Of a stretch of DNA of 64,000 nucleotides, positions 1 to 64,000 are shown in pieces; the stretch's first letter is position 1, and every line of letters starts with the position of its first letter. A program made the position numbers and the translations under genes. The DNA is from Candidatus Binatia bacterium (GTDB lineage: Bacteria; Desulfobacterota; Binatia; HRBIN30; BPIQ01), in the NCBI GenBank assembly GCA_026004195.1, contig BPIQ01000002.1:248001-312000 (forward strand), in the 5' to 3' direction. The notes beneath the pieces are model-generated. The model searched no databases and was not told the origin of the DNA. It saw only the letters and a program-made list of their open reading frames with translations.

Positions 1-64
1 GGTACCGAAAAAAATCGGCGGCGGCCGCGCGCAAGCAGCGACGGAAGGGAGGACCCTCCCGCGT

Positions 65-1177
65 TCACTCCCGTGCCAGGACGTACCGCAGGAGTTCGTA
101 GAGATAGCGCTGGTCCTCTTCGCCAAGGGCGGCTCCGAACGAAACGATCTCCCGGTCCGTGAAGAGCGTGATCCCGCCGGTGTCGACGAGTCCCAACCGG
201 GAGGGACCCCAGGCGAAGTAGGTGATCTCCTCGATGGCCTCGGTCGGAAGCACGACCGTGCGGTGGCGCCAGGGATACGACGTGTGGATACGGAAAACCT
301 CCGGCGAGAGCTCGAGCCGCGCTCGTTTTCGTCCCCGAACCCAGGAGTAGAGCGCCACGAGAGCGGCGAATCCCCCCGCCGCGATCCCGAGCCATCGGAC
401 GAAGGGGCCCGAAGCGTCCGCGCCCGCGAAGGCTGCCGCGAGCCACATCGGCCCGAAAACGAACGGGCCCACGATCGGTGCCCACAGGATTCCGCCACGC
501 AAGAAACCCGGCGGCGGGACCTCGACGGTATATCCCTCTCCCACGGGCTCGACGTGCAGGACACTCCCGAGAGGTCTTGCCGGATGGACCGGCCGCTCCC
601 CGGATGCTCGGATCACCCGAGCGAGTGGCCAGTCGAGCTCCTCCGGGCGTCGGACGACGTCCATGTGGGTAGCGGAGTTACGCAGAGGCAAGCCCAGAAA
701 CCGTGCGATTTTCTCCGCGAACATGCGCGCCGGCACCGGCTGCCGGAAACGGCGTAGCATCGGCGGTTCGAGCCCCTCCCCTTCGAGCGTGACGCCGTAG
801 TAGGTCGTTCCCCCGCCTCGACCGGCCGTGTCCCGGCTTCCGTACCTCCCGAGGCGAACCTCGCGGAACCGATCGAAAGACCGAGCTTCCGCGAGCGCGG
901 TGCGGAAAAAGCCGGAGTGTCGCTCCACGACGCGCGCTCGCCGGTCGAGGACGAGCTTCGAGCGACTTCCCACGAGGAGGGGCCCGGCAAACGCCGCGAA
1001 AGCTCCCATTCCGAGAAGAGGCACGAACTCACCCCGGAACCCTCGGCCTGATACGAGGTAGAAGGCCGCACCGAGCAAGGCGACGCCCACGACGCCGAAC
1101 ACGACCCCCAAGACCACCTGCACCCTCTCCGTCAGCGGGATCTCGAGTCGGTCCGATCCTTCCCCGGAGCCCGGCAT
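65..1177 (-). CDS. Unknown membrane protein, 370 aa
   Basis: I do not recognise the family. The product has four strongly hydrophobic stretches, at about residues 18-41, 52-70, 227-250 and 258-282. They form two membrane pairs, each followed by a soluble part. Both soluble parts contain short beta-rich runs, such as LVLDRRARVVER and LELSPEVFRIHTSYPW. This resembles a duplicated membrane-anchored PH-like domain, but that is only a guess. There is no signal peptide and no catalytic motif. It lies about 100 bases downstream of the response-regulator gene on the same strand and could be co-transcribed with it. High-GC codon use is continuous along the frame, so I am confident it is a real gene. 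Confidence 0.75.
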   Translation of the reverse strand: MPGSGEGSDRLEIPLTERVQVVLGVVFGVVGVALLGAAFYLVSGRGFRGEFVPLLGMGAFAAFAGPLLVGSRSKLVLDRRARVVERHSGFFRTALAEARSFDRFREVRLGRYGSRDTAGRGGGTTYYGVTLEGEGLEPPMLRRFRQPVPARMFAEKIARFLGLPLRNSATHMDVVRRPEELDWPLARVIRASGERPVHPARPLGSVLHVEPVGEGYTVEVPPPGFLRGGILWAPIVGPFVFGPMWLAAAFAGADASGPFVRWLGIAAGGFAALVALYSWVRGRKRARLELSPEVFRIHTSYPWRHRTVVLPTEAIEEITYFAWGPSRLGLVDTGGITLFTDREIVSFGAALGEEDQRYLYELLRYVLARE

Positions 1178-1279
1178 CGTATCCCCAAGCTCCCGGATGC
1201 AGTCCCGAAGGTCAAGGGGAACAGACCGCCGGACTCCGATGACGCCGCGAGCCCGGATGGCGCGGAGTCGGCGCAGCGA

Positions 1280-1900
1280 TCAGGATGCGTGGTGCCGGGA
1301 CGATCCGGGGGCGGCTTCGGGGTCGGACCCTCGCTCGAACAGACCGAGCCGGACGAGTTCGGCGACGGACGAAGCGCCGAGTTTGCGCATGAGCCGAGCC
1401 CGGTGGACTTCCACGGTTTTGGGGCTCAGTCGGAGCTCGTAGGCAATGAGCTTGTTCGTCTTGCCCGAAACGACCCCTTCGAGAACCTGCCTTTCGCGCG
1501 GGCTCAGCATACGACGGGTACGACTCCGGCCCGGGGAGAGCCCCCGGAAAAGCGCCGCGATGCGGCGCAAGAACTCGGCTTCCGGGAAGGGCTTCAGAAA
1601 AAAGTCGGCGGCGCCATTCCGAAACGCTTCGACGACCACCGCTGCGTCGGGATCAGCCGACGCAAGAACGACCGCTAGACTCCATCCCCGCGCACGGACC
1701 CGACGCAACAGCTCGAGCCCCCCGCAATCGCGAACGCCTACGTCCGCGAGGACACAGGCCGGTCCGTCGGCGGTATAGGTCCGCAGGAACATCTCCGCTC
1801 TCGCGAACGTGCGGACCGCATAACCTCCCCGCTCCAGGACCGCCGCAACCGACTTCCGGTCCTCTTCGCTGTCGTCCAGGACATACACCACACGATCCAT
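1280..1900 (-). CDS. FixJ-family two-component response regulator
   Basis: This is a DNA-binding response regulator of 206 residues. The N-terminal receiver domain has the acidic pair in VYVLDD, a phospho-acceptor Asp near residue 53 (VLADVG) and the conserved Lys in FFLKPF. A LuxR-type helix-turn-helix starts near residue 131 (LSPRERQVLEGV) and contains NKLIAYELRLSPKTVEVH, typical of the FixJ/NarL group. I chose the ATG at 1898-1900 because an AAAGGGGGG ribosome-binding site lies just upstream. The frame is open further upstream but has no ribosome-binding site there. No sensor kinase is adjacent, so the signal is unknown. The gene may be co-transcribed with the downstream membrane protein. 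Confidence 0.9.
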   Translation of the reverse strand: MDRVVYVLDDSEEDRKSVAAVLERGGYAVRTFARAEMFLRTYTADGPACVLADVGVRDCGGLELLRRVRARGWSLAVVLASADPDAAVVVEAFRNGAADFFLKPFPEAEFLRRIAALFRGLSPGRSRTRRMLSPRERQVLEGVVSGKTNKLIAYELRLSPKTVEVHRARLMRKLGASSVAELVRLGLFERGSDPEAAPGSSRHHAS

Positions 1901-2017
1901 TGTGGGCCCCCCTTTCGCCGTGGATTCCCTTGGCTCCCTGCGTAGCCGACGTACTCGCAAAGCCTTTCTTTTTCAAGTGTTTCGACGCTTGCGATGCCAT
2001 TTGCTAACTTCGGACCC

Positions 2018-3064
2018 ATGCGATTCGTCCGACCCGTCGTCGAGTCCCTGCAAGCCTACGTACCCGGCGAGCAACCCCAGGAGCGGGGTCTGGTGAAACT
2101 CAACACGAACGAAAACCCCTACCCTCCCTCGCCGGCCGTCCTCGACGCCATCCGGGAGGCCGCGACAGCGGACCTTCGGCTCTATCCCGACCCCGAAGCC
2201 ACCGCGTTCCGGGAAGCCGTGGCCGAAGCGTACGGGGTGAAGCCGGATCGGATCCTCGTCGGCAACGGGTCGGACGAGCTCCTGGGAATTCTCGTCCGGG
2301 CGTGCGTCGAACCCGGCGACCGGGTCGCGTACCCCGTGCCCACGTACACGCTCTACGATGTCCTCGTCACCCTCCAGGGGGCTCGTCCGGTCCGGGTCCC
2401 GTTCCCCCGGAATTTCTCGCTGCCGAGCGAGCTCGCGCGGGCGAACGCCCGTCTCACGATCGTCTGCAACCCGAATTCCCCTTCCGGTACCTTCGTGCCG
2501 TCCCGGGCACTCGCGGAACTCGCGTCCCGAATCCGCGGCCTCCTCGTCGTCGACGAAGCCTACGTCGAGTTCGCCGACGAGGACGCCCGGCCGCTCCTGG
2601 ACGAGTTCGAGCACGTCGTCCTCGTGCGAACGCTCTCGAAGTCCCACTCGCTCGCCGGGCTCCGCCTGGGCTTCCTTTTCGCGAGCGAAGCTCTCGTGCG
2701 GCAACTGCGCAAGGTGAAGGATTCCTACAACGTGGACCGGATCGCGCTCGCCGCCGGTGTCGCCGCGTTACGAGACGCAGACTGGACGGCGCGCAACGTC
2801 GAGAAAGTCCGGCGAACCCGGACGCGACTCGTCTCGGCCCTCCAGGAACTCGGTTACCGGGTACCCCCGAGCCAGGCCAACTTCGTGCTCGCGAGGAAAC
2901 CCGGCACCCGGCTGCGCGAGACGTACCTCGAACTCAAGCGGCGGGGCATTCTCGTCCGCTACTTCGAAACCCCGGAGCTCGCCGACGCGTTGAGAATCAC
3001 CGTAGGGACGGACGACGAAATCGACGCGCTCTTGCGCGCGCTCGGGGAACTCCATCAGGACTGA
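2018..3064 (+). CDS. hisC: Histidinol-phosphate aminotransferase
   Basis: HisC is a PLP-dependent transaminase that converts imidazole-acetol phosphate to histidinol phosphate in histidine synthesis. The sequence has the fold-type I aminotransferase signatures: LNTNENPYPPSP near the N terminus, GNGSDELL, NPNSPSG, VVDEAYVEF and the PLP lysine in RTLSKSHSLAGLRLGF (about Lys208). At 348 residues it has the usual length. An in-frame ATG at 1994 would add eight residues with no better ribosome-binding site. Other his genes here are hisG and hisI, about 26 kb away, so the pathway is dispersed. The 3' end overlaps the convergent DUF4340 gene by 10 bases. Confidence 0.93.
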   Translation: MRFVRPVVESLQAYVPGEQPQERGLVKLNTNENPYPPSPAVLDAIREAATADLRLYPDPEATAFREAVAEAYGVKPDRILVGNGSDELLGILVRACVEPGDRVAYPVPTYTLYDVLVTLQGARPVRVPFPRNFSLPSELARANARLTIVCNPNSPSGTFVPSRALAELASRIRGLLVVDEAYVEFADEDARPLLDEFEHVVLVRTLSKSHSLAGLRLGFLFASEALVRQLRKVKDSYNVDRIALAAGVAALRDADWTARNVEKVRRTRTRLVSALQELGYRVPPSQANFVLARKPGTRLRETYLELKRRGILVRYFETPELADALRITVGTDDEIDALLRALGELHQD

Positions 3065-4443
3065 GCGGCTTCGTCCTCCGCGCCGCCCGCTGCCTTTTCG
3101 CCGGGCTCCTCGGGAGCTTCGACGAAGTCTTCCGGCTTTTTGTCCAGCCGATCGAAGACGTAGTCCCGGATCAGGTAGACGACCCCGCTGCCGGCGGCCG
3201 AAGCCGTGTACTCCGTTTTGTCGTCCCGGCTCCTCTTGCCCACGAGGATCGTCCCGACCTCCTTTTCCTTTCCGAGAACCGTGATCCGAAGCTTCGGCTT
3301 CTCGAGACCGAACGCCGAGAGGTCCGTCACGTTCTCTCCGGCCACGTCGTAGCCTTCGAGGTCGCGCACGTCCCGGACGAACTGCTCGATGCGGTAGCCG
3401 ATGGTCTTCCCTCCGGGGTTCTCGAGAGCCCAGTCCCCGTCCTTTCGCACGAGCTCGAACGAACCGCCGTCGGAGCGCTCGACACGAATCCGCCGGGCTT
3501 CGTCCTCGGAGAAGGCCAGGACCGTCTTGTCCCGGAAATCGATCGGCTTTTTGTCCAGGTCGCGGTAGACCCACTGGCTCACCGCGAGCACGGTCGGGGC
3601 GCCTTCTCGCTTGACGTAGACCTGCCGCTTGTCGTTCTCCCGGCCGAAAAGAACGCGGTCCTCTCGGTCACCCTCCGCGAGCAGGTGAACGGCGAGGCGG
3701 GGCGAGTCGAGCCCGTACTCGCCCAGGTCCTTCGGGTCGTCGCTCACGAACTCCACCGCGCGCATCGTTCGCAGCGAGGTGAGAAAGCTCCTCACGACGT
3801 CGGCGTCCGCGTCGCGCGGCTCGGGTCGCTCCATCCGCCACTTGCCGTCGGCACGCACGAGGACGATCTCGCCGTCCGGTTTCGAGAGCGCCACCCTGCG
3901 CACCTTGTCCTCCTCGAACCGCACGACGGTGCGGTCGCGCAGGTCCTCCACCTTCTTGTCGAGCGCCCCTTCGAGACTTCCGCTCGAGAGCAGCACCGCG
4001 GGGTCGTCGCCTTTCTGCAGATAGACGGAATAACCCACCGGTGTCTTCTTCCCCACCTTGAGGACGGGGAGCTCCTTCTCGCCCGTGCGCAGGCGAAGTT
4101 CGATTTCCGGCGGCTCGAGGCCGTAGTCCGCGAGCTTTTCCCCCGCGTCCTCGAGCGAGCGTTTGACTTCGGCGTCGGCCACGGCTCGCAGGAGCCCCTT
4201 GACCGCGAATTCGTCGGCGGGCGCGGCAATGGGCTCACGCAACTTCCACGAGCCGTCCTCCTTCGCGAGTACGATGGTCCGGTCCGACGCGGAGAGCCGA
4301 ATTTCCGTCACCTCGTCGGGCTCGAAGGCGAGGAGCTTCTTTTTCTCTTCCTCCCGCTGTTCCCGGGGACGCTCCACGAAATACACGTAAGCCCCGAGAC
4401 CCGCGAGGATGAGAAGAAGAACGAGCGTGTTGCGCAACCTCAT
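3055..4443 (-). CDS. DUF4340-domain protein of a gliding-type ABC exporter operon
   Basis: The 462-residue protein has one N-terminal membrane anchor (about residues 5-21) and then a long soluble domain outside the cytoplasmic membrane. The soluble part is repetitive. Modules with the pattern DKKVEDLRDRTVVRFEEDKV, DLDKKPIDFRDKTVLAF and RLDKKPEDF follow one another about 130-150 residues apart, each after a stretch like VRADGKWRMERP. This is typical of DUF4340 proteins, which sit at the end of GldA/GldF/GldG-like ABC operons. It lies six bases after the GldG-like gene, so it is almost certainly co-transcribed. Its molecular role is unknown; a periplasmic partner of the ABC complex is likely. 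Confidence 0.88.
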   Translation of the reverse strand: MRLRNTLVLLLILAGLGAYVYFVERPREQREEEKKKLLAFEPDEVTEIRLSASDRTIVLAKEDGSWKLREPIAAPADEFAVKGLLRAVADAEVKRSLEDAGEKLADYGLEPPEIELRLRTGEKELPVLKVGKKTPVGYSVYLQKGDDPAVLLSSGSLEGALDKKVEDLRDRTVVRFEEDKVRRVALSKPDGEIVLVRADGKWRMERPEPRDADADVVRSFLTSLRTMRAVEFVSDDPKDLGEYGLDSPRLAVHLLAEGDREDRVLFGRENDKRQVYVKREGAPTVLAVSQWVYRDLDKKPIDFRDKTVLAFSEDEARRIRVERSDGGSFELVRKDGDWALENPGGKTIGYRIEQFVRDVRDLEGYDVAGENVTDLSAFGLEKPKLRITVLGKEKEVGTILVGKRSRDDKTEYTASAAGSGVVYLIRDYVFDRLDKKPEDFVEAPEEPGEKAAGGAEDEAAQS

Positions 4444-4449
4444 GGCTCA

Positions 4450-6003
4450 CTACGCCTGCGAACGGCGCCAGTAGACGGCCAGGCCCGCGAGCAGAAGCGC
4501 TTCGGGGAAAAGCAGTACGGAGAGGTAGAACACCATCGTGCTCTGTTCGGGCGTGAGCTGTACGCGGGAGGCCCGAAGGCTTTTCGGCCGGATCGAAATC
4601 AGGTCCGACTCGCCCGCCAGCCAGCCGACCGAATTGAGCAGGAGGTCCCGGTTGTAGAAGTTGCCGAGAACGTTGCGGTTGTTCGCGAAGTCTCCGCTGC
4701 CGAAGACGACGAGCCGCGCACGCCCTTCGCCCCCGTTGAGCTCCTCGAGGTCCGCCTCCACAGCCACCCCGATCGAGACCGGCCCCTTGCGGTCCGAAGC
4801 GTCCAGCCGTGCCACCCTTTCCTCGAAGAGGGCCCTCAGGTCGGTCTCCGCCCAACTGCTCGACCCCGTCTTGACGATCTCGGTCGCCTCGAGGCCTTTC
4901 TTTCCCGCGGCGTCCGCGGACACCGATCGGGTCATGGGAAAAATCGTGAGCTCGCGAAAGTTCTTCGTGATCTCGTGCGCCCCGTAGGTCTGGACCAGCG
5001 GCTCGAGCCCCAGGGTCGGACCCTGGAAGAGGCGGAGGACCTGGTCCACGACGACGTCCTCGTGGAGTTGCACTCCCCAGCGGGCCAGAAGGGGCCGGAA
5101 CTCCTCGCCCCGTCGCGGGGGGATCAGAGCCAGGAGATTTCCCCCTTTGGCGAGGTACCGCTCGATGGCGTCGAGCTCGGAGCCCAGGTAGGGCTTTTCC
5201 GGGGCCGCGACGACCAGGACGTCGCAATCCTCCGGAACCTCCGGCTCCGTCATCAGGAGCACCGTCCGCACCTGGTAGTGTTCCGTCTCGAGGGCTTCTT
5301 TCCACTGGCCGTAGCCCCGAGGACTTTCGACGTCCTCGACGTCGGGCTCTCCGTGCCCCTGCGCGAAACACACGGTCTTTTTCTTGCCCCTGGTCACCTT
5401 GATGATGGCGTTCGTCAGGTTCTCCTCCGTGGGCTCCGTCACCACGGTCCCCTCGTCCCCGTACTCGACGTGGACGGAGTTGTAGGAGCGGATCTTGTAC
5501 TTTTCCGCCTCCACGGGATCCCGTTCGGGGTCGATCATCCGATAGGAGACCTTGTCCGACGCGTAGGTGTAGCTGCGCAGGAGGTCCTCGAGCTGGGGGT
5601 GCACGCCCCCCTCCACGAAGGCCCGGAACACGAGGGGCTTTTCCAGGGCTTTCACGACCCGCTCGGACTGAGGGGAGAGGCTGTAGACCTTCTGCTCGGT
5701 CAGGTCGAAACGGAGGTGGTGGCGTGCCGAGAGATAGTTCAGGACGGCGAGGACGGCGAGGAAGGCGGCGGAGTAGAGGATCACGTTGGCCCCGTATTTC
5801 GTCGAACGCTGGCCCACGAACTGGCCGAGGCTCTCGAGCCCCGAGCTCAGGAACGCGACCAGCGCGAGGACGCCGAATCCCGCGTGAACCCCGATGTAGA
5901 CGACGTCGATCGGGCTCCGGCCCCGGGTGAAGAGATACGCCGCTCCCGCGAAAAAGAGGAGAAGCAGACCTACGAGCCCGAGAAGCGAGTTCGCCCGCCG
6001 CAC
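4450..6003 (-). CDS. GldG-like ABC transporter auxiliary protein
   Basis: At 517 residues, this belongs to the GldG / ABC-type auxiliary family. It has three hydrophobic segments near the N terminus (about 5-30, 36-58, 74-96), a large extracytoplasmic region starting around LRFDLTEQKVYSLSPQS, and a C-terminal membrane helix (about 485-510). The phrase DLTEQKVYSLSP is typical of the family, whose middle domain resembles DUF7088 and the ABC-transport auxiliary fold. It sits between the permease and DUF4340 genes with 3- and 6-base gaps. The substrate of such systems outside gliding bacteria is not known, and nothing here proves motility. Confidence 0.88.
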   Translation of the reverse strand: MRRANSLLGLVGLLLLFFAGAAYLFTRGRSPIDVVYIGVHAGFGVLALVAFLSSGLESLGQFVGQRSTKYGANVILYSAAFLAVLAVLNYLSARHHLRFDLTEQKVYSLSPQSERVVKALEKPLVFRAFVEGGVHPQLEDLLRSYTYASDKVSYRMIDPERDPVEAEKYKIRSYNSVHVEYGDEGTVVTEPTEENLTNAIIKVTRGKKKTVCFAQGHGEPDVEDVESPRGYGQWKEALETEHYQVRTVLLMTEPEVPEDCDVLVVAAPEKPYLGSELDAIERYLAKGGNLLALIPPRRGEEFRPLLARWGVQLHEDVVVDQVLRLFQGPTLGLEPLVQTYGAHEITKNFRELTIFPMTRSVSADAAGKKGLEATEIVKTGSSSWAETDLRALFEERVARLDASDRKGPVSIGVAVEADLEELNGGEGRARLVVFGSGDFANNRNVLGNFYNRDLLLNSVGWLAGESDLISIRPKSLRASRVQLTPEQSTMVFYLSVLLFPEALLLAGLAVYWRRSQA

Positions 6004-6006
6004 GCC

Positions 6007-6780
6007 TCACCTCCAGCGGATCGACTCCACCGACCGTTGGGTGAGAAAAAGAGCGGCCGCGATGACCGTGACGAAGTAGGCGAGGTCCCGGGTGTCGATC
6101 ACCCCTTTCACCATTTCCCCGAAATGCTCGGTCAGCGAGAGGTACCGGAGCAGCGCCCCGATCGTGCCCCCCGCCGTGTCCGCGGGCCAGGAAATCACGT
6201 AGAGCAGGAGAAGCGCGACCAGGCAGCTCACGGCCGCGACGATCTGGTTGTCCGTGAACGAGGACGTGAGAAGCCCGACGGTCACGAACGCGGTCGCGAG
6301 CAGAAGGAGGCCGAGGTAGCCCGCGAGCATCACGCCGACCTCGGGATTCCCGTAGAGGGCCAGGAGCAGAGGGTAGATGCCCGTGAGGCCGATCATCAAG
6401 AACACGAACACGAACGCACCGAGAAACTTGCCGAGTACGATTTCCGTCACGGACAGAGGCGAGGTCATCAGCAGCTCGTAGGTGCCCGACCGCTTTTCCT
6501 CGGCGAAGCTCCGCATCGTGATCATGGGCACGATGATCACGAGGACCACGGAGAGGTTGTGGAGCAAGGGGGCCACGACGAACTCGTTCAGGTTGAGCCG
6601 CGCCTGCGCCATCGGGTTCCGCATGGCCTCGTAGATGGAAAGGAGGAACTGGAACCGGGCCAGGAGGTTGAAGAAAAACCAACCGCCCAGCAGGAGAAAC
6701 CCGGTCAGCACCACGTACGCAATCGGAGACACGAAGTAGGAGCGGAGCTCCTTGCCCGTGATCGCGAACACGTTGCGCAT
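6007..6780 (-). CDS. ABC-2 type permease (GldF-like)
   Basis: This is the membrane subunit of an ABC-2 family transporter: 257 residues with about six transmembrane helices (for example PIAYVVLTGFLLLGGWFFF and VVSC-rich helices after residue 190). The cytoplasmic loop MRSFAEEKRSGTYELLMTSP is the family hallmark that contacts the ATPase. The gene follows the ATPase after seven bases and precedes the GldG-like gene by three, giving the usual ATPase-permease-GldG-DUF4340 order. It should pair with the ATPase at 6788-7516. Confidence 0.92.
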   Translation of the reverse strand: MRNVFAITGKELRSYFVSPIAYVVLTGFLLLGGWFFFNLLARFQFLLSIYEAMRNPMAQARLNLNEFVVAPLLHNLSVVLVIIVPMITMRSFAEEKRSGTYELLMTSPLSVTEIVLGKFLGAFVFVFLMIGLTGIYPLLLALYGNPEVGVMLAGYLGLLLLATAFVTVGLLTSSFTDNQIVAAVSCLVALLLLYVISWPADTAGGTIGALLRYLSLTEHFGEMVKGVIDTRDLAYFVTVIAAALFLTQRSVESIRWR

Positions 6781-6787
6781 GATGCCC

Positions 6788-7516
6788 CTATGCCCCCGTG
6801 CCGTTTCCCTCGTCCCGCGAGATCGCGGCGAGGAACACCTCTTCGAGGCTGCGCTCCCGGGTCAGTTCCTCGAGCATCCCTTCGACGACGATGCGTCCCT
6901 GGTGGATGATGACGACCTTCTGGCAGAGCTGGGTCACCTCGGGGAGAATGTGCGTGGAAAGAATCACCGTGCGGTCTTTTGCCAGCTCGCGGACGAGGGA
7001 GCGGATTTCGATGATCTGGCGCGGATCGAGGCCGATCGTCGGCTCGTCGAGAACGAGAACTTCCGGGTCGTGGATGAGAGCCTGCGCGAGGCCGACCCGC
7101 TGCCGGAATCCCTTGGAGAGGTGCCCGAGAACCCTGCGGTAGACGGACTCGAGGCCGCACCTCTCGACCACACGGTCGACCGCCTCGCCGAGTGCGGGTC
7201 TCGGGACTCCTTTGATGCGGCCCACGAACTCGAGATAGGCGCGGGTCGTCATGTCGTTGTAGAGCGGCGGCTGCTCGGGCAGGTAACCGATACGCTTGCG
7301 CGCTTCCTGCCACTGCTCGAAGATGTCGAAACCCGCGATCCTCACGCTTCCCGACGTGGCGGGAAGAAACCCGGTGAGAATCCGCATCGTGGTGGTCTTA
7401 CCCGCGCCGTTCGGTCCCAAAAACCCGACGACCTGACCCTTGGCGGCCGAAAAGCTGACGTCGCGGACGGCTACGAGATCGCCGTAGCGCTTGGTGAGCT
7501 CGCGGACCTCGATCAT
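6788..7516 (-). CDS. ABC transporter ATP-binding protein (GldA-like)
   Basis: This is the nucleotide-binding subunit of the ABC-2 transporter, 242 residues. Walker A is GPNGAGKTTT, the signature motif is LSKGFRQR, Walker B is VLVLDEPTIGLD, and the H-loop is ILSTHI. The C-terminal end is short, without the extra domain of drug-efflux ATPases. It is the first gene of a four-gene minus-strand operon. A good -35/-10 pair lies upstream at 7561-7589, in the gap shared with the divergent PTS gene. The start is the ATG at 7514-7516. Confidence 0.95.
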   Translation of the reverse strand: MIEVRELTKRYGDLVAVRDVSFSAAKGQVVGFLGPNGAGKTTTMRILTGFLPATSGSVRIAGFDIFEQWQEARKRIGYLPEQPPLYNDMTTRAYLEFVGRIKGVPRPALGEAVDRVVERCGLESVYRRVLGHLSKGFRQRVGLAQALIHDPEVLVLDEPTIGLDPRQIIEIRSLVRELAKDRTVILSTHILPEVTQLCQKVVIIHQGRIVVEGMLEELTRERSLEEVFLAAISRDEGNGTGA

Positions 7517-7560
7517 CGAAGGGGCCGGTTGGAAGAAAGGATCGCGCGAAAACGCTGCCG

Positions 7561-7589
7561 TCTTTAAACGCGGCCCCGGGTCTTGTCAA
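7561..7589 (-). promoter_or_regulatory. Candidate sigma-70 promoter of the ABC operon
   Basis: On the minus strand a perfect TTGACA (7584-7589) is followed after exactly 17 bases by TAAAGA (7561-7566). This pair lies about 45 bases upstream of the ATPase start. The fit is seen by eye only. Confidence 0.5.
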
Positions 7590-7658
7590 GCTCGCGCCGG
7601 GCGCCGCTCTTGACTCCGCGGGGAGACCGCCGCACCGTGGACGCGGAGAGGGACTTCC

Positions 7659-9407
7659 ATGAGGCGCTTCCAGGGCCTACCCGTCTCGCCCGGCTACGCC
7701 CAGGGGCGCGTGTTTCTCTACCGCGGCATCGGGAGCCTCCTCGACGCGGAACTGCCGCGGCAGGGAATGGGCCCGGAGGCGGAACTCGCGCGACTCGACC
7801 GGTCCCTGCGGGCTGCGCGGCAGGAGTTGCGTGCCCTCCGGCAGAGAATCGAACTCGAGTACGGGACCTCCGAGGCCGGGATCCTCCACGCCCAGTTCAT
7901 GATTCTCGACGACCCGCCGTTCCGGGAGCAGATCCGGGAGAAGATCCTGCGCGAAAACGCCTCGGCCGAGAGCGCCGTCGCCGCGACCGTGCGGGAGATC
8001 GAAGGGCGGTTTCTCTCCCACCCGGATCCCTACCTCCGGGAACGGGCCCAGGATGTCCGGGACGTGGGCTTGCGGCTTTTGCGGCACCTGGCGGACCGCT
8101 TCCACCACCCCCTCGCACAACTGCCGAGAGACGTCGTCGTGGTGGCCTCCGAACTCCTGCCCTCCGACACCCTCTTTCTCGACCAGGGCCACGTCCGCGG
8201 GATCGTGACGGAGCACGGAAGCGAACACTCCCACTTCGCGATCCTCGCCCGGTCCCTCGAAATCCCCGCCGTGAGCCGTGTCCGGAACATTCTGGCCGTC
8301 GCCCGGCCGGGAGACAGCATCGTCGTGGACGGTGTGGCCGGCGTCGTCATCCTCGAGCCGGGAGGAGCGGAAGGGAGCGAGTACGAAAGGAAGGCCCGGG
8401 CCTACCGGAGCGCGCTCGACGAAGCCAGGACGGAAAGCCACGGTCCGACTTTCACCCTCGACGGCACGAGGGTCGTTCTGCTGGCGAACATCAACCGCCC
8501 CGAAGAGGCCGAAAAGGCCTCGGCCCGGGGTGCGGAAGGCGTCGGACTCCTCAGGACGGAATTCCTCTGGACCGCCGAAGGCGGGTTGCTCCCCGAAGAA
8601 GACGAAGAACGGGCGTACCGTCACGTGCTTTCCGTTTTTTCCGGCCGACCCGTCACGATCCGCACGCTCGACGTGAGACCCGAGAAGGCCTTCTCCTGGC
8701 AGGAAGACCTGCCCCCGGCCGGAGGCGGTTTCGAGGAGCGGGGCATCCACTACCTGCTCCGGCATCCCGAGCTTCTCCGCCGGCAGCTGCGCGCACTCCT
8801 CGGCGCGAGTCGGGCAGGCTCGCTCAGGATCCTCCTGCCGATGGTCACGGGAACCGAAGAAATCGAAGAGGTCCGCCGTCTTCTCTCGTCCCTTCGAGCG
8901 GATCTCGAGCGGCGAGGAACGCCGGTCCCGGAGCCGCCGGTGGGGGCGATGGTCGAGACACCGCCCTCGGTGCTCCTGTCTTCCGATCTCGCGCGGGCGG
9001 CCGATTTCCTCTCGGTGGGGACGAACGACCTGCTGGACGCGCTGTTCGGCACGCGCAGGGACGCCCCCGGAAGCGAGGAGCACAGCATCTTCGAGCCGAG
9101 TTTGCTGCGCGCCATGCACGCCGTCCTGAAGGCGGGAAACGAACAGGGCAAAGACGTGGTGCTCTGCGGCGAGATCGCCGGGACGCCCGCGGCCACGGCC
9201 CTGCTCGTCGGCCTCGGGTTTCGCCATCTCAGCATGAGCCCGCAGAGGCTCGACGAGGTGCGCTACAACGTCCGGCGCATCCACGCGGCCGAGGCGCGAG
9301 CTTTCGCCGAGCGAACGCTCGCACTCGACACCGCGCGTGCGGTTCGCGAAGCCGTGCTCGCGTACGAAGACCCCTGGCGCCGGTTGCTCGAGAGGAGCGA
9401 AGCCTGA
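7659..9407 (+). CDS. ptsI: Phosphoenolpyruvate-protein phosphotransferase (PTS enzyme I)
   Basis: Enzyme I takes phosphate from PEP and passes it to HPr. The 582-residue product matches the family length and has no N-terminal GAF domain, so it is PtsI rather than PtsP. The phospho-histidine site is EHSHFAILARSLEIPAV, slightly different from the usual GGRTSHTAI. The PEP-binding barrel shows GVGLLRTEFLW and the C-terminal catalytic Cys is in VVLCGEIAGTP. An upstream GAGAGGGAC ribosome-binding site supports the ATG. No HPr or EII gene is adjacent; in lineages with few sugar permeases such an EI often serves a regulatory PTS, which is inference here. Confidence 0.93.
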   Translation: MRRFQGLPVSPGYAQGRVFLYRGIGSLLDAELPRQGMGPEAELARLDRSLRAARQELRALRQRIELEYGTSEAGILHAQFMILDDPPFREQIREKILRENASAESAVAATVREIEGRFLSHPDPYLRERAQDVRDVGLRLLRHLADRFHHPLAQLPRDVVVVASELLPSDTLFLDQGHVRGIVTEHGSEHSHFAILARSLEIPAVSRVRNILAVARPGDSIVVDGVAGVVILEPGGAEGSEYERKARAYRSALDEARTESHGPTFTLDGTRVVLLANINRPEEAEKASARGAEGVGLLRTEFLWTAEGGLLPEEDEERAYRHVLSVFSGRPVTIRTLDVRPEKAFSWQEDLPPAGGGFEERGIHYLLRHPELLRRQLRALLGASRAGSLRILLPMVTGTEEIEEVRRLLSSLRADLERRGTPVPEPPVGAMVETPPSVLLSSDLARAADFLSVGTNDLLDALFGTRRDAPGSEEHSIFEPSLLRAMHAVLKAGNEQGKDVVLCGEIAGTPAATALLVGLGFRHLSMSPQRLDEVRYNVRRIHAAEARAFAERTLALDTARAVREAVLAYEDPWRRLLERSEA

Positions 9408-9457
9408 GGCGTTTTCTCGCCAGGGGCCGGTCCTTTTGTTAGGTTGACCCCCGCTCG

Positions 9458-12046
9458 ATGGATCCGCTCTACCTCGTGGACGCGAGTTCCTACGTCTACC
9501 GCGCCTATTTCGCGCTTCCGCCGCTGCGCACCCCGAACGGCATCCCCACGAATGCCGTCTACGGGTTCGCGGCGATGATCCTGAAGCTCCTGCGGCAGGC
9601 CACGCCCCGCTACCTGGTCGTCGTCTTCGACGCTCCCGGCGAGACGTTCCGGGACGAGCTCTATGCCGAGTACAAGGCCAACCGACCCGGGGCACCCGAA
9701 GACCTCTCCGCCCAGTGGCCCCTGATCCACGAAACCGTCCGCGCCTTCCGCCTTCCCGCCCTCTCGGTGCCGGGAGTCGAGGCGGACGACGTGATCGGGA
9801 CGCTCGTGCACCGCTACGGCCGGCAAGGCGTGCCCTGCGTGATCGTGAGCTCCGACAAGGACCTCCTCCAGCTCGTGGGCCCGAACGTGCGGCTCTGGGA
9901 CACCATGCGGGACCGCTGGTTCGACGAGCGGGCGGTCCGCGAGCGGTACGGCGTCGAGCCGGAAAAGCTCGTCGAGGTTTTCGCTCTCGTCGGAGACCCG
10001 ATCGACAACGTCCCAGGAGTCCAGGGTATCGGCGAGAAGACGGCGAGTCTTCTCGTCCGCAAGTTCGGGTCCGTCGATGCGCTGCTCGAAAACCCGGAGC
10101 GGGTGGCCGCCGAAAAAATCCGCGGCGCGTCCCGAATCGCCGAACGCCTGCGGGCCGGAGCCGAGCGGGCCCGAACGAGCCGGCGGCTGGTCGAAGTCCG
10201 GCGTGACGTCGACCTTCCCTGCGAGCTCGAGGACTTCCGCTACGAGGGGCCCGACCTCGCCGAGGTGCGACGGCTTTTCCGGCGTCTTTCCTTCGACTCG
10301 CTTCTGCGGGAGCTGCCGCCCCCGCCGGCACCGGTGCTGCGCGAACCCGAAAGACTTTCCGCGGACGCGGCCGCGCGCTGGCTCGGTTCGGCTCCGCGGA
10401 TCGCGCTTGCCTGCGTGGGACGGGGCGCGCCCCTCAGGTCCCGTTGCGAAGCGCTCGTGCTTTCGACCGGCGAGGAGGCCAAGTGCGTGGAGATCGGCGA
10501 CGACCCCGCTGCCTCCCTGGCCGGCGTTCTCGAAGACCCGCGACGCGAGAAGGTCGGACACGACCTGAAGACCGACGCCCACTGGCTGTTCCGGCACGGG
10601 ATGCGACTCGTGGGGCCGCTCTTCGACACGATGCTCGCCTCGTCGCTCCTCGGCGTGACGCCTCGCCACTCCCTCGAGGCCCTGGCCGCCGAGTGGCTCG
10701 GGGAGAATCTTCCGCCCTTCCGGGGGAGCCAGGCGAGCGTGGCCTCGGTGGCGGCGGGTGTCGAGCGTCTCCCGCGCCTCCGGGAAATCCTCGGGGAGAA
10801 ACTCGAAGAAGCCGGATGCGGCTGGCTTTTCCGCGAAGTCGAGATCCCGCTCCTCGACGTGCTCGCCCGGATGGAGCGCCGCGGGGTGCCACTCGACCGG
10901 ACCGTTCTCGAGCGAATCGGAGTCGAATGGCGCGAAAGGCTCGACCGACTCCGGAAAGAGATCTACGAAGCCGCGGGCTTCCCGTTCAACATCCAGTCTC
11001 CGGTCCAGCTCCGCGAGGTGCTCTTCGAAAGGCTCAAGCTCCCGAAAAAAGGCGTCCGGCGCGGCAAAACGGGCCTCTCGACCGACGTCGACGTCCTCAC
11101 GAGGCTCGCCAAGGAACATCCCCTGCCGGCCAAGATCCTGGATTACCGGACGTACGCCAAGCTGCTCTCGACCTACGTCGAGGGTCTTCTCGGCGCCCTC
11201 GATCCGGAGACGGGCCGCCTCCACACCACCTTCCACCAGGCCGTGACGGCGACCGGACGGCTCAGTTCGAGCGACCCGAATCTCCAGAACATCCCGGTCC
11301 GGGGCGAAGAAGGGCGGCGCATCCGTAGCGCCTTCGTGGCACCCCCGGGGTTCCGGCTTCTGTCGGCCGACTACTCCCAGATCGAACTGCGCGTGATGGC
11401 TCACCTCTCCGGAGACGAGCGCTTGCTCGGAGCGTTCGAGGCGGGCCTAGACATCCACGCCGCCACGGCTTCCGAGCTCCTCGGAGTCCCGCCGGAGCGA
11501 GTTTCGGCCGACGCGCGGCGCGTGGCCAAGGTGATCAATTTCGGGATTCTCTACGGCATGGGACCGCAGAGGCTGGCTCTGGAACTGGGCATTTCGACGA
11601 GCGAGGCGGAACGCTACATCGCCCGGTACTTCGAGCGCTATCCCGGGGTCCGAGCCTTCATCGAGCGGACCGTGGCGGAAGGCAAAAAGAAAGGGTACGT
11701 CGCCACCCTGTTCGGGAGGCGGCGCTTTTTACCGGAGCTCCGGGGACGCGAGGGCGCCACCCTGCGCGCCGCCGAGCGAGCCGCCATCAACGCCCCTGTC
11801 CAGGGCACGGCAGCCGACCTGATCAAGATCGCCATGGTTCGCATCGATCGGAAGCTCAGAGACGAAAAATTGTCGGCGGCTCTGATTCTCCAGGTCCACG
11901 ACGAGCTCCTTCTGGAAGTACCCGAAAACGAGCTCTCCCGCGTGCCGGAACTCGTTCGCCACGAGATGGAGCACGCCGCCGAACTGCGCGCACCCCTCCG
12001 GGTGGAAATGGGCTGGGGGAGTTCCTGGGCGGAGGCGCACGCTTGA
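9458..12046 (+). CDS. polA: DNA polymerase I
   Basis: This 862-residue repair and Okazaki-fragment polymerase has three regions. Residues 1 to about 290 are the 5' nuclease (LYLVDASSYVYRAY, SDKDLLQLV, GVQGIGEKTA). Residues about 300-440 are a 3'-5' exonuclease-like domain. The C-terminal polymerase has motif A DYSQIELR, motif B RRVAKVINFGILYG and motif C QVHDELLLEV. The exonuclease-like region lacks the DxE of motif I (the region reads RIALACVGRG) and the Tyr/Asp of motif III. Only the motif II Asp (LKTD) remains, so proofreading is probably absent. It starts 50 bases after ptsI. Confidence 0.97.
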   Translation: MDPLYLVDASSYVYRAYFALPPLRTPNGIPTNAVYGFAAMILKLLRQATPRYLVVVFDAPGETFRDELYAEYKANRPGAPEDLSAQWPLIHETVRAFRLPALSVPGVEADDVIGTLVHRYGRQGVPCVIVSSDKDLLQLVGPNVRLWDTMRDRWFDERAVRERYGVEPEKLVEVFALVGDPIDNVPGVQGIGEKTASLLVRKFGSVDALLENPERVAAEKIRGASRIAERLRAGAERARTSRRLVEVRRDVDLPCELEDFRYEGPDLAEVRRLFRRLSFDSLLRELPPPPAPVLREPERLSADAAARWLGSAPRIALACVGRGAPLRSRCEALVLSTGEEAKCVEIGDDPAASLAGVLEDPRREKVGHDLKTDAHWLFRHGMRLVGPLFDTMLASSLLGVTPRHSLEALAAEWLGENLPPFRGSQASVASVAAGVERLPRLREILGEKLEEAGCGWLFREVEIPLLDVLARMERRGVPLDRTVLERIGVEWRERLDRLRKEIYEAAGFPFNIQSPVQLREVLFERLKLPKKGVRRGKTGLSTDVDVLTRLAKEHPLPAKILDYRTYAKLLSTYVEGLLGALDPETGRLHTTFHQAVTATGRLSSSDPNLQNIPVRGEEGRRIRSAFVAPPGFRLLSADYSQIELRVMAHLSGDERLLGAFEAGLDIHAATASELLGVPPERVSADARRVAKVINFGILYGMGPQRLALELGISTSEAERYIARYFERYPGVRAFIERTVAEGKKKGYVATLFGRRRFLPELRGREGATLRAAERAAINAPVQGTAADLIKIAMVRIDRKLRDEKLSAALILQVHDELLLEVPENELSRVPELVRHEMEHAAELRAPLRVEMGWGSSWAEAHA

Positions 12047-12085
12047 ATAAAACGCGGCAAAATCACGTCAGAAAAGGCATGACAG

Positions 12086-12658
12086 GTGGAACGCAGTGAC
12101 CGGGAGCTGGTACGGGCGAGCCGGCGCGGCGACCGGGAAGCGTTCCGCGAACTGGTCGAACGATACCAGCGACGCATCGTGTCGGTCCTTCTCGGGATGC
12201 TTCACGACCCGGAGGAAGCCGTGGAGGTGGCCCAGGAGGTCTTCGCCAGGGCGTACGAGAACCTTCGCCAGTTCAAGGGCGAGTCGAGTTTTTACGCCTG
12301 GCTCTATCGCATCGCCTTCAACCTCGCGATCGACCGCCAGCGCAAGGAGCAACGGCGTCCCACCGTGCCTCTGGAAGAGCGAGCGGGAGGCGGCGGCGAA
12401 ATTCTCGACGAGCGTCCCGCCGAAGGGGTCTCGAGCGACCCCTACGAGCAGGTCCGCGCGAAAGAGATCGGAAAGCGCGTCATGCAAGCGATCGACGAGT
12501 TGACCCCCGAACACAAAGCGGTCATACTCCTGCGGGAAGTCGAGGGTCTTTCTTACGAGGAAATCAGCCGCGTCATGCAGTGCTCGAAGGGCACGGTCAT
12601 GAGCCGCTTGCACTACGCGCGCAAGAAACTCCAGGCGAGACTGAGAGATTGCTTGTGA
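12086..12658 (+). CDS. ECF sigma factor (RpoE-like)
   Basis: This is an extracytoplasmic-function sigma factor of 190 residues. Region 2 spans about residues 20-90 (MLHDPEEAVEVAQEVFARAY, then SFYAWLYRIAFNLAIDRQRK). Region 4 covers about residues 130-185 (LTPEHKAVILLREVEGLSYE, then GTVMSRLHYARKKL). The GTG start follows an AAAGG site by eight bases. The next gene encodes a zinc-finger anti-sigma factor, so this is a sigma/anti-sigma pair that senses envelope or redox stress. I saw no clear ECF-type promoter in front of it. Confidence 0.94.
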   Translation: MERSDRELVRASRRGDREAFRELVERYQRRIVSVLLGMLHDPEEAVEVAQEVFARAYENLRQFKGESSFYAWLYRIAFNLAIDRQRKEQRRPTVPLEERAGGGGEILDERPAEGVSSDPYEQVRAKEIGKRVMQAIDELTPEHKAVILLREVEGLSYEEISRVMQCSKGTVMSRLHYARKKLQARLRDCL

Positions 12659-12683
12659 GCGAGAACGCGAAGGGTTCGGACCG

Positions 12684-13253
12684 GTGGACATGAGCACGAC
12701 GTCGGCAGCCGCTTCTTGTCGGGAGGTCAAGAACCTCCTCTCGCTCTTCTTCGACGGCGAACTCGACGCGCGGCAGATGCGTGCCATCGCCGTGCACGCT
12801 GCCCGTTGCCCGGACTGCGAAGGCGAACTCCGCGAGCTCGAGCGCATCCAGGAACTCGTCTACCAGGTCGTGGCCGAGCGGCTCGAAGCTGTCGACCTCG
12901 GGAACTTCTGGGAAGCCGTCGAGACCCGCATCGGGTCTCGGCGGCTTTCGCGTCTCGAAAGGCTCGGTCTCTGGTGGCAGGACGTTCCGGCGGTGCGAAG
13001 GCTCGCGGGTTCGGTGGTCGCGGGTGTCGTCGCCGCCTCTCTCGTCCTCGGGTGGTTCTTTCTCGCGGGACGTTCGCCGTTGCCTTCGGGGACGGCCGTC
13101 GCGAACGTGGACGCGAGCGCGGAGCGCGCCGTCACCGTGGACAAGATCGAGGCGGCCACGAACGTCGCGCTGCTCAACGAAGAGGACGCGGTAGCGCTCT
13201 GGGTGGACGACGAATTCCTCCCGATGTCCGTCGACGTCGAGTACTTGCCATGA
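12684..13253 (+). CDS. Anti-sigma factor with HxxxCxxC zinc motif
   Basis: The 189-residue product has an N-terminal zinc-binding anti-sigma (ZAS) domain. An early Cys (SCREVKNLL) and HAARCPDC at about residues 38-45 would hold zinc and bind the sigma factor. A single transmembrane segment follows at about residues 110-132 (SVVAGVVAASLVLGWFF), with a short acidic C-terminal part outside the membrane. It lies 25 bases after the sigma gene. An ATG two codons in (12690) is an alternative start. The TGA overlaps the next gene's ATG. Confidence 0.88.
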   Translation: MDMSTTSAAASCREVKNLLSLFFDGELDARQMRAIAVHAARCPDCEGELRELERIQELVYQVVAERLEAVDLGNFWEAVETRIGSRRLSRLERLGLWWQDVPAVRRLAGSVVAGVVAASLVLGWFFLAGRSPLPSGTAVANVDASAERAVTVDKIEAATNVALLNEEDAVALWVDDEFLPMSVDVEYLP

Positions 13254-13708
13254 CGCCGGCAAGCGCCCTCCGGCCCGCTCTGCTGCTCGGATTTCTCTGC
13301 TTGCCCGCCCTGGCCCAGGGGCCGCCGAAGTCGGTCGAGCTGCGCGTGGGTTGCGTTCTCGCGAGCAATTCCGGCCACGATTTCGACCAGAGGCTCGTGT
13401 CCCTCGAGGCGCGATTCCAGCGTCTTTTCCGCTACACCTCGTACAGCCTCCTCAAGGAAAAACGGGCCCGGGTGCCTCTCGGTTCGAAGATGGGGTTCGA
13501 CGTGCCCGGAGGACGGTACCTCGTCGTGACTCCGAAAGCCCTGCGCCCGGACGGGCGTCTCTCCCTGGGGGTGCTGCTTCTCGACGGGGCGCGTCCGATC
13601 GTCCACACCGACGTGTCGCTGCGCATGCGCTCCACGTTCCTCGTGGCGGGACCGCAGTCGACCGAGGGCGCTCTGATCCTCGCCATCGCGGCGGACAACG
13701 CGGAATGA
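13250..13708 (+). CDS. Unknown secreted protein, sigma/anti-sigma operon
   Basis: I do not recognise this 152-residue protein. It begins with a clear signal peptide (hydrophobic ALLLGFLCLPALA, likely cleavage after ALAQG) and continues as a small soluble beta-rich domain (SVELRVGCVLAS, GRYLVVTPKALRP). The start is fixed by the ATGA overlap with the anti-sigma gene and the end by an ATGA overlap with the next small gene, so it is translationally coupled. It may be part of the envelope function controlled by the sigma factor; this is inference from position only. Confidence 0.75.
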   Translation: MTPASALRPALLLGFLCLPALAQGPPKSVELRVGCVLASNSGHDFDQRLVSLEARFQRLFRYTSYSLLKEKRARVPLGSKMGFDVPGGRYLVVTPKALRPDGRLSLGVLLLDGARPIVHTDVSLRMRSTFLVAGPQSTEGALILAIAADNAE

Positions 13709-13926
13709 AGCTCCACTGGCTCGACTTCCTCGAATTCTGGCGTCCCGTGTTGGGCCTCCCGTCCGTTCTCGACCCGGTGGTCGCCGCCTTCGGCGTCCTG
13801 CTCGGCGCGTTCCTTTTCGGCACGAGCGCGCTCTCCTTCGCGCTCTTTGCCGCGAGCAGCCTCGCCCTCTACCTGCTCCTCAGGGAAGTTTTCGGGCTTC
13901 GCGTCGAGCTCTCACCGATGGCCTGA
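13705..13926 (+). CDS. Unknown small inner-membrane protein, 73 aa
   Basis: The 73-residue protein has a short amphipathic start ([15 protein letters not shown]) and two hydrophobic segments (about residues 24-40 and 42-59), so it is probably a two-helix membrane protein. No family is recognised. Its ATG overlaps the TGA of the secreted-protein gene, making it the fourth gene of the sigma operon. Its last 15 bases overlap the convergent sulfate adenylyltransferase gene. Confidence 0.65.
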
Positions 13927-15105
13927 AGCACGGAAGCTTCGAATCAGGACTTCGGCGACCTCGGGGCGCGTGAACTCCCGGGGAGGCACTTCGCCCCGGC
14001 CGAGCATCTCGCGGACTTTCGTGCCGCTCAACGTCACGTGCCGCTCGGGGGGATGGGGGCAGGTTTTCCGCGACGCCATCCCCTCGCAGGCCCGGCAGTA
14101 GAACGTGTGTTCGAAAAAAAGCGGTACGATGCCGATCTCCCGAGGGTCGAACTCGTCGAAAATGTAGTGGGCGTCGTAGGTCCCGTAGTAGTTCCCCACC
14201 CCGGCGTGATCCCTGCCGACGATGAAGTGTGTGCAGCCGTAGTTCTTGCGGACGAGGGCGTGGAAGACGGCCTCGCGGGGCCCGGCGTACCTCATGTTTG
14301 CGGGAAGCACGGAAAGCACCGTCCGCTCCGGCGGGTAGTAGTTCGCGAGCAGGACCTTGTAGCACTCCATGCGCACGTCCGCCGGAATGTCGTCGCCTTT
14401 CGTCTCCCCGACCAGCGGATGCAGGAGTAGGCCGTCGACGATCTCGAGCGCGACCTTCTGGATGTACTCGTGGGCACGGTGCACGGGGTTGCGGGTCTGG
14501 AAGGCCACGATGCGGCGCCACCCGCGCTCGGCGAACAGGGCGCGCGTCTCCGCCGGCTCGAGACGGTATTCCGGGAACGCGCGCTCCCGCGGACGGCGCA
14601 GGACGTGGAGGCGCCCCCCGAGGTAGACGTCTCCCATCTCGTAGACGGCCGCGACGCCCGGGTGCGCGGCGTCGCGTGTGCGGTACACCTTCTCGGCCTC
14701 GTTCTCCTTGTCGGGGCGGTAGACGTCCCGCACCTCGAGGACGGCGAGCGGCTCTCCGTCCCCTTCTTCGAAAAGCGCGAGGAATTCCCCCGCGCGCACG
14801 CCGTCGGCTTCTTTTTCGGAGACTTGCAGCGTGATCGGGATCGACCAGGGGAGGCCGTTCGGCAGCCGCATCGTCTCCACCACCGACTCGTACTCCTCGC
14901 GGTCGAGGAAGCCCTCGAGAGGGCTGAAAGCACCGACGGCGATCATCTCGACGTCGGACACGTGGCGTCGGCCCAGGCGGAGGCCGCGCATGCGTCGTGC
15001 TTCGCCGAGCCACCGGCGTCGCTCTTCTTCGGAAACGATGCGGTTGACGAGTGTCCCCCCGTGCGGGGCGATCGGGAGGCCCGGCTGCCGAATGGGTTCC
15101 ATCAC
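13912..15105 (-). CDS. sat: Sulfate adenylyltransferase (ATP sulfurylase)
   Basis: Sat forms adenosine 5'-phosphosulfate from sulfate and ATP. The 397-residue protein is the single-domain bacterial/archaeal form without an APS-kinase domain. It has the ATP site [12 protein letters not shown] and the second nucleotide motif GRDHAG, plus the Cys-rich stretch [16 protein letters not shown] seen in Sat of sulfur-cycling bacteria. A GTG (15105) and an ATG (15102) both follow AAAGGAGCGG. It is the last of ten closely spaced minus-strand genes headed by a SAM-I riboswitch. Together with the DASS permease it suggests assimilatory sulfate use. No APS reductase is in the window. Confidence 0.95.
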
Positions 15106-15127
15106 TTCGATCCCGCTCCTTTCTCGA

Positions 15128-15592
15128 TCATTCGTCCATCACCTTCACTTCGCAGCCCGCCAGGGACGGCAAGGGCACGGCCGTCGAGCGGGCGAGAAGT
15201 CGGGTGAGCCACGACGGTTTCTCGGCGACCAGCACGGCGAGCCCGATCCCTTCGGAGCGAATCACGCGTCCGCAGATCTCGCTCGGATCGCCCTGCTCCA
15301 CGAGAACCCGGCAGCGAACGCCCTCCTTTGTGGCCGTTTCGGCGACTTGCCGCAAGTGGGCCTCCGCGCGCGCCCGTTTTTCCCGCAGGACGGTCTCGAC
15401 GACCCGGTCGCTCACTTTTTCGCCCACGAAGCCCACCTGGGCGAGCGTCGTCTCGAGGCGGCGGACGACCTCGGGGTCGAGCACCGCCAGGGCGACGAGC
15501 TCCCCGCCGGTCTCCTTCGCACGCTCGAGGGCGTACGCGAGTGCTTTCGGCGCCTCCGCGTCCGGCGACGTGACCAAGAGAACGTTCTTCAT
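15128..15592 (-). CDS. Universal stress protein family
   Basis: This is a UspA-like protein of 154 residues. It begins [20 protein letters not shown] and has the alternating beta-alpha layout of the family. The C-terminal part reads [20 protein letters not shown] in place of the usual ATP-binding G-x2-G-x9-G(S/T), so ATP binding is doubtful. The start overlaps the stop of the DASS transporter (ATGA). UspA domains are often tied to, or fused with, permeases, so a role in regulating the transporter is a reasonable guess. Confidence 0.85.
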
Positions 15593-17040
15593 CTCCCGCC
15601 TCCGATCTCGAGCCCGAGCCAGGGCCAGTACCATCGGGCCACGAGGTTGAAGAGGATCCAGGCCGTCACGTTGAGAACGATCCCGGGGAGCGCCAGGTCC
15701 CGCATGCGCAGGTGGCCCGAGGAGAAGGCGATGGCATTGGCCGGTGTTCCGATGGGCAGAGTGAAAGCCAGGCCCGCGGGCACCGCGACGGTGAGCGCCA
15801 TGACCCTCGGGTCGAGCCCGAACTCCGCCGCGATCCCGAGACTCACGGGCATGAGAAACGCGACCACGGCCGAGTTGCTCATGGTTTCGGTGGCCAGAAT
15901 GGCGACCAGGGAGAGGAGCGCCACGACCTCGCCGCCGCTTTCGGCCCACCGGCTCACGGTCCGTTCCGCGAGCCAGCGTGCCGCACCCGACTGGTACAGT
16001 GCGGAACCGAGGCAGATGGCGCCTCCGTACATGAGGACGATGCCCCAGTTCACGTAACCTTCGACGTCGCGCCAGCTCACGAGCCGCAGCACGAAGAGCG
16101 CGACGACGGCGGCCAGCGCGACGTTGGCCAGGCCGAACTCCTCCCCGAGGAGGACCCATGCCGCGAAGGTGAGAACCACCACCGCCCCGACGCCCCACTC
16201 CTGCCCCCGCACCCTGCCGAGAGCGAGCACCTTTTCCTCCAGCGCTTCGTCGGCGGCACGCACGCTCGTCACGTCGACAGGGTAGAAAAGCAGAAGCAAG
16301 CCGTAGGCGACGGCCAGCAGCGCGAACACCAGGGGGAGAATGGGCAGGGACCAGCCGACGAAGCTGAAGGATTGCCCCGTCTCGTGCCGGAGAATCTCGA
16401 GCGCCAGCGGCGCCCGTCCGCCCCCGAGCAGAGTGGCGATCCCGCCGATGGTGGACCCCCACGCCATGGCGAGAAAGAGCGCTTTGCCGTAGCTGCTCCG
16501 GCGGGGCTGGAGCCCCAGAACGGCCACGATCTCGAGGACGATCGGGAAATTCATGGCCGCGACGGCGTGCTCCGACATGAGGAACGACATCCCCGCGTTC
16601 AGAAGAAGTACGCTGCCGAGCAAAAGGCGCGGCGTCGTGCCGAACCTCCGCAGGACGACCACCGCGACGCGCGTGCTGAGCCCGCTGCGGATCGTGCACG
16701 CGGCCAGGATGAAGGCGCCGAGGATGAAAAAGACGGCTTCGTTCCCGAAGAGAGCGTAAGCCTCGCGTGTCGACATGGCCCCGGAAAGGGGGAGCAGGAC
16801 GAGAGCAAGGAGGCTCGTGATCATGAGCGGGAGCACGTGGAAGACCCAGTAGAAGGCGCAAAGGACGAAGACCGCCAGAGCTTTCTGTCCCGCCACCGTG
16901 AGCCCTTCGGGGGGCGGTCCGCTTCCGACGGCGAGGGCCAGAAGCGCGCCGACCACGAGCAGGAGAAACGGACGGCTCCGCGAGAGGAGCACGATCCAGA
17001 GAGGGCGCGTGTCCACCCGGAATTCCGCCGCGGCCGCCAT
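15589..17040 (-). CDS. DASS/SLC13-family sodium-coupled anion transporter, probably sulfate
   Basis: This integral membrane protein of 483 residues has about 11-12 helices. It carries the SLC13 repeat signatures: MSFLMSEHAVAAMNFPIVLE (an SNT-like loop) in the first half and ETMSNSAVVAFLMPVSLGIA in the second, with LPIGTPANAIAFSSG near the end. Family members carry sulfate, phosphate or dicarboxylates with sodium. The neighbouring sat gene and the sulfur operon upstream make sulfate the best guess. The ATG at 17038-17040 starts just before the first helix. It follows the radical-SAM gene by 26 bases. Confidence 0.88.
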   Translation of the reverse strand: MAAAAEFRVDTRPLWIVLLSRSRPFLLLVVGALLALAVGSGPPPEGLTVAGQKALAVFVLCAFYWVFHVLPLMITSLLALVLLPLSGAMSTREAYALFGNEAVFFILGAFILAACTIRSGLSTRVAVVVLRRFGTTPRLLLGSVLLLNAGMSFLMSEHAVAAMNFPIVLEIVAVLGLQPRRSSYGKALFLAMAWGSTIGGIATLLGGGRAPLALEILRHETGQSFSFVGWSLPILPLVFALLAVAYGLLLLFYPVDVTSVRAADEALEEKVLALGRVRGQEWGVGAVVVLTFAAWVLLGEEFGLANVALAAVVALFVLRLVSWRDVEGYVNWGIVLMYGGAICLGSALYQSGAARWLAERTVSRWAESGGEVVALLSLVAILATETMSNSAVVAFLMPVSLGIAAEFGLDPRVMALTVAVPAGLAFTLPIGTPANAIAFSSGHLRMRDLALPGIVLNVTAWILFNLVARWYWPWLGLEIGGGR

Positions 17041-17066
17041 CGGACGATCCCGGAGAAGCCCGCGCC

Positions 17067-18293
17067 TCAGAGCCGCGAGGAATCGAAGGAATCGCTCACC
17101 CGCCGGACCCGCAGCCTTCGGCGCAGGCGCGAAAGGTTGCGAGCCGCCACCGTTCCGAGCTTCGTCCGGTAGAACTGCTGCACGGCGACGGCCATCCGGG
17201 CCTCGTCCCCGGCGAAGAAACGAGCTTCGAGCGGCGTGACGCCGAAGCTCAAATCCCTCACCCAACCCATGTTGATCCTGGCCCGGCGAACCGCGTGGAA
17301 GAGATGTGCGTAGACGGGCGCGACGTCCTCGACGCGCGGCAGGGGATGGTCGCGGAGCTGCGTCTCGTCGAGCGGGCGGAACAGCGAGAGAACCGGGAGG
17401 ACACCGATCGAGGTGAGCGCGTCGATGCCGCGCATCGTCGACTCGGGGGGCTCGAGGCCCACGATCAGGTCGCTCCAGACCGTGCCGCTCGGGAAAATCC
17501 GCGCCGCGTACTCGAGCGCTTCGTAGTACCGGTCCCGGCCGATGTACTTCACCCGGCCCTGGCAGTAGCGCGAGAGAATCTCCGGGTCGTGGATTTCGAC
17601 GTTGTAACTCAGGGCGTCCACCCCGATCGCGTACGTCCGGTCGATCCAGTGGTTCTGCCGCGGAGGGTGGACCTGGACGGCGACGAAGGTGTCGAAATGC
17701 CGCTTGACGGCCCGGATGTAGGGCTCGAGGAACTCGATCCCGCCGTCGTCCGTGTCGAAATAGCCCGTGTTGAAGTAGACGAACTCCGCCGCACCCTCGG
17801 CGAACGCCTCGCGGACGACCTCGACGACTTCTTCCACCCGCAGGGCGAACGCCGAATCGGGGAGCCCCTTCGTGCCGATCTCGCAGAACTTGCACGGAAC
17901 GCCGCGGAGGCTGAACCCGCAGGCGGCGGCCGGGTTGACGGCGACGAAACCGCCGTACACGGTGGCCACGCGCCACATGGGCGTGCCCCGGCGCGTGGTC
18001 TTCTCGTAGAAGGCCGGCTGCGGGAGCGGACGCACCTCGACTTTCTCTCCTTCCCGCGCGAGGAAAAACCTCCCGCCCTCGGCCACGAGAAGGAACGGCG
18101 ACCGCTCCGTGAACGCCTCCTCGAGCGGTACGCTCACCCAGAGGTCCTCGGGCAGCAGCAACTCGACGTGCCGGGTGACGTAGTCCCGGACCCAGGGGGC
18201 GCGAAACACGTCGGTCCTCCGCCGCGCGCTCTCGTCGAGGCGCAGCCCCCGGATCGCGAGCTCGAGCTTCAGGTAACCCGGATTGCGGTTCAC
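17067..18293 (-). CDS. Radical-SAM-like protein with Cx8CxxC cluster motif, sulfur operon
   Basis: This is a 408-residue protein with an iron-sulfur motif near residue 130: ACGFSLRGVPCKFCEIGTKG, giving Cys-x8-Cys-x2-Cys. That is wider than the classical CxxxCxxC and close to the Elp3/YhcC type. Downstream come a TIM-barrel pattern and family-like phrases such as FVYFNTGYFDTDDGG, VDALSYNVEIHDPEILSRY and SDLIVGLEPPESTMRGI. I cannot name its substrate. The GTG start is set by a GGAAGG site eight bases upstream and a GTGA overlap with the moeB stop. Position within the SAM-riboswitch operon implies a role in sulfur metabolism. Confidence 0.8.
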   Translation of the reverse strand: MNRNPGYLKLELAIRGLRLDESARRRTDVFRAPWVRDYVTRHVELLLPEDLWVSVPLEEAFTERSPFLLVAEGGRFFLAREGEKVEVRPLPQPAFYEKTTRRGTPMWRVATVYGGFVAVNPAAACGFSLRGVPCKFCEIGTKGLPDSAFALRVEEVVEVVREAFAEGAAEFVYFNTGYFDTDDGGIEFLEPYIRAVKRHFDTFVAVQVHPPRQNHWIDRTYAIGVDALSYNVEIHDPEILSRYCQGRVKYIGRDRYYEALEYAARIFPSGTVWSDLIVGLEPPESTMRGIDALTSIGVLPVLSLFRPLDETQLRDHPLPRVEDVAPVYAHLFHAVRRARINMGWVRDLSFGVTPLEARFFAGDEARMAVAVQQFYRTKLGTVAARNLSRLRRRLRVRRVSDSFDSSRL

Positions 18294-19063
18294 CGCGGCG
18301 ACCTTCCGTTTCCTCCGGAGCAAACCGGGCACTCGGGATCCTTGCGGACCGGAACCTCCCGGAAGGCGGAGCCGAGCGCGTCGCAAACCAGAAGACGTCC
18401 CTCGAGAGTCCGACCCACGCCGAGCACCGACTTGAGCACTTCCGTCGCCGCGAGCGCGCCGAGGAGGTAGCCGACCGGACCGACCGCACCGCAGTCCCGC
18501 TCCTCGGGCCAGAGCCCCCTCGGGGGTGGTTCCGGGAAGAGACACCGGTAGCACGGGACGCCCGGCTCGTGCCCCGCGAAGGTCCCGATCTGAGCGTCGA
18601 ACCGGAGCACCGCCGCCGTGACGAAGGGCTTGCCCGCCCGGACGCAGAGGTCGTTCAGGAGAAACTTCGTGGAAAAGCTGTCGGAGCTGTCCACGACGAC
18701 GTCGTAGTCCCGCAGAATCGGACCGGACCTCTCGTCGAAGAACCAGGGGTAGGCTTCCACGCGGCAGTCGGGGTCGAGCTCGACGAGAGCCTTCCGGGCC
18801 GCTTCGACCTTGGGATGCCCCACGTCTTCCGAGCCGTAGAGCGTCTGCCGGTGGAGGTTGGAAAGCTCGACGACGTCCCCGTCCACCAGGCCGAGCCGTC
18901 CCACACCCGCCGCGGCGAGATACGTCGCACAGGCGGACCCGACGGCCCCCGCACCGACGAGAAGGACCCGAGCTTCGAGCAGCCGAAGCTGGCCCGTCCC
19001 CCCGATCTCGGGCAGGAGGATCTGCCGGCTGTAGCGCTCGACCTGGGCTTCGGTGAGGGTCAT
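18290..19063 (-). CDS. moeB: MoeB/ThiF-type adenylyltransferase (E1-like), copy 1
   Basis: Such enzymes adenylate the C-terminal glycine of ThiS/MoaD-like sulfur carriers. The 257 residues show the nucleotide site VLLVGAGAVGSACATYLAAA, the Arg/Asp catalytic stretch ELSNLHRQTLYG, VVVDSSDSFSTKFLLND, and paired zinc-binding motifs CYRC and CPVC. There is no rhodanese domain. It overlaps the NIL gene upstream and the radical-SAM gene downstream by 4 bases each. A second, distinct E1 gene is the first gene of the same operon. Confidence 0.93.
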   Translation of the reverse strand: MTLTEAQVERYSRQILLPEIGGTGQLRLLEARVLLVGAGAVGSACATYLAAAGVGRLGLVDGDVVELSNLHRQTLYGSEDVGHPKVEAARKALVELDPDCRVEAYPWFFDERSGPILRDYDVVVDSSDSFSTKFLLNDLCVRAGKPFVTAAVLRFDAQIGTFAGHEPGVPCYRCLFPEPPPRGLWPEERDCGAVGPVGYLLGALAATEVLKSVLGVGRTLEGRLLVCDALGSAFREVPVRKDPECPVCSGGNGRSPR

Positions 19064-19314
19064 TCGATGACGTTCTTCTCGATCGGTTCCACCTGCACTC
19101 CCCGCTCGCGGAGCCAGGCGATCGCCCGGTCGATCTCCTCCTGCGTACCGTCGAGTTCGAGGGCGACGAGCCCGATCGTGTCCGAAACGTTCGCGCCCCG
19201 GATGTTGGTGCGAACCCGAAAGCGCTGGCCCACCTCGTAGATGAGCGGCTCCTTGATGAGCTCCTGGGGATAGGTGAGATAGACTTTTTCGCGGACTTCC
19301 GGCTGGGGCGTCAC
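19060..19314 (-). CDS. Small NIL-domain protein
   Basis: This protein of about 84 residues is a single NIL domain, the small ferredoxin-like fold found at the end of methionine importers and in proteins of homocysteine synthesis in methanogens and related bacteria. Visible features are REKVYLTYPQELIKEPLIYE and GANVSDTIGLVALELDG. I chose the GTG at 19312-19314, which has AAGGGA ten bases upstream. An ATG at 19351-19353 inside the sulfhydrylase gene is possible. It ends with an ATGA overlap into moeB. The operon context suggests it binds a sulfur intermediate or methionine-like ligand. Confidence 0.82.
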   Translation of the reverse strand: MTPQPEVREKVYLTYPQELIKEPLIYEVGQRFRVRTNIRGANVSDTIGLVALELDGTQEEIDRAIAWLRERGVQVEPIEKNVIE

Positions 19315-19319
19315 CCTTC

Positions 19320-20321
19320 TCAAGTCCCTTCTCTTGCCTCTTGCTTTCTCCATTCGCGCCACCCGTGCCATAGGTTCGTGCTCAGATAACGATCCCCGAA
19401 ATCGGCGAAAATCACAACGACCACGCCCTCGCGAAGGTCCTTGGCCACCTCGAGAGCCGCCCAGAGCGCCGCTCCCGAGGACTGGCCCACGACGAGCCCC
19501 TCTTCGGCACCGAGACGGTAGACCATCTCGTAGGCGACCTCGGTGTTCACCGGCACCTTTGCGTCGAGCTGCCGCTCGTCGTAGATGCCGGGAACGATGG
19601 AAGAGGCCATGTGTTTGAGGCCTTCGAGACCGTGGAACGGATCGTCGGGCTCGGCGGCGATCACCTGCACCTTGGGATTGCGCTCCTTCAGGTAGCGGCC
19701 CGTACCCATGATGGTCCCGCCCGTTCCGATCCCGGCCACGAGATGCGTCACGCGGCCGCCCGTCGCCGCCCAGATCTCGGGCCCGGTCGACTCGTAGTGG
19801 GCCTGGGTGTTGCGCGGGTTGAAATACTGATCGGGCTTGAAGTAGCGGTCGGGGTTTTCCTCGAGAATCTTGCGGCAGAGCCGGATGGCACCGTCGGAGC
19901 CCTCGAGGGGGTCGCTGAAAATCACCTTGGCTCCGTAAGCCGCCACGATACGCTTGCGCTCCCAGCTCACGTTCGCCGGCATGACGAGCTCGACGGGGTA
20001 GCCCAGGACCGCGCCGATCATCGCGAGCGCGATGCCCGTGTTCCCCGAAGTCGAGTCGAGGATCACCTTTCCGGGAACGAGCTTGCCCTCTTCGAGCCCG
20101 CCGCGGATCATCCAGAGCGCGGCCCGGTCTTTCACCGACCCCCCGGGGTTGAAACCCTCGAGTTTCGCGTACACTTCCACGCTCGCTCGGAGTTTTCGCG
20201 TCACGCGGCGGAGCCGCAGGAGCGGCGTGTTCCCGATCAGCTCGAGAACGGTGCGCGCGCGGGGGGCGGGACGGGACGGAATCTCTCCCGTCGCGACCGA
20301 GGGGCGCGGGAGCGAAGGCAT
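19320..20321 (-). CDS. cysM: CysM-like PLP sulfhydrylase (cysteine synthase family)
   Basis: This 333-residue fold-type II PLP enzyme has the Schiff-base lysine in GFNPGGSVKDRAALWM, the phosphate/substrate loop STSGNTGIAL, and the PLP phosphate site GIGTGGTIMGTGRY. It resembles CysM-type enzymes that accept sulfide from a protein thiocarboxylate rather than free sulfide, as in the Mycobacterium CysO-CysM route. The adjacent ThiS-like carrier (ATGA overlap) supports this. Because the operon is under SAM control, the acceptor could lead to cysteine or homocysteine; sequence alone does not decide. Confidence 0.9.
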   Translation of the reverse strand: MPSLPRPSVATGEIPSRPAPRARTVLELIGNTPLLRLRRVTRKLRASVEVYAKLEGFNPGGSVKDRAALWMIRGGLEEGKLVPGKVILDSTSGNTGIALAMIGAVLGYPVELVMPANVSWERKRIVAAYGAKVIFSDPLEGSDGAIRLCRKILEENPDRYFKPDQYFNPRNTQAHYESTGPEIWAATGGRVTHLVAGIGTGGTIMGTGRYLKERNPKVQVIAAEPDDPFHGLEGLKHMASSIVPGIYDERQLDAKVPVNTEVAYEMVYRLGAEEGLVVGQSSGAALWAALEVAKDLREGVVVVIFADFGDRYLSTNLWHGWREWRKQEAREGT

Positions 20322-20599
20322 CAAACACCGCCGGCGATGGCCGGTACGATGGAAAGCTCGTCTCCGTCCTTGACGGGCGTCTCGAGATTGCCGAGAAAGC
20401 GGATGTCGTCCCCGTTCACGTAGATGTTCACGAAGCGCCGGACCCTTCCCTGCTCGTCGCAAAGGCGCTCTTTGATGCCGGGGAACTGCCGCTCGAGGTC
20501 CTCGACGACGTCCGCGACCGTCGTGCCCTGCACTCCGACCTCCTCGGACCCGCCGGTGAACCGGCGCAGGGGCGTGGGAATCCGTACTCGAACCGCCAT
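20321..20599 (-). CDS. ThiS/MoaD-like sulfur carrier protein ending in GGV
   Basis: This is a ubiquitin-fold sulfur carrier of 92 residues. The pattern [15 protein letters not shown] ... [16 protein letters not shown] ... [15 protein letters not shown] is that of CysO-like carriers. The mature carriers end in Gly-Gly, which is adenylated by the E1 and then thiocarboxylated. Here one extra Val follows the GG before the TGA, so a peptidase (usually a JAMM/JAB protease) would have to expose it. No such protease gene is in the operon. It lies 18 bases after thrC and overlaps the sulfhydrylase ATG. Confidence 0.92.
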
Positions 20600-20617
20600 G
20601 GAACGTCCTCCTTCTTG

Positions 20618-21886
20618 TCAGTTGACAGCTTCGGCTCGGCGGGGTTTCTTCGCCGCCGAGAGCTTCCGGTAGAGCTCGTCGAACTCCTGCAGCTTGGCGT
20701 GGATGGTGAACGGTTTCTCGAGTCCGTCCTGGACGGCCTCGAGGGTCTTGTACCCGTTCCCCGTCACCGCGATGACGATCGGCTCGTCCCGCGGGATGCG
20801 TCCTTGCTCGACGAGTTTTTTGGTCACGGCGACGGTCGTGCCGCCGGCCGGCTCCGTGAAAATGCCTTCCGTACGGGCCAGAAGCCGGATCCCTTCGAGA
20901 ATTTCCTCGTCCGTCGCGACTTCTCCCCAGCCGCCCGACTCTCGCACCGCCTTCAACACGTAGTACCCGTCGGCGGGATTCCCGATGGCGATCGACTTGG
21001 CGATCGTGTTGGGTTTGACCGGCTGGATCAGCTCCTGCCCCCGGTGGAGAGCCTGGACCACCGGTGCGCATCCCGCCGCCTGTGCGGTGTAGATCCTCAC
21101 CGGAGCTTCCTCCACGAGGCCCACCCGGACGAGCTCCTGGAACGCTTTGTAGACCTTCGGCAGGATCGTTCCACCGGCCGTCGGGACCACCACGTGCCGC
21201 GGGAGCCGCCAGCCGAGCTGCTCGGCGATCTCGAAGCCATACGTCTTCGCGCCCTCGGTATAGTATGGTCGAACGTTGATGTTCACGAAAGCCCAACCGT
21301 ACTTGTCGGCGATCTCGCTGCAGAGCCGGTTCACGTCGTCGTAGTTCCCCCGGATGGCGATGGTCCGGGGCCCGTAGATCGCCGACCCGATGATCTTCCC
21401 GCTCTCGAGGTCGTACGGGATGAAAATGAAACACTCGAGGCCGGCCCGGGCCGCGTGGGCGGAAACGCTGTTGGCCAGATTCCCGGTCGAGGCGCACGAC
21501 ACCGTGTCGTAACCGAATTCCACGGCCTTGGAGATCGCCACGGACACCACCCGGTCCTTGTACGAGTACGTGGGGTGGTTGACCGAGTCGTCCTTGACGT
21601 AGAGTTCTTCGACCCCGAGCACCCTCGCCAGTCGCTCCGCGCGCACGAGAGGCGTCCAGCCCGAGTGCAACCCGACGCTCGGCTCGCCCTCGATGGGCAG
21701 CAGCTCCGCGTAGCGCCAGAGGTTGCGGGGCCGCGCTTCGATCGTTTCTCTCCGGAGCACCGCACGGACGCGGTCGTAGTCGTAGGTGACTTCCAGCGGA
21801 CCGAAACACGTGTCGCAGACGTGCAGCGGTGCCTGTTCGTACCGCTGGCCGCATTCGCGACAGCGCAATCCCGTTACGTAACCCAT
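20618..21886 (-). CDS. thrC: Threonine synthase
   Basis: ThrC is a PLP enzyme that turns O-phosphohomoserine into threonine. The 422 residues start with a zinc-ribbon (LRCRECGQRYE ... CDTCFGPLEV), as in the archaeal/actinobacterial type. PLP lysine is in HPTYSYKDRVVSVAI, followed by SCASTGNLANSVSAHAA and VVPTAGGTILPK. The ATG is preceded by AAAGGAG at eight bases. Lying second in a SAM-riboswitch operon is odd for a pure threonine gene, since O-phosphohomoserine is the branch point to methionine. A methionine-branch function or balancing role is possible. Confidence 0.9.
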   Translation of the reverse strand: MGYVTGLRCRECGQRYEQAPLHVCDTCFGPLEVTYDYDRVRAVLRRETIEARPRNLWRYAELLPIEGEPSVGLHSGWTPLVRAERLARVLGVEELYVKDDSVNHPTYSYKDRVVSVAISKAVEFGYDTVSCASTGNLANSVSAHAARAGLECFIFIPYDLESGKIIGSAIYGPRTIAIRGNYDDVNRLCSEIADKYGWAFVNINVRPYYTEGAKTYGFEIAEQLGWRLPRHVVVPTAGGTILPKVYKAFQELVRVGLVEEAPVRIYTAQAAGCAPVVQALHRGQELIQPVKPNTIAKSIAIGNPADGYYVLKAVRESGGWGEVATDEEILEGIRLLARTEGIFTEPAGGTTVAVTKKLVEQGRIPRDEPIVIAVTGNGYKTLEAVQDGLEKPFTIHAKLQEFDELYRKLSAAKKPRRAEAVN

Positions 21887-22671
21887 TCGGACGGCTCCTT
21901 TTCCCGTGGCAGCGTGGTGTTCCGGCTTTCGACCTCTAGCCCCGCCCTGCAACGAGGGCAACGGGGGTCGGAGACCAGAGGGACTTCGCGCCAGCGGAGC
22001 GCGAGTCCGTCGAACACGAGGAGACGACCGTGGAGAAGGCGCCCGACCCCGAGAAGCGCCTTCAGGACCTCGTTCGCCTGTACGGCAGCGACGGCACCCA
22101 CCACCGAACCCACCACGCCCGCGTACTGGCATTCCGGAAGATCGTCGGCCGGGGGCACCGGAAAGAGGCAACGCAGGCAGGGCCCCCTACCGGGAAGCAA
22201 GGTCGTCGTCTGCCCGAGCCAGCCGACGACGCCCGCGTAGGAAAGTGGAGTCCCGGCCGCCAGGACGGCGTCGTGCAGAGCGAACTTGGCCGTGACGGAG
22301 TCGGTCCCGTCGACCACGAAGTCGAAACGCCGCGCGAGCGCCTCGATTTCTCCGGGTTCGAGAACCCGCGGAAAAAGCTCCAGGGCGACCTCCGGGTTCC
22401 TCGCCCGAATCTCTTCCGCCGCACACTCCACCTTCGCCCGCCCGACGTGCGAGGTGCGATAGAGGGTCTGTCGGTGCAGGTTCGAAAGCTCGACCCGATC
22501 GGGGTCGACGAGCCCGAGTTTTCCCACGCCGGCGCCCGCGAGAAGAAGAGCGACCGGGCATCCGAGCCCCCCCACCCCGACCACGAGCACGCGAGCCTCC
22601 CGGAGCTTGCGCTGGCCGGAGGGACCGATTTCGGGGAGACGGATCTGCCGCTCGTAGCGCGAGTCGTTCAT
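21874..22671 (-). CDS. moeB: MoeB/ThiF-type adenylyltransferase (E1-like), copy 2
   Basis: This 265-residue E1-like enzyme is the first gene of the sulfur operon. It has VLVVGVGGLGCPVALLLAGA, ELSNLHRQTLYRTSHVG, VVDGTDSVTAKFALHD and the zinc pairs CLRC and CPRC. It differs clearly from copy 1 (18290-19063), so this is not a recent duplication. The ATG at 22669-22671 begins the typical ERQIRLPEIGPSGQ segment. Translation could extend upstream in frame, but only into the riboswitch terminator. It overlaps the thrC start by 13 bases. Confidence 0.92.
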   Translation of the reverse strand: MNDSRYERQIRLPEIGPSGQRKLREARVLVVGVGGLGCPVALLLAGAGVGKLGLVDPDRVELSNLHRQTLYRTSHVGRAKVECAAEEIRARNPEVALELFPRVLEPGEIEALARRFDFVVDGTDSVTAKFALHDAVLAAGTPLSYAGVVGWLGQTTTLLPGRGPCLRCLFPVPPADDLPECQYAGVVGSVVGAVAAVQANEVLKALLGVGRLLHGRLLVFDGLALRWREVPLVSDPRCPRCRAGLEVESRNTTLPREKEPSEWVT

Positions 22672-22696
22672 GGGTTCCGTCCGGTCTCCGGTACGC

Positions 22697-22732
22697 AAAA
22701 AAAAAACCCCTTCCGGCCCTTTTCGGAAGAGG
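22697..22732 (-). terminator. Intrinsic terminator, expression platform of the SAM-I riboswitch
   Basis: On the minus strand CCTCTTCCG (22724-22732) pairs with CGGAAGGGG (22707-22715) around an eight-base loop, followed at once by ten T residues (22697-22706). It lies between the riboswitch aptamer and the first gene, as expected for SAM-induced termination. The last stretch of the aptamer (CGGAAAGATAAGG) can compete for the 5' arm and act as anti-terminator. Confidence 0.88.
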
Positions 22733-22742
22733 CGATCGGCTT

Positions 22743-22851
22743 CCTTATCTTTCCGGTTGCTCGAACCGGTCGGAATTAGCACCGCCGTCCCTTCGAGAGG
22801 ACCGGTTGCTGTGGCTTCCTCGGGCCTGTCCCTCCGCCACTCTGGATAAGG
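22743..22851 (-). promoter_or_regulatory. SAM-I (S-box) riboswitch
   Basis: The minus-strand RNA carries the S-box consensus. P1 is a perfect 7-bp helix, CCTTATC (22845-22851) with GATAAGG (22743-22749). It is followed by CAGAG, GGCGGAGGGAC, GGCCC, a kink-turn region and GCAACC. The P3/J3-4 core is GGTGCTAATTCC (22772-22783), and a final stem precedes AGATAAGG. The kink-turn reads GAGGAAGCC where GATGAAACC is usual. Binding of S-adenosylmethionine should favour the terminator just downstream and switch off the operon that begins with moeB copy 2. Confidence 0.95.
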
Positions 22852-22860
22852 ACGTCCCTT

Positions 22861-22889
22861 ACGCTAGAGTAACGCCGTTCGGCTGTCAA
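22861..22889 (-). promoter_or_regulatory. Sigma-70 promoter of the SAM-riboswitch operon
   Basis: On the minus strand a perfect TTGACA (22884-22889) is separated by exactly 17 bases from TAGCGT (22861-22866), about 10 bases before the riboswitch. It begins directly after the bamD stop codon, so the sulfur operon has its own promoter. Confidence 0.75.
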
Positions 22890-22897
22890 TCCGCGCC

Positions 22898-23701
22898 TCA
22901 GGAGCCGGGTGCGGGAACGCCCGCGTGGGCGAGCAGCTCCGCCCTCGCGTCCTCGGCCACCGCCGGAACCCCGAGCTCGTCGAGCCGGCGGCGGGCCTTT
23001 CCGGCCCAGCGCGTGCGGGCATAGCCCTGCAGCACGGCCTGGTAGGCGAGCGCGGCCCTTTCCTTGCGGGAGCTCCGATAAAGCTCGCCGAGTCGGTAGA
23101 GCGCCTCGGCACAGAGATCCGTGTAGGGATAACGACGCACCACTTCGAGAAGTCGCCGCTCGGCCGCCAGGCGGTTCCCCTTCCGCAGGTAGAACTTCGC
23201 CACGTAGAGCTCCTGCGCCGCGAGATTCTTCTGGCAATCGGCGAGCTCCCGCCGCGCGAGCTCCGCGAAGGGACTCGTCGGATACTGCTGGATCACGGCG
23301 AGGAACTGCTCTTCGGCCTCGCGCGCGGCCGACTGATCGCGATCGGGCGAGCGCATGCGCTTTTTGTGGCACATGCCCAGGAGATAGCCGACCATGGGCA
23401 GTGCCGGGCTCGTGGGGTGGCGCCGCTGGAAGTCCGTGAGCGCCGCCACGGCTTCGACGTAGTCGCCGTCGAGGTAGTGGGCGTGCGCGATCCGCAGTTC
23501 CGCCTCGGTCGCGAAGTCGCTGAAAGGATGCTGGTCGAGAAGCTCCCGGTAGGTTTCGACGGCCAGGTCGTAAGCTCCGTCCGCGAAAAAACGTTCGGCC
23601 TTCGCGAACACTTCCTCGGGGGTCGTGGGCTTGCGGGAAGAGCAAGCGGCGACCCCGACGAGCAAAACGACGAAAACCGCCTTCGGCGAGAAGCGAACCA
23701 T
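22898..23701 (-). CDS. bamD: Outer-membrane assembly lipoprotein BamD
   Basis: BamD is the TPR lipoprotein partner of BamA in outer-membrane protein insertion. The 267-residue precursor has a lipoprotein signal (VFVVLLVGVAAC, lipidated Cys near residue 20) and about five TPR-like helical pairs (FADGAYDLAVETYRELLDQH, HPTSPALPMVGYLLGMC, YPYTDLCAEALYRLGELY). It confirms a diderm cell plan. It is a single gene: the upstream neighbour is divergent and the sulfur operon downstream has its own promoter. Confidence 0.9.
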   Translation of the reverse strand: MVRFSPKAVFVVLLVGVAACSSRKPTTPEEVFAKAERFFADGAYDLAVETYRELLDQHPFSDFATEAELRIAHAHYLDGDYVEAVAALTDFQRRHPTSPALPMVGYLLGMCHKKRMRSPDRDQSAAREAEEQFLAVIQQYPTSPFAELARRELADCQKNLAAQELYVAKFYLRKGNRLAAERRLLEVVRRYPYTDLCAEALYRLGELYRSSRKERAALAYQAVLQGYARTRWAGKARRRLDELGVPAVAEDARAELLAHAGVPAPGS

Positions 23702-23770
23702 GCCCGAAGCCGTTAGCGCGCCCCGGGGTTCCTGTAAAGGATTGCGCCGGCAACGGACGAAAGCTACCCA

Positions 23771-24574
23771 GTGCGCGGCGAGATGCGGGACGTCCTCGAC
23801 ATGTGGTCCCACACGCGCATGGTCGTGCTCACGGCCGTCACGGCCTCCCTCTACGCGGCGATCCTCGTCCCCTTCAAGGTTCTCCCCATCATCCCGGGCG
23901 TGACGGAATTCCGGCCCGCGAACGCCGTCCCCGTCGTGTGCTCTTTCCTTTTCGGACCGGCGGCGGCCTGGGGGGCGGCCATCGGAAACCTCATCGGGGA
24001 TTTTTTCGGCGGCATCGGCCCCGGCGCCGTCTTCGGCTTCGTCGGGAACTTCGTGTACGGGCTCCTGCCCTACAAACTCTGGGAGGCCCTCGGGGGCGGA
24101 CGGCCCCTCCCGAGCCCCCGTTCCGGAGCTCGGGTTCCGGCCGACGCCGTGTGGCTTCGCCTGGGCTTCGTGGTCGTCGTTTCGGCGGCCGGATGCGCCG
24201 TGTGGGTCGGCTGGGGACTCAACGTCCTCGGCTTCGTGCCCTTTTCGGTGCTCGGCAACATCGTGTTCGTGAACAACGCCGTCGTGGCTCTCGTACTCGC
24301 TCCGGTCCTGCTGCCGCTCCTCTACCCTCGGGTAGAGCGCGCCGGGCTCCTCTACCGGGAGGTCCTTCCTCCCGAGACCACCCGAGCCCTTGGAATCCGC
24401 CGGCTGGGGGTCGCCCTCGTCGCCGCCGGAGCCCTCGGTGGGCTCGTGCTCGGGAACCTCGCCTCCACGGGGGCCTGGCTTCCGCCCTTCGCGCAAGAGG
24501 ACCCCATGGCCTGGACGAGCCTCGTTCTCCTCTTCCCGCTCCTCCTCCTCGGTGCGGGCCTTTTTCTCCTCTGA
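23771..24574 (+). CDS. ECF transporter substrate-binding (S) component
   Basis: This is the membrane S subunit of an energy-coupling-factor importer, 267 residues with about seven hydrophobic segments. The first half looks like the short S-component core (LYAAILVPFKVLPIIPGVTE, FRPANAVPVVCSFLFGPAAA, GNLIGDFFGGIGPG). The C-terminal third adds further helices beyond the usual length of 170-200. The substrate is unknown: a vitamin, queuosine precursor or metal are options. GTG at 23771 or ATG at 23783 may start it. The A and T genes follow directly, giving a dedicated group-I ECF system. Confidence 0.83.
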   Translation: MRGEMRDVLDMWSHTRMVVLTAVTASLYAAILVPFKVLPIIPGVTEFRPANAVPVVCSFLFGPAAAWGAAIGNLIGDFFGGIGPGAVFGFVGNFVYGLLPYKLWEALGGGRPLPSPRSGARVPADAVWLRLGFVVVVSAAGCAVWVGWGLNVLGFVPFSVLGNIVFVNNAVVALVLAPVLLPLLYPRVERAGLLYREVLPPETTRALGIRRLGVALVAAGALGGLVLGNLASTGAWLPPFAQEDPMAWTSLVLLFPLLLLGAGLFLL

Positions 24575-24596
24575 AACTTCCCGTAGGAGGCATGCC

Positions 24597-26279
24597 GTGC
24601 CACCTCGCGTCGAAGCGGTTCGGTTCGAAAACGTCCGCTTCACCTACGCGGGTCGATCGGAACCCGCGCTCGCGGGCATCTCGTTCGGCGTGCCCCCCGG
24701 CCGGTTCGTCCTGGTGATGGGGCGGACGGGGTCGGGCAAAAGCACGCTCGCCAAGTGCCTGAACCGCATCGTCCCCTGCTTCCAGAGGGGCCGGCTCGAG
24801 GGAAGGATCCTCCTCGACGGCGAACCGACCGAGGGGAAGTCGGTGGCGGACCTCGCCGGTCGCGTCGGGGTCGTTCTCCAGGACTTCGAAGCCCAACTCT
24901 TCGCCACCGACGTCGAGCAGGAGATCGCCTTCGGGCTCGAGCAGCTCGGTGTCCCGGGCCCGGAAATCCGCGCCCGTATCGACCGGGTCCTCGCTCTGCT
25001 CGGGATCGAGCACCTCCGGAAGCGGGACCCGAACTCGCTTTCGGGAGGAGAAAAGCAGAGGCTCGCCATCGCGGCCGTGCTCGCCCTCGAGCCGCGAGTT
25101 CTCGTGTTCGACGAACCCACGACGGACCTCGATCCCGAGGCGAAACACCAAGTGTTCGAGACCCTGCGCGAGCTGCGGGCGAGGGGGCTCGCGGCCGTCG
25201 TCGCCGAGCACGAGATCGACGCGACGGACTTCGCCGATCGACTCGTTCTCCTCGACGGGGGCCGGATCGTGGCGGAGGGACCCGCCGCGGAGCTCCGGAA
25301 AGACGTACCCCTGCTGCTGCGGTGCGGCGTGCGTCCGCGAGACCTCGACCGGGTCGTCCGGGCTCTGGGCATCCGCGCATCCGGCGAGTCCGTGGAAGAA
25401 GTGGAAAGAGCCATCCGGAGAGAACTGGGAGGGCCGGCGTCGGCGCAGGCCGCGGCGAGCGCGGAAAACACGGCGCGGGCCGAACCGATCCTCGAGGTAC
25501 GGGACGTCTCCTTTTCGTACGCCGACGAACCGGTTCTCGCCGACGTTTCCCTGCGCTTCGAAGCCGGGGCTTTCACGGCCCTCATCGGTCCCAACGGGTC
25601 CGGCAAAAGCACGCTCGCGAAGATCCTCACGGGCCTTCTTCGCCCCTCCCACGGTCGCGTCCTCTGGAAGGGGGAGAACGTCACGGCGCGCTCCGCGCGC
25701 GAGTTGGCCACGAGAATCGGGTACGTCTTCCAGGACCCGGACCACCAGCTTTTTTGCGCCACGGTCCGCGAGGAAGTGGCGTTCGGTCCCAAGAACCTGG
25801 GGGTTCCGGAGCCCGAGCTCTCCCGGCGCGTCTCGGAAGCGCTGCGGGCCCTGCGACTCGAAGGGCTCGAGGAGGAAGACCCGTTCGTCCTCACCAAGGG
25901 GCAACGCCAGCGTCTGGCCATCGCTGCCGTGCTCGCCCAGCGACCGGAGTTCCTCGTCCTCGACGAGCCCACCACGGGGCTCGACTACGAGGAGCAGCAG
26001 GCCGTCCTCGAGCTTCTCTCGGCTCTCAACCGGCAGGGCCTCTCCCTCCTGGTGATCACCCACAGCCCCTGGGTCGTCGCGGAGTACGCGCGCAAGGCCG
26101 TCGTTCTGCTCGACGGAAGGGTGGCCTTCGAGGGGACGCTCCGGGATCTCTTCCGCCGGAGCACGCTCGTCGAACGCGCCCGTTTCCGCGTTCCGGACGT
26201 CACGAGGCTTTCCCTCCGCTTCGGCTTCGCGGCTCTCGGCGTACCGGAGTTCGTCTCCGCCTTCCGGGTGGACCCGTGA
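24597..26279 (+). CDS. ECF transporter ATPase, fused A-A' domains
   Basis: The 560-residue protein has two ABC domains in tandem. Domain 1 (about 1-250) has Walker A MGRTGSGKSTLAK, signature LSGGEKQRLAIAA and Walker B VLVFDEPTTDLDP. Domain 2 (about 290-520) has IGPNGSGKSTLAK, LTKGQRQRLAIAAV and LVLDEPTTGLDY. Both carry the Q-loop phrases typical of ECF ATPases (QDFEAQLFATDVEQEIAFG and QDPDHQLFCATVREEVAFG). The signature of domain 2 is TKGQ rather than SGGQ. The GTG start has a TAGGAGG six bases upstream. It overlaps the T-component gene by 4 bases. Confidence 0.95.
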   Translation: MPPRVEAVRFENVRFTYAGRSEPALAGISFGVPPGRFVLVMGRTGSGKSTLAKCLNRIVPCFQRGRLEGRILLDGEPTEGKSVADLAGRVGVVLQDFEAQLFATDVEQEIAFGLEQLGVPGPEIRARIDRVLALLGIEHLRKRDPNSLSGGEKQRLAIAAVLALEPRVLVFDEPTTDLDPEAKHQVFETLRELRARGLAAVVAEHEIDATDFADRLVLLDGGRIVAEGPAAELRKDVPLLLRCGVRPRDLDRVVRALGIRASGESVEEVERAIRRELGGPASAQAAASAENTARAEPILEVRDVSFSYADEPVLADVSLRFEAGAFTALIGPNGSGKSTLAKILTGLLRPSHGRVLWKGENVTARSARELATRIGYVFQDPDHQLFCATVREEVAFGPKNLGVPEPELSRRVSEALRALRLEGLEEEDPFVLTKGQRQRLAIAAVLAQRPEFLVLDEPTTGLDYEEQQAVLELLSALNRQGLSLLVITHSPWVVAEYARKAVVLLDGRVAFEGTLRDLFRRSTLVERARFRVPDVTRLSLRFGFAALGVPEFVSAFRVDP

Positions 26280-27013
26280 GGACGCCCTCCCTCTACGTCG
26301 ATCGCGCTTCCGCCCTCCACGAGTTGCACCCCTCGGTGAAACTCGCGGGCCTCTTCGCACTCTTCGTCCTCGCCTTCCGGAGCGCGTCGCTCTCGGCCGC
26401 GTTCGCCGTGGCGGGCGGTGTCGGCCTCCTGCTCGTCGGGAGCGGCGGAACGACGAACGTCGTCCGCCTGCGCTTTCTTTTCGCGGCCGTGTTCGTCATG
26501 ACTTTCGTCCTCTGGTGCTTTTTCTACACGGAAGGCGACCGACCCTACCCGGGAGGAGCTCCGGCCTACGCTCTGCTCGTGGCGCTCAAGCTCACGACTC
26601 TTCTCGGCGTCGGCGTGCTTTTCCTCTCGACGACCAAGGTCGAGGAGTTCACGTACGCGCTCGTGCGACTCGGTGTCCCGTATCGGTTCGGCTTCGCCGT
26701 GAGCCTCTCCTTCCGCCTGGTTCCGGTTTTCCTCGACGCGGCCCTCACCGTCGTCGAGGCGCAGAAGTGCCGCGGGCTTTCTTTCGACGAAGGCAGCCCG
26801 TTCGAGCGGCTCCGCCGCTATGCCGCGGTGATCGTACCCGTGTTCATGAGCGCTCTCCGGAGGGCCGACCACATGGCGCAGGCACTCGAAGCACGCGGTT
26901 TCCAGAGAACCGACCGGCCTTCGGTCTACCGTACCTACGCGTTCCGGCCCCGAGACGCGGCGGCGCTGGTCGTGCTCGCCGCGGCGCTCGTGTTCGAGGC
27001 GAGCTTCGGCTGA
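26276..27013 (+). CDS. ecfT: ECF transporter T component
   Basis: EcfT is the membrane scaffold that links the ATPases to the S component. The 245-residue protein has five or six hydrophobic segments and the two cytoplasmic Arg motifs of the family, KCRGLSFDEG and ALEARGFQR, which contact the ATPases. The GTG start overlaps the ATPase stop (GTGA). Together with 23771-26279 it forms a complete importer. Confidence 0.92.
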   Translation: MRTPSLYVDRASALHELHPSVKLAGLFALFVLAFRSASLSAAFAVAGGVGLLLVGSGGTTNVVRLRFLFAAVFVMTFVLWCFFYTEGDRPYPGGAPAYALLVALKLTTLLGVGVLFLSTTKVEEFTYALVRLGVPYRFGFAVSLSFRLVPVFLDAALTVVEAQKCRGLSFDEGSPFERLRRYAAVIVPVFMSALRRADHMAQALEARGFQRTDRPSVYRTYAFRPRDAAALVVLAAALVFEASFG

Positions 27014-27061
27014 GCCGGGGGGCGGTTTGACTCGAGCGGGGCCGGCTGCTACGCAGGATGC

Positions 27062-27256
27062 ATGGCCGTGGGTCCCGCGCAGAGCGGATGGGAACAGTTC
27101 CTCACGATCCTCACGCTTCCCGACAACATCCCGATCGCCGGCATGCTCGTTCTCGTCCTCTTCTTCACGTGGCTCGGTTTCCGGGAAGCGCGCAAGAACG
27201 ACCAGCTCATCGAGCAGGGCCGACGGGACGAAATCTTGAAAAAGATGCAGGAGTGA
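27062..27256 (+). CDS. Small single-span membrane protein next to polyferredoxin
   Basis: This 64-residue protein has one membrane helix (about residues 24-42, PIAGMLVLVLFFTWLGF) and a charged C-terminal tail (REARKNDQLIEQGRRDEILK). Family unknown. It ends three bases before the ferredoxin gene, so the two are co-translated. It may anchor the ferredoxin to the membrane. The frame is short, but codon use and coupling support it. Confidence 0.65.
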   Translation: MAVGPAQSGWEQFLTILTLPDNIPIAGMLVLVLFFTWLGFREARKNDQLIEQGRRDEILKKMQE

Positions 27257-27259
27257 GCG

Positions 27260-27733
27260 GTGCCCTACCGGATCGTCGCGGAAAATTGCACGGGCTGCAC
27301 GGCGTGCGAGAAGCGCTGCCCCACGGGAGCCATCAGCGGTGAGCCCCGGATGGTCTACTACATCGATCCGGCGCTCTGCATCGACTGCGGTGCTTGCGGC
27401 GTCATCTGCCCCGACGACGCCATCCTGGACACGTACGGCAACGTGACCCACGTGCTCAAAAAGTCCGAACGGCCCATCGCGGTCGTGCACCCCGACAACT
27501 GCAACGGCTGCGGGGTCTGCATCGACGTCTGCCCGTTCGACTGCATCTACCCCTCGCCCGAGAACGGGCCCGAGTACCTGGGAAAGGTCGAAGTCGACGA
27601 AAAGACCTGCGTCGGCTGCAAGCTCTGCGAGGAAGTGTGCGGCTGGGAGGGGATCTACATCATGCCGGCCGAAGAGAAAAAACCCTTTCTCGCCGCTCTC
27701 GGGTACGAACTCGAAGAGGCCGACGCGGCCTGA
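27260..27733 (+). CDS. Polyferredoxin with four CxxCxxCxxxC sets
   Basis: This 157-residue electron-transfer protein carries four cysteine sets: CTGCTACEKRCP, CIDCGACGVICP, CNGCGVCIDVCP and CVGCKLCEEVC. The spacing allows up to four [4Fe-4S] clusters. The last set is followed by Gly rather than Pro. A short Cys-free tail closes the protein. There is no signal peptide, so it is cytoplasmic, perhaps tethered by the preceding small membrane protein. Redox partners are not visible nearby. Confidence 0.9.
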   Translation: MPYRIVAENCTGCTACEKRCPTGAISGEPRMVYYIDPALCIDCGACGVICPDDAILDTYGNVTHVLKKSERPIAVVHPDNCNGCGVCIDVCPFDCIYPSPENGPEYLGKVEVDEKTCVGCKLCEEVCGWEGIYIMPAEEKKPFLAALGYELEEADAA

Positions 27734-27736
27734 GTT

Positions 27737-28111
27737 TCAGCCCTTCGCGGCGCGCTCCCGGCGCCTCTCCTCCGCCGCGGCGCGAAGCCGCTCGAGCGTT
27801 TCGTCCGTGAGCATTCCGTCGGGCTCCAGCCCGTGGCTCGCCTGGAACGCTTCGATCGCGTTCACCGTGACCATGTCGACGCGACCGTGGATCTCGCCCA
27901 TGTACTCCCCGAGCTCGGCGAGAAGGCGCTGGGCCTCGCGGACCTTTTCCTCGGGAACCCGTTGCGAGAGGGCGAGTTCCTGAACCATCCCCGCCTGCTC
28001 GCGGATGCGATCGGCGGCCTCCCGAGCCCTCTCCTCGAGCCCGCGGGAGGAGCAGGCGGGAAGAAGGCCGAGCCAGAGCAACGTGCTGCACGCGAGAGCA
28101 AAGCGTCTCAT
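27737..28111 (-). CDS. Small lipoprotein with peptidoglycan-binding-like domain
   Basis: The 124-residue precursor has a lipoprotein signal (STLLWLGLLPAC, lipidated Cys near residue 20). A helical Glu/Arg-rich stretch (residues 25-75) and a C-terminal segment, VNAIEAFQASHGLEPDGMLT, follow; the latter matches the PG_binding_1 repeat (AVRAFQ..HGL..DG..G). It probably tethers an outer- or inner-membrane lipid to the cell wall. It lies 13 bases after hisG on the same strand; a functional link is not apparent. Confidence 0.75.
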   Translation of the reverse strand: MRRFALACSTLLWLGLLPACSSRGLEERAREAADRIREQAGMVQELALSQRVPEEKVREAQRLLAELGEYMGEIHGRVDMVTVNAIEAFQASHGLEPDGMLTDETLERLRAAAEERRRERAAKG

Positions 28112-28124
28112 GGGAGCGGACCTT

Positions 28125-29021
28125 TCAGAGAACTTTGTTCAGCGGGTACTCGATGATCCCGACGGCACCCGCCTTGATCAGGTCGGGAATCAGATCGCGG
28201 ACGACCTTTTCCGCGATCACGGTTTCCACCGCGAACCATTCCGTCCCTCCGAGCGCGGGCGTCGGATAGAGAGGCGCGACGGTCGGGGCCGTGATGCTCG
28301 GCAGCAACGCGATGACCCGCTCGAGGTCTTTTTTGGCCACGTTCATCTTGATGCCTACCTGGGACTCCGCCTGGAGCGCACCCCGGAAGAGAAGCGCGAT
28401 CTGGCTGATCTTCTCCCGCTTGACGGGGTCCGCCCAGGCCCGGTGGTTCGCGATGAGCTGCGGGTTCGACTCGCAGAGTTCGTGCACGATCCGGAGCCCG
28501 TGGGCCCGCAGCGTGGCTCCCGTCTCGGTGACCTCCACGATGGCGTCCACGAGCCCCTCGGCAGCCTTGGCTTCCGTGGCGCCCCAGGAGAACTCCACTT
28601 CGACGTCGATGCCCCGCTCGGCGAAATAACGGCGGGTGAACTGGACGAGTTCCGTGGCGACCCGCTTCCCCCGCAAGTCCTCGAGGCTCCGGATCGGAGA
28701 GTCCCCGGGGACCACGAGGACCCAGCGGGTCGGACGCATGCTCGTCTTCGCGTAGATGAAGTCGGCTACGACGTGGACGTCGGACTGGTTCTCGAGAGTC
28801 CAGTCCTTTCCCGTGATTCCGGCGTCGAGAGTCCCGTCCTCGACGTAGCGCGACATCTCCTGCGGCCGGGCGAGAACGCACCGGAGCGACTCGTCGTCCA
28901 CCGTGGGGAAGTAACTGCGCTCGTTCGTCGTGATCTTCCAGCCGGATTTGCGGAAAAGCTCGATCGTCGCCGCCTCGAGGCTCCCCTTCGGGATCCCGAA
29001 TTTCAAGACGGGTGCCGGCAC
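28125..29021 (-). CDS. hisG: ATP phosphoribosyltransferase (long form)
   Basis: HisG catalyses the first step of histidine synthesis, joining ATP and PRPP. At 298 residues it is the long form with the C-terminal regulatory HisG_C domain (from about residue 215). It therefore does not need HisZ and should be feedback-inhibited by histidine. Features are [29 protein letters not shown] and the PRPP loop region [16 protein letters not shown]. The start is GTG. It follows hisI by six bases. Confidence 0.94.
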
Positions 29022-29027
29022 GGCGTC

Positions 29028-29408
29028 TCAGCCCTTGCGACCTTCGCGAGCGCGCGAGTCCACCCACCGCTCGGCGGTCGGGACCCAGCGGTCCTGCTCG
29101 ACACGCCGGAAAAAACAGCTTCGAAAACCCTCGTGGCAGGCGGGACCGTGCTGCCGAACGCGCAAGAGCACGGCGTCCGCGTCGCAATCCACGCGAACCT
29201 CGACGACTTCCTGGATATTCCCGGAGGTCTCTCCCTTGACCCACAGGGATTTCCGGGACGTGCTCCAGTACGTGGCCCGCCCCGTCTCGAGCGTCCTCTT
29301 CCACGCCTCGCGATTCATGTAGGCAGCCATGAGAACTTCGCCCGACTCGGCGTCCTGGACGACGACGGGGACGAGGCCGCCGCGCTTTTCGAAATCGGGC
29401 TCCGGCAT
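29028..29408 (-). CDS. hisI: Phosphoribosyl-AMP cyclohydrolase
   Basis: HisI opens the adenine ring of phosphoribosyl-AMP. The 126-residue protein is the single-function form without a HisE domain. Zinc/magnesium ligands are in [15 protein letters not shown] (Asp-Cys-Asp-x-Asp) and HGPACHEG with a later Cys (SCFFRR). Also visible are [10 protein letters not shown] and [18 protein letters not shown]. The ATG at 29406-29408 gives the usual N terminus; an upstream extension in the same frame lacks family similarity. Confidence 0.93.
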
Positions 29409-29504
29409 TTCCGCTCGAGCGGTAGCACACGGTCCGGGCAGTCGCAACGAGCGGTTTGCCCCGCCGCGCGAGCGGCGATAAGGTTCGGGCCTCCGGGGGG
29501 CAGC

Positions 29505-30540
29505 ATGCGGCTTCGCGACCTTGCGCACGAGATCGGCTGCGAGCTGGTGGGGGACGGCGAGCGTGGAGATCGGAGGGATCGCGCCTCTTCGGGACGCGGG
29601 ACCGACGGACCTCTCGTTCTACGTCCACCCGAGATACAAGGCGGACGCCGAGACCACCCGGGCCGGTGCTCTTCTCGTCCCCTCCTCGGCCGAACCGCCG
29701 AGGCCCGTGCCCCTGCTCCGGGCGCGGGAACCTTACGTGGCCCTCGCCAAAGCTCTCCGCGTTTTCCATCCCGAACCGCGCAGGACCCCCGGCGTCCACC
29801 CGACCGCCGTCCTCGACCCGAGCGTGCGCCTGGGCGAAGAGGCCGAAATCGGCCCCTACGCGGTCCTCGAGGCCGGTGTCGTCGTGGGCGCTCGCGCACG
29901 GATCGGCGCCTACGTCTTTCTCGGAAGGGGCACCACGGTGGGCGACGACTTCGTGGCCCACCCCCACGTCGTGGTTTGCGCGGGTTCTCGCATCGGCGAT
30001 CGGGTCACGCTCCATCCCGGTGTCGTGGTCGGCGCGGACGGCTTCGGCTACGCCCGTTCGGGGGACGGCTCGGTGTGGAAGATCCCTCAGGTGGGGACCG
30101 TCGTGATCGAGGACGACGTCGAAATCGGAGCCAACAGCACCGTGGACCGCGCCACGGTGGGCGCGACGCGAATCGGGCGGGGCACGAAGATCGACAACCT
30201 CGTCATGGTGGCCCACGGCTGCGAGATCGGGCGGGAGTGCTTCCTCGCCGCCCAGGTCGGCCTGGCAGGAAGCTCCCGCCTGGGCGACAGGGTGGAACTC
30301 GGGGGCCAGGTGGGGGTCGCCGGTCACCTGCACATCGGCGACGGCGTGCGCGCGGCCGCCCAAAGCGGCATCCCCAACGACGTACCGGCCGGAAGGGCGG
30401 TCGGCGGGTACCCTGCCGTCGAGCTCGCGCTGTGGCGGCGGGCGTCGGCGGCCTTTGCGCGGCTTCCGGAGCTGCTCCGACGGCTCCGCCGCCTCGAGCG
30501 CCGGCTCGGAAGCCAGGGGTCTTCCGAGGGGCTCGATTGA
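29505..30540 (+). CDS. lpxD: UDP-3-O-acylglucosamine N-acyltransferase LpxD, apparent frameshift near start
   Basis: LpxD adds the second acyl chain in lipid A synthesis. The body has left-handed beta-helix hexapeptide repeats ([35 protein letters not shown]-like) and the catalytic His in [13 protein letters not shown] good N terminus begins at the ATG 29505-29507 ([15 protein letters not shown]), but the rest of the domain ([20 protein letters not shown]) is in the +1 frame. Removing one G from the GGGGG at 29549-29553 would join them. Either a sequence error, a programmed shift or a start at 29569 (GTG) with a shortened uridine-binding domain is possible. It is divergent from hisI. Confidence 0.85.
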
Positions 30541-30595
30541 CTTCGCCCCCCGGGGGCCGTAGGCTCGGTGGGACGGAGCGCCCGCGGAGGTCGAC

Positions 30596-31117
30596 GTGAG
30601 GTTCCGGGTCCAGGATATCGGCGCCGAGGTCAAGGAGCTCGTCTACGAAGAGCCCACGGAGGAGCTCGACGAACTCCTCGGAACGGGCCCCATCCGCGAC
30701 TATACGTGCCGGCTGCCGGCACGCGTCGAGGTTCGCTACTACCGCGCGGGACGCGAAGTCTTCTTCGAGGGCAGCCTCGACGCTCCGCTCGTCGGCCGAT
30801 GCGCCCGCTGCCTCGAGGAGTTCTCCGTGCCGCTCCGACGTTCTTTCCACTTCGTGCTGCTGCCGGCCGACACGGTTCCGACCGTGCAGAGAGACGACGT
30901 CGAACTCGCCCATTACCACGGGGACGAAATCGACCTCTCGCCTCTTCTGCGCGAGGAGGTGCTCCTCGCTCTCCCCATACGTCCCCTCTGCCGCGAGGAC
31001 TGCCTCGGGCTCTGTCCGCATTGCGGGGCCAACCGCAACGAAGGGCGCTGTGCTTGTGTCGAGGAAAAAAGGGACGTACGTTGGGCGGCGCTCTGGGGCC
31101 TCAAGGTCGGGCGCTAG
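30596..31117 (+). CDS. yceD: DUF177/YceD-family protein
   Basis: YceD-family proteins precede rpmF in most bacteria; a role in 23S rRNA accumulation or ribosome assembly is known from plants and E. coli. The 173-residue product has the family motif VGRCARCLEEFSVPLRRSF and a C-terminal zinc-like cluster PLCREDCLGLCPHCGANRNE. The GTG start follows GGAGG by six bases. rpmF follows after 27 bases. Confidence 0.9.
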   Translation: MRFRVQDIGAEVKELVYEEPTEELDELLGTGPIRDYTCRLPARVEVRYYRAGREVFFEGSLDAPLVGRCARCLEEFSVPLRRSFHFVLLPADTVPTVQRDDVELAHYHGDEIDLSPLLREEVLLALPIRPLCREDCLGLCPHCGANRNEGRCACVEEKRDVRWAALWGLKVGR

Positions 31118-31144
31118 CCGGGACCGCTTCCCCGAAGGAGGAAC

Positions 31145-31324
31145 ATGGCCGTACCCAAACGCAAGACATCCCGCTCGAAAAGGAACAAGCGGCGCTCCCA
31201 CCACGCGCTTGCCGCACCCGGGGTGACGATCTGTTCGGAGTGCGGGGAGCCGCGGCTGCGACACCGGGCGTGCCCGCACTGCGGAACCTATCGCGGACGA
31301 CGTGTCCTCGAGGTGGGCGAGTAG
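31145..31324 (+). CDS. rpmF: 50S ribosomal protein L32
   Basis: This 59-residue protein begins AVPKRKTSRSKRNKRRSHHA, the L32 signature, and carries a zinc ribbon (CSECGEPRLRH, then CPHCGTYRGR). An AAGGAGG lies just upstream of the ATG. The yceD-rpmF order is conserved. The usual plsX-fabHDG genes between rpmF and acpP are missing here; acpP follows after 120 bases. Confidence 0.96.
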   Translation: MAVPKRKTSRSKRNKRRSHHALAAPGVTICSECGEPRLRHRACPHCGTYRGRRVLEVGE

Positions 31325-31444
31325 GCCGGCGCGCCGACCGGAGAACGCCGGGCCCCGCGACCCGAGCGCCGGGGTCGTCTTGCGCCGACGGTCGCCGAAA
31401 GGTAAGTCCCGCTCGCGTTCCGCACGGCCCCACTCAGGAGGGAG

Positions 31445-31693
31445 ATGAACATGGCATCGTCCGTGGAAGCCAGGGTCAAAGAGATCATCTGCGAACAGCT
31501 CGACCTGAAAGAAGACGAGGTGCGGCCCGAGTCCGCTTTCATCGAGGACCTCGGAGCCGATTCGCTCGACATCGTCGAACTGGTCATGGCTCTCGAAGAA
31601 GAGTACGACGTCGAGATTTCGGACGAAGACGCCGAAAAGATCCGTACGGTCCAGGACGTGATCGACTACATCGAGGCGCACCGGAAAGGCTGA
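31445..31693 (+). CDS. acpP: Acyl carrier protein
   Basis: This 82-residue acidic helical protein is the fatty-acid acyl carrier. The phosphopantetheine serine is in [18 protein letters not shown] (Ser40). A second ATG at 31451 is equally likely as the start (MASSVEAR). An AGGAGGG site lies upstream. It sits between rpmF and nrdR with no other fab genes. Confidence 0.95.
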
Positions 31694-31729
31694 GCTCGAG
31701 CCCGGGCACACCCCCGACGAAGGGCTGCG

Positions 31730-32215
31730 ATGCGATGCCCTTACTGCCACGGCCGGGAGAACCGGGTCGTGGATTCCCGTCTGACGAAAGACGGCAACGT
31801 GATCCGTCGCCGCAGGGAGTGCACGGGCTGCCAGCGTCGTTTCACGACCTACGAGCGCGTCGAGGAAACCCTGCCCATGGTCGTCAAAAAGGACGGGCGC
31901 CGGGAGCTTTTCGACCGCATGAAAATCGTGACCGGCCTGAAAAAGGCCTGCGAGAAACGGCCGGTGAGCATGGCCACGATCGAACAGGTGGCCGACCGGG
32001 TGGAGCGGGCGCTTCTCGAGCGAGGCGAAAAAGAAGTCCCGTCGTCCGAAATCGGCGCCATGGTCATGAAAGAGCTGCACGAACTCGACGAGGTGGCCTA
32101 CGTCCGGTTCGCTTCGGTCTACCGCTCGTTCAAGGACGTCCGGGAGTTCATGGCCGAGCTCGAAGAGCTCATCCGCGAACGGCGGAAAAAGAACGAAAAG
32201 CGCGGCCGGGGCTGA
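31730..32215 (+). CDS. nrdR: Transcriptional repressor NrdR
   Basis: NrdR represses ribonucleotide reductase genes in response to (d)ATP. The 161 residues contain the N-terminal zinc ribbon ([15 protein letters not shown] ... [15 protein letters not shown]) and the ATP-cone ([20 protein letters not shown]). It is followed after 16 bases by ribD, an order common in many bacteria (nrdR-rib-nusB). Confidence 0.96.
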
Positions 32216-32231
32216 AAGAGGCCGGGGGCTC

Positions 32232-33368
32232 GTGAGCGAGCCGAGGGTCGAAGACGAGCGCTTCCTGCGCCGGGCGCTCCGCCTCGGCTTGCGGGGACTG
32301 GGCCGGACGAGCCCCAATCCACCGGTGGGAGCCGTCGTCGTCCGCGACGGGAGGGTGGTGGGACGAGGGTACCACCGCGGGGCCGGCCAGCCCCACGCGG
32401 AAGCCGAAGCTCTGCGGAACGCCGGCGAGCTGGCACGGGGGGCCACCCTCTACGTCACCCTCGAACCATGCTCTCACTACGGCAGGACACCACCCTGCAC
32501 CGAGGCCATTCTCCGAGCGGGTATCCGGCGCGTCGTTTTCGGCTCGAGGGACCCGAATCCCGCGAGCGGCCAAGGGCGCCGGGTCCTGCGCAGAGGGGGC
32601 GTCGAGGTCGTCGAAGGCGTGCTCGAAGGGCCCTGTCGCGCGCTCCTGGCCCCTTTTGCCAAGGCCGTGGAACGGGGGCTTCCCTGGCTCACGCTCAAGC
32701 TCGCTGCGAGCGCCGACGGCAGGATCGCCACGTCCACCGGAGACTCCCGCTGGGTCAGCTCGGCGGAATCGAGGTCGCTGGTCCACCACTGGAGGGACAC
32801 GCACGACGCCGTGCTCGTGGGGGCGAACACGGTCCTGCGCGACGACCCGCTGCTCACGTGCCGAAAGCCGGGCGGGCGGAACCCCTGGCGCGTCGTCGTC
32901 GACGGGCGCCTCCGGGTGCCGCTGGGCGCGAAGATCTTCGGCCCCGTGCTGGCGAAGGGCTCGCTGGTGTTCACGACGCCCCGCGCATCCCCCGAGAAGG
33001 TCTCGGCCTTGCGCCGTAGGGGGGTGCAGGTGATCGTGGTACCCGCACGCCGAGGAACCCCGAAGCTCCGGAGCGTCCTCCGGCGGCTGGTCCGACTCGG
33101 CGTCCACTCCGTCCTGCTCGAAGGGGGTGCCGAGCTCGCGACGCAGGCAGTCCGCGAGAGACTCGTCGACGCCGTCCGCTTCTTCTACGCCCCGAAGCTC
33201 GTCGGGGGGGATGGCACCCCCATGCTCGGGAAGCTCGGCGTCCGGAGGATGGGGCGGGCCGTGCGGCTTTTCGCGGTGCGCTACCGAAGGGTGGGTCCCG
33301 ACTGCTTGCTCGAGGCGACCCTGGAGAACGGGACCCCCGAGTGGCCGGGGCTCGGCATCGGGCCATAG
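32232..33368 (+). CDS. ribD: Bifunctional riboflavin deaminase/reductase RibD
   Basis: RibD performs the deaminase and reductase steps of riboflavin synthesis. The deaminase domain (about 1-145) has the zinc site HAEAEAL and EPCSHYGRTPPC. The reductase domain (150-365) has LKLAASADGRIATSTGDSRW and LLEGGAELATQAV with NADPH-binding Gly residues. The start is GTG, 378 residues, normal length. Downstream come ribBA and ribH; the riboflavin synthase gene ribE often found next is absent. Confidence 0.95.
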   Translation: MSEPRVEDERFLRRALRLGLRGLGRTSPNPPVGAVVVRDGRVVGRGYHRGAGQPHAEAEALRNAGELARGATLYVTLEPCSHYGRTPPCTEAILRAGIRRVVFGSRDPNPASGQGRRVLRRGGVEVVEGVLEGPCRALLAPFAKAVERGLPWLTLKLAASADGRIATSTGDSRWVSSAESRSLVHHWRDTHDAVLVGANTVLRDDPLLTCRKPGGRNPWRVVVDGRLRVPLGAKIFGPVLAKGSLVFTTPRASPEKVSALRRRGVQVIVVPARRGTPKLRSVLRRLVRLGVHSVLLEGGAELATQAVRERLVDAVRFFYAPKLVGGDGTPMLGKLGVRRMGRAVRLFAVRYRRVGPDCLLEATLENGTPEWPGLGIGP

Positions 33369-33388
33369 CGGTCCCGCAGCCCGTCTCG

Positions 33389-33394
33389 TATAAT
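33389..33394 (+). promoter_or_regulatory. TATAAT box immediately upstream of ribBA
   Basis: A perfect TATAAT lies eight bases upstream of the ribBA ATG (33402). There is no good -35. If used, transcription would start at or next to the ATG and give a leaderless message, or start translation at the second ATG (33408). Confidence 0.3.
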
Positions 33395-33401
33395 CGGTTC
33401 C

Positions 33402-34616
33402 ATGCAGATGCCGGAGCGAGGCTCCTCCGTCGAGAAGGCTCTCGAGGCGCTGCGGAGCGGAAACGTGGTGGTTCTGACCGACTCCGAAAGCGCCGAGTCG
33501 GTGCTTCTCTCGTCGGGGGAGCGCGTCACGCCGAAGACCGTCAACTTCATGGCGGCCTACGGCCGGGGGCTCGTCTGCCTCGGGCTCACGGCCGAAAGGA
33601 TGCGGCAGCTCGGGATTCCGCTCATCGGAGGCGCCCCGGGAAGGAAGGCCTTCGGCGCTTCCTTCGAAGCGCGCCGCGGGGTGACGACCGGCATTTCCGC
33701 CGCCGACAGAGCCCGTACGATCCGTGTGGCTTCCTCTCCCAAGTCCGGCCCGGACGACATCGTCATGCCGGGCCACGTCTTCCCTCTGCAGGCACGTCCC
33801 GGGGGCTGCCTCGTGCGGAGCGGTCTCGTCGAGGCGGCCGTGGATCTCGTGCGGCTCGCGGGCGACGAACCCGCGGCCGTCCTGTGCTCGATCTTGCGGG
33901 AAGACGGCGAGCTCGCCGGGGAGAGGGACGTCGCCGAGCTGGCGCGGCGGTTCGGCATGCCTCGGCTCGGGGTGGCCGACGTCGTGGCCTATCGGCTGCG
34001 GAACGAGTCGCTCGTCAGACGCGTGGCCGAAGCGCCGATCGTCTCGGAGCACGGCGGTCGCTTCCGCGCCGTCGTTTACACGAGCGACGTGGACCCCCAC
34101 GAGCACATCGCGCTCGTCAAGGGCCGCCTCTCGGCCTCGAAGCCGGTGCTGGTTCGCGTCCACTCGCAGTGTCTCACGGGAGACGTGCTCGGGTCGCGCC
34201 GTTGCGACTGCGGCGAGCAGCTCCACGAAGCCATCCGGCGCATCGAGCGCGAGGGGCGGGGCGTCGTCGTGTACATGGACCAGGAAGGCCGGGGAATCGG
34301 CCTCGCGAACAAGATCCGCGCCTACGCGCTCCAGGACCAGGGTCGCGATACCGTGGAGGCGAACCTCGAGCTCGGCTTCAAGGAAGACGGGAGGGACTAC
34401 GGTCTCGCGGCGCAGATCCTCCGCGACCTCGGTGCGCGCAGAGTCCGGCTTCTCACCAACAACCCCCACAAGATCACGAGCCTCGAGACCTACGGGATCG
34501 AGGTCGTCGAACGCATCCCGCTCGAAACTCCCCCGCACTCTGGAAACATCCGGTACTTGCGAGCTAAAAGGGAAAAACTGGGGCATCTCCTTTCCCACCC
34601 TCCGCTGCTCACCTGA
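33402..34616 (+). CDS. ribBA: RibBA: GTP cyclohydrolase II with degenerate DHBP-synthase domain
   Basis: The 404-residue protein has the two-domain RibBA layout. The C-terminal GTP cyclohydrolase II domain is intact: zinc ligands in [17 protein letters not shown] and catalytic stretch [12 protein letters not shown]. The N-terminal DHBP-synthase domain (1-200) keeps [13 protein letters not shown] and PGHVFPLQA but has lost key sites. The acidic DDEDRENEGD loop reads [10 protein letters not shown], the GHTEA motif reads SGLVEAA, and the catalytic Glu of CEIM is replaced in LCSIL. The domain is probably inactive for DHBP synthesis, so another ribB should exist in the genome. Confidence 0.92.
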
Positions 34617-34634
34617 CCGGTCGAGTTCGCTCGG

Positions 34635-35114
34635 ATGAAGACACACGAAGGTTCTCTCGACGCGAAAGGGCTGCGCTTCGGGCTCGTCGCCTCGCGCTTC
34701 AACGACCTCGTCACCGAGCGGCTTCTCGAGGGCGCACTCCGGGCGCTCCGCCGCCACGGCGCGCGGGACCAGGACATCGAGGTCGTCCGCGTTCCGGGCT
34801 CCTTCGAGATCCCGCTCTTCGCGCGAGTTCTGGCGGCGAGCGGCCGATTCGACGCGATCGTCTGTCTCGGGGCCATCGTCCAGGGCGAGACGCCGCACCA
34901 CGACCACATCGCCCGTGCCGTCTTCGGATCGCTCGTGCGGATCATGGAAGAGCACGGGATCCCGGTGGCGCTCGGGATCCTGACGACCCGGTCGACCGAG
35001 CAAGCCCTCGAGCGCGCGGGAGGAAAACTCGGGAACAAGGGCGAGGAAGCGGCCTCGACGGCCGTGGAGATGGCGTCGCTCGCCCGGTCCCTCAAAACTC
35101 GCCGCGACGAATGA
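34635..35114 (+). CDS. ribH: 6,7-dimethyl-8-ribityllumazine synthase
   Basis: RibH joins the RibA/RibD product with the four-carbon DHBP unit. The 159 residues show GLVASRFNDLVTERLLEGA, VPGSFEIPLFAR and the active-site loop GAIVQGETPHHDHIARA; family members usually read VIRGDTPHFDYV, so a few loop residues differ. TTRSTEQALERAGGKLGNKG closes the enzyme. It precedes the NusB-LeuRS gene by 15 bases. Confidence 0.94.
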   Translation: MKTHEGSLDAKGLRFGLVASRFNDLVTERLLEGALRALRRHGARDQDIEVVRVPGSFEIPLFARVLAASGRFDAIVCLGAIVQGETPHHDHIARAVFGSLVRIMEEHGIPVALGILTTRSTEQALERAGGKLGNKGEEAASTAVEMASLARSLKTRRDE

Positions 35115-35129
35115 CCAGGGGAGCCGACC

Positions 35130-38000
35130 GTGGGAGCCAGAAGGCGGGGGCGGGAACTCGCCCTACAACTGCTCTACCAGCTCGACGTGACCCCGTCCTC
35201 GGACTTCCCGCTCGAGTCGCTGGTGCGCCACTTCGGCGGAGGGGAGTCGGCGCGAGCCTTCGCACTCGAACTCGTCCGAGGGGTGCTCGAGCACAGGGAA
35301 GAGATCGACCGGCTCGTGGCCGAAACCACGCGTCACTGGAAACTCGACAGGCTCTCGAAAGTCGACCGGAACATCCTGCGGCTCGCCGTCTACGAACTAC
35401 TCCACACCCCCGAGGTTCCCGTCCAGGTGGTGATCGACGAGGCGATCGAAATCGCACGCACGTACGGAGACCGCGAGTCCCCGGCTTTCGTGAACGGCGT
35501 GCTCGACGCGATCGCGCACCGGCGAGCGGCGGCCAGGGTGGAAACGAGTCCGACCGAAGATGAAAAGCGGGCCATGACGGACAGGTACCGACCCGACGAA
35601 ATCGAAGCCAAGTGGCAGAGGCTCTGGGAGGAGAGGGGCACGAACCGGATCGACGTCGCGAGCGCCGAGCGCCCGTACTACGCGCTCATGATGTTCCCCT
35701 ATCCCTCCGCGGAAGGTCTCCACGTAGGGCACGCCTTCGCGTTTCCCGGCGTCGACATCCACGGCAGGTTCAAGAGACTCCAGGGCTACGACGTCTTCGA
35801 GCCCATCGGCTTCGACGCTTTCGGAATCCACTCCGAGAACTACGCCCTGCGCGTCGGCCGCAACCCGAAAGAGCTCATCCCCGCCACGATCGCGAACTTC
35901 CGGAGGCAACTGAAACGGCTCGGCCTCATGATCCCCTGGGAGTACGAGATCGACACGACCTCGCCCCGTTACTACCGCTGGACGCAGTGGATCTTCCTCC
36001 AGCTCTACCGGCACGGCCTGGCGGTACGGAAAAAGGCGCCGGTGAACTGGTGCCCCGAGTGCAAGACCGTCCTCGCCAACGAGCAGGTCGTCGACGGAAG
36101 GTGCGAGCGGCACCCCGAGACGCAGGTCGAGCAGAGGGTCACCGAACAGTGGTTTTTCCGGATCACCGCCTACGCCCAGCGGCTTCTCGACAACCTCCGC
36201 TGGATCGACTGGTCGGAGACCACCAAGCGTGCCCAGGAAAACTGGATCGGGAGGTCGGAGGGTGCCGAGATCGACTTCCCGCTCGCCCACGACCCGACGC
36301 GCTCGATCCGCGTTTTCACGACACGGCCGGACACGCTGTTCGGCGTCACCTACATGGTGCTCGCGCCCGAACATTCCCTGGTCGAGGAAATCACGACCCC
36401 GGACCGAAAGGAGGCGGTCCGGTCCTACCTCGAGCGCGTCCGACGCATGGATCTGGTGACGCGGCGATCGGTACGGGAAAAGACCGGCGTTTTCACCGGA
36501 GCGTACGCGATCCACCCCGCCACGGAGGAGCCCGTCCCGATCTGGGTGGCCGACTACGTTCTCGCCGAGTACGGGACCGGTGCCGTCATGGCCGTGCCGG
36601 CCCACGACCAGCGGGATTTCGAGTTCGCGAGGGAGTTCTCGCTCCCCATCGTCGAAGTCATCCGTCCGGCGGACGCCAAGGACCGTCCCTGCGCGGTACG
36701 CGAGGCTTACGTCTCGGACTCCGACCGCGACGTTCTCGTCCACTCGGGACCGTTCACCGGAAAGCCCGTACCGGAAGGCAAAAAAGCCATCGTCGAGTGG
36801 CTCGAGCGCACCGGGCGGGGAAAGGCCGCCGTCCAGTACCGCCTCCACGACTGGTGCATCTCGCGCCAGCGTTACTGGGGCCCGCCGATCCCGATCGTGT
36901 ACTGCGAGGAGTGCGGCATCGTTCCCGTTCCGGAAAAGGACCTGCCCGTGCTGCTCCCGGACATCGAGGATTTCCGTCCCGACGCGAGCGGTCTCGCGCC
37001 TCTGGCCCGCGTCCCCTCGTTCGTCCACACGAACTGCCCCGCCTGCGGCAAAGCTGCGCGCCGGGAGACGGACGTTTCCGACACGTTCCTCGACTCCGCT
37101 TGGTACTTCCTCCGCTACCCGTCGGCCCACCGCGACGACGTCGCCTTCGACCCCGAACTCACCCGGAAGTGGCTCCCCGTGGACGCCTACATCGGCGGCA
37201 ACGAGCACGCCGTCCTCCACCTCCTCTACGCCCGTTTTCTCACCATGGCGCTCCACGACATCGGTCTCCTCCCCTTCGAGGAACCCTTCAAGAAGTTCCG
37301 CGCCCACGGTCTCATCATCAAGGACGGCGCGAAGATGTCGAAATCCCGCGGGAACGTGGTGAACCCGGACCAGTACATCCAGCAGTACGGCGCGGATGTT
37401 TTTCGCCTCTCCATGATGTTCCTCGGTCCCTACGAGGAAGGGGGCGACTTCCGGGACGAAGGGATCGCCGGTGTCCGCCGTTTCGTGGAGTCGGTCTGGC
37501 GGATCGTCACGGGTCTCGACCCCGAAGCCCGGGCTTCCGCCGAACTCCGCCGGGCGACGCACCGTGCGATCCAGAAAGTCACGGAGGACACCGAAGCCCT
37601 GCGCTACAACACGGCCATCGCGGCCATGATGACGCTCGTCAACGAGATCCGGCGGCACGGCCCCGCGGACCGGTGGGTGGCCGAAACGCTGGTCCTCCTG
37701 CTCGCCCCTTACGCTCCCCACGTGGCCGAAGAACTCTGGGAGCGCCTCGGGCACACGGAAAGCGTCTTCGACGCCCGCTGGCCCGAGTACGACCCCCGGG
37801 AGCTCGTCGAGGAAACCGTGGAGATCGCGGTCCAGGTGAACGGGAAGGTTCGGGGGCGGGTGCAGGTCCGGGCGGAGGCCACGGAGGAGGAAATCCTCGC
37901 GGCTGCCCTGGGACAGCCGTCCGTTCAGGCGCACATCGCCGGCAAGCCGCTGCGCCGGAAGGTGGTCGTCCCCGGAAAACTCGTGAACCTCGTGGTCTGA
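35130..38000 (+). CDS. leuS: NusB-leucyl-tRNA synthetase fusion
   Basis: A single open frame of 956 codons joins two normally separate proteins. Residues 1 to about 135 are NusB, the rRNA antitermination factor (RGRELALQLLYQLDV, SKVDRNILRLAVYELL, SPAFVNGVLDAIA). After a linker of about 15 charged residues, LeuRS starts at RYRPDEIEAKWQRLWEERG. LeuRS is complete: HVGH in SAEGLHVGHAFAFP, editing-domain TTRPDTLFGVTYM and YGTGAVMAVPAHD, and GAKMSKSRGNVVNP. No stop codon separates the halves. An internal ATG (35574) lacks a strong ribosome-binding site but could still start a separate LeuRS. GTG start with GGGGAG upstream. Confidence 0.93.
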   Translation: MGARRRGRELALQLLYQLDVTPSSDFPLESLVRHFGGGESARAFALELVRGVLEHREEIDRLVAETTRHWKLDRLSKVDRNILRLAVYELLHTPEVPVQVVIDEAIEIARTYGDRESPAFVNGVLDAIAHRRAAARVETSPTEDEKRAMTDRYRPDEIEAKWQRLWEERGTNRIDVASAERPYYALMMFPYPSAEGLHVGHAFAFPGVDIHGRFKRLQGYDVFEPIGFDAFGIHSENYALRVGRNPKELIPATIANFRRQLKRLGLMIPWEYEIDTTSPRYYRWTQWIFLQLYRHGLAVRKKAPVNWCPECKTVLANEQVVDGRCERHPETQVEQRVTEQWFFRITAYAQRLLDNLRWIDWSETTKRAQENWIGRSEGAEIDFPLAHDPTRSIRVFTTRPDTLFGVTYMVLAPEHSLVEEITTPDRKEAVRSYLERVRRMDLVTRRSVREKTGVFTGAYAIHPATEEPVPIWVADYVLAEYGTGAVMAVPAHDQRDFEFAREFSLPIVEVIRPADAKDRPCAVREAYVSDSDRDVLVHSGPFTGKPVPEGKKAIVEWLERTGRGKAAVQYRLHDWCISRQRYWGPPIPIVYCEECGIVPVPEKDLPVLLPDIEDFRPDASGLAPLARVPSFVHTNCPACGKAARRETDVSDTFLDSAWYFLRYPSAHRDDVAFDPELTRKWLPVDAYIGGNEHAVLHLLYARFLTMALHDIGLLPFEEPFKKFRAHGLIIKDGAKMSKSRGNVVNPDQYIQQYGADVFRLSMMFLGPYEEGGDFRDEGIAGVRRFVESVWRIVTGLDPEARASAELRRATHRAIQKVTEDTEALRYNTAIAAMMTLVNEIRRHGPADRWVAETLVLLLAPYAPHVAEELWERLGHTESVFDARWPEYDPRELVEETVEIAVQVNGKVRGRVQVRAEATEEEILAAALGQPSVQAHIAGKPLRRKVVVPGKLVNLVV

Positions 38001-38004
38001 GTCG

Positions 38005-38595
38005 GTGCGCCGGAACCGTCGCGGGACCGTGCTCCTCTGCGCGCTCTTCGTCTCGGGGTGCGGCTACCACTTCACGGGCACCGTGTCCCGCTTGCCGGCC
38101 CACGTCCGCAGCATCCACGTGGGGCCCATCGCGAACGAAACCCGCGAAGCGGAGCTCGGGCGCGAGCTCGCCTTCGCGCTCGAACGGGAAATTCTCCGCC
38201 GCGGCACCTTCCGGCTCGCCGAGTCGCCTTCGGAGGGCGATGCCGTGATTTCGGGAAAAATCCACTCCGTCGAGCTCCGACCCGTGGCGTTCGACTCCCG
38301 CGACCAGGCACTCCAGTACGAACTCGCGGTGGAAGCCGACCTGCGGCTCGAGGACCGGGGGACGGGGGAAACCCTCTGGGCGGTGGAGAACCTGCGGCAG
38401 ACGGACGAATACAGCGCCTCCGCCCGGGTCGTCGTGACGAGCTCCTCGCGCTTCCAGAGGGGGCGTCTCGAACCTCGGGACCTCCGGGGGCTCACGGACA
38501 TCCAGCTCGCGGAGTCCGACGAAAGCGAAGCGTTCCGGCGAGCGGTCGAGGGGCTCGCCCGACGCGCCTACGTGCTCATGGTCGAAGGGTTCTGA
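38005..38595 (+). CDS. lptE: LPS-assembly lipoprotein LptE
   Basis: LptE plugs the LptD barrel for LPS export. The 196-residue precursor has a short lipoprotein signal (LLCALFVSGCGYHF, Cys near residue 19) and the family pattern GYHFTGTVSRLPAHVRSIHV, then FALEREILRRGTFRLAESP. It starts two bases after the leuS stop, an order (leuS-lptE) conserved in many diderms. GTG start. Confidence 0.9.
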   Translation: MRRNRRGTVLLCALFVSGCGYHFTGTVSRLPAHVRSIHVGPIANETREAELGRELAFALEREILRRGTFRLAESPSEGDAVISGKIHSVELRPVAFDSRDQALQYELAVEADLRLEDRGTGETLWAVENLRQTDEYSASARVVVTSSSRFQRGRLEPRDLRGLTDIQLAESDESEAFRRAVEGLARRAYVLMVEGF

Positions 38596-38601
38596 CGGAT
38601 G

Positions 38602-38871
38602 TCAGGCGGCCAGGGAAGCCACCTTCCGGCTCAAGCGCGCCACGTAGCGCGAGGCCGTGTTCCGGTGGAGCACTCCCTTGCTCGCGGCCTTCGTGATGAT
38701 GCGGGTCGCCTCCTTGAGCTCGGCCGCCGCTGCTGCGGCGTCGCCGCGTGCGATCGCCTCCCGCACCTTGCGGATCTGGTGACGTACGCGCGTGCGTACC
38801 GCACGGTTCCGGGCCCGGCGAACCAGACTCTGGCGGTGCCTCTTTTCGGCGGAACGATTTTTCCTGGCCAC
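38602..38871 (-). CDS. rpsT: 30S ribosomal protein S20
   Basis: This 89-residue basic helical protein has the S20 pattern: RKNRSAEKRHRQSLVRRAR, RTRVRHQIRKVREAI and AASKGVLHRNTASRYVARL. I chose the GTG at 38869-38871 by comparison with usual S20 starts; another GTG at 38887-38889 would add six residues. It is divergent from murJ, as often seen, and convergent with lptE. Confidence 0.94.
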   Translation of the reverse strand: MARKNRSAEKRHRQSLVRRARNRAVRTRVRHQIRKVREAIARGDAAAAAAELKEATRIITKAASKGVLHRNTASRYVARLSRKVASLAA

Positions 38872-38927
38872 GTCCGGGTCCGCTACCACACGACCCCGGG
38901 TGGGTCAACGTCCCCCGGAACCGCGAG

Positions 38928-40571
38928 ATGAGCGAACCACGGCGAGTCCTGCGAGCGGCCGGCCTGGTCGGTTCCCTCACCCTGCTCAGCCGCGTCGCCG
39001 GGCTCCTGCGCGATGTCGTCGTGGGGTACTTTTTCGGCAGCGGACAGGCCGCCGACGCGTTCTTCGTGGCCTTCCGGCTTCCCAACCTGCTCCGCCGGTT
39101 CGTCGCCGAAGGAGCGGCGAGCGTCGCCGTCGTCCCCGTGTTCACCGAAATCGCGACCACGCGGGGGCCCGAGCGCTTCCGCGAGGCTCTGCGCGCCGTC
39201 ACGGGTTTTTTCTTCGTCACGCTCGCGGCGCTCACCGCTCTCGGCGTTCTCTTCGCCCCCGCCCTCGCCCGGCTTTTCGCGCCCGGCTTCACGGACGAGC
39301 CCGAAAAGTACGCGCTCACCGTGAGCCTCACCCGCTGGGTCTTTCCCTACATCTTTTTCGTGAGCCTCGTAGCCGTCCTGGGAGGCGTCCTCAACTCCCT
39401 GCGACACTTCGCGGCGCCCGCGCTCGCGCCCTTTCTCTTCAACCTGGCCGTCATCGTCTGCACGGTCGCACTGGTCGGGCGCGTCGAACCCCCCGTTTTC
39501 GCGCTCGCTTACGGCGTCCTGCTGGGAGGGGTCGTACAGCTCGCGCTCCAGCTTTTCCCCCTCGCCCGCCGCGAGCTTCTCTGCCCGCCCGCCTGGAACC
39601 CCCGCGACGAAGCCCTCGGGAAGATCCGCCGACTTCTCGCTCCGACACTCTTCGGGAACGCCGTCTACCAGGTGAACGTCCTCTTCGGCACGATCCTGGC
39701 GTCTCTTCTCCCCGCGGGCTCCGTGTCCTACCTCTGGTACGCCGACCGCGTCTTCGAGTTTCCGCTCGGCATCGTCGCGGTGGCTCTCGGGACGGCCGCC
39801 CTCCCCACGTTCTCGAGTCAGGCCGCTCGCCGCGACTACGCGGAGCTCGCGCGAACCTTGCAATTCGCCATCCGGGGCACGACGTTCGTGGCGCTTCCCG
39901 CGGCCGTCGGGATCGCCGTCCTGGCCGAGCCCATCTGCGGCGTGCTCTTTCGCCGCGGGGCTTTCGGTTCGCTCGAGAACCAGGAAACCGCCCGAGCGCT
40001 CGTAGCCTTCGCCGTGGGGCTCTGGTCCGTCGCGATGGTCCGGATCGTGGCTCCGGTGTTCTACGCGCTCCACGACGCCCGGACGCCCGTCGCGGCAGCC
40101 CTCGTGTCGCTCGTCGCCAACGTTCTGCTCAGCGTGGCGCTCATGGGACCCGTCGAGGGCGGCGGTCCCTCCTCTCTCGGGTTCCATCTGGCCCGGCTCG
40201 TCCGGGCCGTCCACGTGGCGGATCTCGACCACGCCGGGCTCGCGCTCGCGACGTCGCTCGCAGCCACGGTCAACCTCGCGTTCCTGCTCGTGCTGCTCCT
40301 CCGGCGGATCCCCGAACTCGAGCTCCTCTCGCTCTGGCCGACGCTCGGCCGGTCCCTGGTTGCCTCCGCCGCGATGATTCCGGCCGTGCGCTCGGTCGCC
40401 GGGGCGTTCGCCTGGGAGGCCGAACCACTCTTACCCCGCGCCCTGGGGCTCGGCCTCTCGGTCGCGGCGGGCGTGCTCGTTTACGCCGGGGTGGCTACCG
40501 CGCTCGGCGCTCGCGAACCCGCACTTCTCCTCCGCGTGCTGCGGGAGCGCCTTTCGCCGAGGCCCGCCTAG
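38928..40571 (+). CDS. murJ: Lipid II flippase MurJ
   Basis: MurJ flips lipid II across the cytoplasmic membrane. The 547-residue protein has about 14 membrane helices and the family signatures TLLSRVAGLLRDVVVGYFFG, ADAFFVAFRLPNLLRRFVAE and SVSYLWYADRVFEFPLGIVA. Charged residues in helices 1, 2 and 8 (Arg, Asp, Glu) match the hydrophilic cavity. The end overlaps the convergent mazG by 4 bases. Confidence 0.95.
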   Translation: MSEPRRVLRAAGLVGSLTLLSRVAGLLRDVVVGYFFGSGQAADAFFVAFRLPNLLRRFVAEGAASVAVVPVFTEIATTRGPERFREALRAVTGFFFVTLAALTALGVLFAPALARLFAPGFTDEPEKYALTVSLTRWVFPYIFFVSLVAVLGGVLNSLRHFAAPALAPFLFNLAVIVCTVALVGRVEPPVFALAYGVLLGGVVQLALQLFPLARRELLCPPAWNPRDEALGKIRRLLAPTLFGNAVYQVNVLFGTILASLLPAGSVSYLWYADRVFEFPLGIVAVALGTAALPTFSSQAARRDYAELARTLQFAIRGTTFVALPAAVGIAVLAEPICGVLFRRGAFGSLENQETARALVAFAVGLWSVAMVRIVAPVFYALHDARTPVAAALVSLVANVLLSVALMGPVEGGGPSSLGFHLARLVRAVHVADLDHAGLALATSLAATVNLAFLLVLLLRRIPELELLSLWPTLGRSLVASAAMIPAVRSVAGAFAWEAEPLLPRALGLGLSVAAGVLVYAGVATALGAREPALLLRVLRERLSPRPA

Positions 40572-41350
40572 GACGGGACGTGTCGCTTCGCTTCTTCCCA
40601 GGCCGCGTCGAGCTCCTCCGGCGAGGCTTCTTCGACTCTCCTGCCGCGCTGCCGCAAAAGCTCCTCCATCCGCGCGAACCTTCGTTCGAACCGATCGAGA
40701 GCCCGGCGCAAAGCCCCCTCCGCGTCGAGGTCGAGGTGGCGGCAGAAGCTCGCGAGCGCGAACAGGAGGTCCCCCACCTCCCTCTCGACACGATCCCGCC
40801 CCCCCTCCGAGCGGGCCCGATCGACCTCCGCCACTTCCTCCCGGACCTTTTCCCACACGGCATCGGCGTCCCGCCAGTCGAAACCCACCCGAGCCGCCTT
40901 CTCGCCGAGGCGGTGAGCCCGGAGCAGCGCCGGCAGAGCTCTCGGTACCCCCGCGAAAACCGAATCCGCCCCCCGCTCCGCCCGCTCCTCGGCCTTGATC
41001 CGGGCCCAGTTCCGGAGGACTTCCTCGGCCCCGGACACCGTAACGTCCCCGAAGACGTGCGGATGGCGGCGACGTAGCTTTTCGCAAATCGCCACGAGAA
41101 CGTCCTCGATGCCGAACCGCCCTTCCTCGCGGGCGAGCTCCGCGTGGAAAACCACCTGCAGGAGAAGGTCCCCGAGCTCCTTTTTGAGCTCCTCGAAATC
41201 TCCGGCCTCGACGGCGTCGACGACCTCGTACGCCTCCTCGATCACGTAGGGCTCGAGGCTCCGGTGCGTCTGCCGCCTGTCCCAGGGACATTCGCGGCGG
41301 AGCCGCGCCATGATTTCGACGAGCTCCAGGAACGCCTCTCCCACGGCCAT
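40568..41350 (-). CDS. mazG: Nucleoside triphosphate pyrophosphohydrolase MazG
   Basis: MazG hydrolyses NTPs and dNTPs to monophosphates and removes damaged nucleotides. The 260 residues contain two MazG domains. The first has the EExxE...ELGDLL metal motif (IEEAYEVVDAVEAGDFEELK, then KELGDLLLQVVFH). The second, near the C terminus, has VREEVAEVDRA and REVGDLLFALASFCRHL. It is divergent from the sigma/exosortase run. Confidence 0.95.
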   Translation of the reverse strand: MAVGEAFLELVEIMARLRRECPWDRRQTHRSLEPYVIEEAYEVVDAVEAGDFEELKKELGDLLLQVVFHAELAREEGRFGIEDVLVAICEKLRRRHPHVFGDVTVSGAEEVLRNWARIKAEERAERGADSVFAGVPRALPALLRAHRLGEKAARVGFDWRDADAVWEKVREEVAEVDRARSEGGRDRVEREVGDLLFALASFCRHLDLDAEGALRRALDRFERRFARMEELLRQRGRRVEEASPEELDAAWEEAKRHVPS

Positions 41351-41417
41351 CCGCGGGGGTCGTTATCGGAAGCCCACCGCCCAGTCAACGAACGCCGGCC
41401 CGGCGGCCGTGCCCCGG

Positions 41418-41443
41418 GGAACTTTCCGGCCCGGGCTTTCGTT
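41418..41443 (+). promoter_or_regulatory. ECF-type promoter (GGAAC-N17-CGTT)
   Basis: GGAAC at 41418-41422 is followed after exactly 17 bases by CGTT at 41440-41443, the classic ECF consensus. It lies 33 bases upstream of an ECF sigma gene, suggesting that the sigma factor drives its own operon. Confidence 0.65.
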
Positions 41444-41476
41444 GTAGGCAAAAAAAGCGCGTGATAAACGCCTGCC

Positions 41477-42052
41477 ATGCCCGTCGACAAGGCGGCCAAG
41501 CAGGCGGAATTCGCGCGCTGGGCGTTGCCTTACATGGATCACCTTTACAGCGTGGGACTCCACCTCACGCGAAACCCCGAGGACGCAGAAGACCTCCTCC
41601 AGGAAACCTACCTGCGGGCCTACCGGTTCTGGCACCAGTTCACCCCCGGCACGAACTGCAAGGCCTGGTTACTCACGATTCTCTACAACACGTTCCGGAA
41701 CCGTTACCGGGATTCCAAGCGACGGGAGGGAAGCGGCACGACCGAGGACTTCGACACCGTCTCGGACCGCAACCCCGCGGTCGAGCCTCACCCGAGCGTC
41801 GAGCACGAGGTGCTCGAAGGTCTTCTCGACGACGAGGTCGAACGGGCACTCGCCGAACTACCCGACGAGTACCGGGAAGTCGTCCTCCTCGTCGACGTCC
41901 AGGAGCTGCGGTACGAGGAAGCCGCACAGGTTCTCGGCTGTCCCGTGGGGACCGTGCGCTCGCGCCTTTTCCGCGCCCGCCGAAGCCTCGAGCGACGCCT
42001 CCGCTCCTACGCCGAAGAACGCGGGCTCGCCCGGAGCCGTGGCGAACGATGA
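41477..42052 (+). CDS. ECF sigma factor, exosortase operon
   Basis: This 191-residue ECF sigma factor has region 2 around RNPEDAEDLLQETYLRAYRF and NCKAWLLTILYNTFRNRYRD, and region 4 around LPDEYREVVLLVDVQELRYE and GTVRSRLFRARRSLERRL. It belongs to the widespread group whose next gene encodes a soluble-start/membrane anti-sigma. An ECF consensus promoter lies upstream at 41418-41443. The stop overlaps the anti-sigma ATG (ATGA). Confidence 0.94.
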   Translation: MPVDKAAKQAEFARWALPYMDHLYSVGLHLTRNPEDAEDLLQETYLRAYRFWHQFTPGTNCKAWLLTILYNTFRNRYRDSKRREGSGTTEDFDTVSDRNPAVEPHPSVEHEVLEGLLDDEVERALAELPDEYREVVLLVDVQELRYEEAAQVLGCPVGTVRSRLFRARRSLERRLRSYAEERGLARSRGER

Positions 42053-42822
42053 ACTGCGAGGAAATCCGAGAACGACTCGAAGCTCTCGTGGACGGCGAGC
42101 TCGCCCCCTCGGAGGCGGGCCCCGTCGAGGAGCACGTGCGGGGCTGCACCGCGTGCGGTAGGTTCGTCGAAAACCGTCGCGTTCTCCGGACGTTCTTGCG
42201 CACGCGGCTCGCCACGCGCCCGACCCCCGAAAGCACGCGGAAAAAGATCCTCGAGGCGATCGAGAAAGAAGCCGAACGCGAAGTGGGCTGGCTCGAAAGG
42301 CTCCGGCGTCTCGGGACCGTGCCGGGTTTCCGGGTCGGGCTCGCCGTCGCAGCAGCCGCTCTCCTCGTCCTTTCCGTCCTTCCCTGGCGAGGCGGCCGGG
42401 AACCTCTGCCGCTCGACGAGGTGGCGTCCCGCTTCCTCGAGCTGCGCTCCGGAGACCCAGCGCTCGAGCTCCGAACCGAAAGCCCGGAGGAGCTCCGCGC
42501 CTACTACACGAGCACGGGAACGTTTCCCTTCCGGGAAACGGTGCCGGATTTCCGCGCCGCGGGATTCCGGCTCCTCGGAGGCGGCCTCTCGCGCGTGGGA
42601 CCGCATCGGGCGACGCTGACTCTCTACGAGGGGCGGGGAGGCCGGGTCCTCTGCCAGAGATTCTCCCCGGACGACGTCGAGCTCCCGCCCGGCGGAAAAC
42701 GCGTCGGAAGACGCGTCGTCTACGAAGCCGACGGAGTACGGCTCGGAGTGCTCGTCGAGAAAGACTTCGTCTGTGTCCTCGCCACCGACCTGCCCGAGGA
42801 AGCCTTCGGGTTCGAGGACTGA
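42049..42822 (+). CDS. Zinc-finger anti-sigma factor, membrane-bound
   Basis: The 257-residue protein opens with a ZAS domain: NCEEIRERLEALVDGEL, then EEHVRGCTACGRF (His-x3-Cys-x2-Cys). A cytoplasmic linker is followed by one membrane helix (about 100-118, FRVGLAVAAAALLVLSVLP) and a 135-residue extracytoplasmic sensor domain. Pairing and overlap with the sigma gene make it the cognate anti-sigma factor. The sensor domain resembles the anti-sigma C-terminal part seen with this ECF group; its signal is unknown. Confidence 0.88.
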   Translation: MNCEEIRERLEALVDGELAPSEAGPVEEHVRGCTACGRFVENRRVLRTFLRTRLATRPTPESTRKKILEAIEKEAEREVGWLERLRRLGTVPGFRVGLAVAAAALLVLSVLPWRGGREPLPLDEVASRFLELRSGDPALELRTESPEELRAYYTSTGTFPFRETVPDFRAAGFRLLGGGLSRVGPHRATLTLYEGRGGRVLCQRFSPDDVELPPGGKRVGRRVVYEADGVRLGVLVEKDFVCVLATDLPEEAFGFED

Positions 42823-42875
42823 GTCCGGGCCCGTTCGGTTGCACCGGGGCGAGCCTTGCGCCATAAGACGCGCCG

Positions 42876-43421
42876 GTGGCGCGACGAGAGCGTGCGGGAC
42901 GTTCCGAGCCGTCTTTCCGAAACGCCTTTTTGCTTTTCGTCCTCCGGTTCCTCGGAATTCTCTTCGTCCTGAGCGCCCTTTCCACCCTGCTGTCGATCCA
43001 GAACCGCCTGGGTCCCCTCGAGCGGGGTCTCGCGCTCGCGGCCGAGCAGGGGGCGCGGCTTTTCGGCGCCCACGTCGTGAGGCACGGAAATTCGCTCGCC
43101 GTGGGCGGCAGGCTTCTCGAAATCAACCACGAATGCACGGCCTTTTTCGTGCTCCTCATCTACGCCTCGTTTCTTTTCGCCTACCCGGCGACCCTCGCCG
43201 AACGGCTTCTCGGCCTCGTCCAGGGAGCGGTCGTCCTTCTCGTGGTGAACGCCGTGCGACTCGCCGGCCTCGCTATCGTCGTGGCTTCGTGGCCCGAGTT
43301 CTTCGACTATTTCCACGAGTATTTCTGGCAGGTGCTCTTTCTCGGGCTCGTCACCGTCCTGGCCCAGACGTGGCTCAACCGTCTCGCGGTGCCCCGTGAG
43401 CTCTCCGTCCTTCCTCGCTAG
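42876..43421 (+). CDS. Exosortase/archaeosortase family protein (exosortase-H type)
   Basis: This membrane transpeptidase of 181 residues would process proteins with a C-terminal PEP-CTERM-like tail. The three catalytic residues are visible: Cys in NHECTAFFVLLIYAS, Arg in VVNAVRLAGLAIVV and His in FDYFHEYFWQVLFL. About five membrane helices are predicted. Its small size and the downstream partner fit the exosortase-H group (IPTLxxWG-type tails). The GTG start lacks a strong ribosome-binding site. No matching CTERM substrate is encoded in this window. Confidence 0.88.
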   Translation: MARRERAGRSEPSFRNAFLLFVLRFLGILFVLSALSTLLSIQNRLGPLERGLALAAEQGARLFGAHVVRHGNSLAVGGRLLEINHECTAFFVLLIYASFLFAYPATLAERLLGLVQGAVVLLVVNAVRLAGLAIVVASWPEFFDYFHEYFWQVLFLGLVTVLAQTWLNRLAVPRELSVLPR

Positions 43422-43914
43422 GTTCGTCCTCTGGTCGGCGGCCCTTTTCCTCTGCTGGCACCTCCGCGTCGCCGACCTCTACGTCTCGGCCCTGGCACAG
43501 GCAGGCCGGGAAAGCACCCGGCTCCTGGCGGGGGAGGCCGTCCGGCTCGAGGGTACGGGGCGGAAAACGCAGGCCGTCTTTCCCTACCAGGGCAGGACCG
43601 TAGCCGTTTCCCTCTCGACGCTCGCCGACGGCATCCTGCCGTTCCTTGCGCTCGTGGCGGCCTCGTCGTGGTTGCCGGTGAGCAAGCGCCTTGCGAGGGC
43701 GTGCGTGGGGACACTCGTCCTCTGGTTGTTTCACCTCTCGGCCTTTTTCGCTTACCCCTTCTTCCTCGCGCGATCCGGGCCGATCGTGGATTCTTTCGGG
43801 GCTTTCTGGGTCGTTCTCGGGCTCGTGGGCCTCCCCTTTCTTCTCTGGCTCGTCCTGGCAAGAGGAAGCTCCGAGGCGGCGAAACTCCCGCCGGAGAGGA
43901 GGTCTTCCCGATGA
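43396..43914 (+). CDS. Exosortase-H associated membrane protein
   Basis: This 172-residue protein has an N-terminal helix ([20 protein letters not shown]), a soluble loop of about 60 residues ([20 protein letters not shown] and following), and about three further helices. Position directly after, and overlapping, the exosortase gene by 26 bases is typical of the exosortase-H partner. Function unknown; it may present substrate to the sortase. It overlaps the topoisomerase gene by 4 bases. Confidence 0.75.
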
Positions 43915-46151
43915 AAGAAGCGGCCGAAATCGAACTTCGGAAGGCGGCCGAGGAACGCTACCTTTCCTACGCGCTCAGCGTCATCACCGCCCGCGCGCTC
44001 CCCGACGTGCGCGACGGCCTCAAGCCCGTGCAGCGGCGCATCCTCTACGCCATGTACCAGAACCTCCGCCTCGGCCCCGACGCGAAGCCACGAAAATCCG
44101 CCGCCGTCGTCGGAGAAGTCCTGGGCAAATACCACCCCCACGGCGACGTGGCGGCCTACGAAGCCATGGTGCGCATGGCGCAGCCCTTCTCGCTCCGCTA
44201 CCCGCTGGTCCACGGCGAAGGGAACTTCGGTTCGCTCGACGGCGACAGCCCGGCTGCCATGCGCTACACGGAAGTGCGTCTCGCGCCCATTGCCGAGGAA
44301 CTCCTGCGGGACCTCCGCGCCGATACCGTCGAGTTCCGGGACAACTACGACGCCACCCTCCGCGAACCCGTCGTCCTGCCGGCTCGCTTCCCGCAGCTTC
44401 TCGCCAACGGCTCGAGCGGCATTGCCGTCGGCATGGCCACGAACATCCCTCCCCACAATCTCCGCGAACTCTGCCAGGCCCTCGTCGCGCTCGTTCGCGA
44501 CCCCCGCCTGGAGACGAAAGACCTCTGTCGCTGGATCCAGGGACCGGACTTCCCGACCGGCGGCGAAATCCTCAACTCCAGAAAAGAGCTCCGCAAGATC
44601 TACGAAACCGGCCAGGGCGCCATCCGGCTCAGGGGGGAATACACGGTCGAAACTTCCCGGCGGAAAAAAATCGTCGTCGTCACGTCCGTGCCCTACCAGG
44701 TCAACAAAGCACGGGTGGTCGAACAGATCGCCGAGCACATCGCGAGCCGCCGGCTGCCGCAAGCGACGGACGTCCGGGACGAGTCGACCGACCGGGTGAG
44801 GATCGTCGTGGAAATCAAGCCCGATGCCTCGCCGGAGGCCGTCATGGCGTATCTCTTCCGCCACACCGACCTCCAGGTGAACTTCCACGTGAACCTCACC
44901 GCGCTCGTGCCGACGGCCGTCCCCGGCGTGGGACAGCCCGCGCGGCTCGACCTCGCGGCCCTCTGCCGCCACTTCCTCGACTTCCGCTTTACCGTGGTCA
45001 CGCGGCGACTCGAGCACGAGCTCGCCGAGGTCGAAAGACGCCTCCACCTTCTCGAGGGCTTCGCCAGGATCTTCGGCGACCTCGACAAGGCGCTCCGAAT
45101 CGTCCGACGGTCGCGTTCCCGCTCGGAGGCGGCCGAAAAGCTCGAGCGAGCCTTCGGACTCGACCGCGAGCAGGCCGACGCGATCCTCGAGACCCGACTC
45201 TACCAACTCGCCCGGCTCGAGATCGAGCGGATCGAGGAGGAAAGGCGGGAGAAGCGAGAGCGGGCCCGCGAGCTGCGAAAGCAGCTCGGCAGCGAAAAGG
45301 AGCGCTGGCGGATCGTCGAGCGCGAGCTCGAAGAAATCGCGGAAAAGTACGGCGACGCGAGGCGGACGCGAATCGGGCGGACGGCCGAGCTCGTCTACGA
45401 CGCGGAGGCGTACGTCGTGCACGAGCCCACGACGATCGTGCTCACGCGGGACGGCTGGGTGAAACGACTCGGGGAAGTGAAAGACCCCAGGAGCACCCGG
45501 GTGCGCGAGGGGGACGCCGTTCGCTGGGTCCTGCGCGGGGACACGAAACAGAGGCTCGTCGTCTTCACGAACTTCGGTGTCCTCTACTCGATGAAAGCCG
45601 TGCAGGTACCGGCCACGACGGGATACGGGGAGCCTCTGCAGAAGCTTTTGCGCTTCCAGGACCGCGAGCGGGTCGTCCACGCGATGCTCGCGGGGGAGGA
45701 GGAAGACGGCAGAGGCCGCCTACTCGTGGCGAGCCTGCGGGGCACGGGGTTTTTCACCTCCCCCGACCTCTCGGAAACCACGCGAAGCGGCCGGCGGTTC
45801 GCCCGCCTCAAGGAGGGCGACGAGGTCGTCGCCGTGGTCCCCGCCCGCGGCGAGGTCGTGACCGTGTGCACCCGCGGCGGCAAGGTGCTCTCGTTCCGGG
45901 CGAGCGAGGTGCCGGAGCTTTCGGGGCCCGGTCGGGGGGTCATCCTGGCTCGACTCGACCCCGAAGACGGGCTCGCCGGGGCAGTCTGCCATCCCGAGGG
46001 GAAAAAGCTCGTGGCCGTGGGGACGGACGGTTCGGAGCGGCGGTTCGCCCCGCCCGAGCTCGGAAAAAGAGGCCAGAAGGGGCGGAAAGTCCTCGGTCGT
46101 TTCGAACCCCTGGAGCTGCGCGCCGAGGAAGCAGCGGGCACGCTTTTTTGA
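43911..46151 (+). CDS. parC: DNA topoisomerase IV/gyrase subunit A (ParC-like)
   Basis: This is the DNA-cleaving subunit of a type IIA topoisomerase, 746 residues. The catalytic Tyr is in [13 protein letters not shown], the quinolone-region phrase is [20 protein letters not shown], and [20 protein letters not shown] opens the protein. The C-terminal beta-pinwheel is short and has no classical GyrA box; only [11 protein letters not shown] near the end is reminiscent. That and the length favour ParC. No ParE gene is adjacent. The ATG has GAGAGGAGG upstream and overlaps the preceding gene. Confidence 0.9.
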
Positions 46152-46165
46152 AAAAGCCCCGGGAA

Positions 46166-46189
46166 CCATCCCGCTCGGGTGGGGGTTTT
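46166..46189 (+). terminator. Weak candidate terminator after parC
   Basis: CCATCCC (46166-46172) can pair with GGGTGG (46177-46182), with one bulged T and a GCTC loop, followed by GGG and TTTT. It lies 15 bases after the parC stop. The T-run is short, so the call is weak. Confidence 0.35.
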
Positions 46190-46201
46190 CGTCAGAAGGG
46201 G

Positions 46202-46232
46202 TTGACAGCCCCTACCGGCGGGCGCTTAGTAT
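46202..46232 (+). promoter_or_regulatory. Promoter of the bufferin operon
   Basis: A perfect TTGACA (46202-46207) and a TTAGTAT element (46226-46232) are 18-19 bases apart, about 48 bases before the bufA ATG. A GAGAAGGAGG site precedes the ATG. The spacer is slightly longer than optimal. Confidence 0.55.
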
Positions 46233-46279
46233 CGCGCCCTCGGTAAAGGGCCAAAAGCCGGAGAGAAGGAGGAGTAAAG

Positions 46280-46540
46280 ATGAGAAAAGCGACTCGAGGA
46301 GCCATCGTAGCCCTGGCCGTCGCGGGCCTTTTTGCGGCGAACTCGGCTTTCGCCGGAGAGGAAGCCGGCAAAGGCGAGGAAGCCCAGGTGAAGTGCATGG
46401 GAATCAATTCCTGCAAGGGCCAGGGCGAGTGCGCGACGGCGCAGCACGACTGTGCCGGCAAGAACGCGTGCAAGGGAAAAGGCTGGATCAAGACCTCGAA
46501 GGCCGAGTGCGAGAAAAAGGGCGGCACCGTCGTCCAGTAA
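46280..46540 (+). CDS. bufA: Bufferin-type RiPP precursor (DUF2282, BufA2-like)
   Basis: Bufferins are secreted copper-binding peptides whose cysteines are modified by a DUF692 iron oxidase. The 86-residue precursor has a signal peptide (IVALAVAGLFAANSAFA, cleavage near residue 25) and a Cys-rich core with six Cys at 39, 45, 51, 58, 64 and 77. The motifs INSCKGQGEC, KNACKGKGW and SKAECEKKGG are typical of the BufA2/DUF2282 group. It is followed by bufB and bufC. Metal stress control is likely by analogy, but no regulator gene is present. Confidence 0.88.
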   Translation: MRKATRGAIVALAVAGLFAANSAFAGEEAGKGEEAQVKCMGINSCKGQGECATAQHDCAGKNACKGKGWIKTSKAECEKKGGTVVQ

Positions 46541-46605
46541 GCTCGGCGCCGCCGGGCAGAAGCCTCGGCACGGCGAGGCCACGAAACCCGCGGAGGTAGA
46601 GCCAC

Positions 46606-47481
46606 GTGGAGCGACCTTGTCTGGGCACGGGGATAGGCCTGCGCGTACCGCATTACGGGCAGGTTCTGGAGGAGTGGCCGGCGGTCGACTGGTTCGAGAT
46701 CGTCACGGAAAACTTTCTCGTGCCCGGCGGCCGGCCACTCCACGTCCTCGAGCGCGTTCGTGAACACTACCCGGTCGTCTTCCACGGCGTTTCGCTCTCG
46801 ATCGGCTCGGCCGACCCGCTGGACTTCGGCTATCTCGCGGCGCTCCGCGAGCTCGTCCGCCGGTTCGAGCCCGAGTGGGTGTCGGACCACCTCTGCTGGA
46901 CTTCTTTCGGCGGGCACAGCCTCCACGACCTGCTTCCGCTTCCTTTCACCGAGGAGGCGCTCGACCATGTGGTCGAAAGGGTCGGTATCGTGCAGGACTA
47001 CCTGGGCCGCCGGATCCTGCTCGAGAACGTGTCGAGCTACCTCCGCTTCCGGCACTCCGCGCTCCCCGAGTGGGAATTTCTCGCGGAAGTCGCGCGCCGG
47101 GCCGACTGCCTCGTCCTTCTCGACGTGAACAACGTGTACGTCAGTGCCCGCAACCACGGCTTCGACCCCGAGACCTACCTCCTCGCCATCCCGCCCGAAC
47201 GCGTCTGGCAGTTTCACCTGGCCGGGCACTCGGACAAGGGGACCCACCTGCTCGACACCCACGACCACCCCGTGGCCGACCCCGTGTGGGAACTCTACGC
47301 CCGGGCCGTCCGGCTCTTCGGCCGGGTTTCCACGCTTCTCGAGCGAGACGACCGAATCCCCGAACTTTCCGAGCTTCTCGACGAGGCCCGCCGTGCCGAG
47401 CTCATCCAGGATGCGGAACTCGAACGCTCCCGATCTCGCGACGACGCAGCGAATCCTCTCGTTCTTGATTCGCGCGCCTGA
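46606..47481 (+). CDS. bufB: MNIO (DUF692) multinuclear iron oxidase BufB
   Basis: This TIM-barrel oxidase of 291 residues uses two or three iron ions to oxidise Cys of the bufferin precursor. Candidate ligands are spread along the barrel as in the family: WFEIVTENF, VVFHGVSLSIG, VSDHLCWTSFGG, ILLENVSSYL, LLDVNNVYVSARNHG, WQFHLAGHSDKG and LLDTHDHPV. The GTG start follows GGAGG by nine bases. Its 3' end overlaps bufC by 71 bases, so translation is coupled. Confidence 0.92.
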   Translation: MERPCLGTGIGLRVPHYGQVLEEWPAVDWFEIVTENFLVPGGRPLHVLERVREHYPVVFHGVSLSIGSADPLDFGYLAALRELVRRFEPEWVSDHLCWTSFGGHSLHDLLPLPFTEEALDHVVERVGIVQDYLGRRILLENVSSYLRFRHSALPEWEFLAEVARRADCLVLLDVNNVYVSARNHGFDPETYLLAIPPERVWQFHLAGHSDKGTHLLDTHDHPVADPVWELYARAVRLFGRVSTLLERDDRIPELSELLDEARRAELIQDAELERSRSRDDAANPLVLDSRA

Positions 47482-48277
47482 GGGAGCGGCCCGGGGTCTC
47501 GAGACCCTCGAGCGCGAAGATCCCGCGGCGGCGCGGATCGCCCGCGAGCTCGTCGTCGGCGACGAGCGCCTTGCGGCCCTCGAGCGCGTCGAGATCTACG
47601 CGAACATGTACTTCTACCGGCTGCTCGAGTGCCTCGAAGAAGACCATCCGGCTCTGCGCGCATTCCTCGGGTACGAGGACTTCCACGACCTGGTCGTCGA
47701 CTATCTCGTCGCCCACCCTCCCTCGCACTACTCTCTCCGGCACGCGGGAGACGCCCTACCCGAGTTTCTGGCGCATCACCCTCTGGGCCGGGAGTGGCCC
47801 TTCCTCCCGGAACTCGCAAAGCTCGAGAGGTCGATCCTGGACGCTTTCGACGCACCGGACGCGCCGCGCCTTTCCGTCGATGCCCTGCGAAGCTTCGACC
47901 CCGAGGAGTGGAGCACGTTGAGGCTCCGCCCGGCGCCCGCCGCCCGGGTGCTCGACTTCGGGTGGGACGTCCACGACCTCTGGAAACGCACCCGGGAGGA
48001 GGAGAACTCGGGGGGCGGCCGGAACCTTGCCCCGCCCGTGCGAACCCCCACGTCCGTCCTCGTCTGGCGAGAGAACTGGACCGTTTACCACCGCCGCGTG
48101 GACCCGGCCGAACGGGTCGCGCTCGGAGCGCTCTTCGCGGGCGAAAGCCTCGAGTCCCTCTGCGAAAAGGTGACCGAGACCGTGGGCGAGCAGGAAGCTC
48201 CCGAGCGGGTCTTTTCGCTGCTGCGGAGGTGGGTCGAGCAGGAAGTCGTCTCCGGCGTCGAGCCGAGCGCGGGTTGA
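47411..48277 (+). CDS. bufC: DUF2063 putative DNA-binding-like partner BufC
   Basis: BufC-type proteins bind the precursor and present it to the DUF692 oxidase. The 288 residues start with the DUF2063 N-terminal domain (TTQRILSFLIRAPEGAARGL, ALERVEIYANMYFYRLLECL, ALRAFLGYEDFHDLVVDYLV), with the usual HPPSHYSLRHAGDALPEFL motif. A C-terminal winged-helix-like part follows. I chose the ATG inside the bufB end as it fits the family start. No BufD (DoxX) gene follows. Confidence 0.88.
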   Translation: MRNSNAPDLATTQRILSFLIRAPEGAARGLETLEREDPAAARIARELVVGDERLAALERVEIYANMYFYRLLECLEEDHPALRAFLGYEDFHDLVVDYLVAHPPSHYSLRHAGDALPEFLAHHPLGREWPFLPELAKLERSILDAFDAPDAPRLSVDALRSFDPEEWSTLRLRPAPAARVLDFGWDVHDLWKRTREEENSGGGRNLAPPVRTPTSVLVWRENWTVYHRRVDPAERVALGALFAGESLESLCEKVTETVGEQEAPERVFSLLRRWVEQEVVSGVEPSAG

Positions 48278-48324
48278 AATCCGTTGCGGGAGGCCGAGGC
48301 TTCCGTTACCGTCCGGAGCTGTCC

Positions 48325-49536
48325 ATGACCCGGCTCCGGGACTTTTGCACGCGCCTTTTTTTCCGCCATTTCTTCCGCCTTCTTCTCTTCGCCGTGTCTC
48401 TCGCCGAGTGGGTCTGCCTGGCCGCCGCGCTCGAGCACGCCGGGGTCCGCCTCGCCGCTCTCCACCATGCCGTCGGTGCGCTCGCTCTCTACGGCACGAA
48501 CCGCCTCCTCGTCCGCTTGCGAGAAGAAACCCTCCCCCTCCTCGGCAGGGCTTCTCTCCGGGTTTACTCCGCTTTCGCGTTCACCTGTCTTTTCGGAGCC
48601 CTCTTTCTCGTGGCGCACGACGCCTTCTGGTGGGTTCTGGCCTCGGGGGCCCACGCCGCCCCGACGCCCTGGCTCGAGACGGCGCCGGACGTCTCGCGCT
48701 TCTACGGACTCGGGGCCATTTTCGTTCTTTTCCTCTACGGATACACCGTCGGCCAGAGACGCCTCACGGTCACCCGGCTCGAGCTACCCTTGCGCGGGGC
48801 ACCGGAGGCCCTCCGCGGCCTTCGCATCGTCCACGTCTCCGACATCCACCTCGGACGTTACATGTCGCCGGCGGCCTTCGCGCGCTACGCGAGGAAAATC
48901 CAGGCACTCGACCCCGACCTTCTCTTTCTCACCGGCGACATCCTGGACTCGCTCGATGCGATTCCGGGCGGCTTCCCCGTGCTCGCGCGTCTCCGCGGAC
49001 GGTACGGCACGTTCGCCGTGCTGGGGAACCACGATTTCTACGCCGGTCCGGACGAGGTGGCGCGCGCTCTCGAGAGGCACACGTCGTTCGTACCGCTCCG
49101 GAACGAGAGGCGGACCCTCCTGGTACGGGGTGTGCCGGTCCACGTCCTGGGCCTCGACGACCTGGGGCGCGACTGGTGCCGGGGCGTTTCCTTCCACCCG
49201 GCTCTGGCTCGCCTCCTCGAAGACCTCCCCGAAGAGGGCGTGTCGATCCTTCTGTCGCACCGGCCCGACGTTTTCCCGCAAGCCGCGGAAGCCGGCGTGA
49301 GCCTCGTTCTTTCCGGGCACACGCACGGCGGTCAACTCTCCCTCCCCTTCTGGCCGCGACCCCTGAGCCTCGCCCGCGCCGTGACCCGCTACGACCGCGA
49401 CCTTTTCCGGAACGGCGAGAGCTGGCTCTACGTGACGCGCGGGGTCGGATGCACGGGACAGCGCATCCGCCTTTTCACCCCCCGCGACATCGGCGTCATC
49501 GAGATCCTGCCCGACCCTTCCCTCCGAGACGCGTGA
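48325..49536 (+). CDS. Membrane-anchored metallophosphoesterase
   Basis: The 403-residue protein has four N-terminal membrane segments in about the first 150 residues and then a calcineurin-like phosphoesterase domain. Metal ligands are VHVSDIHLG (DxH), LFLTGDILDS (GD), VLGNHDFYAG (GNHD), LLSHRPDVF and LSGHTHGGQLS. It resembles the YaeI/YkoQ type, some of which act on UDP-diacylglucosamine or phospholipids. Substrate unproven. It is probably independent of bufABC: there is a 47-base gap. It overlaps the convergent epimerase gene by 41 bases. Confidence 0.9.
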   Translation: MTRLRDFCTRLFFRHFFRLLLFAVSLAEWVCLAAALEHAGVRLAALHHAVGALALYGTNRLLVRLREETLPLLGRASLRVYSAFAFTCLFGALFLVAHDAFWWVLASGAHAAPTPWLETAPDVSRFYGLGAIFVLFLYGYTVGQRRLTVTRLELPLRGAPEALRGLRIVHVSDIHLGRYMSPAAFARYARKIQALDPDLLFLTGDILDSLDAIPGGFPVLARLRGRYGTFAVLGNHDFYAGPDEVARALERHTSFVPLRNERRTLLVRGVPVHVLGLDDLGRDWCRGVSFHPALARLLEDLPEEGVSILLSHRPDVFPQAAEAGVSLVLSGHTHGGQLSLPFWPRPLSLARAVTRYDRDLFRNGESWLYVTRGVGCTGQRIRLFTPRDIGVIEILPDPSLRDA

Positions 49537-49924
49537 CGAGCTCGATCAGCGCCCCGGAGGAGGCTTCGGGTGCGAGAAAAGAAACGCGCATCTCGTCGCC
49601 CTCGCGCGGTACGCGGTCGATGAGGGGAACACCGGCCTCATCGAGCTCCTCCACGCAGGCATCGACGTCCTCGACGCGAAGCCCGAAGTGGTAGACGCCG
49701 GGACCTCGGTAGGGCAGGTACTTCTGCGTCGTCTCTTCCCAGTCCCGGGCTTCGAGGAGTTCGAGCTCGATCTCGCCCACGCTCACGCGGCAGAGCCTGA
49801 GACCGTACTCCGGGCGGTCTTCGATCGGTCCGGCCGGAAGCCCGAGCCGCTCGACGTAGAACCGTCTCGCCTTCTCGATGTCCTCGACGGCAATCCCGAT
49901 GTGGTCCACGCCCAGGATCTTCAT
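49496..49924 (-). CDS. mce: Methylmalonyl-CoA epimerase-like VOC protein
   Basis: This vicinal-oxygen-chelate enzyme has 142 residues. Metal ligands fit methylmalonyl-CoA epimerase: His in VDHIGIAVEDIEKARRFY, Glu in IELELLEARD, His in GVYHFGLRVEDVD and Glu in SGALIELVT, with the phrase AGVPLIDRVPREGD. Its ATG overlaps the stop of the UGSC-partner gene (ATGA), so it belongs to that operon. The link to a selenoprotein is unusual, and a different CoA-ester or aldehyde substrate is possible. No methylmalonyl-CoA mutase is nearby. Confidence 0.85.
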   Translation of the reverse strand: MKILGVDHIGIAVEDIEKARRFYVERLGLPAGPIEDRPEYGLRLCRVSVGEIELELLEARDWEETTQKYLPYRGPGVYHFGLRVEDVDACVEELDEAGVPLIDRVPREGDEMRVSFLAPEASSGALIELVTRLGGKGRAGSR

Positions 49925-51015
49925 GCTGCGCTCCCTTCCCGCCGCGGGAGCTCGCAGGCTTCGGCTCCCGAGACGACCTTGCGCGAGACCGACCAGGTGA
50001 GGCCGAACGTACAGAAGTTGATGGCGTGGTGCCCGCCCTCGCCGCCCGCCACCGCGAGCAGGAACTGCTCCGGGCTCGCGCAGAGGGGGACCCTTCCGTC
50101 CTCCACGTAGCCGCGCTCCTCGAACTTCTTCCAGTAGCCCCGGGGCCAGCGGTCGACGGGCGTCTTCGTGTGCTCGTGGAGAAATCGCTGCGCCTCTTCG
50201 ACTCCGAACCCGTCGCGCGCGATCTTGTGGGCGAAATCCGGGCAGAGAAGAAGCAGGATTTCCCCTTCTCTCTGCGGCACCAGGACCTTGTTGTTGCCCA
50301 CCCAGTCGATGGAGTGGGCGAGAACGAGGAGCAACTCCTCGCCGCTTTCCGCGAAGACGTCCGCGATGTCCTGCGTCCCCGTGGCGCAGTGGAGCGTCAC
50401 GACGCTGTCCTCCGGACGGAAGCCCCGCCTCACGTGGAAGGGTGCCCACGGGCTTTTCTCTTCCCATTCGCCGAAGCACAGCGAAATCCTTCCGGGCTGC
50501 CCGAACGTGGATTTGCTCACCGCTCCCGGCACGGCCCCGCCCACGTTCCGGAGCACGAGCCGCAAAGCCCGTCCGATCGTCGCGTTCGCGCGACCGGCCG
50601 TCCCGAGGCAACTGTAGCCGCACTCCACGCCGATTTCCCTCCGGACGGGCCCGTTCACGAGCACGGCCGGCGTGGCCGAGCACGTCGTCGTGGCGAGCGC
50701 GTAGAGGTTGAAGCGCGGGTCGCAGGCTGCCTCGACGGCGGCCACGACGACGGGAAAGTACTCCGGCAGGCAGCCGGCCATGACGGCGTTGACGGCGATC
50801 TTCTCGAGCGTCGCCACCCCGCGGCGCGGCTCGACGATGCCCACGACGGTATCCGGCGTTCCCGGCACGTACTCGAGCATCGCCTGCACGCGCTCCGCGG
50901 TGGGCGGAACGAGCGGTAGGCCGTCGCCCCAACCCCGGGCTTCGGCGAACGCGAGGAACTCTTCCGGATCGTCCGGGACCTCGTGGAGAGGCGACTCGAG
51001 CACCCCGCGCGTCAC
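49921..51015 (-). CDS. UGSC-selenoprotein partner, Cys-rich protein of unknown function
   Basis: The 364-residue protein begins with an acidic segment and the phrase GWGDGLPLVPPTAERV, continues with VATLEKIAVNAVMAGCLPEY and the run FPVVVAAVEAACDPRFNLYA, and later has the Cys-rich stretch GVECGYSCLGTAGRANATIG. These blocks recur in a family I have seen next to UGSC proteins, but its reaction is unknown. No transmembrane or signal region is seen. The GTG start has AGGAGG overlapping the selenoprotein's stop. The end overlaps the epimerase ATG. Several Cys residues could form redox pairs or an Fe-S site. Confidence 0.8.
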   Translation of the reverse strand: MTRGVLESPLHEVPDDPEEFLAFAEARGWGDGLPLVPPTAERVQAMLEYVPGTPDTVVGIVEPRRGVATLEKIAVNAVMAGCLPEYFPVVVAAVEAACDPRFNLYALATTTCSATPAVLVNGPVRREIGVECGYSCLGTAGRANATIGRALRLVLRNVGGAVPGAVSKSTFGQPGRISLCFGEWEEKSPWAPFHVRRGFRPEDSVVTLHCATGTQDIADVFAESGEELLLVLAHSIDWVGNNKVLVPQREGEILLLLCPDFAHKIARDGFGVEEAQRFLHEHTKTPVDRWPRGYWKKFEERGYVEDGRVPLCASPEQFLLAVAGGEGGHHAINFCTFGLTWSVSRKVVSGAEACELPRREGSAA

Positions 51016-51025
51016 GCCGCTCCTC

Positions 51026-51574
51026 CTAGAAGTCCACCGACAGCAGTCGCTCGATTTCCGCGAGCGACCCGACTGCGATGCGCTCGATCTCCTCGGTGGG
51101 CCTGGGCTCGAAGGGATGGGGAAGGACGAGCATGCGCAGGCAGGGGAAACCGCGAGCCTCCGCCGCGAGCTTCGCGAGGTTGGCGAACGCCTCCGTGACG
51201 ACGACGACCGCGGGGACGCCCGCCGCCTCGCACTCGATCGTGTCGTGGACACTCCACGACGTGCACGACCCTCACGTGCCGAGGCCGACGACGGCCGCGT
51301 CGACCGCGCGCACGAACCCCGCGACTTTCCTGCGTTCTTCTTCCGTCGTGCCGACCCGGATCCCGGGGTCGAAAACACGGATGTCCCGGACGTTCCACCG
51401 GCGCGGGGCTTCGCGGCGGAGAACTTCCGAGAAGATCTGGAAGGACCGCCACGTCGCGTCTCGCCGGATCCCGAGGACCTTTCCCCCGAGCTTCCCCACA
51501 CCGGGGGCGAGTCGTTTCGCGGGTGGTGCCGGCGGACTCGTGGGATCGAGCACCCTCACGGTTCGCGTCGCCAT
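51026..51574 (-). CDS. UGSC-family selenoprotein (in-frame TGA read as Sec)
   Basis: The 182-residue reading runs from ATG 51572-51574 through an in-frame TGA at 51272-51274 to TAG at 51026-51028. The TGA sits in AAVVGLGT-U-GSCTSWSVHD, giving U101-G-S-C104, the defining motif of the UGSC (seleno)protein family. The downstream part (VPAVVVVTEAFANLAKLAAE, LVLPHPFEPRPTEEIERIA) continues the same conserved alpha/beta fold, so the TGA is not a real end. A hairpin with the spacing of a bacterial SECIS follows. The U-x-x-C spacing suggests a thiol/selenol redox centre. Function unknown; the partner gene follows at once. Confidence 0.9.
51242..51274 (-). promoter_or_regulatory. Bacterial SECIS-like element with Sec TGA codon
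   Basis: Reading the minus strand, TGA (51272-51274) is followed after 11 bases by a perfect 7-bp stem, GTCGTGG (51254-51260) with CCACGAC (51242-51248), around an AGTGT loop (51249-51253). The apical loop with GU begins 18 bases after the TGA, inside the known range for bacterial SECIS elements. Confidence 0.8.
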
Positions 51575-51640
51575 GGCGCCGAGCATAGCGCATCTGGGAG
51601 CGAGAAAGGAAGCCGCTTCTCGTTTCGCCGGAGCCGTGCT

Positions 51641-52696
51641 ATGGCCTTCCGCCGTATGCGTGCCCTGGTTTTCCACGCCCCGCACGACGTGAGGGTGGAG
51701 ACGGTGAAGGATCCCGAACTCCGCGATCCGAACGGCGCCATCGTTCGGATCACGCGGTCTTCGATCTGCGGTTCGGACCTCCACCTCTACCACGGGAGCG
51801 TCCCGGCCATGCCCGGGACCGTCATGGGGCACGAAGGCGTGGGCGTCGTCGAGGACGTGGGAAAAGACGTCCGCAGGTTCCGCAAGGGCCAGCGGGTGCT
51901 CGTCCCGGCCGTGCTCGGATGCGGCGAGTGCGAACCCTGCCGCCGGCACTACCCCGTGGGGTGTCTCGTCCTGCCCGTGAAGATTCCGGGAATTTCGCTC
52001 GAGCTCGGGGGCGCGCAAGCCGAAGCCATGTACGTGCCCGCGGCGGACGCCAATCTCCGGGAAATTCCGCCGGAGCTCGGCGACGAGCAGGTGCTTTTTC
52101 TTACCGACATCCTGCCCACGGGCTACACGGCCGCCCGCAACGCCGGCATCGCGCCGGGCGATACCGTCGTCGTCCTCGGTTCGGGCCCCGTGGGTCTCTG
52201 CGCCATCGAGGCCGCGGGCCTTTTCGGCGCCGCTCGGATTTTCGCCGTGGACCTCGTCCCCGAACGCCTCGAGAAAGCCCGCGAGTTCGGGGCCGAGCCG
52301 ATCGACGCCCGCGTGCAGGATCCCCGAACGGCCGTCCTCGAGGCGACCGAGGGCCGCGGCGCCGACGCCGTGATCGAAGCCGTGGGCAGCCGAGATACCT
52401 TCCGCCTCGCCATCGAGCTTGCGCGTGTCGGTGGTGTCGTGTCGGCGGTCGGTGTCCTTTTCGAGGAGGCGTTTCCTTTCCCCATGGGAACGGCGCTTCT
52501 CAAGGACCTGACTTTCCGGGTGGGGCTCGTCGACATCCCCTCGTCTCTGCCCCGGCTCTTCCCCCTCGTGCGCTCCCGCCGGCTCGACCCCACCCGGCTT
52601 CTCACCCACCGAATGTCGCTCGACGAAGCGCCCGAAGCCTACCGGCTTTTCGCCGAGCGCCGCGACGGCTGCCTGAAAATCGTTCTGCAGGGCTAG
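51641..52696 (+). CDS. Zinc-dependent alcohol dehydrogenase (MDR family)
   Basis: This medium-chain dehydrogenase has 351 residues. The catalytic zinc site is SSICGSDLHLYHG and GHEGVGVVEDVG. The structural zinc loop is partial: GCGECEPCRRHYPVGC has four Cys, but in the shortened spacing of the formaldehyde/threonine-dehydrogenase-like subgroup. The Rossmann motif is VVVLGSGPVGLCAIEAA. Substrate not determined. The ATG at 51641 has GGAG seven bases upstream. It is divergent from the UGSC operon with a 66-base gap; the two may share regulation. Confidence 0.92.
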   Translation: MAFRRMRALVFHAPHDVRVETVKDPELRDPNGAIVRITRSSICGSDLHLYHGSVPAMPGTVMGHEGVGVVEDVGKDVRRFRKGQRVLVPAVLGCGECEPCRRHYPVGCLVLPVKIPGISLELGGAQAEAMYVPAADANLREIPPELGDEQVLFLTDILPTGYTAARNAGIAPGDTVVVLGSGPVGLCAIEAAGLFGAARIFAVDLVPERLEKAREFGAEPIDARVQDPRTAVLEATEGRGADAVIEAVGSRDTFRLAIELARVGGVVSAVGVLFEEAFPFPMGTALLKDLTFRVGLVDIPSSLPRLFPLVRSRRLDPTRLLTHRMSLDEAPEAYRLFAERRDGCLKIVLQG

Positions 52697-53016
52697 CCTG
52701 CCGCCCGGGGGTCGGGATTTTCTTTCCGGTGACCGCCGGAGCTTCGCACGTTCGCGCAGAGGCGTCGGCACCGGAGGAAATCGGGTGTGCTGAAGAATTT
52801 CGCGGCCCGCCGGTTCTCGCACGCAAAACCACGGCAAAAGTTCGCGGGCCCGATCGCACGCCTGGATTCCGTCCCAAGATCGTCCCTTCGGCCAGGAAGC
52901 CCTTACGCTCCCGGGGCACCTGCGTTTTCGAACGGCAAATGTCGGCGATCCCAGTGCGCTGGCTGACCGGCCCCGGTCTCGAGTACGCGGGGCCCATCTC
53001 GCGGCGACGCCCGTGG
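52697..53016. other. Intergenic gap, no feature recognised
   Basis: This is 320 bases between the dehydrogenase and the convergent nuclease gene. I see no convincing frame, RNA or repeat. Frames open on both strands lack any family similarity and read as composition artefacts. Confidence 0.5.
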
Positions 53017-53868
53017 TTATGACGGCGTTCCTGGACGCCGGGGGCCCGGACCCCGGCGCACCCCGTTTCCGCCCGAGCTTGCACCGCCGGAGTGCGGTTC
53101 CTTCCGTCTCCGCCTCCCGTCGTGCCAGGCACGGCGGTAACCGGCGCGGATGGCCTCTTCCTCGCTCCGGAACTCGACACGGTTCCGCGGCGCGATCTTT
53201 TGTGCGTAGGGACTCCGCGGGTCGTGGTAGACACGCGAGCGCCTGTTGCCGACGACGGGGCCCCGGATCGGCCCCGGACCGTTCGCCCAGATGCCGAGCC
53301 CGCGCCGCCGAGCCTCGAGCTCGGCCAGCCGGAATTCGCGAGCTTTCGCGAACGGGAACCGGTCGTAGACCCGCGCGTAGCCCCGCACGAGGAGCTCCCG
53401 GTTGAACAGCGTGCCGTCCTCGAGCCGGACGTAGGCGAGAAGACGCCCGTACTTGTCGATGCGCTGAGCGGGGTCGAGCTCGAGCCTTACTTTGCGGCCG
53501 AGCAGCCGCCTGCGAGCGAAGGTCCGAGCTTCCTCGGCGAAAAATTCCGCGGGCCTTCCCTCTCGTCCGAGCTCGGGAGTGTCGATGCCGACGAGCCTTA
53601 CCTTGTGCGTGTCTCGCTGCGTACGGACGAGAATGGTGTCGCCGTCGTACACCTCGACGACACGCCCTTCGAGTACCTCCGCGGCATTCGCCCCGAGCAG
53701 CAGGGGAGAGGCCGGAGCGACGAGCGCACACAGGAAGACCACGAGCGAAACCACGGCCCGCTGTCTTTCCTGCTTCCGCGCCAGAGAAGTTTTTCCGTTT
53801 CTCGACGCGCCGGTCCTTTCCGGAGGTTCTGCCACCTCGGCTTTTACCACGTCCCTCCGTGACCCCAT
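53017..53868 (-). CDS. Secreted thermonuclease-family protein with degenerate Ada-like tail
   Basis: This 283-residue staphylococcal-nuclease-fold protein has an N-terminal hydrophobic export segment (about residues 41-62, [20 protein letters not shown]). The SNase motifs are [20 protein letters not shown] (Asp ligands), [11 protein letters not shown] (catalytic Arg region) and [17 protein letters not shown]-terminal module, [20 protein letters not shown] to [13 protein letters not shown], matches the Ada-like zinc-binding tail of some secreted nucleases. Its Cys positions are replaced (RSPY, GYRRA). The start is uncertain: an internal GTG just before the hydrophobic part is possible. Confidence 0.85.
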
Positions 53869-54105
53869 GAGATCGCTCCGTGGCCACCTGCCGCGCCGCG
53901 TGTCACGGCCGGCCCTGCTGTCACGCCGCTTCTTGCCTCGCCGCGACTCGCAGCCCGGTGTGCTCGGCAACCGTCTCTTCCCCTGGCACGCTCTCCGCCG
54001 TCTTGCACGAACTCCGCTTCTGGCATCGCGGGGGTCTATCGTATAGCGAAAGAAGGCTCGCATTACGAAGGCCGGCAAGAGAAATTCGGCGAAGGAGGCA
54101 TCGGC

Positions 54106-54543
54106 ATGGCAGGCGGCGAAAGTACTACGGTTCGGGGAGGCAGGAGCGGGTTCGCGGTCGACATCGAGGTTCGCCAACACCGGCTCCGGGGCGACGAGCC
54201 GCTCGAGGTGGGGGGCACGGATACGGGCCCCTCGCCCTACGAATACCTTCTCGCGGCGCTGGGTTCGTGCACCGTGATGACGCTACGGCTCTACGCCGAC
54301 CGGAAGAAGTGGCCGCTCGAAGGGGTCGTCGTGAAACTCCGCCACGAAAAGGTCCACGCCCAGGACTGCGCGGACTGCGAGACGAAAGAAGGTTGGATCG
54401 ACCGGATCGAACGCGAGATCGAACTCCAGGGAAACCTCGACACCGAGCAGCGAGAGCGTCTTCTCGAGATCGCCAACCGGTGTCCGGTCCACCGCACGCT
54501 GCGCTCGGAAATCGACATTCGGACGAGCCTCGTGGGTTCCTGA
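54106..54543 (+). CDS. OsmC-family peroxidase-like protein
   Basis: OsmC/YhfA-type proteins reduce organic hydroperoxides through two cysteines. The 145-residue product has both: [19 protein letters not shown] and [12 protein letters not shown], with [17 protein letters not shown] upstream. The ATG has AGGAGG at nine bases. It is followed after ten bases by the TrpF-like gene, so the two are likely co-transcribed. Confidence 0.92.
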
Positions 54544-54553
54544 GGAAAGCGCG

Positions 54554-55225
54554 GTGCCGGGTCCCGTCCGCGTCCAGATCGCCGGAGTCGCGAGCTGGGA
54601 GGAGGCGCTCTTTGCGGCCAGCGAAGGCGCGGACGCCCTGGGCTTCCCCCTGCGGCTTCCTACCGGCGACCCGGACCTCTCCGAAGAGGCCGTCCGTGCC
54701 ATCGTGGCGAAGCTACCCGTTTTCGTCGACGCGGTCGCGATCACGTACGTCGAGACCGCGCAAGAAGCCATCGACCTCTGCCGCTTTCTCGGCGTCACCG
54801 TTCTCCAGCTCCACGGGGAGTTCCCCGGCGCGGAAACCCGCCGCATCCGCGCCGCCCTGCCCTACCTCCGCATCGTTCGCGCCGTCCCGGTCACGGGACC
54901 CGAAGCCCTCGACGAAGCACGGCGACTCGAGCGGGAAGCCGACGCGCTGATCCTCGACACGTACGATCCCCGAACGGGCCGGCGCGGAGCGACGGGCCTC
55001 GTGCACGACTGGAACGTGAGTCGCGAGATCGCGCGAGCGGTCCGCGTCCCCGTGATCCTCGCGGGCGGTCTCCGGCCGGAGAACGTCGGGCAGGCCATCG
55101 AGACCGTGCGGCCCTGGGCCGTCGACGTCCACACGGGCGTGGAAGAGCCCGACGGAACGCGGAGTCTCGCGAAGATCCGCGAGTTCATCCGGCGGGCCAA
55201 GGCGGCGGGCGCGGTCGAGCCCTGA
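54554..55225 (+). CDS. TrpF-like TIM-barrel protein lacking the catalytic Cys
   Basis: The 223-residue barrel aligns with phosphoribosylanthranilate isomerase: [49 protein letters not shown] and [15 protein letters not shown]. However, the catalytic KICG of strand 1 reads VQIAGV, with Ala for Cys. The SPR-type Arg loop after DALGFP is also lost ([10 protein letters not shown]). The Asp acid in LILD remains. It may be a paralogue with another substrate, or an inactive remnant. No trp genes are nearby. The GTG start has GAGGAAA upstream. Confidence 0.82.
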
Positions 55226-55233
55226 GCCCCGGC

Positions 55234-56208
55234 TCAGGCGAGTTTCGGGGCCACGTCTTCGGCGAAGTACGTGATGATCAGGTCCGCCCCGGCCCTCCGG
55301 ATCGCCGTGAGCACTTCGAGGACGGTGCGCTCTTCCTCGAGCCAGCCGAGGCGTGCGGCTGCCTTGATCATCGCGTACTCGCCGCTCACGTTGTAGGCGG
55401 CGACGGGGTAGCCGAAGGTGTTCTTCACCCGCCAGATGAGGTCGAGGTAGGCGAGCGCCGGTTTGACCATGACGATGTCGGCGCCTTCTTCGATGTCGAG
55501 CTCCACTTCCCGCAGCGCCTCGTCCCCGTTCGCCGGGTCCATCTGGTAGGAGCGGCGGTCGCCGAACCTGGGGGCCGACTCGGCGGCTTCGCGAAAGGGG
55601 CCGTAGAAGGCCGAGGCGAACTTCGCGGCGTAGGAAAGGATGGGGACGTGGGAAAAGCCGTTCGCGTCGAGTGCCGCCCGGATGGCTCCGACCCGGCCGT
55701 CCATCATGTCCGAGGGCGCCACCATGTCCGCACCGGCCCTCGCGTGCGAGACGGCCTCGCGCGCGAGGAGCTCGAGCGTGGCGTCGTTGTCCACGTCCTT
55801 TCCCGTCCAGACCCCGCAGTGTCCGTGGTCCGTGTACTCGCAGAGGCAGACGTCGGTCACGACGAGTAGGCCGGGCACGCTCTCTTTCAGGGCGCGCACC
55901 GCGCGCTGCACGATACCCTGCTCGTCGTACGCTTCGCTGCCCTGCGGGTCCTTCCGTTCGGGGATTCCGAAGAGGAGGACCGCGGGGATACCCAGGTCGC
56001 GGATCTTCTTCGCGTGTTCGACGAGCCGGTCGACGGACTCCTGCGCCACGCCGGGCATGCTCTCGACGGGCCGTTCCACGCCGGAACCCGGACACACGAA
56101 AAGAGGGGCGACGAGCTGGTCGACGGAAAGCCGCGTCTCGCGAACCATCCGGCGGAGCGTCTCGCTGGCTCGAAGGCGGCGCGGCCTGTAGTCCGGAAAA
56201 CTCGCCAT
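55234..56208 (-). CDS. hemB: Delta-aminolevulinic acid dehydratase (porphobilinogen synthase)
   Basis: HemB condenses two aminolevulinates to porphobilinogen. The 324-residue enzyme has the zinc ligands in [17 protein letters not shown] (three Cys), catalytic Lys in [17 protein letters not shown] and [15 protein letters not shown], and [15 protein letters not shown]. It is the last gene of a four-gene minus-strand run (GH53-ICMT-coaX-hemB). Confidence 0.97.
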
Positions 56209-56223
56209 GGACCGGGAATCACC

Positions 56224-57006
56224 CTAGCCCCGTTCTTCCCGCGAATCCAGAAGCTCCCCGAATCCACCGGAGACGAGGAGCCCCACGGCAACGAGATCCG
56301 GCTCGACTCGAAGCTCGCGCTCGGTGAAAGGGAACGGCTCGAGGAGGAACCTCCGGGCCCCGCCCGTAAGGACCACGGGCGCCTGCTCGATCTCCGCCTC
56401 GCGTGCCAGGGATTCCACGAGCCACGACGCCGCTCCCCGGAAGCCCAGCGCCACGCCGCCGCGCAAGGCATCGAGCGTCGACCTCCCGCAGGCGCGACCC
56501 CAGGGCTCGGGCACGAAACGCGGAAGCTTCGCCGTCCTGCGGGCCAGGGCCTGCGCGAGCAACTCGGGGCCCGGAAAGATCGACCCGCCGCAAAAGACGC
56601 CCTTCGAGCCCTCGACCCGCAAGGCGTCGACCGTGAGCGCCGTCCCGGCGTCCACGACGACGGCCGAGCGGCCGAGGAGTACGTACGCTCCCGACGCGGC
56701 GTAAAGCCGGTCGCGTCCCACTTCTTCGGGACGCTCGTAGCGATTTTCGAGGGGAGGCTCGGGGTCGAGGACGACGCTGCGGCAGAAGTCGCCCAGGACC
56801 CGAACGATGGCACGCGTCCTTTCCGGCGTGGCGACGCTCGTGAGAAGGGCCGCGTCGGGGGAAAGACCTTCCTCCCGCCACCCGTCGAGGAGCTTTCCGA
56901 GCCGGCGCTCCACGCCTCGTACAGGGAGGTCCGCAGCCGCCCGCGCGCCCCAGAGCCGGAGCTTCACGCGGCTGTTCCCCACGTCGACCGTAAGAACCGT
57001 CGTCAT
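56224..57006 (-). CDS. coaX: Type III pantothenate kinase
   Basis: CoaX phosphorylates pantothenate in CoA synthesis. The 260 residues have the ASKHA motifs: LTVDVGNSRVKLRLWG, GRDRLYAASGAYVLLG, AVVVDAGTALTVDAL and FCGGSIFPGPELLAQAL, which are typical of type III. The ATG overlaps the stop of the methyltransferase gene (ATGA), and hemB follows after 15 bases. Confidence 0.95.
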   Translation of the reverse strand: MTTVLTVDVGNSRVKLRLWGARAAADLPVRGVERRLGKLLDGWREEGLSPDAALLTSVATPERTRAIVRVLGDFCRSVVLDPEPPLENRYERPEEVGRDRLYAASGAYVLLGRSAVVVDAGTALTVDALRVEGSKGVFCGGSIFPGPELLAQALARRTAKLPRFVPEPWGRACGRSTLDALRGGVALGFRGAASWLVESLAREAEIEQAPVVLTGGARRFLLEPFPFTERELRVEPDLVAVGLLVSGGFGELLDSREERG

Positions 57007-57497
57007 CTCGGCTCTCGCAGTCTCGGAACCCAGCGCGGCACGGCACGCAGGTAGCGCTCGTACGCCTCGCCGAAGCGGCTCCGGAGAAGCGGTTCCTCGT
57101 GGAAAACGACCACGAGATGGAACGCGAGGGCGAGGAAGACGGCGTAGACGAGAAGCATCGCGTAACCGAAAAAGAAAAAAAGCGCGAAAAGCCAGAGGAT
57201 CGAAGCCAGATAAAAAGGATTCCGGCACCGCCCGTAGAAGCCCGAAAGCACGAGTCGTGGAGGAGGTTCGAGCGGCACGCCGCTACCCGAGACCCTCCGG
57301 TAGCGCCGCGTGCAGTCGGCGAAAAGAAAAAGCGAGGCCAGAGCCAGGGGCCACGCAAGAAGGCTTGCAGCACCGGTCCGAAAACGCGGAAGCCCGAGTT
57401 TCTCGTCGGCGAGAGCAAGCAGGAGCGGCACGACGAGGAGGAGGGTGCCGAAAAGTACGGTGCCTCCTCGACGAACTCGCCCCCCCGCCTCGCTCAT
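57003..57497 (-). CDS. Isoprenylcysteine carboxyl methyltransferase-like membrane protein
   Basis: This 164-residue membrane protein has four or five helices and the ICMT/PEMT core: LVLSGFYGRCRNPFYLASIL and VVFHEEPLLRSRFGEAYERY. Bacterial members methylate lipids or small molecules with SAM; the substrate is unknown. It overlaps both coaX and the GH53-like gene by 4 bases. Confidence 0.88.
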   Translation of the reverse strand: MSEAGGRVRRGGTVLFGTLLLVVPLLLALADEKLGLPRFRTGAASLLAWPLALASLFLFADCTRRYRRVSGSGVPLEPPPRLVLSGFYGRCRNPFYLASILWLFALFFFFGYAMLLVYAVFLALAFHLVVVFHEEPLLRSRFGEAYERYLRAVPRWVPRLREPR

Positions 57498-58804
57498 CGC
57501 ACCCGACAGTCCAGAGCACCGAGCGCCGGCCTCGCCCCGGGCGAGTGCCCGTCGAAGGACGGCCGGAAAAGCCCCATGACGGACCAGTCGAAGATCGCGT
57601 GCGCTTCTTCGGGCGACCAGTAGAACGCTCCCCGAAGCCTCGGATCGTCGAACACCCGGCGGCAGAAGTCGCCGACGAAACGTGCCTGCCCGGCTTCGTC
57701 GAGGGGGTAGCCGGGGAGGGCTTCCCTCCAGCCCGGAACGCGCGCCTCCGCGGCGTAGGCATACTCGGCGACGAGAACCGGGAGTCCGAGTTCGCGCGAG
57801 AGGCGTTCGACCGTGGTGTCGAAACGCCTCGCACGCTCTTCTCCCCAACTGTTCGGGTAGTAGGAGAGTCCGGCCAGGTCGATCGGAACCCCCTCGGCCA
57901 GCATCGTGCGGAAGTATGCCAGAGCGAACTCCGGATCCCAGCCGCGCGAGATGTGGACGACGAACCGGAGATCGCCCCGACCGCTGCCCGCGCGAACCCC
58001 CTCGGCCGTGGCCCGCATGAGGCGCGCCGCGGCGGGCCAGATCTCCCGCTCGAGCCGGTCCAGGTCTTCGGTCACCTCGAAAGCGCCGCAAAAGCCGTAG
58101 TCCGTCTCGTTGCCGATGGCGTAGAGGCGAGTGCGGATGCCGTCGAGCCGGAGTCTTTCCGTTGCGTCCTTCGCCCAAAGCCGTGCCACTTCCGCCCGTT
58201 CCGCCAGGGAAAGCTCGGCCCACTCCGTCGGCGCATCCTGTTCCGTGTCCGCGCCCCAGCCCCGGCTCATGAAAAGCACGGGCAGGACGTAGAGCCCGAG
58301 GTGCTGCGCCCTGCGGGCGAGAAGCCGTGCGTGACGCTCGAGGGTTCCCGGCTGCGGGTCGCCCGGGTCGTTCTCCACCCAGATCCTGAGCCGGAAGGCA
58401 TTCGCCCCGCGTCGCGTAAATTCCTCGATCGGGTCGACCTGGCGACCTTCGACCTGCCAGGTGCGCCCCTGGAGCTCGAAAAGCCGCACGTAGTTCGAGT
58501 CCACGCCCCAGAGTGTTTCGGGCTCGACGATCGCCCTGCATCTCCCGAATACCGCCGAAGAAGCTTCGAGAAGCTCTTCTGCCGTCACGTGCCCGCTTCC
58601 GTCGGCGTCCATTGCCGCGCAGCGCTCGACGTCGTTGGCCCAAGCGGACATGCTACCTGCCACGAGCTCTGCCGCGACGACGACGCCGTCCGCATTGCAG
58701 TCCCCCGGACACGAGACGCCGACCGGATATCCCTCCTCCACGCCCGCGCGCGAGAGGCCCGGCGGAAGAAGAGGAAAGACGAAGAGGCAGAAGGCCACGG
58801 CCAT
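57494..58804 (-). CDS. Secreted GH53-like glycoside hydrolase with EF-hand pair
   Basis: The 436-residue precursor has a signal peptide (about residues 1-20, ending LLPPGLSRAG). Two calcium-binding EF-hand/dockerin-like loops follow, DCNADGVVVAAEL and DADGSGHVTAEEL. A TIM-barrel hydrolase follows from about residue 95. The barrel resembles endo-beta-1,4-galactanase (GH53): IRTRLYAIGNETDYG carries the acid Glu and LPVLVAEYAYAAE the nucleophile Glu, with VDPIEEFTRRGANAFRLRIW near its start. The EF-hands lie at the N terminus, which is unusual. First gene of the coaX/hemB run. Confidence 0.85.
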   Translation of the reverse strand: MAVAFCLFVFPLLPPGLSRAGVEEGYPVGVSCPGDCNADGVVVAAELVAGSMSAWANDVERCAAMDADGSGHVTAEELLEASSAVFGRCRAIVEPETLWGVDSNYVRLFELQGRTWQVEGRQVDPIEEFTRRGANAFRLRIWVENDPGDPQPGTLERHARLLARRAQHLGLYVLPVLFMSRGWGADTEQDAPTEWAELSLAERAEVARLWAKDATERLRLDGIRTRLYAIGNETDYGFCGAFEVTEDLDRLEREIWPAAARLMRATAEGVRAGSGRGDLRFVVHISRGWDPEFALAYFRTMLAEGVPIDLAGLSYYPNSWGEERARRFDTTVERLSRELGLPVLVAEYAYAAEARVPGWREALPGYPLDEAGQARFVGDFCRRVFDDPRLRGAFYWSPEEAHAIFDWSVMGLFRPSFDGHSPGARPALGALDCRVR

Positions 58805-59273
58805 GCCACGGGGGCCTTCGCCTGCCGGCCGCGTTCGCCATCGAGTTCGGGAGGGCGCTGGCGCGTTTTCTCGAGGTAAGCCGCGCGGGGGAGCTTCCGG
58901 CGTTTCGAATCGTCGTAGTAGCGCCCCGAATGGCAGGCGTGCGAGATCGAAGAAGGGAGCGTCGGGACTCACCGCCCGCGTGAGCGTCCGGCTGAAAAAC
59001 TTCGCGAAGTGCTGGGTGGAAAACATCGACCCCAATCGTGTCCCTCGAGTAGGGCACGGATTCACCCTCTCCGGCAAATGGTCGTTCGCCGGAGGCAATC
59101 GGAGGGCCACGCTCTGTCGTGGCCGTGGTCGCACGCGGCAGAACCGTGTCGTACACCCGCCGTGCACGTTTCATCCCCCGGGACGCGACGGAGCGCGTCC
59201 CGCCGGGTGGGCGTGTTCCGCCCAGCCAGGGAGTTGCGCCGCGATCAGTCAGAGGAAGGCACGAGGCGTCACG
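58805..59273. other. Intergenic region between GH53-like gene and hsdR
   Basis: These 469 bases show no recognisable gene. The frame upstream of the GH53-like start is open but has no similarity to a protein family. One strong inverted repeat is described separately. This region marks the border between host-like sequence and the restriction-related accessory DNA to the right. Confidence 0.5.
59069..59094. repeat. Inverted repeat (hairpin) upstream of the GH53-like gene
   Basis: CTCCGGC (59069-59075) and GCCGGAG (59088-59094) form a perfect 7-bp stem around a 12-base loop. It is flanked by a second short pairing (CCCT with AGGG). It is not followed by a T-run on either strand, so it is not an intrinsic terminator. 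Function unknown. Confidence 0.5.
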
Positions 59274-60467
59274 TTAAGCCGCCCAGCGCTCGGCGAGGAC
59301 CTCGGCCTGCTCGAGGATGGTGCGGGTCGCCGTCTCCTGCTTGTCGGGTGGGTAGCCGTATTTGCGCAGCGTGCGTTTGACCAGCACGCGCAACTGCGCC
59401 CGCACATTCTCACGCAAGGTCCAGTCGAGGGTTACATTGTTGCGCACCGTCTGAACCAGTTCACGGGCAATTTCCCGCAAGGTTGCGTCGCCCAGCACCT
59501 TGACCGCGCTGTCGTTGGCCTCGAGGGCATCGTAGAAGGCCAGTTCGTCCTCGGATAAGCCGAGTTTCTCGCCACGGGCATTGGCTTCGCGCATATCCCT
59601 GGCGAGCGCGATGAGTTCTTCAATCACCTGGGCGGCCTCGATGGCCCGGTTCTGGTAACGGCGGATGGTTCGCTCGAGCATCTCGGCAAACGACCTGGCC
59701 TGCACCAGGTTCTTCTGTCCTCGAGCCCGAATCTCTCCTTTAAGCAGCTTTTGCAATAGCTCTACCGCCAGGTTTTTCTGCGGCATCCCCCGCACCTCGG
59801 ACAAAAACTCATCGGAGAGTATGGAGATGTCCGGCCTCTTGAGCCCCGCTGCTGCGAAAATGTCCACCACACCCTCGGGTGCCACCGCACGGGCGATTAT
59901 CTGGCGCACGGCCTGCTCGAGTTCCTCCTCGGGCCGTGCCTGGCCTGGCGCGCGTTTAGCCAGCACCGCTTGCACGGCCTGGAAGAAGGCCACGTCGTCT
60001 CGGATGCGCAGGGCCTCTTCATGCGGCACAGCCAGCGCGAACGCTTGTGACAGCTCGCGCGCCGCACGCAGCAGCCGATCCTTGCCGTTCTCCTGAGCGA
60101 GGATGTGCTCCTGCGCGGCAGGCAGAAGGCTCAGCCGTTCCGCCGGCGTGCCCGTAACCCACCTCGACCAGTCGAAGCCGTAAAAAAGGCCACGGCAAAT
60201 CTCGTATTTCTCGCGCATGAGCGCCACCGCTTCTTCCTGATTGAGCGCGGTGCGCCCGGTGCCGCCGCTCTCGGTGTAGGTAGCCAGCGCGGCTTTTAGC
60301 TCGGTAGCCAGCCCCAGGTAATCCACCACCAGCCCGCCGGGCTTGTCGCGGAAGACCCGGTTTACCCGCGCGATGGCCTGCATCAGGCCGTGGCCGCGCA
60401 TGGGCTTGTCCAGGTACATGGTGTGCAGGCTGGGCGCGTCGAAGCCGGTAAGCCACATGTCGCGCAC
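59274..60467 (-). pseudogene. hsdR: Type I restriction enzyme HsdR, C-terminal piece
   Basis: This 397-codon frame starts at [20 protein letters not shown], the last helicase motifs ([20 protein letters not shown]), and continues into the HsdR C-terminal helical domain that docks on the methylase ([38 protein letters not shown]). It is separated from the middle piece by frame breaks at about 60,470-60,490. Codon and base use here are plainly different from the N-terminal two-thirds, with more CAG/GCA and T-rich codons. Confidence 0.85.
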
Positions 60468-62410
<1,943 letters not shown>

Positions 62411-62414
<4 letters not shown>

Positions 62415-62545
62415 GCCTTCATCCAGTGCTGGGCTGGCCTCGGAAGAAACTCTTCCACCGGCATACCGTCCCCGCCAACGTACCCGATGCTCTCGAGCCA
62501 GGTGAGTGCAGCCTCTTCGGCGAAGGATTCGGTGAACGGGGTCAT
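62411..62545 (-). CDS. 44-residue ORF resembling an HsdR N terminus
   Basis: This 44-residue ORF is tied by ATGA overlaps both to the ATPase gene upstream and to hsdR downstream. Its first 22 residues, [20 protein letters not shown], look like the first helix of an HsdR (compare [17 protein letters not shown] at the start of the adjacent hsdR). The rest ([16 protein letters not shown]) is unrelated. It is probably a remnant of another hsdR left by recombination, but the coupling would allow it to be translated. Confidence 0.55.
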
Positions 62546-63789
62546 GGCGCCTCCGACAAGGCGCGAATCGGCACGGCGAACATTTCTTGTCCGAAGCGCA
62601 TGCTCATCGTCCCGTCGTAGAGCACCACGCCGCCGGCGAAGCGCCGGCCGGCGGCATTCTTGAGTTTGCCCAGGCCGCGGAAGTCGGCGGCCGTCACTGT
62701 CGCCCCGGCTTTCACTTCGATCCCGGCGACCGCGCGGGTACCGCGCTCGACGACGATGTCCACCTCGTAGCCGTCGCGATCGCGAAAGTGGTAGAAGGCA
62801 TGCGGTTCATCGTGCCAGCTCGCCTGCCGCCTGAGTTCCTGGAACACGAACGTCTCGAGCAGTTGCCCCAGCAGGGCGCGGTCCTCACCGAGCGCCTTGG
62901 TGTCGGCGCCGAGCAACGCGCACGCAAGCCCGGTGTCGCCGAGATGCAGCTTCGGCGTCTTGACGAGCCGGCTCAGGCGGTTGGCGTGCCAGGGCGGCAA
63001 TTCCTCCAGCAGGAAAATGCGCACGAGCAGCGTCAAATAGTCCCGGATGGTCGGCCGGCTGAGCTGAAACGGGGCCGCCAGCTCCGAGACATTGAGCAGG
63101 CGCGCGGTCTGCGCCGCGGCCGCCGCCAGCAGGCGGGGCACCGCATCGAGCGAGGCGATGCGGGCGAGTTCGCGCACGTCGCGCTGGACGATGGTTTCGA
63201 GGTATCCCTCGTACCAGCGCGCCCGCCTCCGCCCTGGCGGAAGCCTGAGCGCCGCGGGATAGCCACCGGCTGCGATGCGCTCGTGCAGCACTGGCCCGAG
63301 ACGTTCGAACCGGCGCATCTTGAAACCTTCCCCGAAGAGCCGGTCCAGGAATGCCGGCCGCGTCCCGGCCAGCTCGCACTGCGCCAGTGGATGGAGGCGC
63401 ACGACGGCCATGCGGCCGGCGAGCGAGTCGCTCAACTTGGGCAGCAGAAGGACGTTCGTCGATCCGGTCAGCATGAACCGTCCGGGGCGCCGGTCGCGGT
63501 CGATCGCCGCCTTGAGCGTCGCGAACAAGTGCGGGACGTGCTGCACCTCGTCCAGAATCGCGCGCGGCGGCAGGTCGGCCACGAAGCCGATCGGGTCCGC
63601 CGTGGCGACGCTCTTGACCGCCTCGTCGTCGAAGCTGAAATAGGCGTATCCGGCGCGAGCCCCGACCCGCTGCGCCAGCGTCGTCTTGCCGCTCTGGCGC
63701 GGGCCGTGGATCAGCACCGCCGGGAAATCGTCGAGCGCCTCGGTCAGCCGATCGGCGGCAAAGCGCGGATAGAAGCCGGTTGCTGCCAT
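62542..63789 (-). CDS. AAA ATPase with DUF4143 domain
   Basis: This 415-residue protein belongs to the AAA_14/DUF4143 group. Walker A is [18 protein letters not shown], Walker B is [18 protein letters not shown], and [20 protein letters not shown] is the sensor region. The DUF4143 domain follows ([38 protein letters not shown]), ending in a nuclease-like [20 protein letters not shown]. Such genes move between genomes with toxin-antitoxin and restriction loci; function is not settled. Its stop overlaps the small HsdR-like ORF. Confidence 0.92.
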
Positions 63790-63946
63790 CGGCTGATGGT
63801 AATCTTTGGCTTCGGCTAATTACAAGGTTATGGGTCGGCTGATTGAAACCTTTGTCGCGTGCCGATGGAAAGGATCTGCGGGGGCGACGCCCCGGTGCCA
63901 GGCTGATTTGCCACATCGGGGCGGGCTGCAATGGTTCCATCAAAGA

Positions 63947-64000
63947 TCGGTACTCGACCGTCACGCGATCCACAAGCATGCGGTGAAAGGTGAGGTTGCG
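63947..64000 (-). pseudogene. hsdR: Fragment of a second hsdR at the window edge
   Basis: The last 54 bases read RNLTFHRMLVDRVTVEYR on the minus strand. This matches residues 85-102 of the HsdR at 62414 ([18 protein letters not shown]). Past this point the similarity continues only after a frame change (DGTIAA at about 63,930) and then stops. The N-terminal part must lie to the right of the window. It looks like a broken hsdR copy next to the ATPase gene. Confidence 0.7.

Follow-up and report, generated by a model that had tools for sequence, protein, structure and literature searches.

A UGSC-family gene with an in-frame TGA predicted to encode selenocysteine, its linked partner gene and a probable distant kinship with the GrdB/PrdB selenocysteine domain

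The 64,000-nt stretch of DNA analysed here (the window) carries a gene of the UGSC family whose in-frame TGA almost certainly encodes selenocysteine (Sec), as judged from sequence evidence. The best explanation of the data as a whole is that the Sec-containing UGSC protein, a probable distant relative of GrdB and PrdB, very probably works with the product of a linked partner gene, the two forming a proposed two-part oxidoreductase. The gene is a new member, with a subfamily of its own (GLGT-UGSCTSWSVHD), of an uncharacterised selenoprotein family that has been in print since at least 2008, and it passes all of the sequence tests run for a selenoprotein with the exception of raw folding energy. 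The initial annotation, which had described an in-frame TGA selenoprotein at this locus, missed both the linked partner gene and the GrdB/PrdB kinship. The features are collected in Table 1.

Table 1. Coordinates of the UGSC locus and adjoining genes in the window
Feature	Position	Strand	Evidence
UGSC-family selenoprotein gene, 182 aa if TGA is read as Sec	51026..51574	minus	ATG at 51574, TAG at 51028-51026; translation and PF24696
In-frame TGA, predicted Sec, residue 101, U of UGSC	51272..51274 (TGA 51274-51272)	minus	TGA/Cys pattern in homologues
Predicted SECIS hairpin, 7-bp stem GTCGTGG/CCACGAC, loop AGTGT	51242..51260	minus	starts 11 nt past TGA; perfect pairing
Partner gene, GTG start, 364 aa, no Pfam or NCBIfam model	49921..51015	minus	conserved linkage
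Glyoxalase/VOC-superfamily protein	49496..49924	minus	PF13669 E 3.4e-20
Zinc-type alcohol dehydrogenase, divergent neighbour, not shown to belong	51641..52696	plus	PF08240 E 1.3e-24, PF00107 E 1.8e-24

Translated through the TGA, the window protein matched the Pfam UGSC family (PF24696, E 2.5e-35, 122.6 bits, gathering cut-off 25) over nearly the full length of the model (residues 8-179 on model positions 2-171 of 172), and the alignment spans the TGA. This bears out the family named in the initial annotation. The gene lies on the minus strand, a detail that the initial annotation did not give. The [UC]GSC motif is present at its conserved place within ...AAVVGLGT-U-GSCTSWSVHDT..., and 81 sense codons follow the TGA (codon 101) in the same frame. 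The narrower NCBIfam equivalog NF041046 aligned with the C-terminal half of the protein only, and at its cut-off would not name the protein because the score of 85.6 bits falls below 125; by these sequence matches the window protein is a UGSC member according to Pfam that lies outside the NCBIfam equivalog. The plus-strand reading of 51026-51574 gave nothing meaningful, and the sole Rfam match on 51000-51600, a sub-threshold RNase P (E 1.1), was taken as chance.

Homologues were collected by profile search of loci from whole genomes of the same phylum, which yielded 133 matches, 99 of them distinct and 98 once contained copies were removed, with contig-end fragments mostly outside this final set. 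UGSC also matched ten plasmid records; the eight examined come from haloarchaea, Paracoccus, Acidovorax, Variovorax and Embleya. A contig scan gave one relative (L022), apparently the same contig as that of the phylum locus L107, with the same protein, and one scan of IMG/VR gave no relative.

GrdB and PrdB are the selenoprotein B of glycine, sarcosine, betaine and D-proline reductase. Profile comparison by hhalign aligned UGSC with GrdB (96.1%, E 3.5e-9) and with PrdB-like proteins (E 5.8e-7) over about 70 columns, and E was still 1.5e-5 when the CGSCT/CGTCT motifs were cut from both; as controls, the best of 60 column shuffles reached 0.014 and the reversed profile 0.016. The aligned UGSC-GrdB stretch takes in U-G-[ST]-C-T, a G-[IV]-P that precedes a strand and a P-H-P that comes once the following strand has ended; PrdB-like proteins share less of this pattern. 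When 40 UGSC members were compared with NCBIfam at E <=1, 19 matched GrdB (TIGR01917, best 9.6e-5) and 8 matched PrdB (best 9.3e-5). The window protein alone reached E 0.02 and 13.8 bits with TIGR01917, short of the cut-off of 602.2, and had no row for PF07355 at E <=1. The comparison of UGSC with GrdE stayed at shuffle level (E 0.012), and PF09338, the GrdE/PrdA pyruvoyl-type subunit, had no match in the window's own genome. These profile alignments make it highly likely that the C-terminal half of UGSC is distant kin of the Sec domain of GrdB and PrdB (PF07355, TIGR01917, TIGR04483). Unlike those proteins, UGSC has no N-terminal GrdB part, no PF07355 match and no GrdE-type partner. In literature that covers both UGSC and PrdB, the passages on UGSC do not state such a kinship.

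A different fold was suggested in 2008, when the passages on UGSC in a metagenome study proposed a thioredoxin-like one (PMC2398784). UGSC would then be a thiol oxidoreductase of the thioredoxin or glutaredoxin kind and the partner its client or electron donor, a reading with which the UxxC motif agrees. However, hhalign of UGSC against 12 thioredoxin-family domains gave E 0.043, no better than the shuffles, compared with 3.5e-9 for GrdB. An AlphaFold model of UGSC made from two sequences, of low confidence (mean pLDDT 51, pTM 0.52), shows five alternations of strand and helix and has Sec following strand 3; Foldseek with this model returned nothing under E 0.001 and no row titled thioredoxin among its best 50. 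A thioredoxin fold is thus disfavoured by the profile comparison, with some structural room left for it, and we consider an enzyme of the thioredoxin kind improbable. Sequence searches of the PDB with the UGSC, partner, GrdB and PrdB-like profiles found no credible relative; the best row, a de novo designed protein met with the PrdB-like profile (E 0.0012), was rejected.

The kinship of UGSC with GrdB and PrdB is accompanied by a nearly one-to-one association with the partner. When 395 genomes were searched for each family, UGSC was found in 37 and the partner in 37, with 36 genomes common to both, and the two unshared genomes (G358 and G169) are weak matches. At 93 of the 98 UGSC copies the partner is adjacent or fused, in either order, no more than 1.5 kb away on the UGSC strand, and it stands beside UGSC in all eight plasmid records examined. 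UGSC and partner form a single reading frame in 34 of the 98 copies, with no TGA in it besides the Sec codon. Two of the five copies without a partner come from loci of only 3.5 kb; the window's nearest relative (L107) has no partner within its 16.5-kb locus. In the window the partner's GTG begins 10 bases past the UGSC stop codon, which shares bases with the partner's AGGAGG at 51027-51022. The ATG of the glyoxalase/VOC gene in turn overlaps the partner's TGA stop (ATGA), which makes it the third gene of a probable operon.

Fusion of UGSC to a conserved domain, 'Unknown_1', was described from Global Ocean Sampling metagenomes in 2008 (PMC2398784, passages on UGSC). The fused copies counted here are of that form, whereas the window differs in having two separate, coupled genes. 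The partner family is very probably this 'Unknown_1' domain. Added here are the nearly one-to-one linkage, the arrangement as coupled but unfused genes and the haloarchaeal pairs with Cys, none of which was met in that paper's passages on UGSC. In all likelihood UGSC and its partner work jointly. A TTTC in the window copy had prompted a pyruvoyl role for the partner, which was dropped because only the Thr is conserved and the partner family has no conserved Thr-Cys site; the partner profile showed no resemblance to GrdE (E 0.18) or GrdB (E 0.27). An AlphaFold model of the partner alone was set aside (mean pLDDT 31).

The genomic setting was surveyed with 30 proteins picked by hand near UGSC, two of them from the window, mostly from at least 52 close neighbours and a few from further off; the survey is a description and not an enrichment test, and gene picking missed real genes in GC-rich loci. 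Among the neighbours listed, those of other subfamilies include TctA, TctB, TctC, DctQ, solute-binding proteins, MmgE/PrpD, amidohydrolases and an amidase, and at L120 and L143, again of other subfamilies, a pyridine-nucleotide-disulphide oxidoreductase of about 309 aa lies near UGSC. The plasmid neighbourhoods, for which six of the eight fetched records have a gene table, hold TRAP-TAXI subunits, a CoA transferase, DUF6282 and isocitrate lyase/PEP mutase family proteins. Parts of tripartite tricarboxylate and TRAP-type transporters together with catabolic neighbours suggest catabolism of imported organic acids. The argument is weak, since the catabolic neighbours belong to other subfamilies and in the window's own no conserved functional neighbourhood was seen beyond the partner. 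A reductive or redox role in organic-acid catabolism is therefore put forward tentatively, as one plausible assignment.

In the mechanism that we propose, SelB and tRNA-Sec would decode the UGA as Sec on account of the hairpin just downstream, and UGSC would be translated together with the partner, both acting as one two-part oxidoreductase. By analogy with the Grd and Prd systems, we infer that Sec101 and Cys104 would be a redox pair. The Sec selenolate would attack the substrate, an Se-S bond would then form with Cys104 as the resolving residue, and a thioredoxin-type system would reset that bond. The likely setting would be the breakdown of imported small organic acids or amides, a presumed substrate class. 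A broader proposal, which we think rather doubtful, is that UGSC and its partner might constitute a new class of Sec-dependent reductive enzyme, an offshoot of selenoprotein B in which the pyruvoyl subunit was swapped for an unrelated one and which would serve organic-acid breakdown in diverse bacteria and, in its Cys form, in haloarchaea.

The Sec/Cys pair might instead be a ligand for a metal or organometal, a role put forward for some other uncharacterised selenoproteins, and not a catalytic redox centre. UGSC is an uncharacterised family, and metal binding is named as an option for SaoB, SaoC and UXX-star proteins (PMC13188914). Yet no metal transporter or resistance family was found in the 30 scanned proteins or in the six annotated plasmid neighbourhoods, bar one gene of L197 named zinc ABC transporter substrate-binding protein, and a metal-binding function is in our judgement unlikely. 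For work on UGSC proteins, the partner family tells what to co-express with them, and the probable GrdB/PrdB kinship points to a first chemistry besides the thioredoxin-like one. UGSC proteins have been counted among the most frequent selenoproteins of aquatic metagenomes (PMC2398784, passages on UGSC).

The assignment of Sec to the TGA is addressed first by the homologues. At the site of the window TGA, 88 of the 98 distinct homologues have TGA, two have Cys (L112 and L114) and eight have neither, and the frame runs on past the site in every one of the 98. The plasmid records that were examined have Cys in six and TGA in two (L196 and L197), so that Cys homologues of the kind the initial annotation had proposed to look for occur both in the phylum and on plasmids. 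Averaged over 36 pairs of nine genes, pN/pS was 0.54 for the codons before the TGA and 0.52 for those after it; purifying selection is equal on either side, and the 81 downstream codons, which had been described as conserved, are indeed under selection. The window's subfamily is a clade of ten (support 100/99, bootstrap not fully settled) that includes one Cys form, L114, on a long branch.

The eight copies with neither Sec nor Cys are paralogues that retain the UGSC domain (L122:7092-7598, L139:6864-7352, L139:8742-9230, L140:337-825, L140:3382-3870, L141:1162-1650, L137:4079-4576 and L135:8209-8709). Each of them has a partner at most 1.5 kb away, and the paralogues of L122 and L137 adjoin copies with Sec. 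The eight may have decayed, or may be subunits without a catalytic role.

The GT-U-GSCTSW context and the distance of 11 bases from the TGA to a perfect 7-bp stem, both given in the initial annotation, proved exact. By itself the hairpin is weak evidence, because a perfect stem of at least 7 bp at a SECIS-like place accompanies 8 of the 802 TGA codons of the window, and 2 of the 142 that have at least 60 open codons on either side. The other one of these two, at window position 53020 on the plus strand, combines a perfect 8-bp stem with long open frames to either side and lies antisense to an apparent nuclease gene. It seems to be a chance resemblance and shows that a hairpin with an open frame is insufficient as proof. 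The 23-nt hairpin piece folds at -12.6 kcal/mol, with 2 of 200 shuffles equally good. The folding energy of 55 nt is not outstanding, as 6 of 28 control windows taken from this gene do equally well and the mean z over the 88 homologues is -0.68.

Since the 55-nt folding energy was unremarkable, covariation was used instead, on 87 of the 88 TGA homologues, aligned without gaps. The 7-bp stem was formed in 84.2% of alignment cells, compared with 69.5% when partners were shuffled and at most 45.7% when the stem was slid. Cells altered on both sides of the stem numbered 81, where shuffling gave an expectation of 30.8 and 0 of 500 shuffles reached the observed number. Stem pairs with any two-sided change, 6 of 7, did not exceed the shuffles, 175 of 500 of which did as well. 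The cleanest SECIS signal is that the synonymous choice for Val suits the pair that closes the stem. With Val as the second residue after it, Trp TGG goes with GTC in 25 of 29 cases, and Cys TGC goes with GTG in 17 of 17, whereas GTG and GTC occur 472 and 472 times elsewhere in the same genes (Fisher p 3e-9).

Within the nine-member window subfamily, the stretch from codon +3 to codon +10 covers the hairpin and one codon ahead of it. Of the conserved residues in this stretch, Trp and Met left aside, 7 of 7 have a single codon in all nine genes, compared with 6 of 30 elsewhere in these genes. The loop Ser is AGT in 9 of 9 genes, compared with 2 of 69 other Ser codons. The Cys homologues L112 and L114 lack the hairpin, L114 reading TGG AGC GTG, and their corresponding stretches fold no better than 45 and 138 of 200 shuffles. 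Its conservation, seen in covariation and in subfamily codon identity, and its absence from the Cys homologues thus raise the hairpin above chance as a predicted SECIS element; in several distant subfamilies it is weaker or displaced.

The genome of the window was predicted in the initial annotation to hold selA, selB, selC and selD, and all four were found, each over its family cut-off. The selC gene scores 71.2 bits (cut-off 47) and is called tRNA-SeC with anticodon TCA by ARAGORN, selD itself carries an in-frame TGA, and selA adjoins selB. The two outcomes that the initial annotation had set against Sec, a genome without sel genes and homologues that all stop at this site, are both absent, the second as judged from the 98 homologues examined. 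Across 58 genomes, selA was over its cut-off in 34 of the 37 with TGA-UGSC, in neither of the two with Cys only (G056 and G434) and in 7 of the 19 without UGSC.

The three TGA-UGSC genomes without selA over the cut-off (G174, G402 and G429) count against the Sec reading. In G402 one contig end holds a stretch of selB that scores over the cut-off, while G174 and G429 (loci L106, L116 and L130-L134) have no selB over the cut-off either, though their completeness is rated at 100% and 99%. Eleven of the twelve UGSC matches in G174 have TGA, and several TGA-UGSC genes of G174 and G429 have intact hairpins. Our guess is that an assembly gap explains the missing selA and selB, and one gap could remove both, since they are neighbours in the window's own genome.

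Were the TGA a true stop, the product would be a protein of 100 residues, and the downstream frame a decayed remnant or the result of a nonsense mutation. A plain list of open reading frames does end the gene at the TGA, and the family tolerates some decay, as Sec and Cys have both been lost in 8 of the 98 copies. With the TGA in register and the frame continuing in 88 of the 98 homologues, equal pN/pS on either side, hairpin covariation and sel genes in the genome, however, a true stop becomes extremely improbable. Recoding of TGA as Trp or another residue, genome-wide or local, has the open frame as its sole support and is scarcely credible, since homologues without TGA have Cys (two in the phylum, six in plasmid records) or have lost the motif and never have Trp, a tRNA-Sec with anticodon TCA is present, the hairpin is conserved, and the partner gene ends on TGA, so that TGA still terminates genes here.

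Beyond the UGSC locus, the window's own genome also has a gene for a PrdB-like protein (L192, G000:C2:615200-616400, minus strand). An in-frame TGA falls in its VPV-U-PFCNQ, so the protein is probably another selenoprotein. Selenoproteins of this sort can be truncated in public annotation: on the Acidovorax sp. T1 plasmid p2-T1 (L197:5740-7293), UGSC is annotated as a short hypothetical protein at 5740-6030, whereas the UGSC match with its in-frame TGA spans 5758-6249, so the annotated gene ends inside the protein; the partner downstream has no gene in the PLSDB table, which is incomplete. Elsewhere in the window, positions 46280-48277 on the plus strand encode a small protein (46280-46540) that is rich in Cys and has a signal-like start, followed by further open reading frames, presumably for a DUF692 (MbnB/TglH-like) protein and its usual companion, and possibly constitute a metal-binding RiPP cluster.
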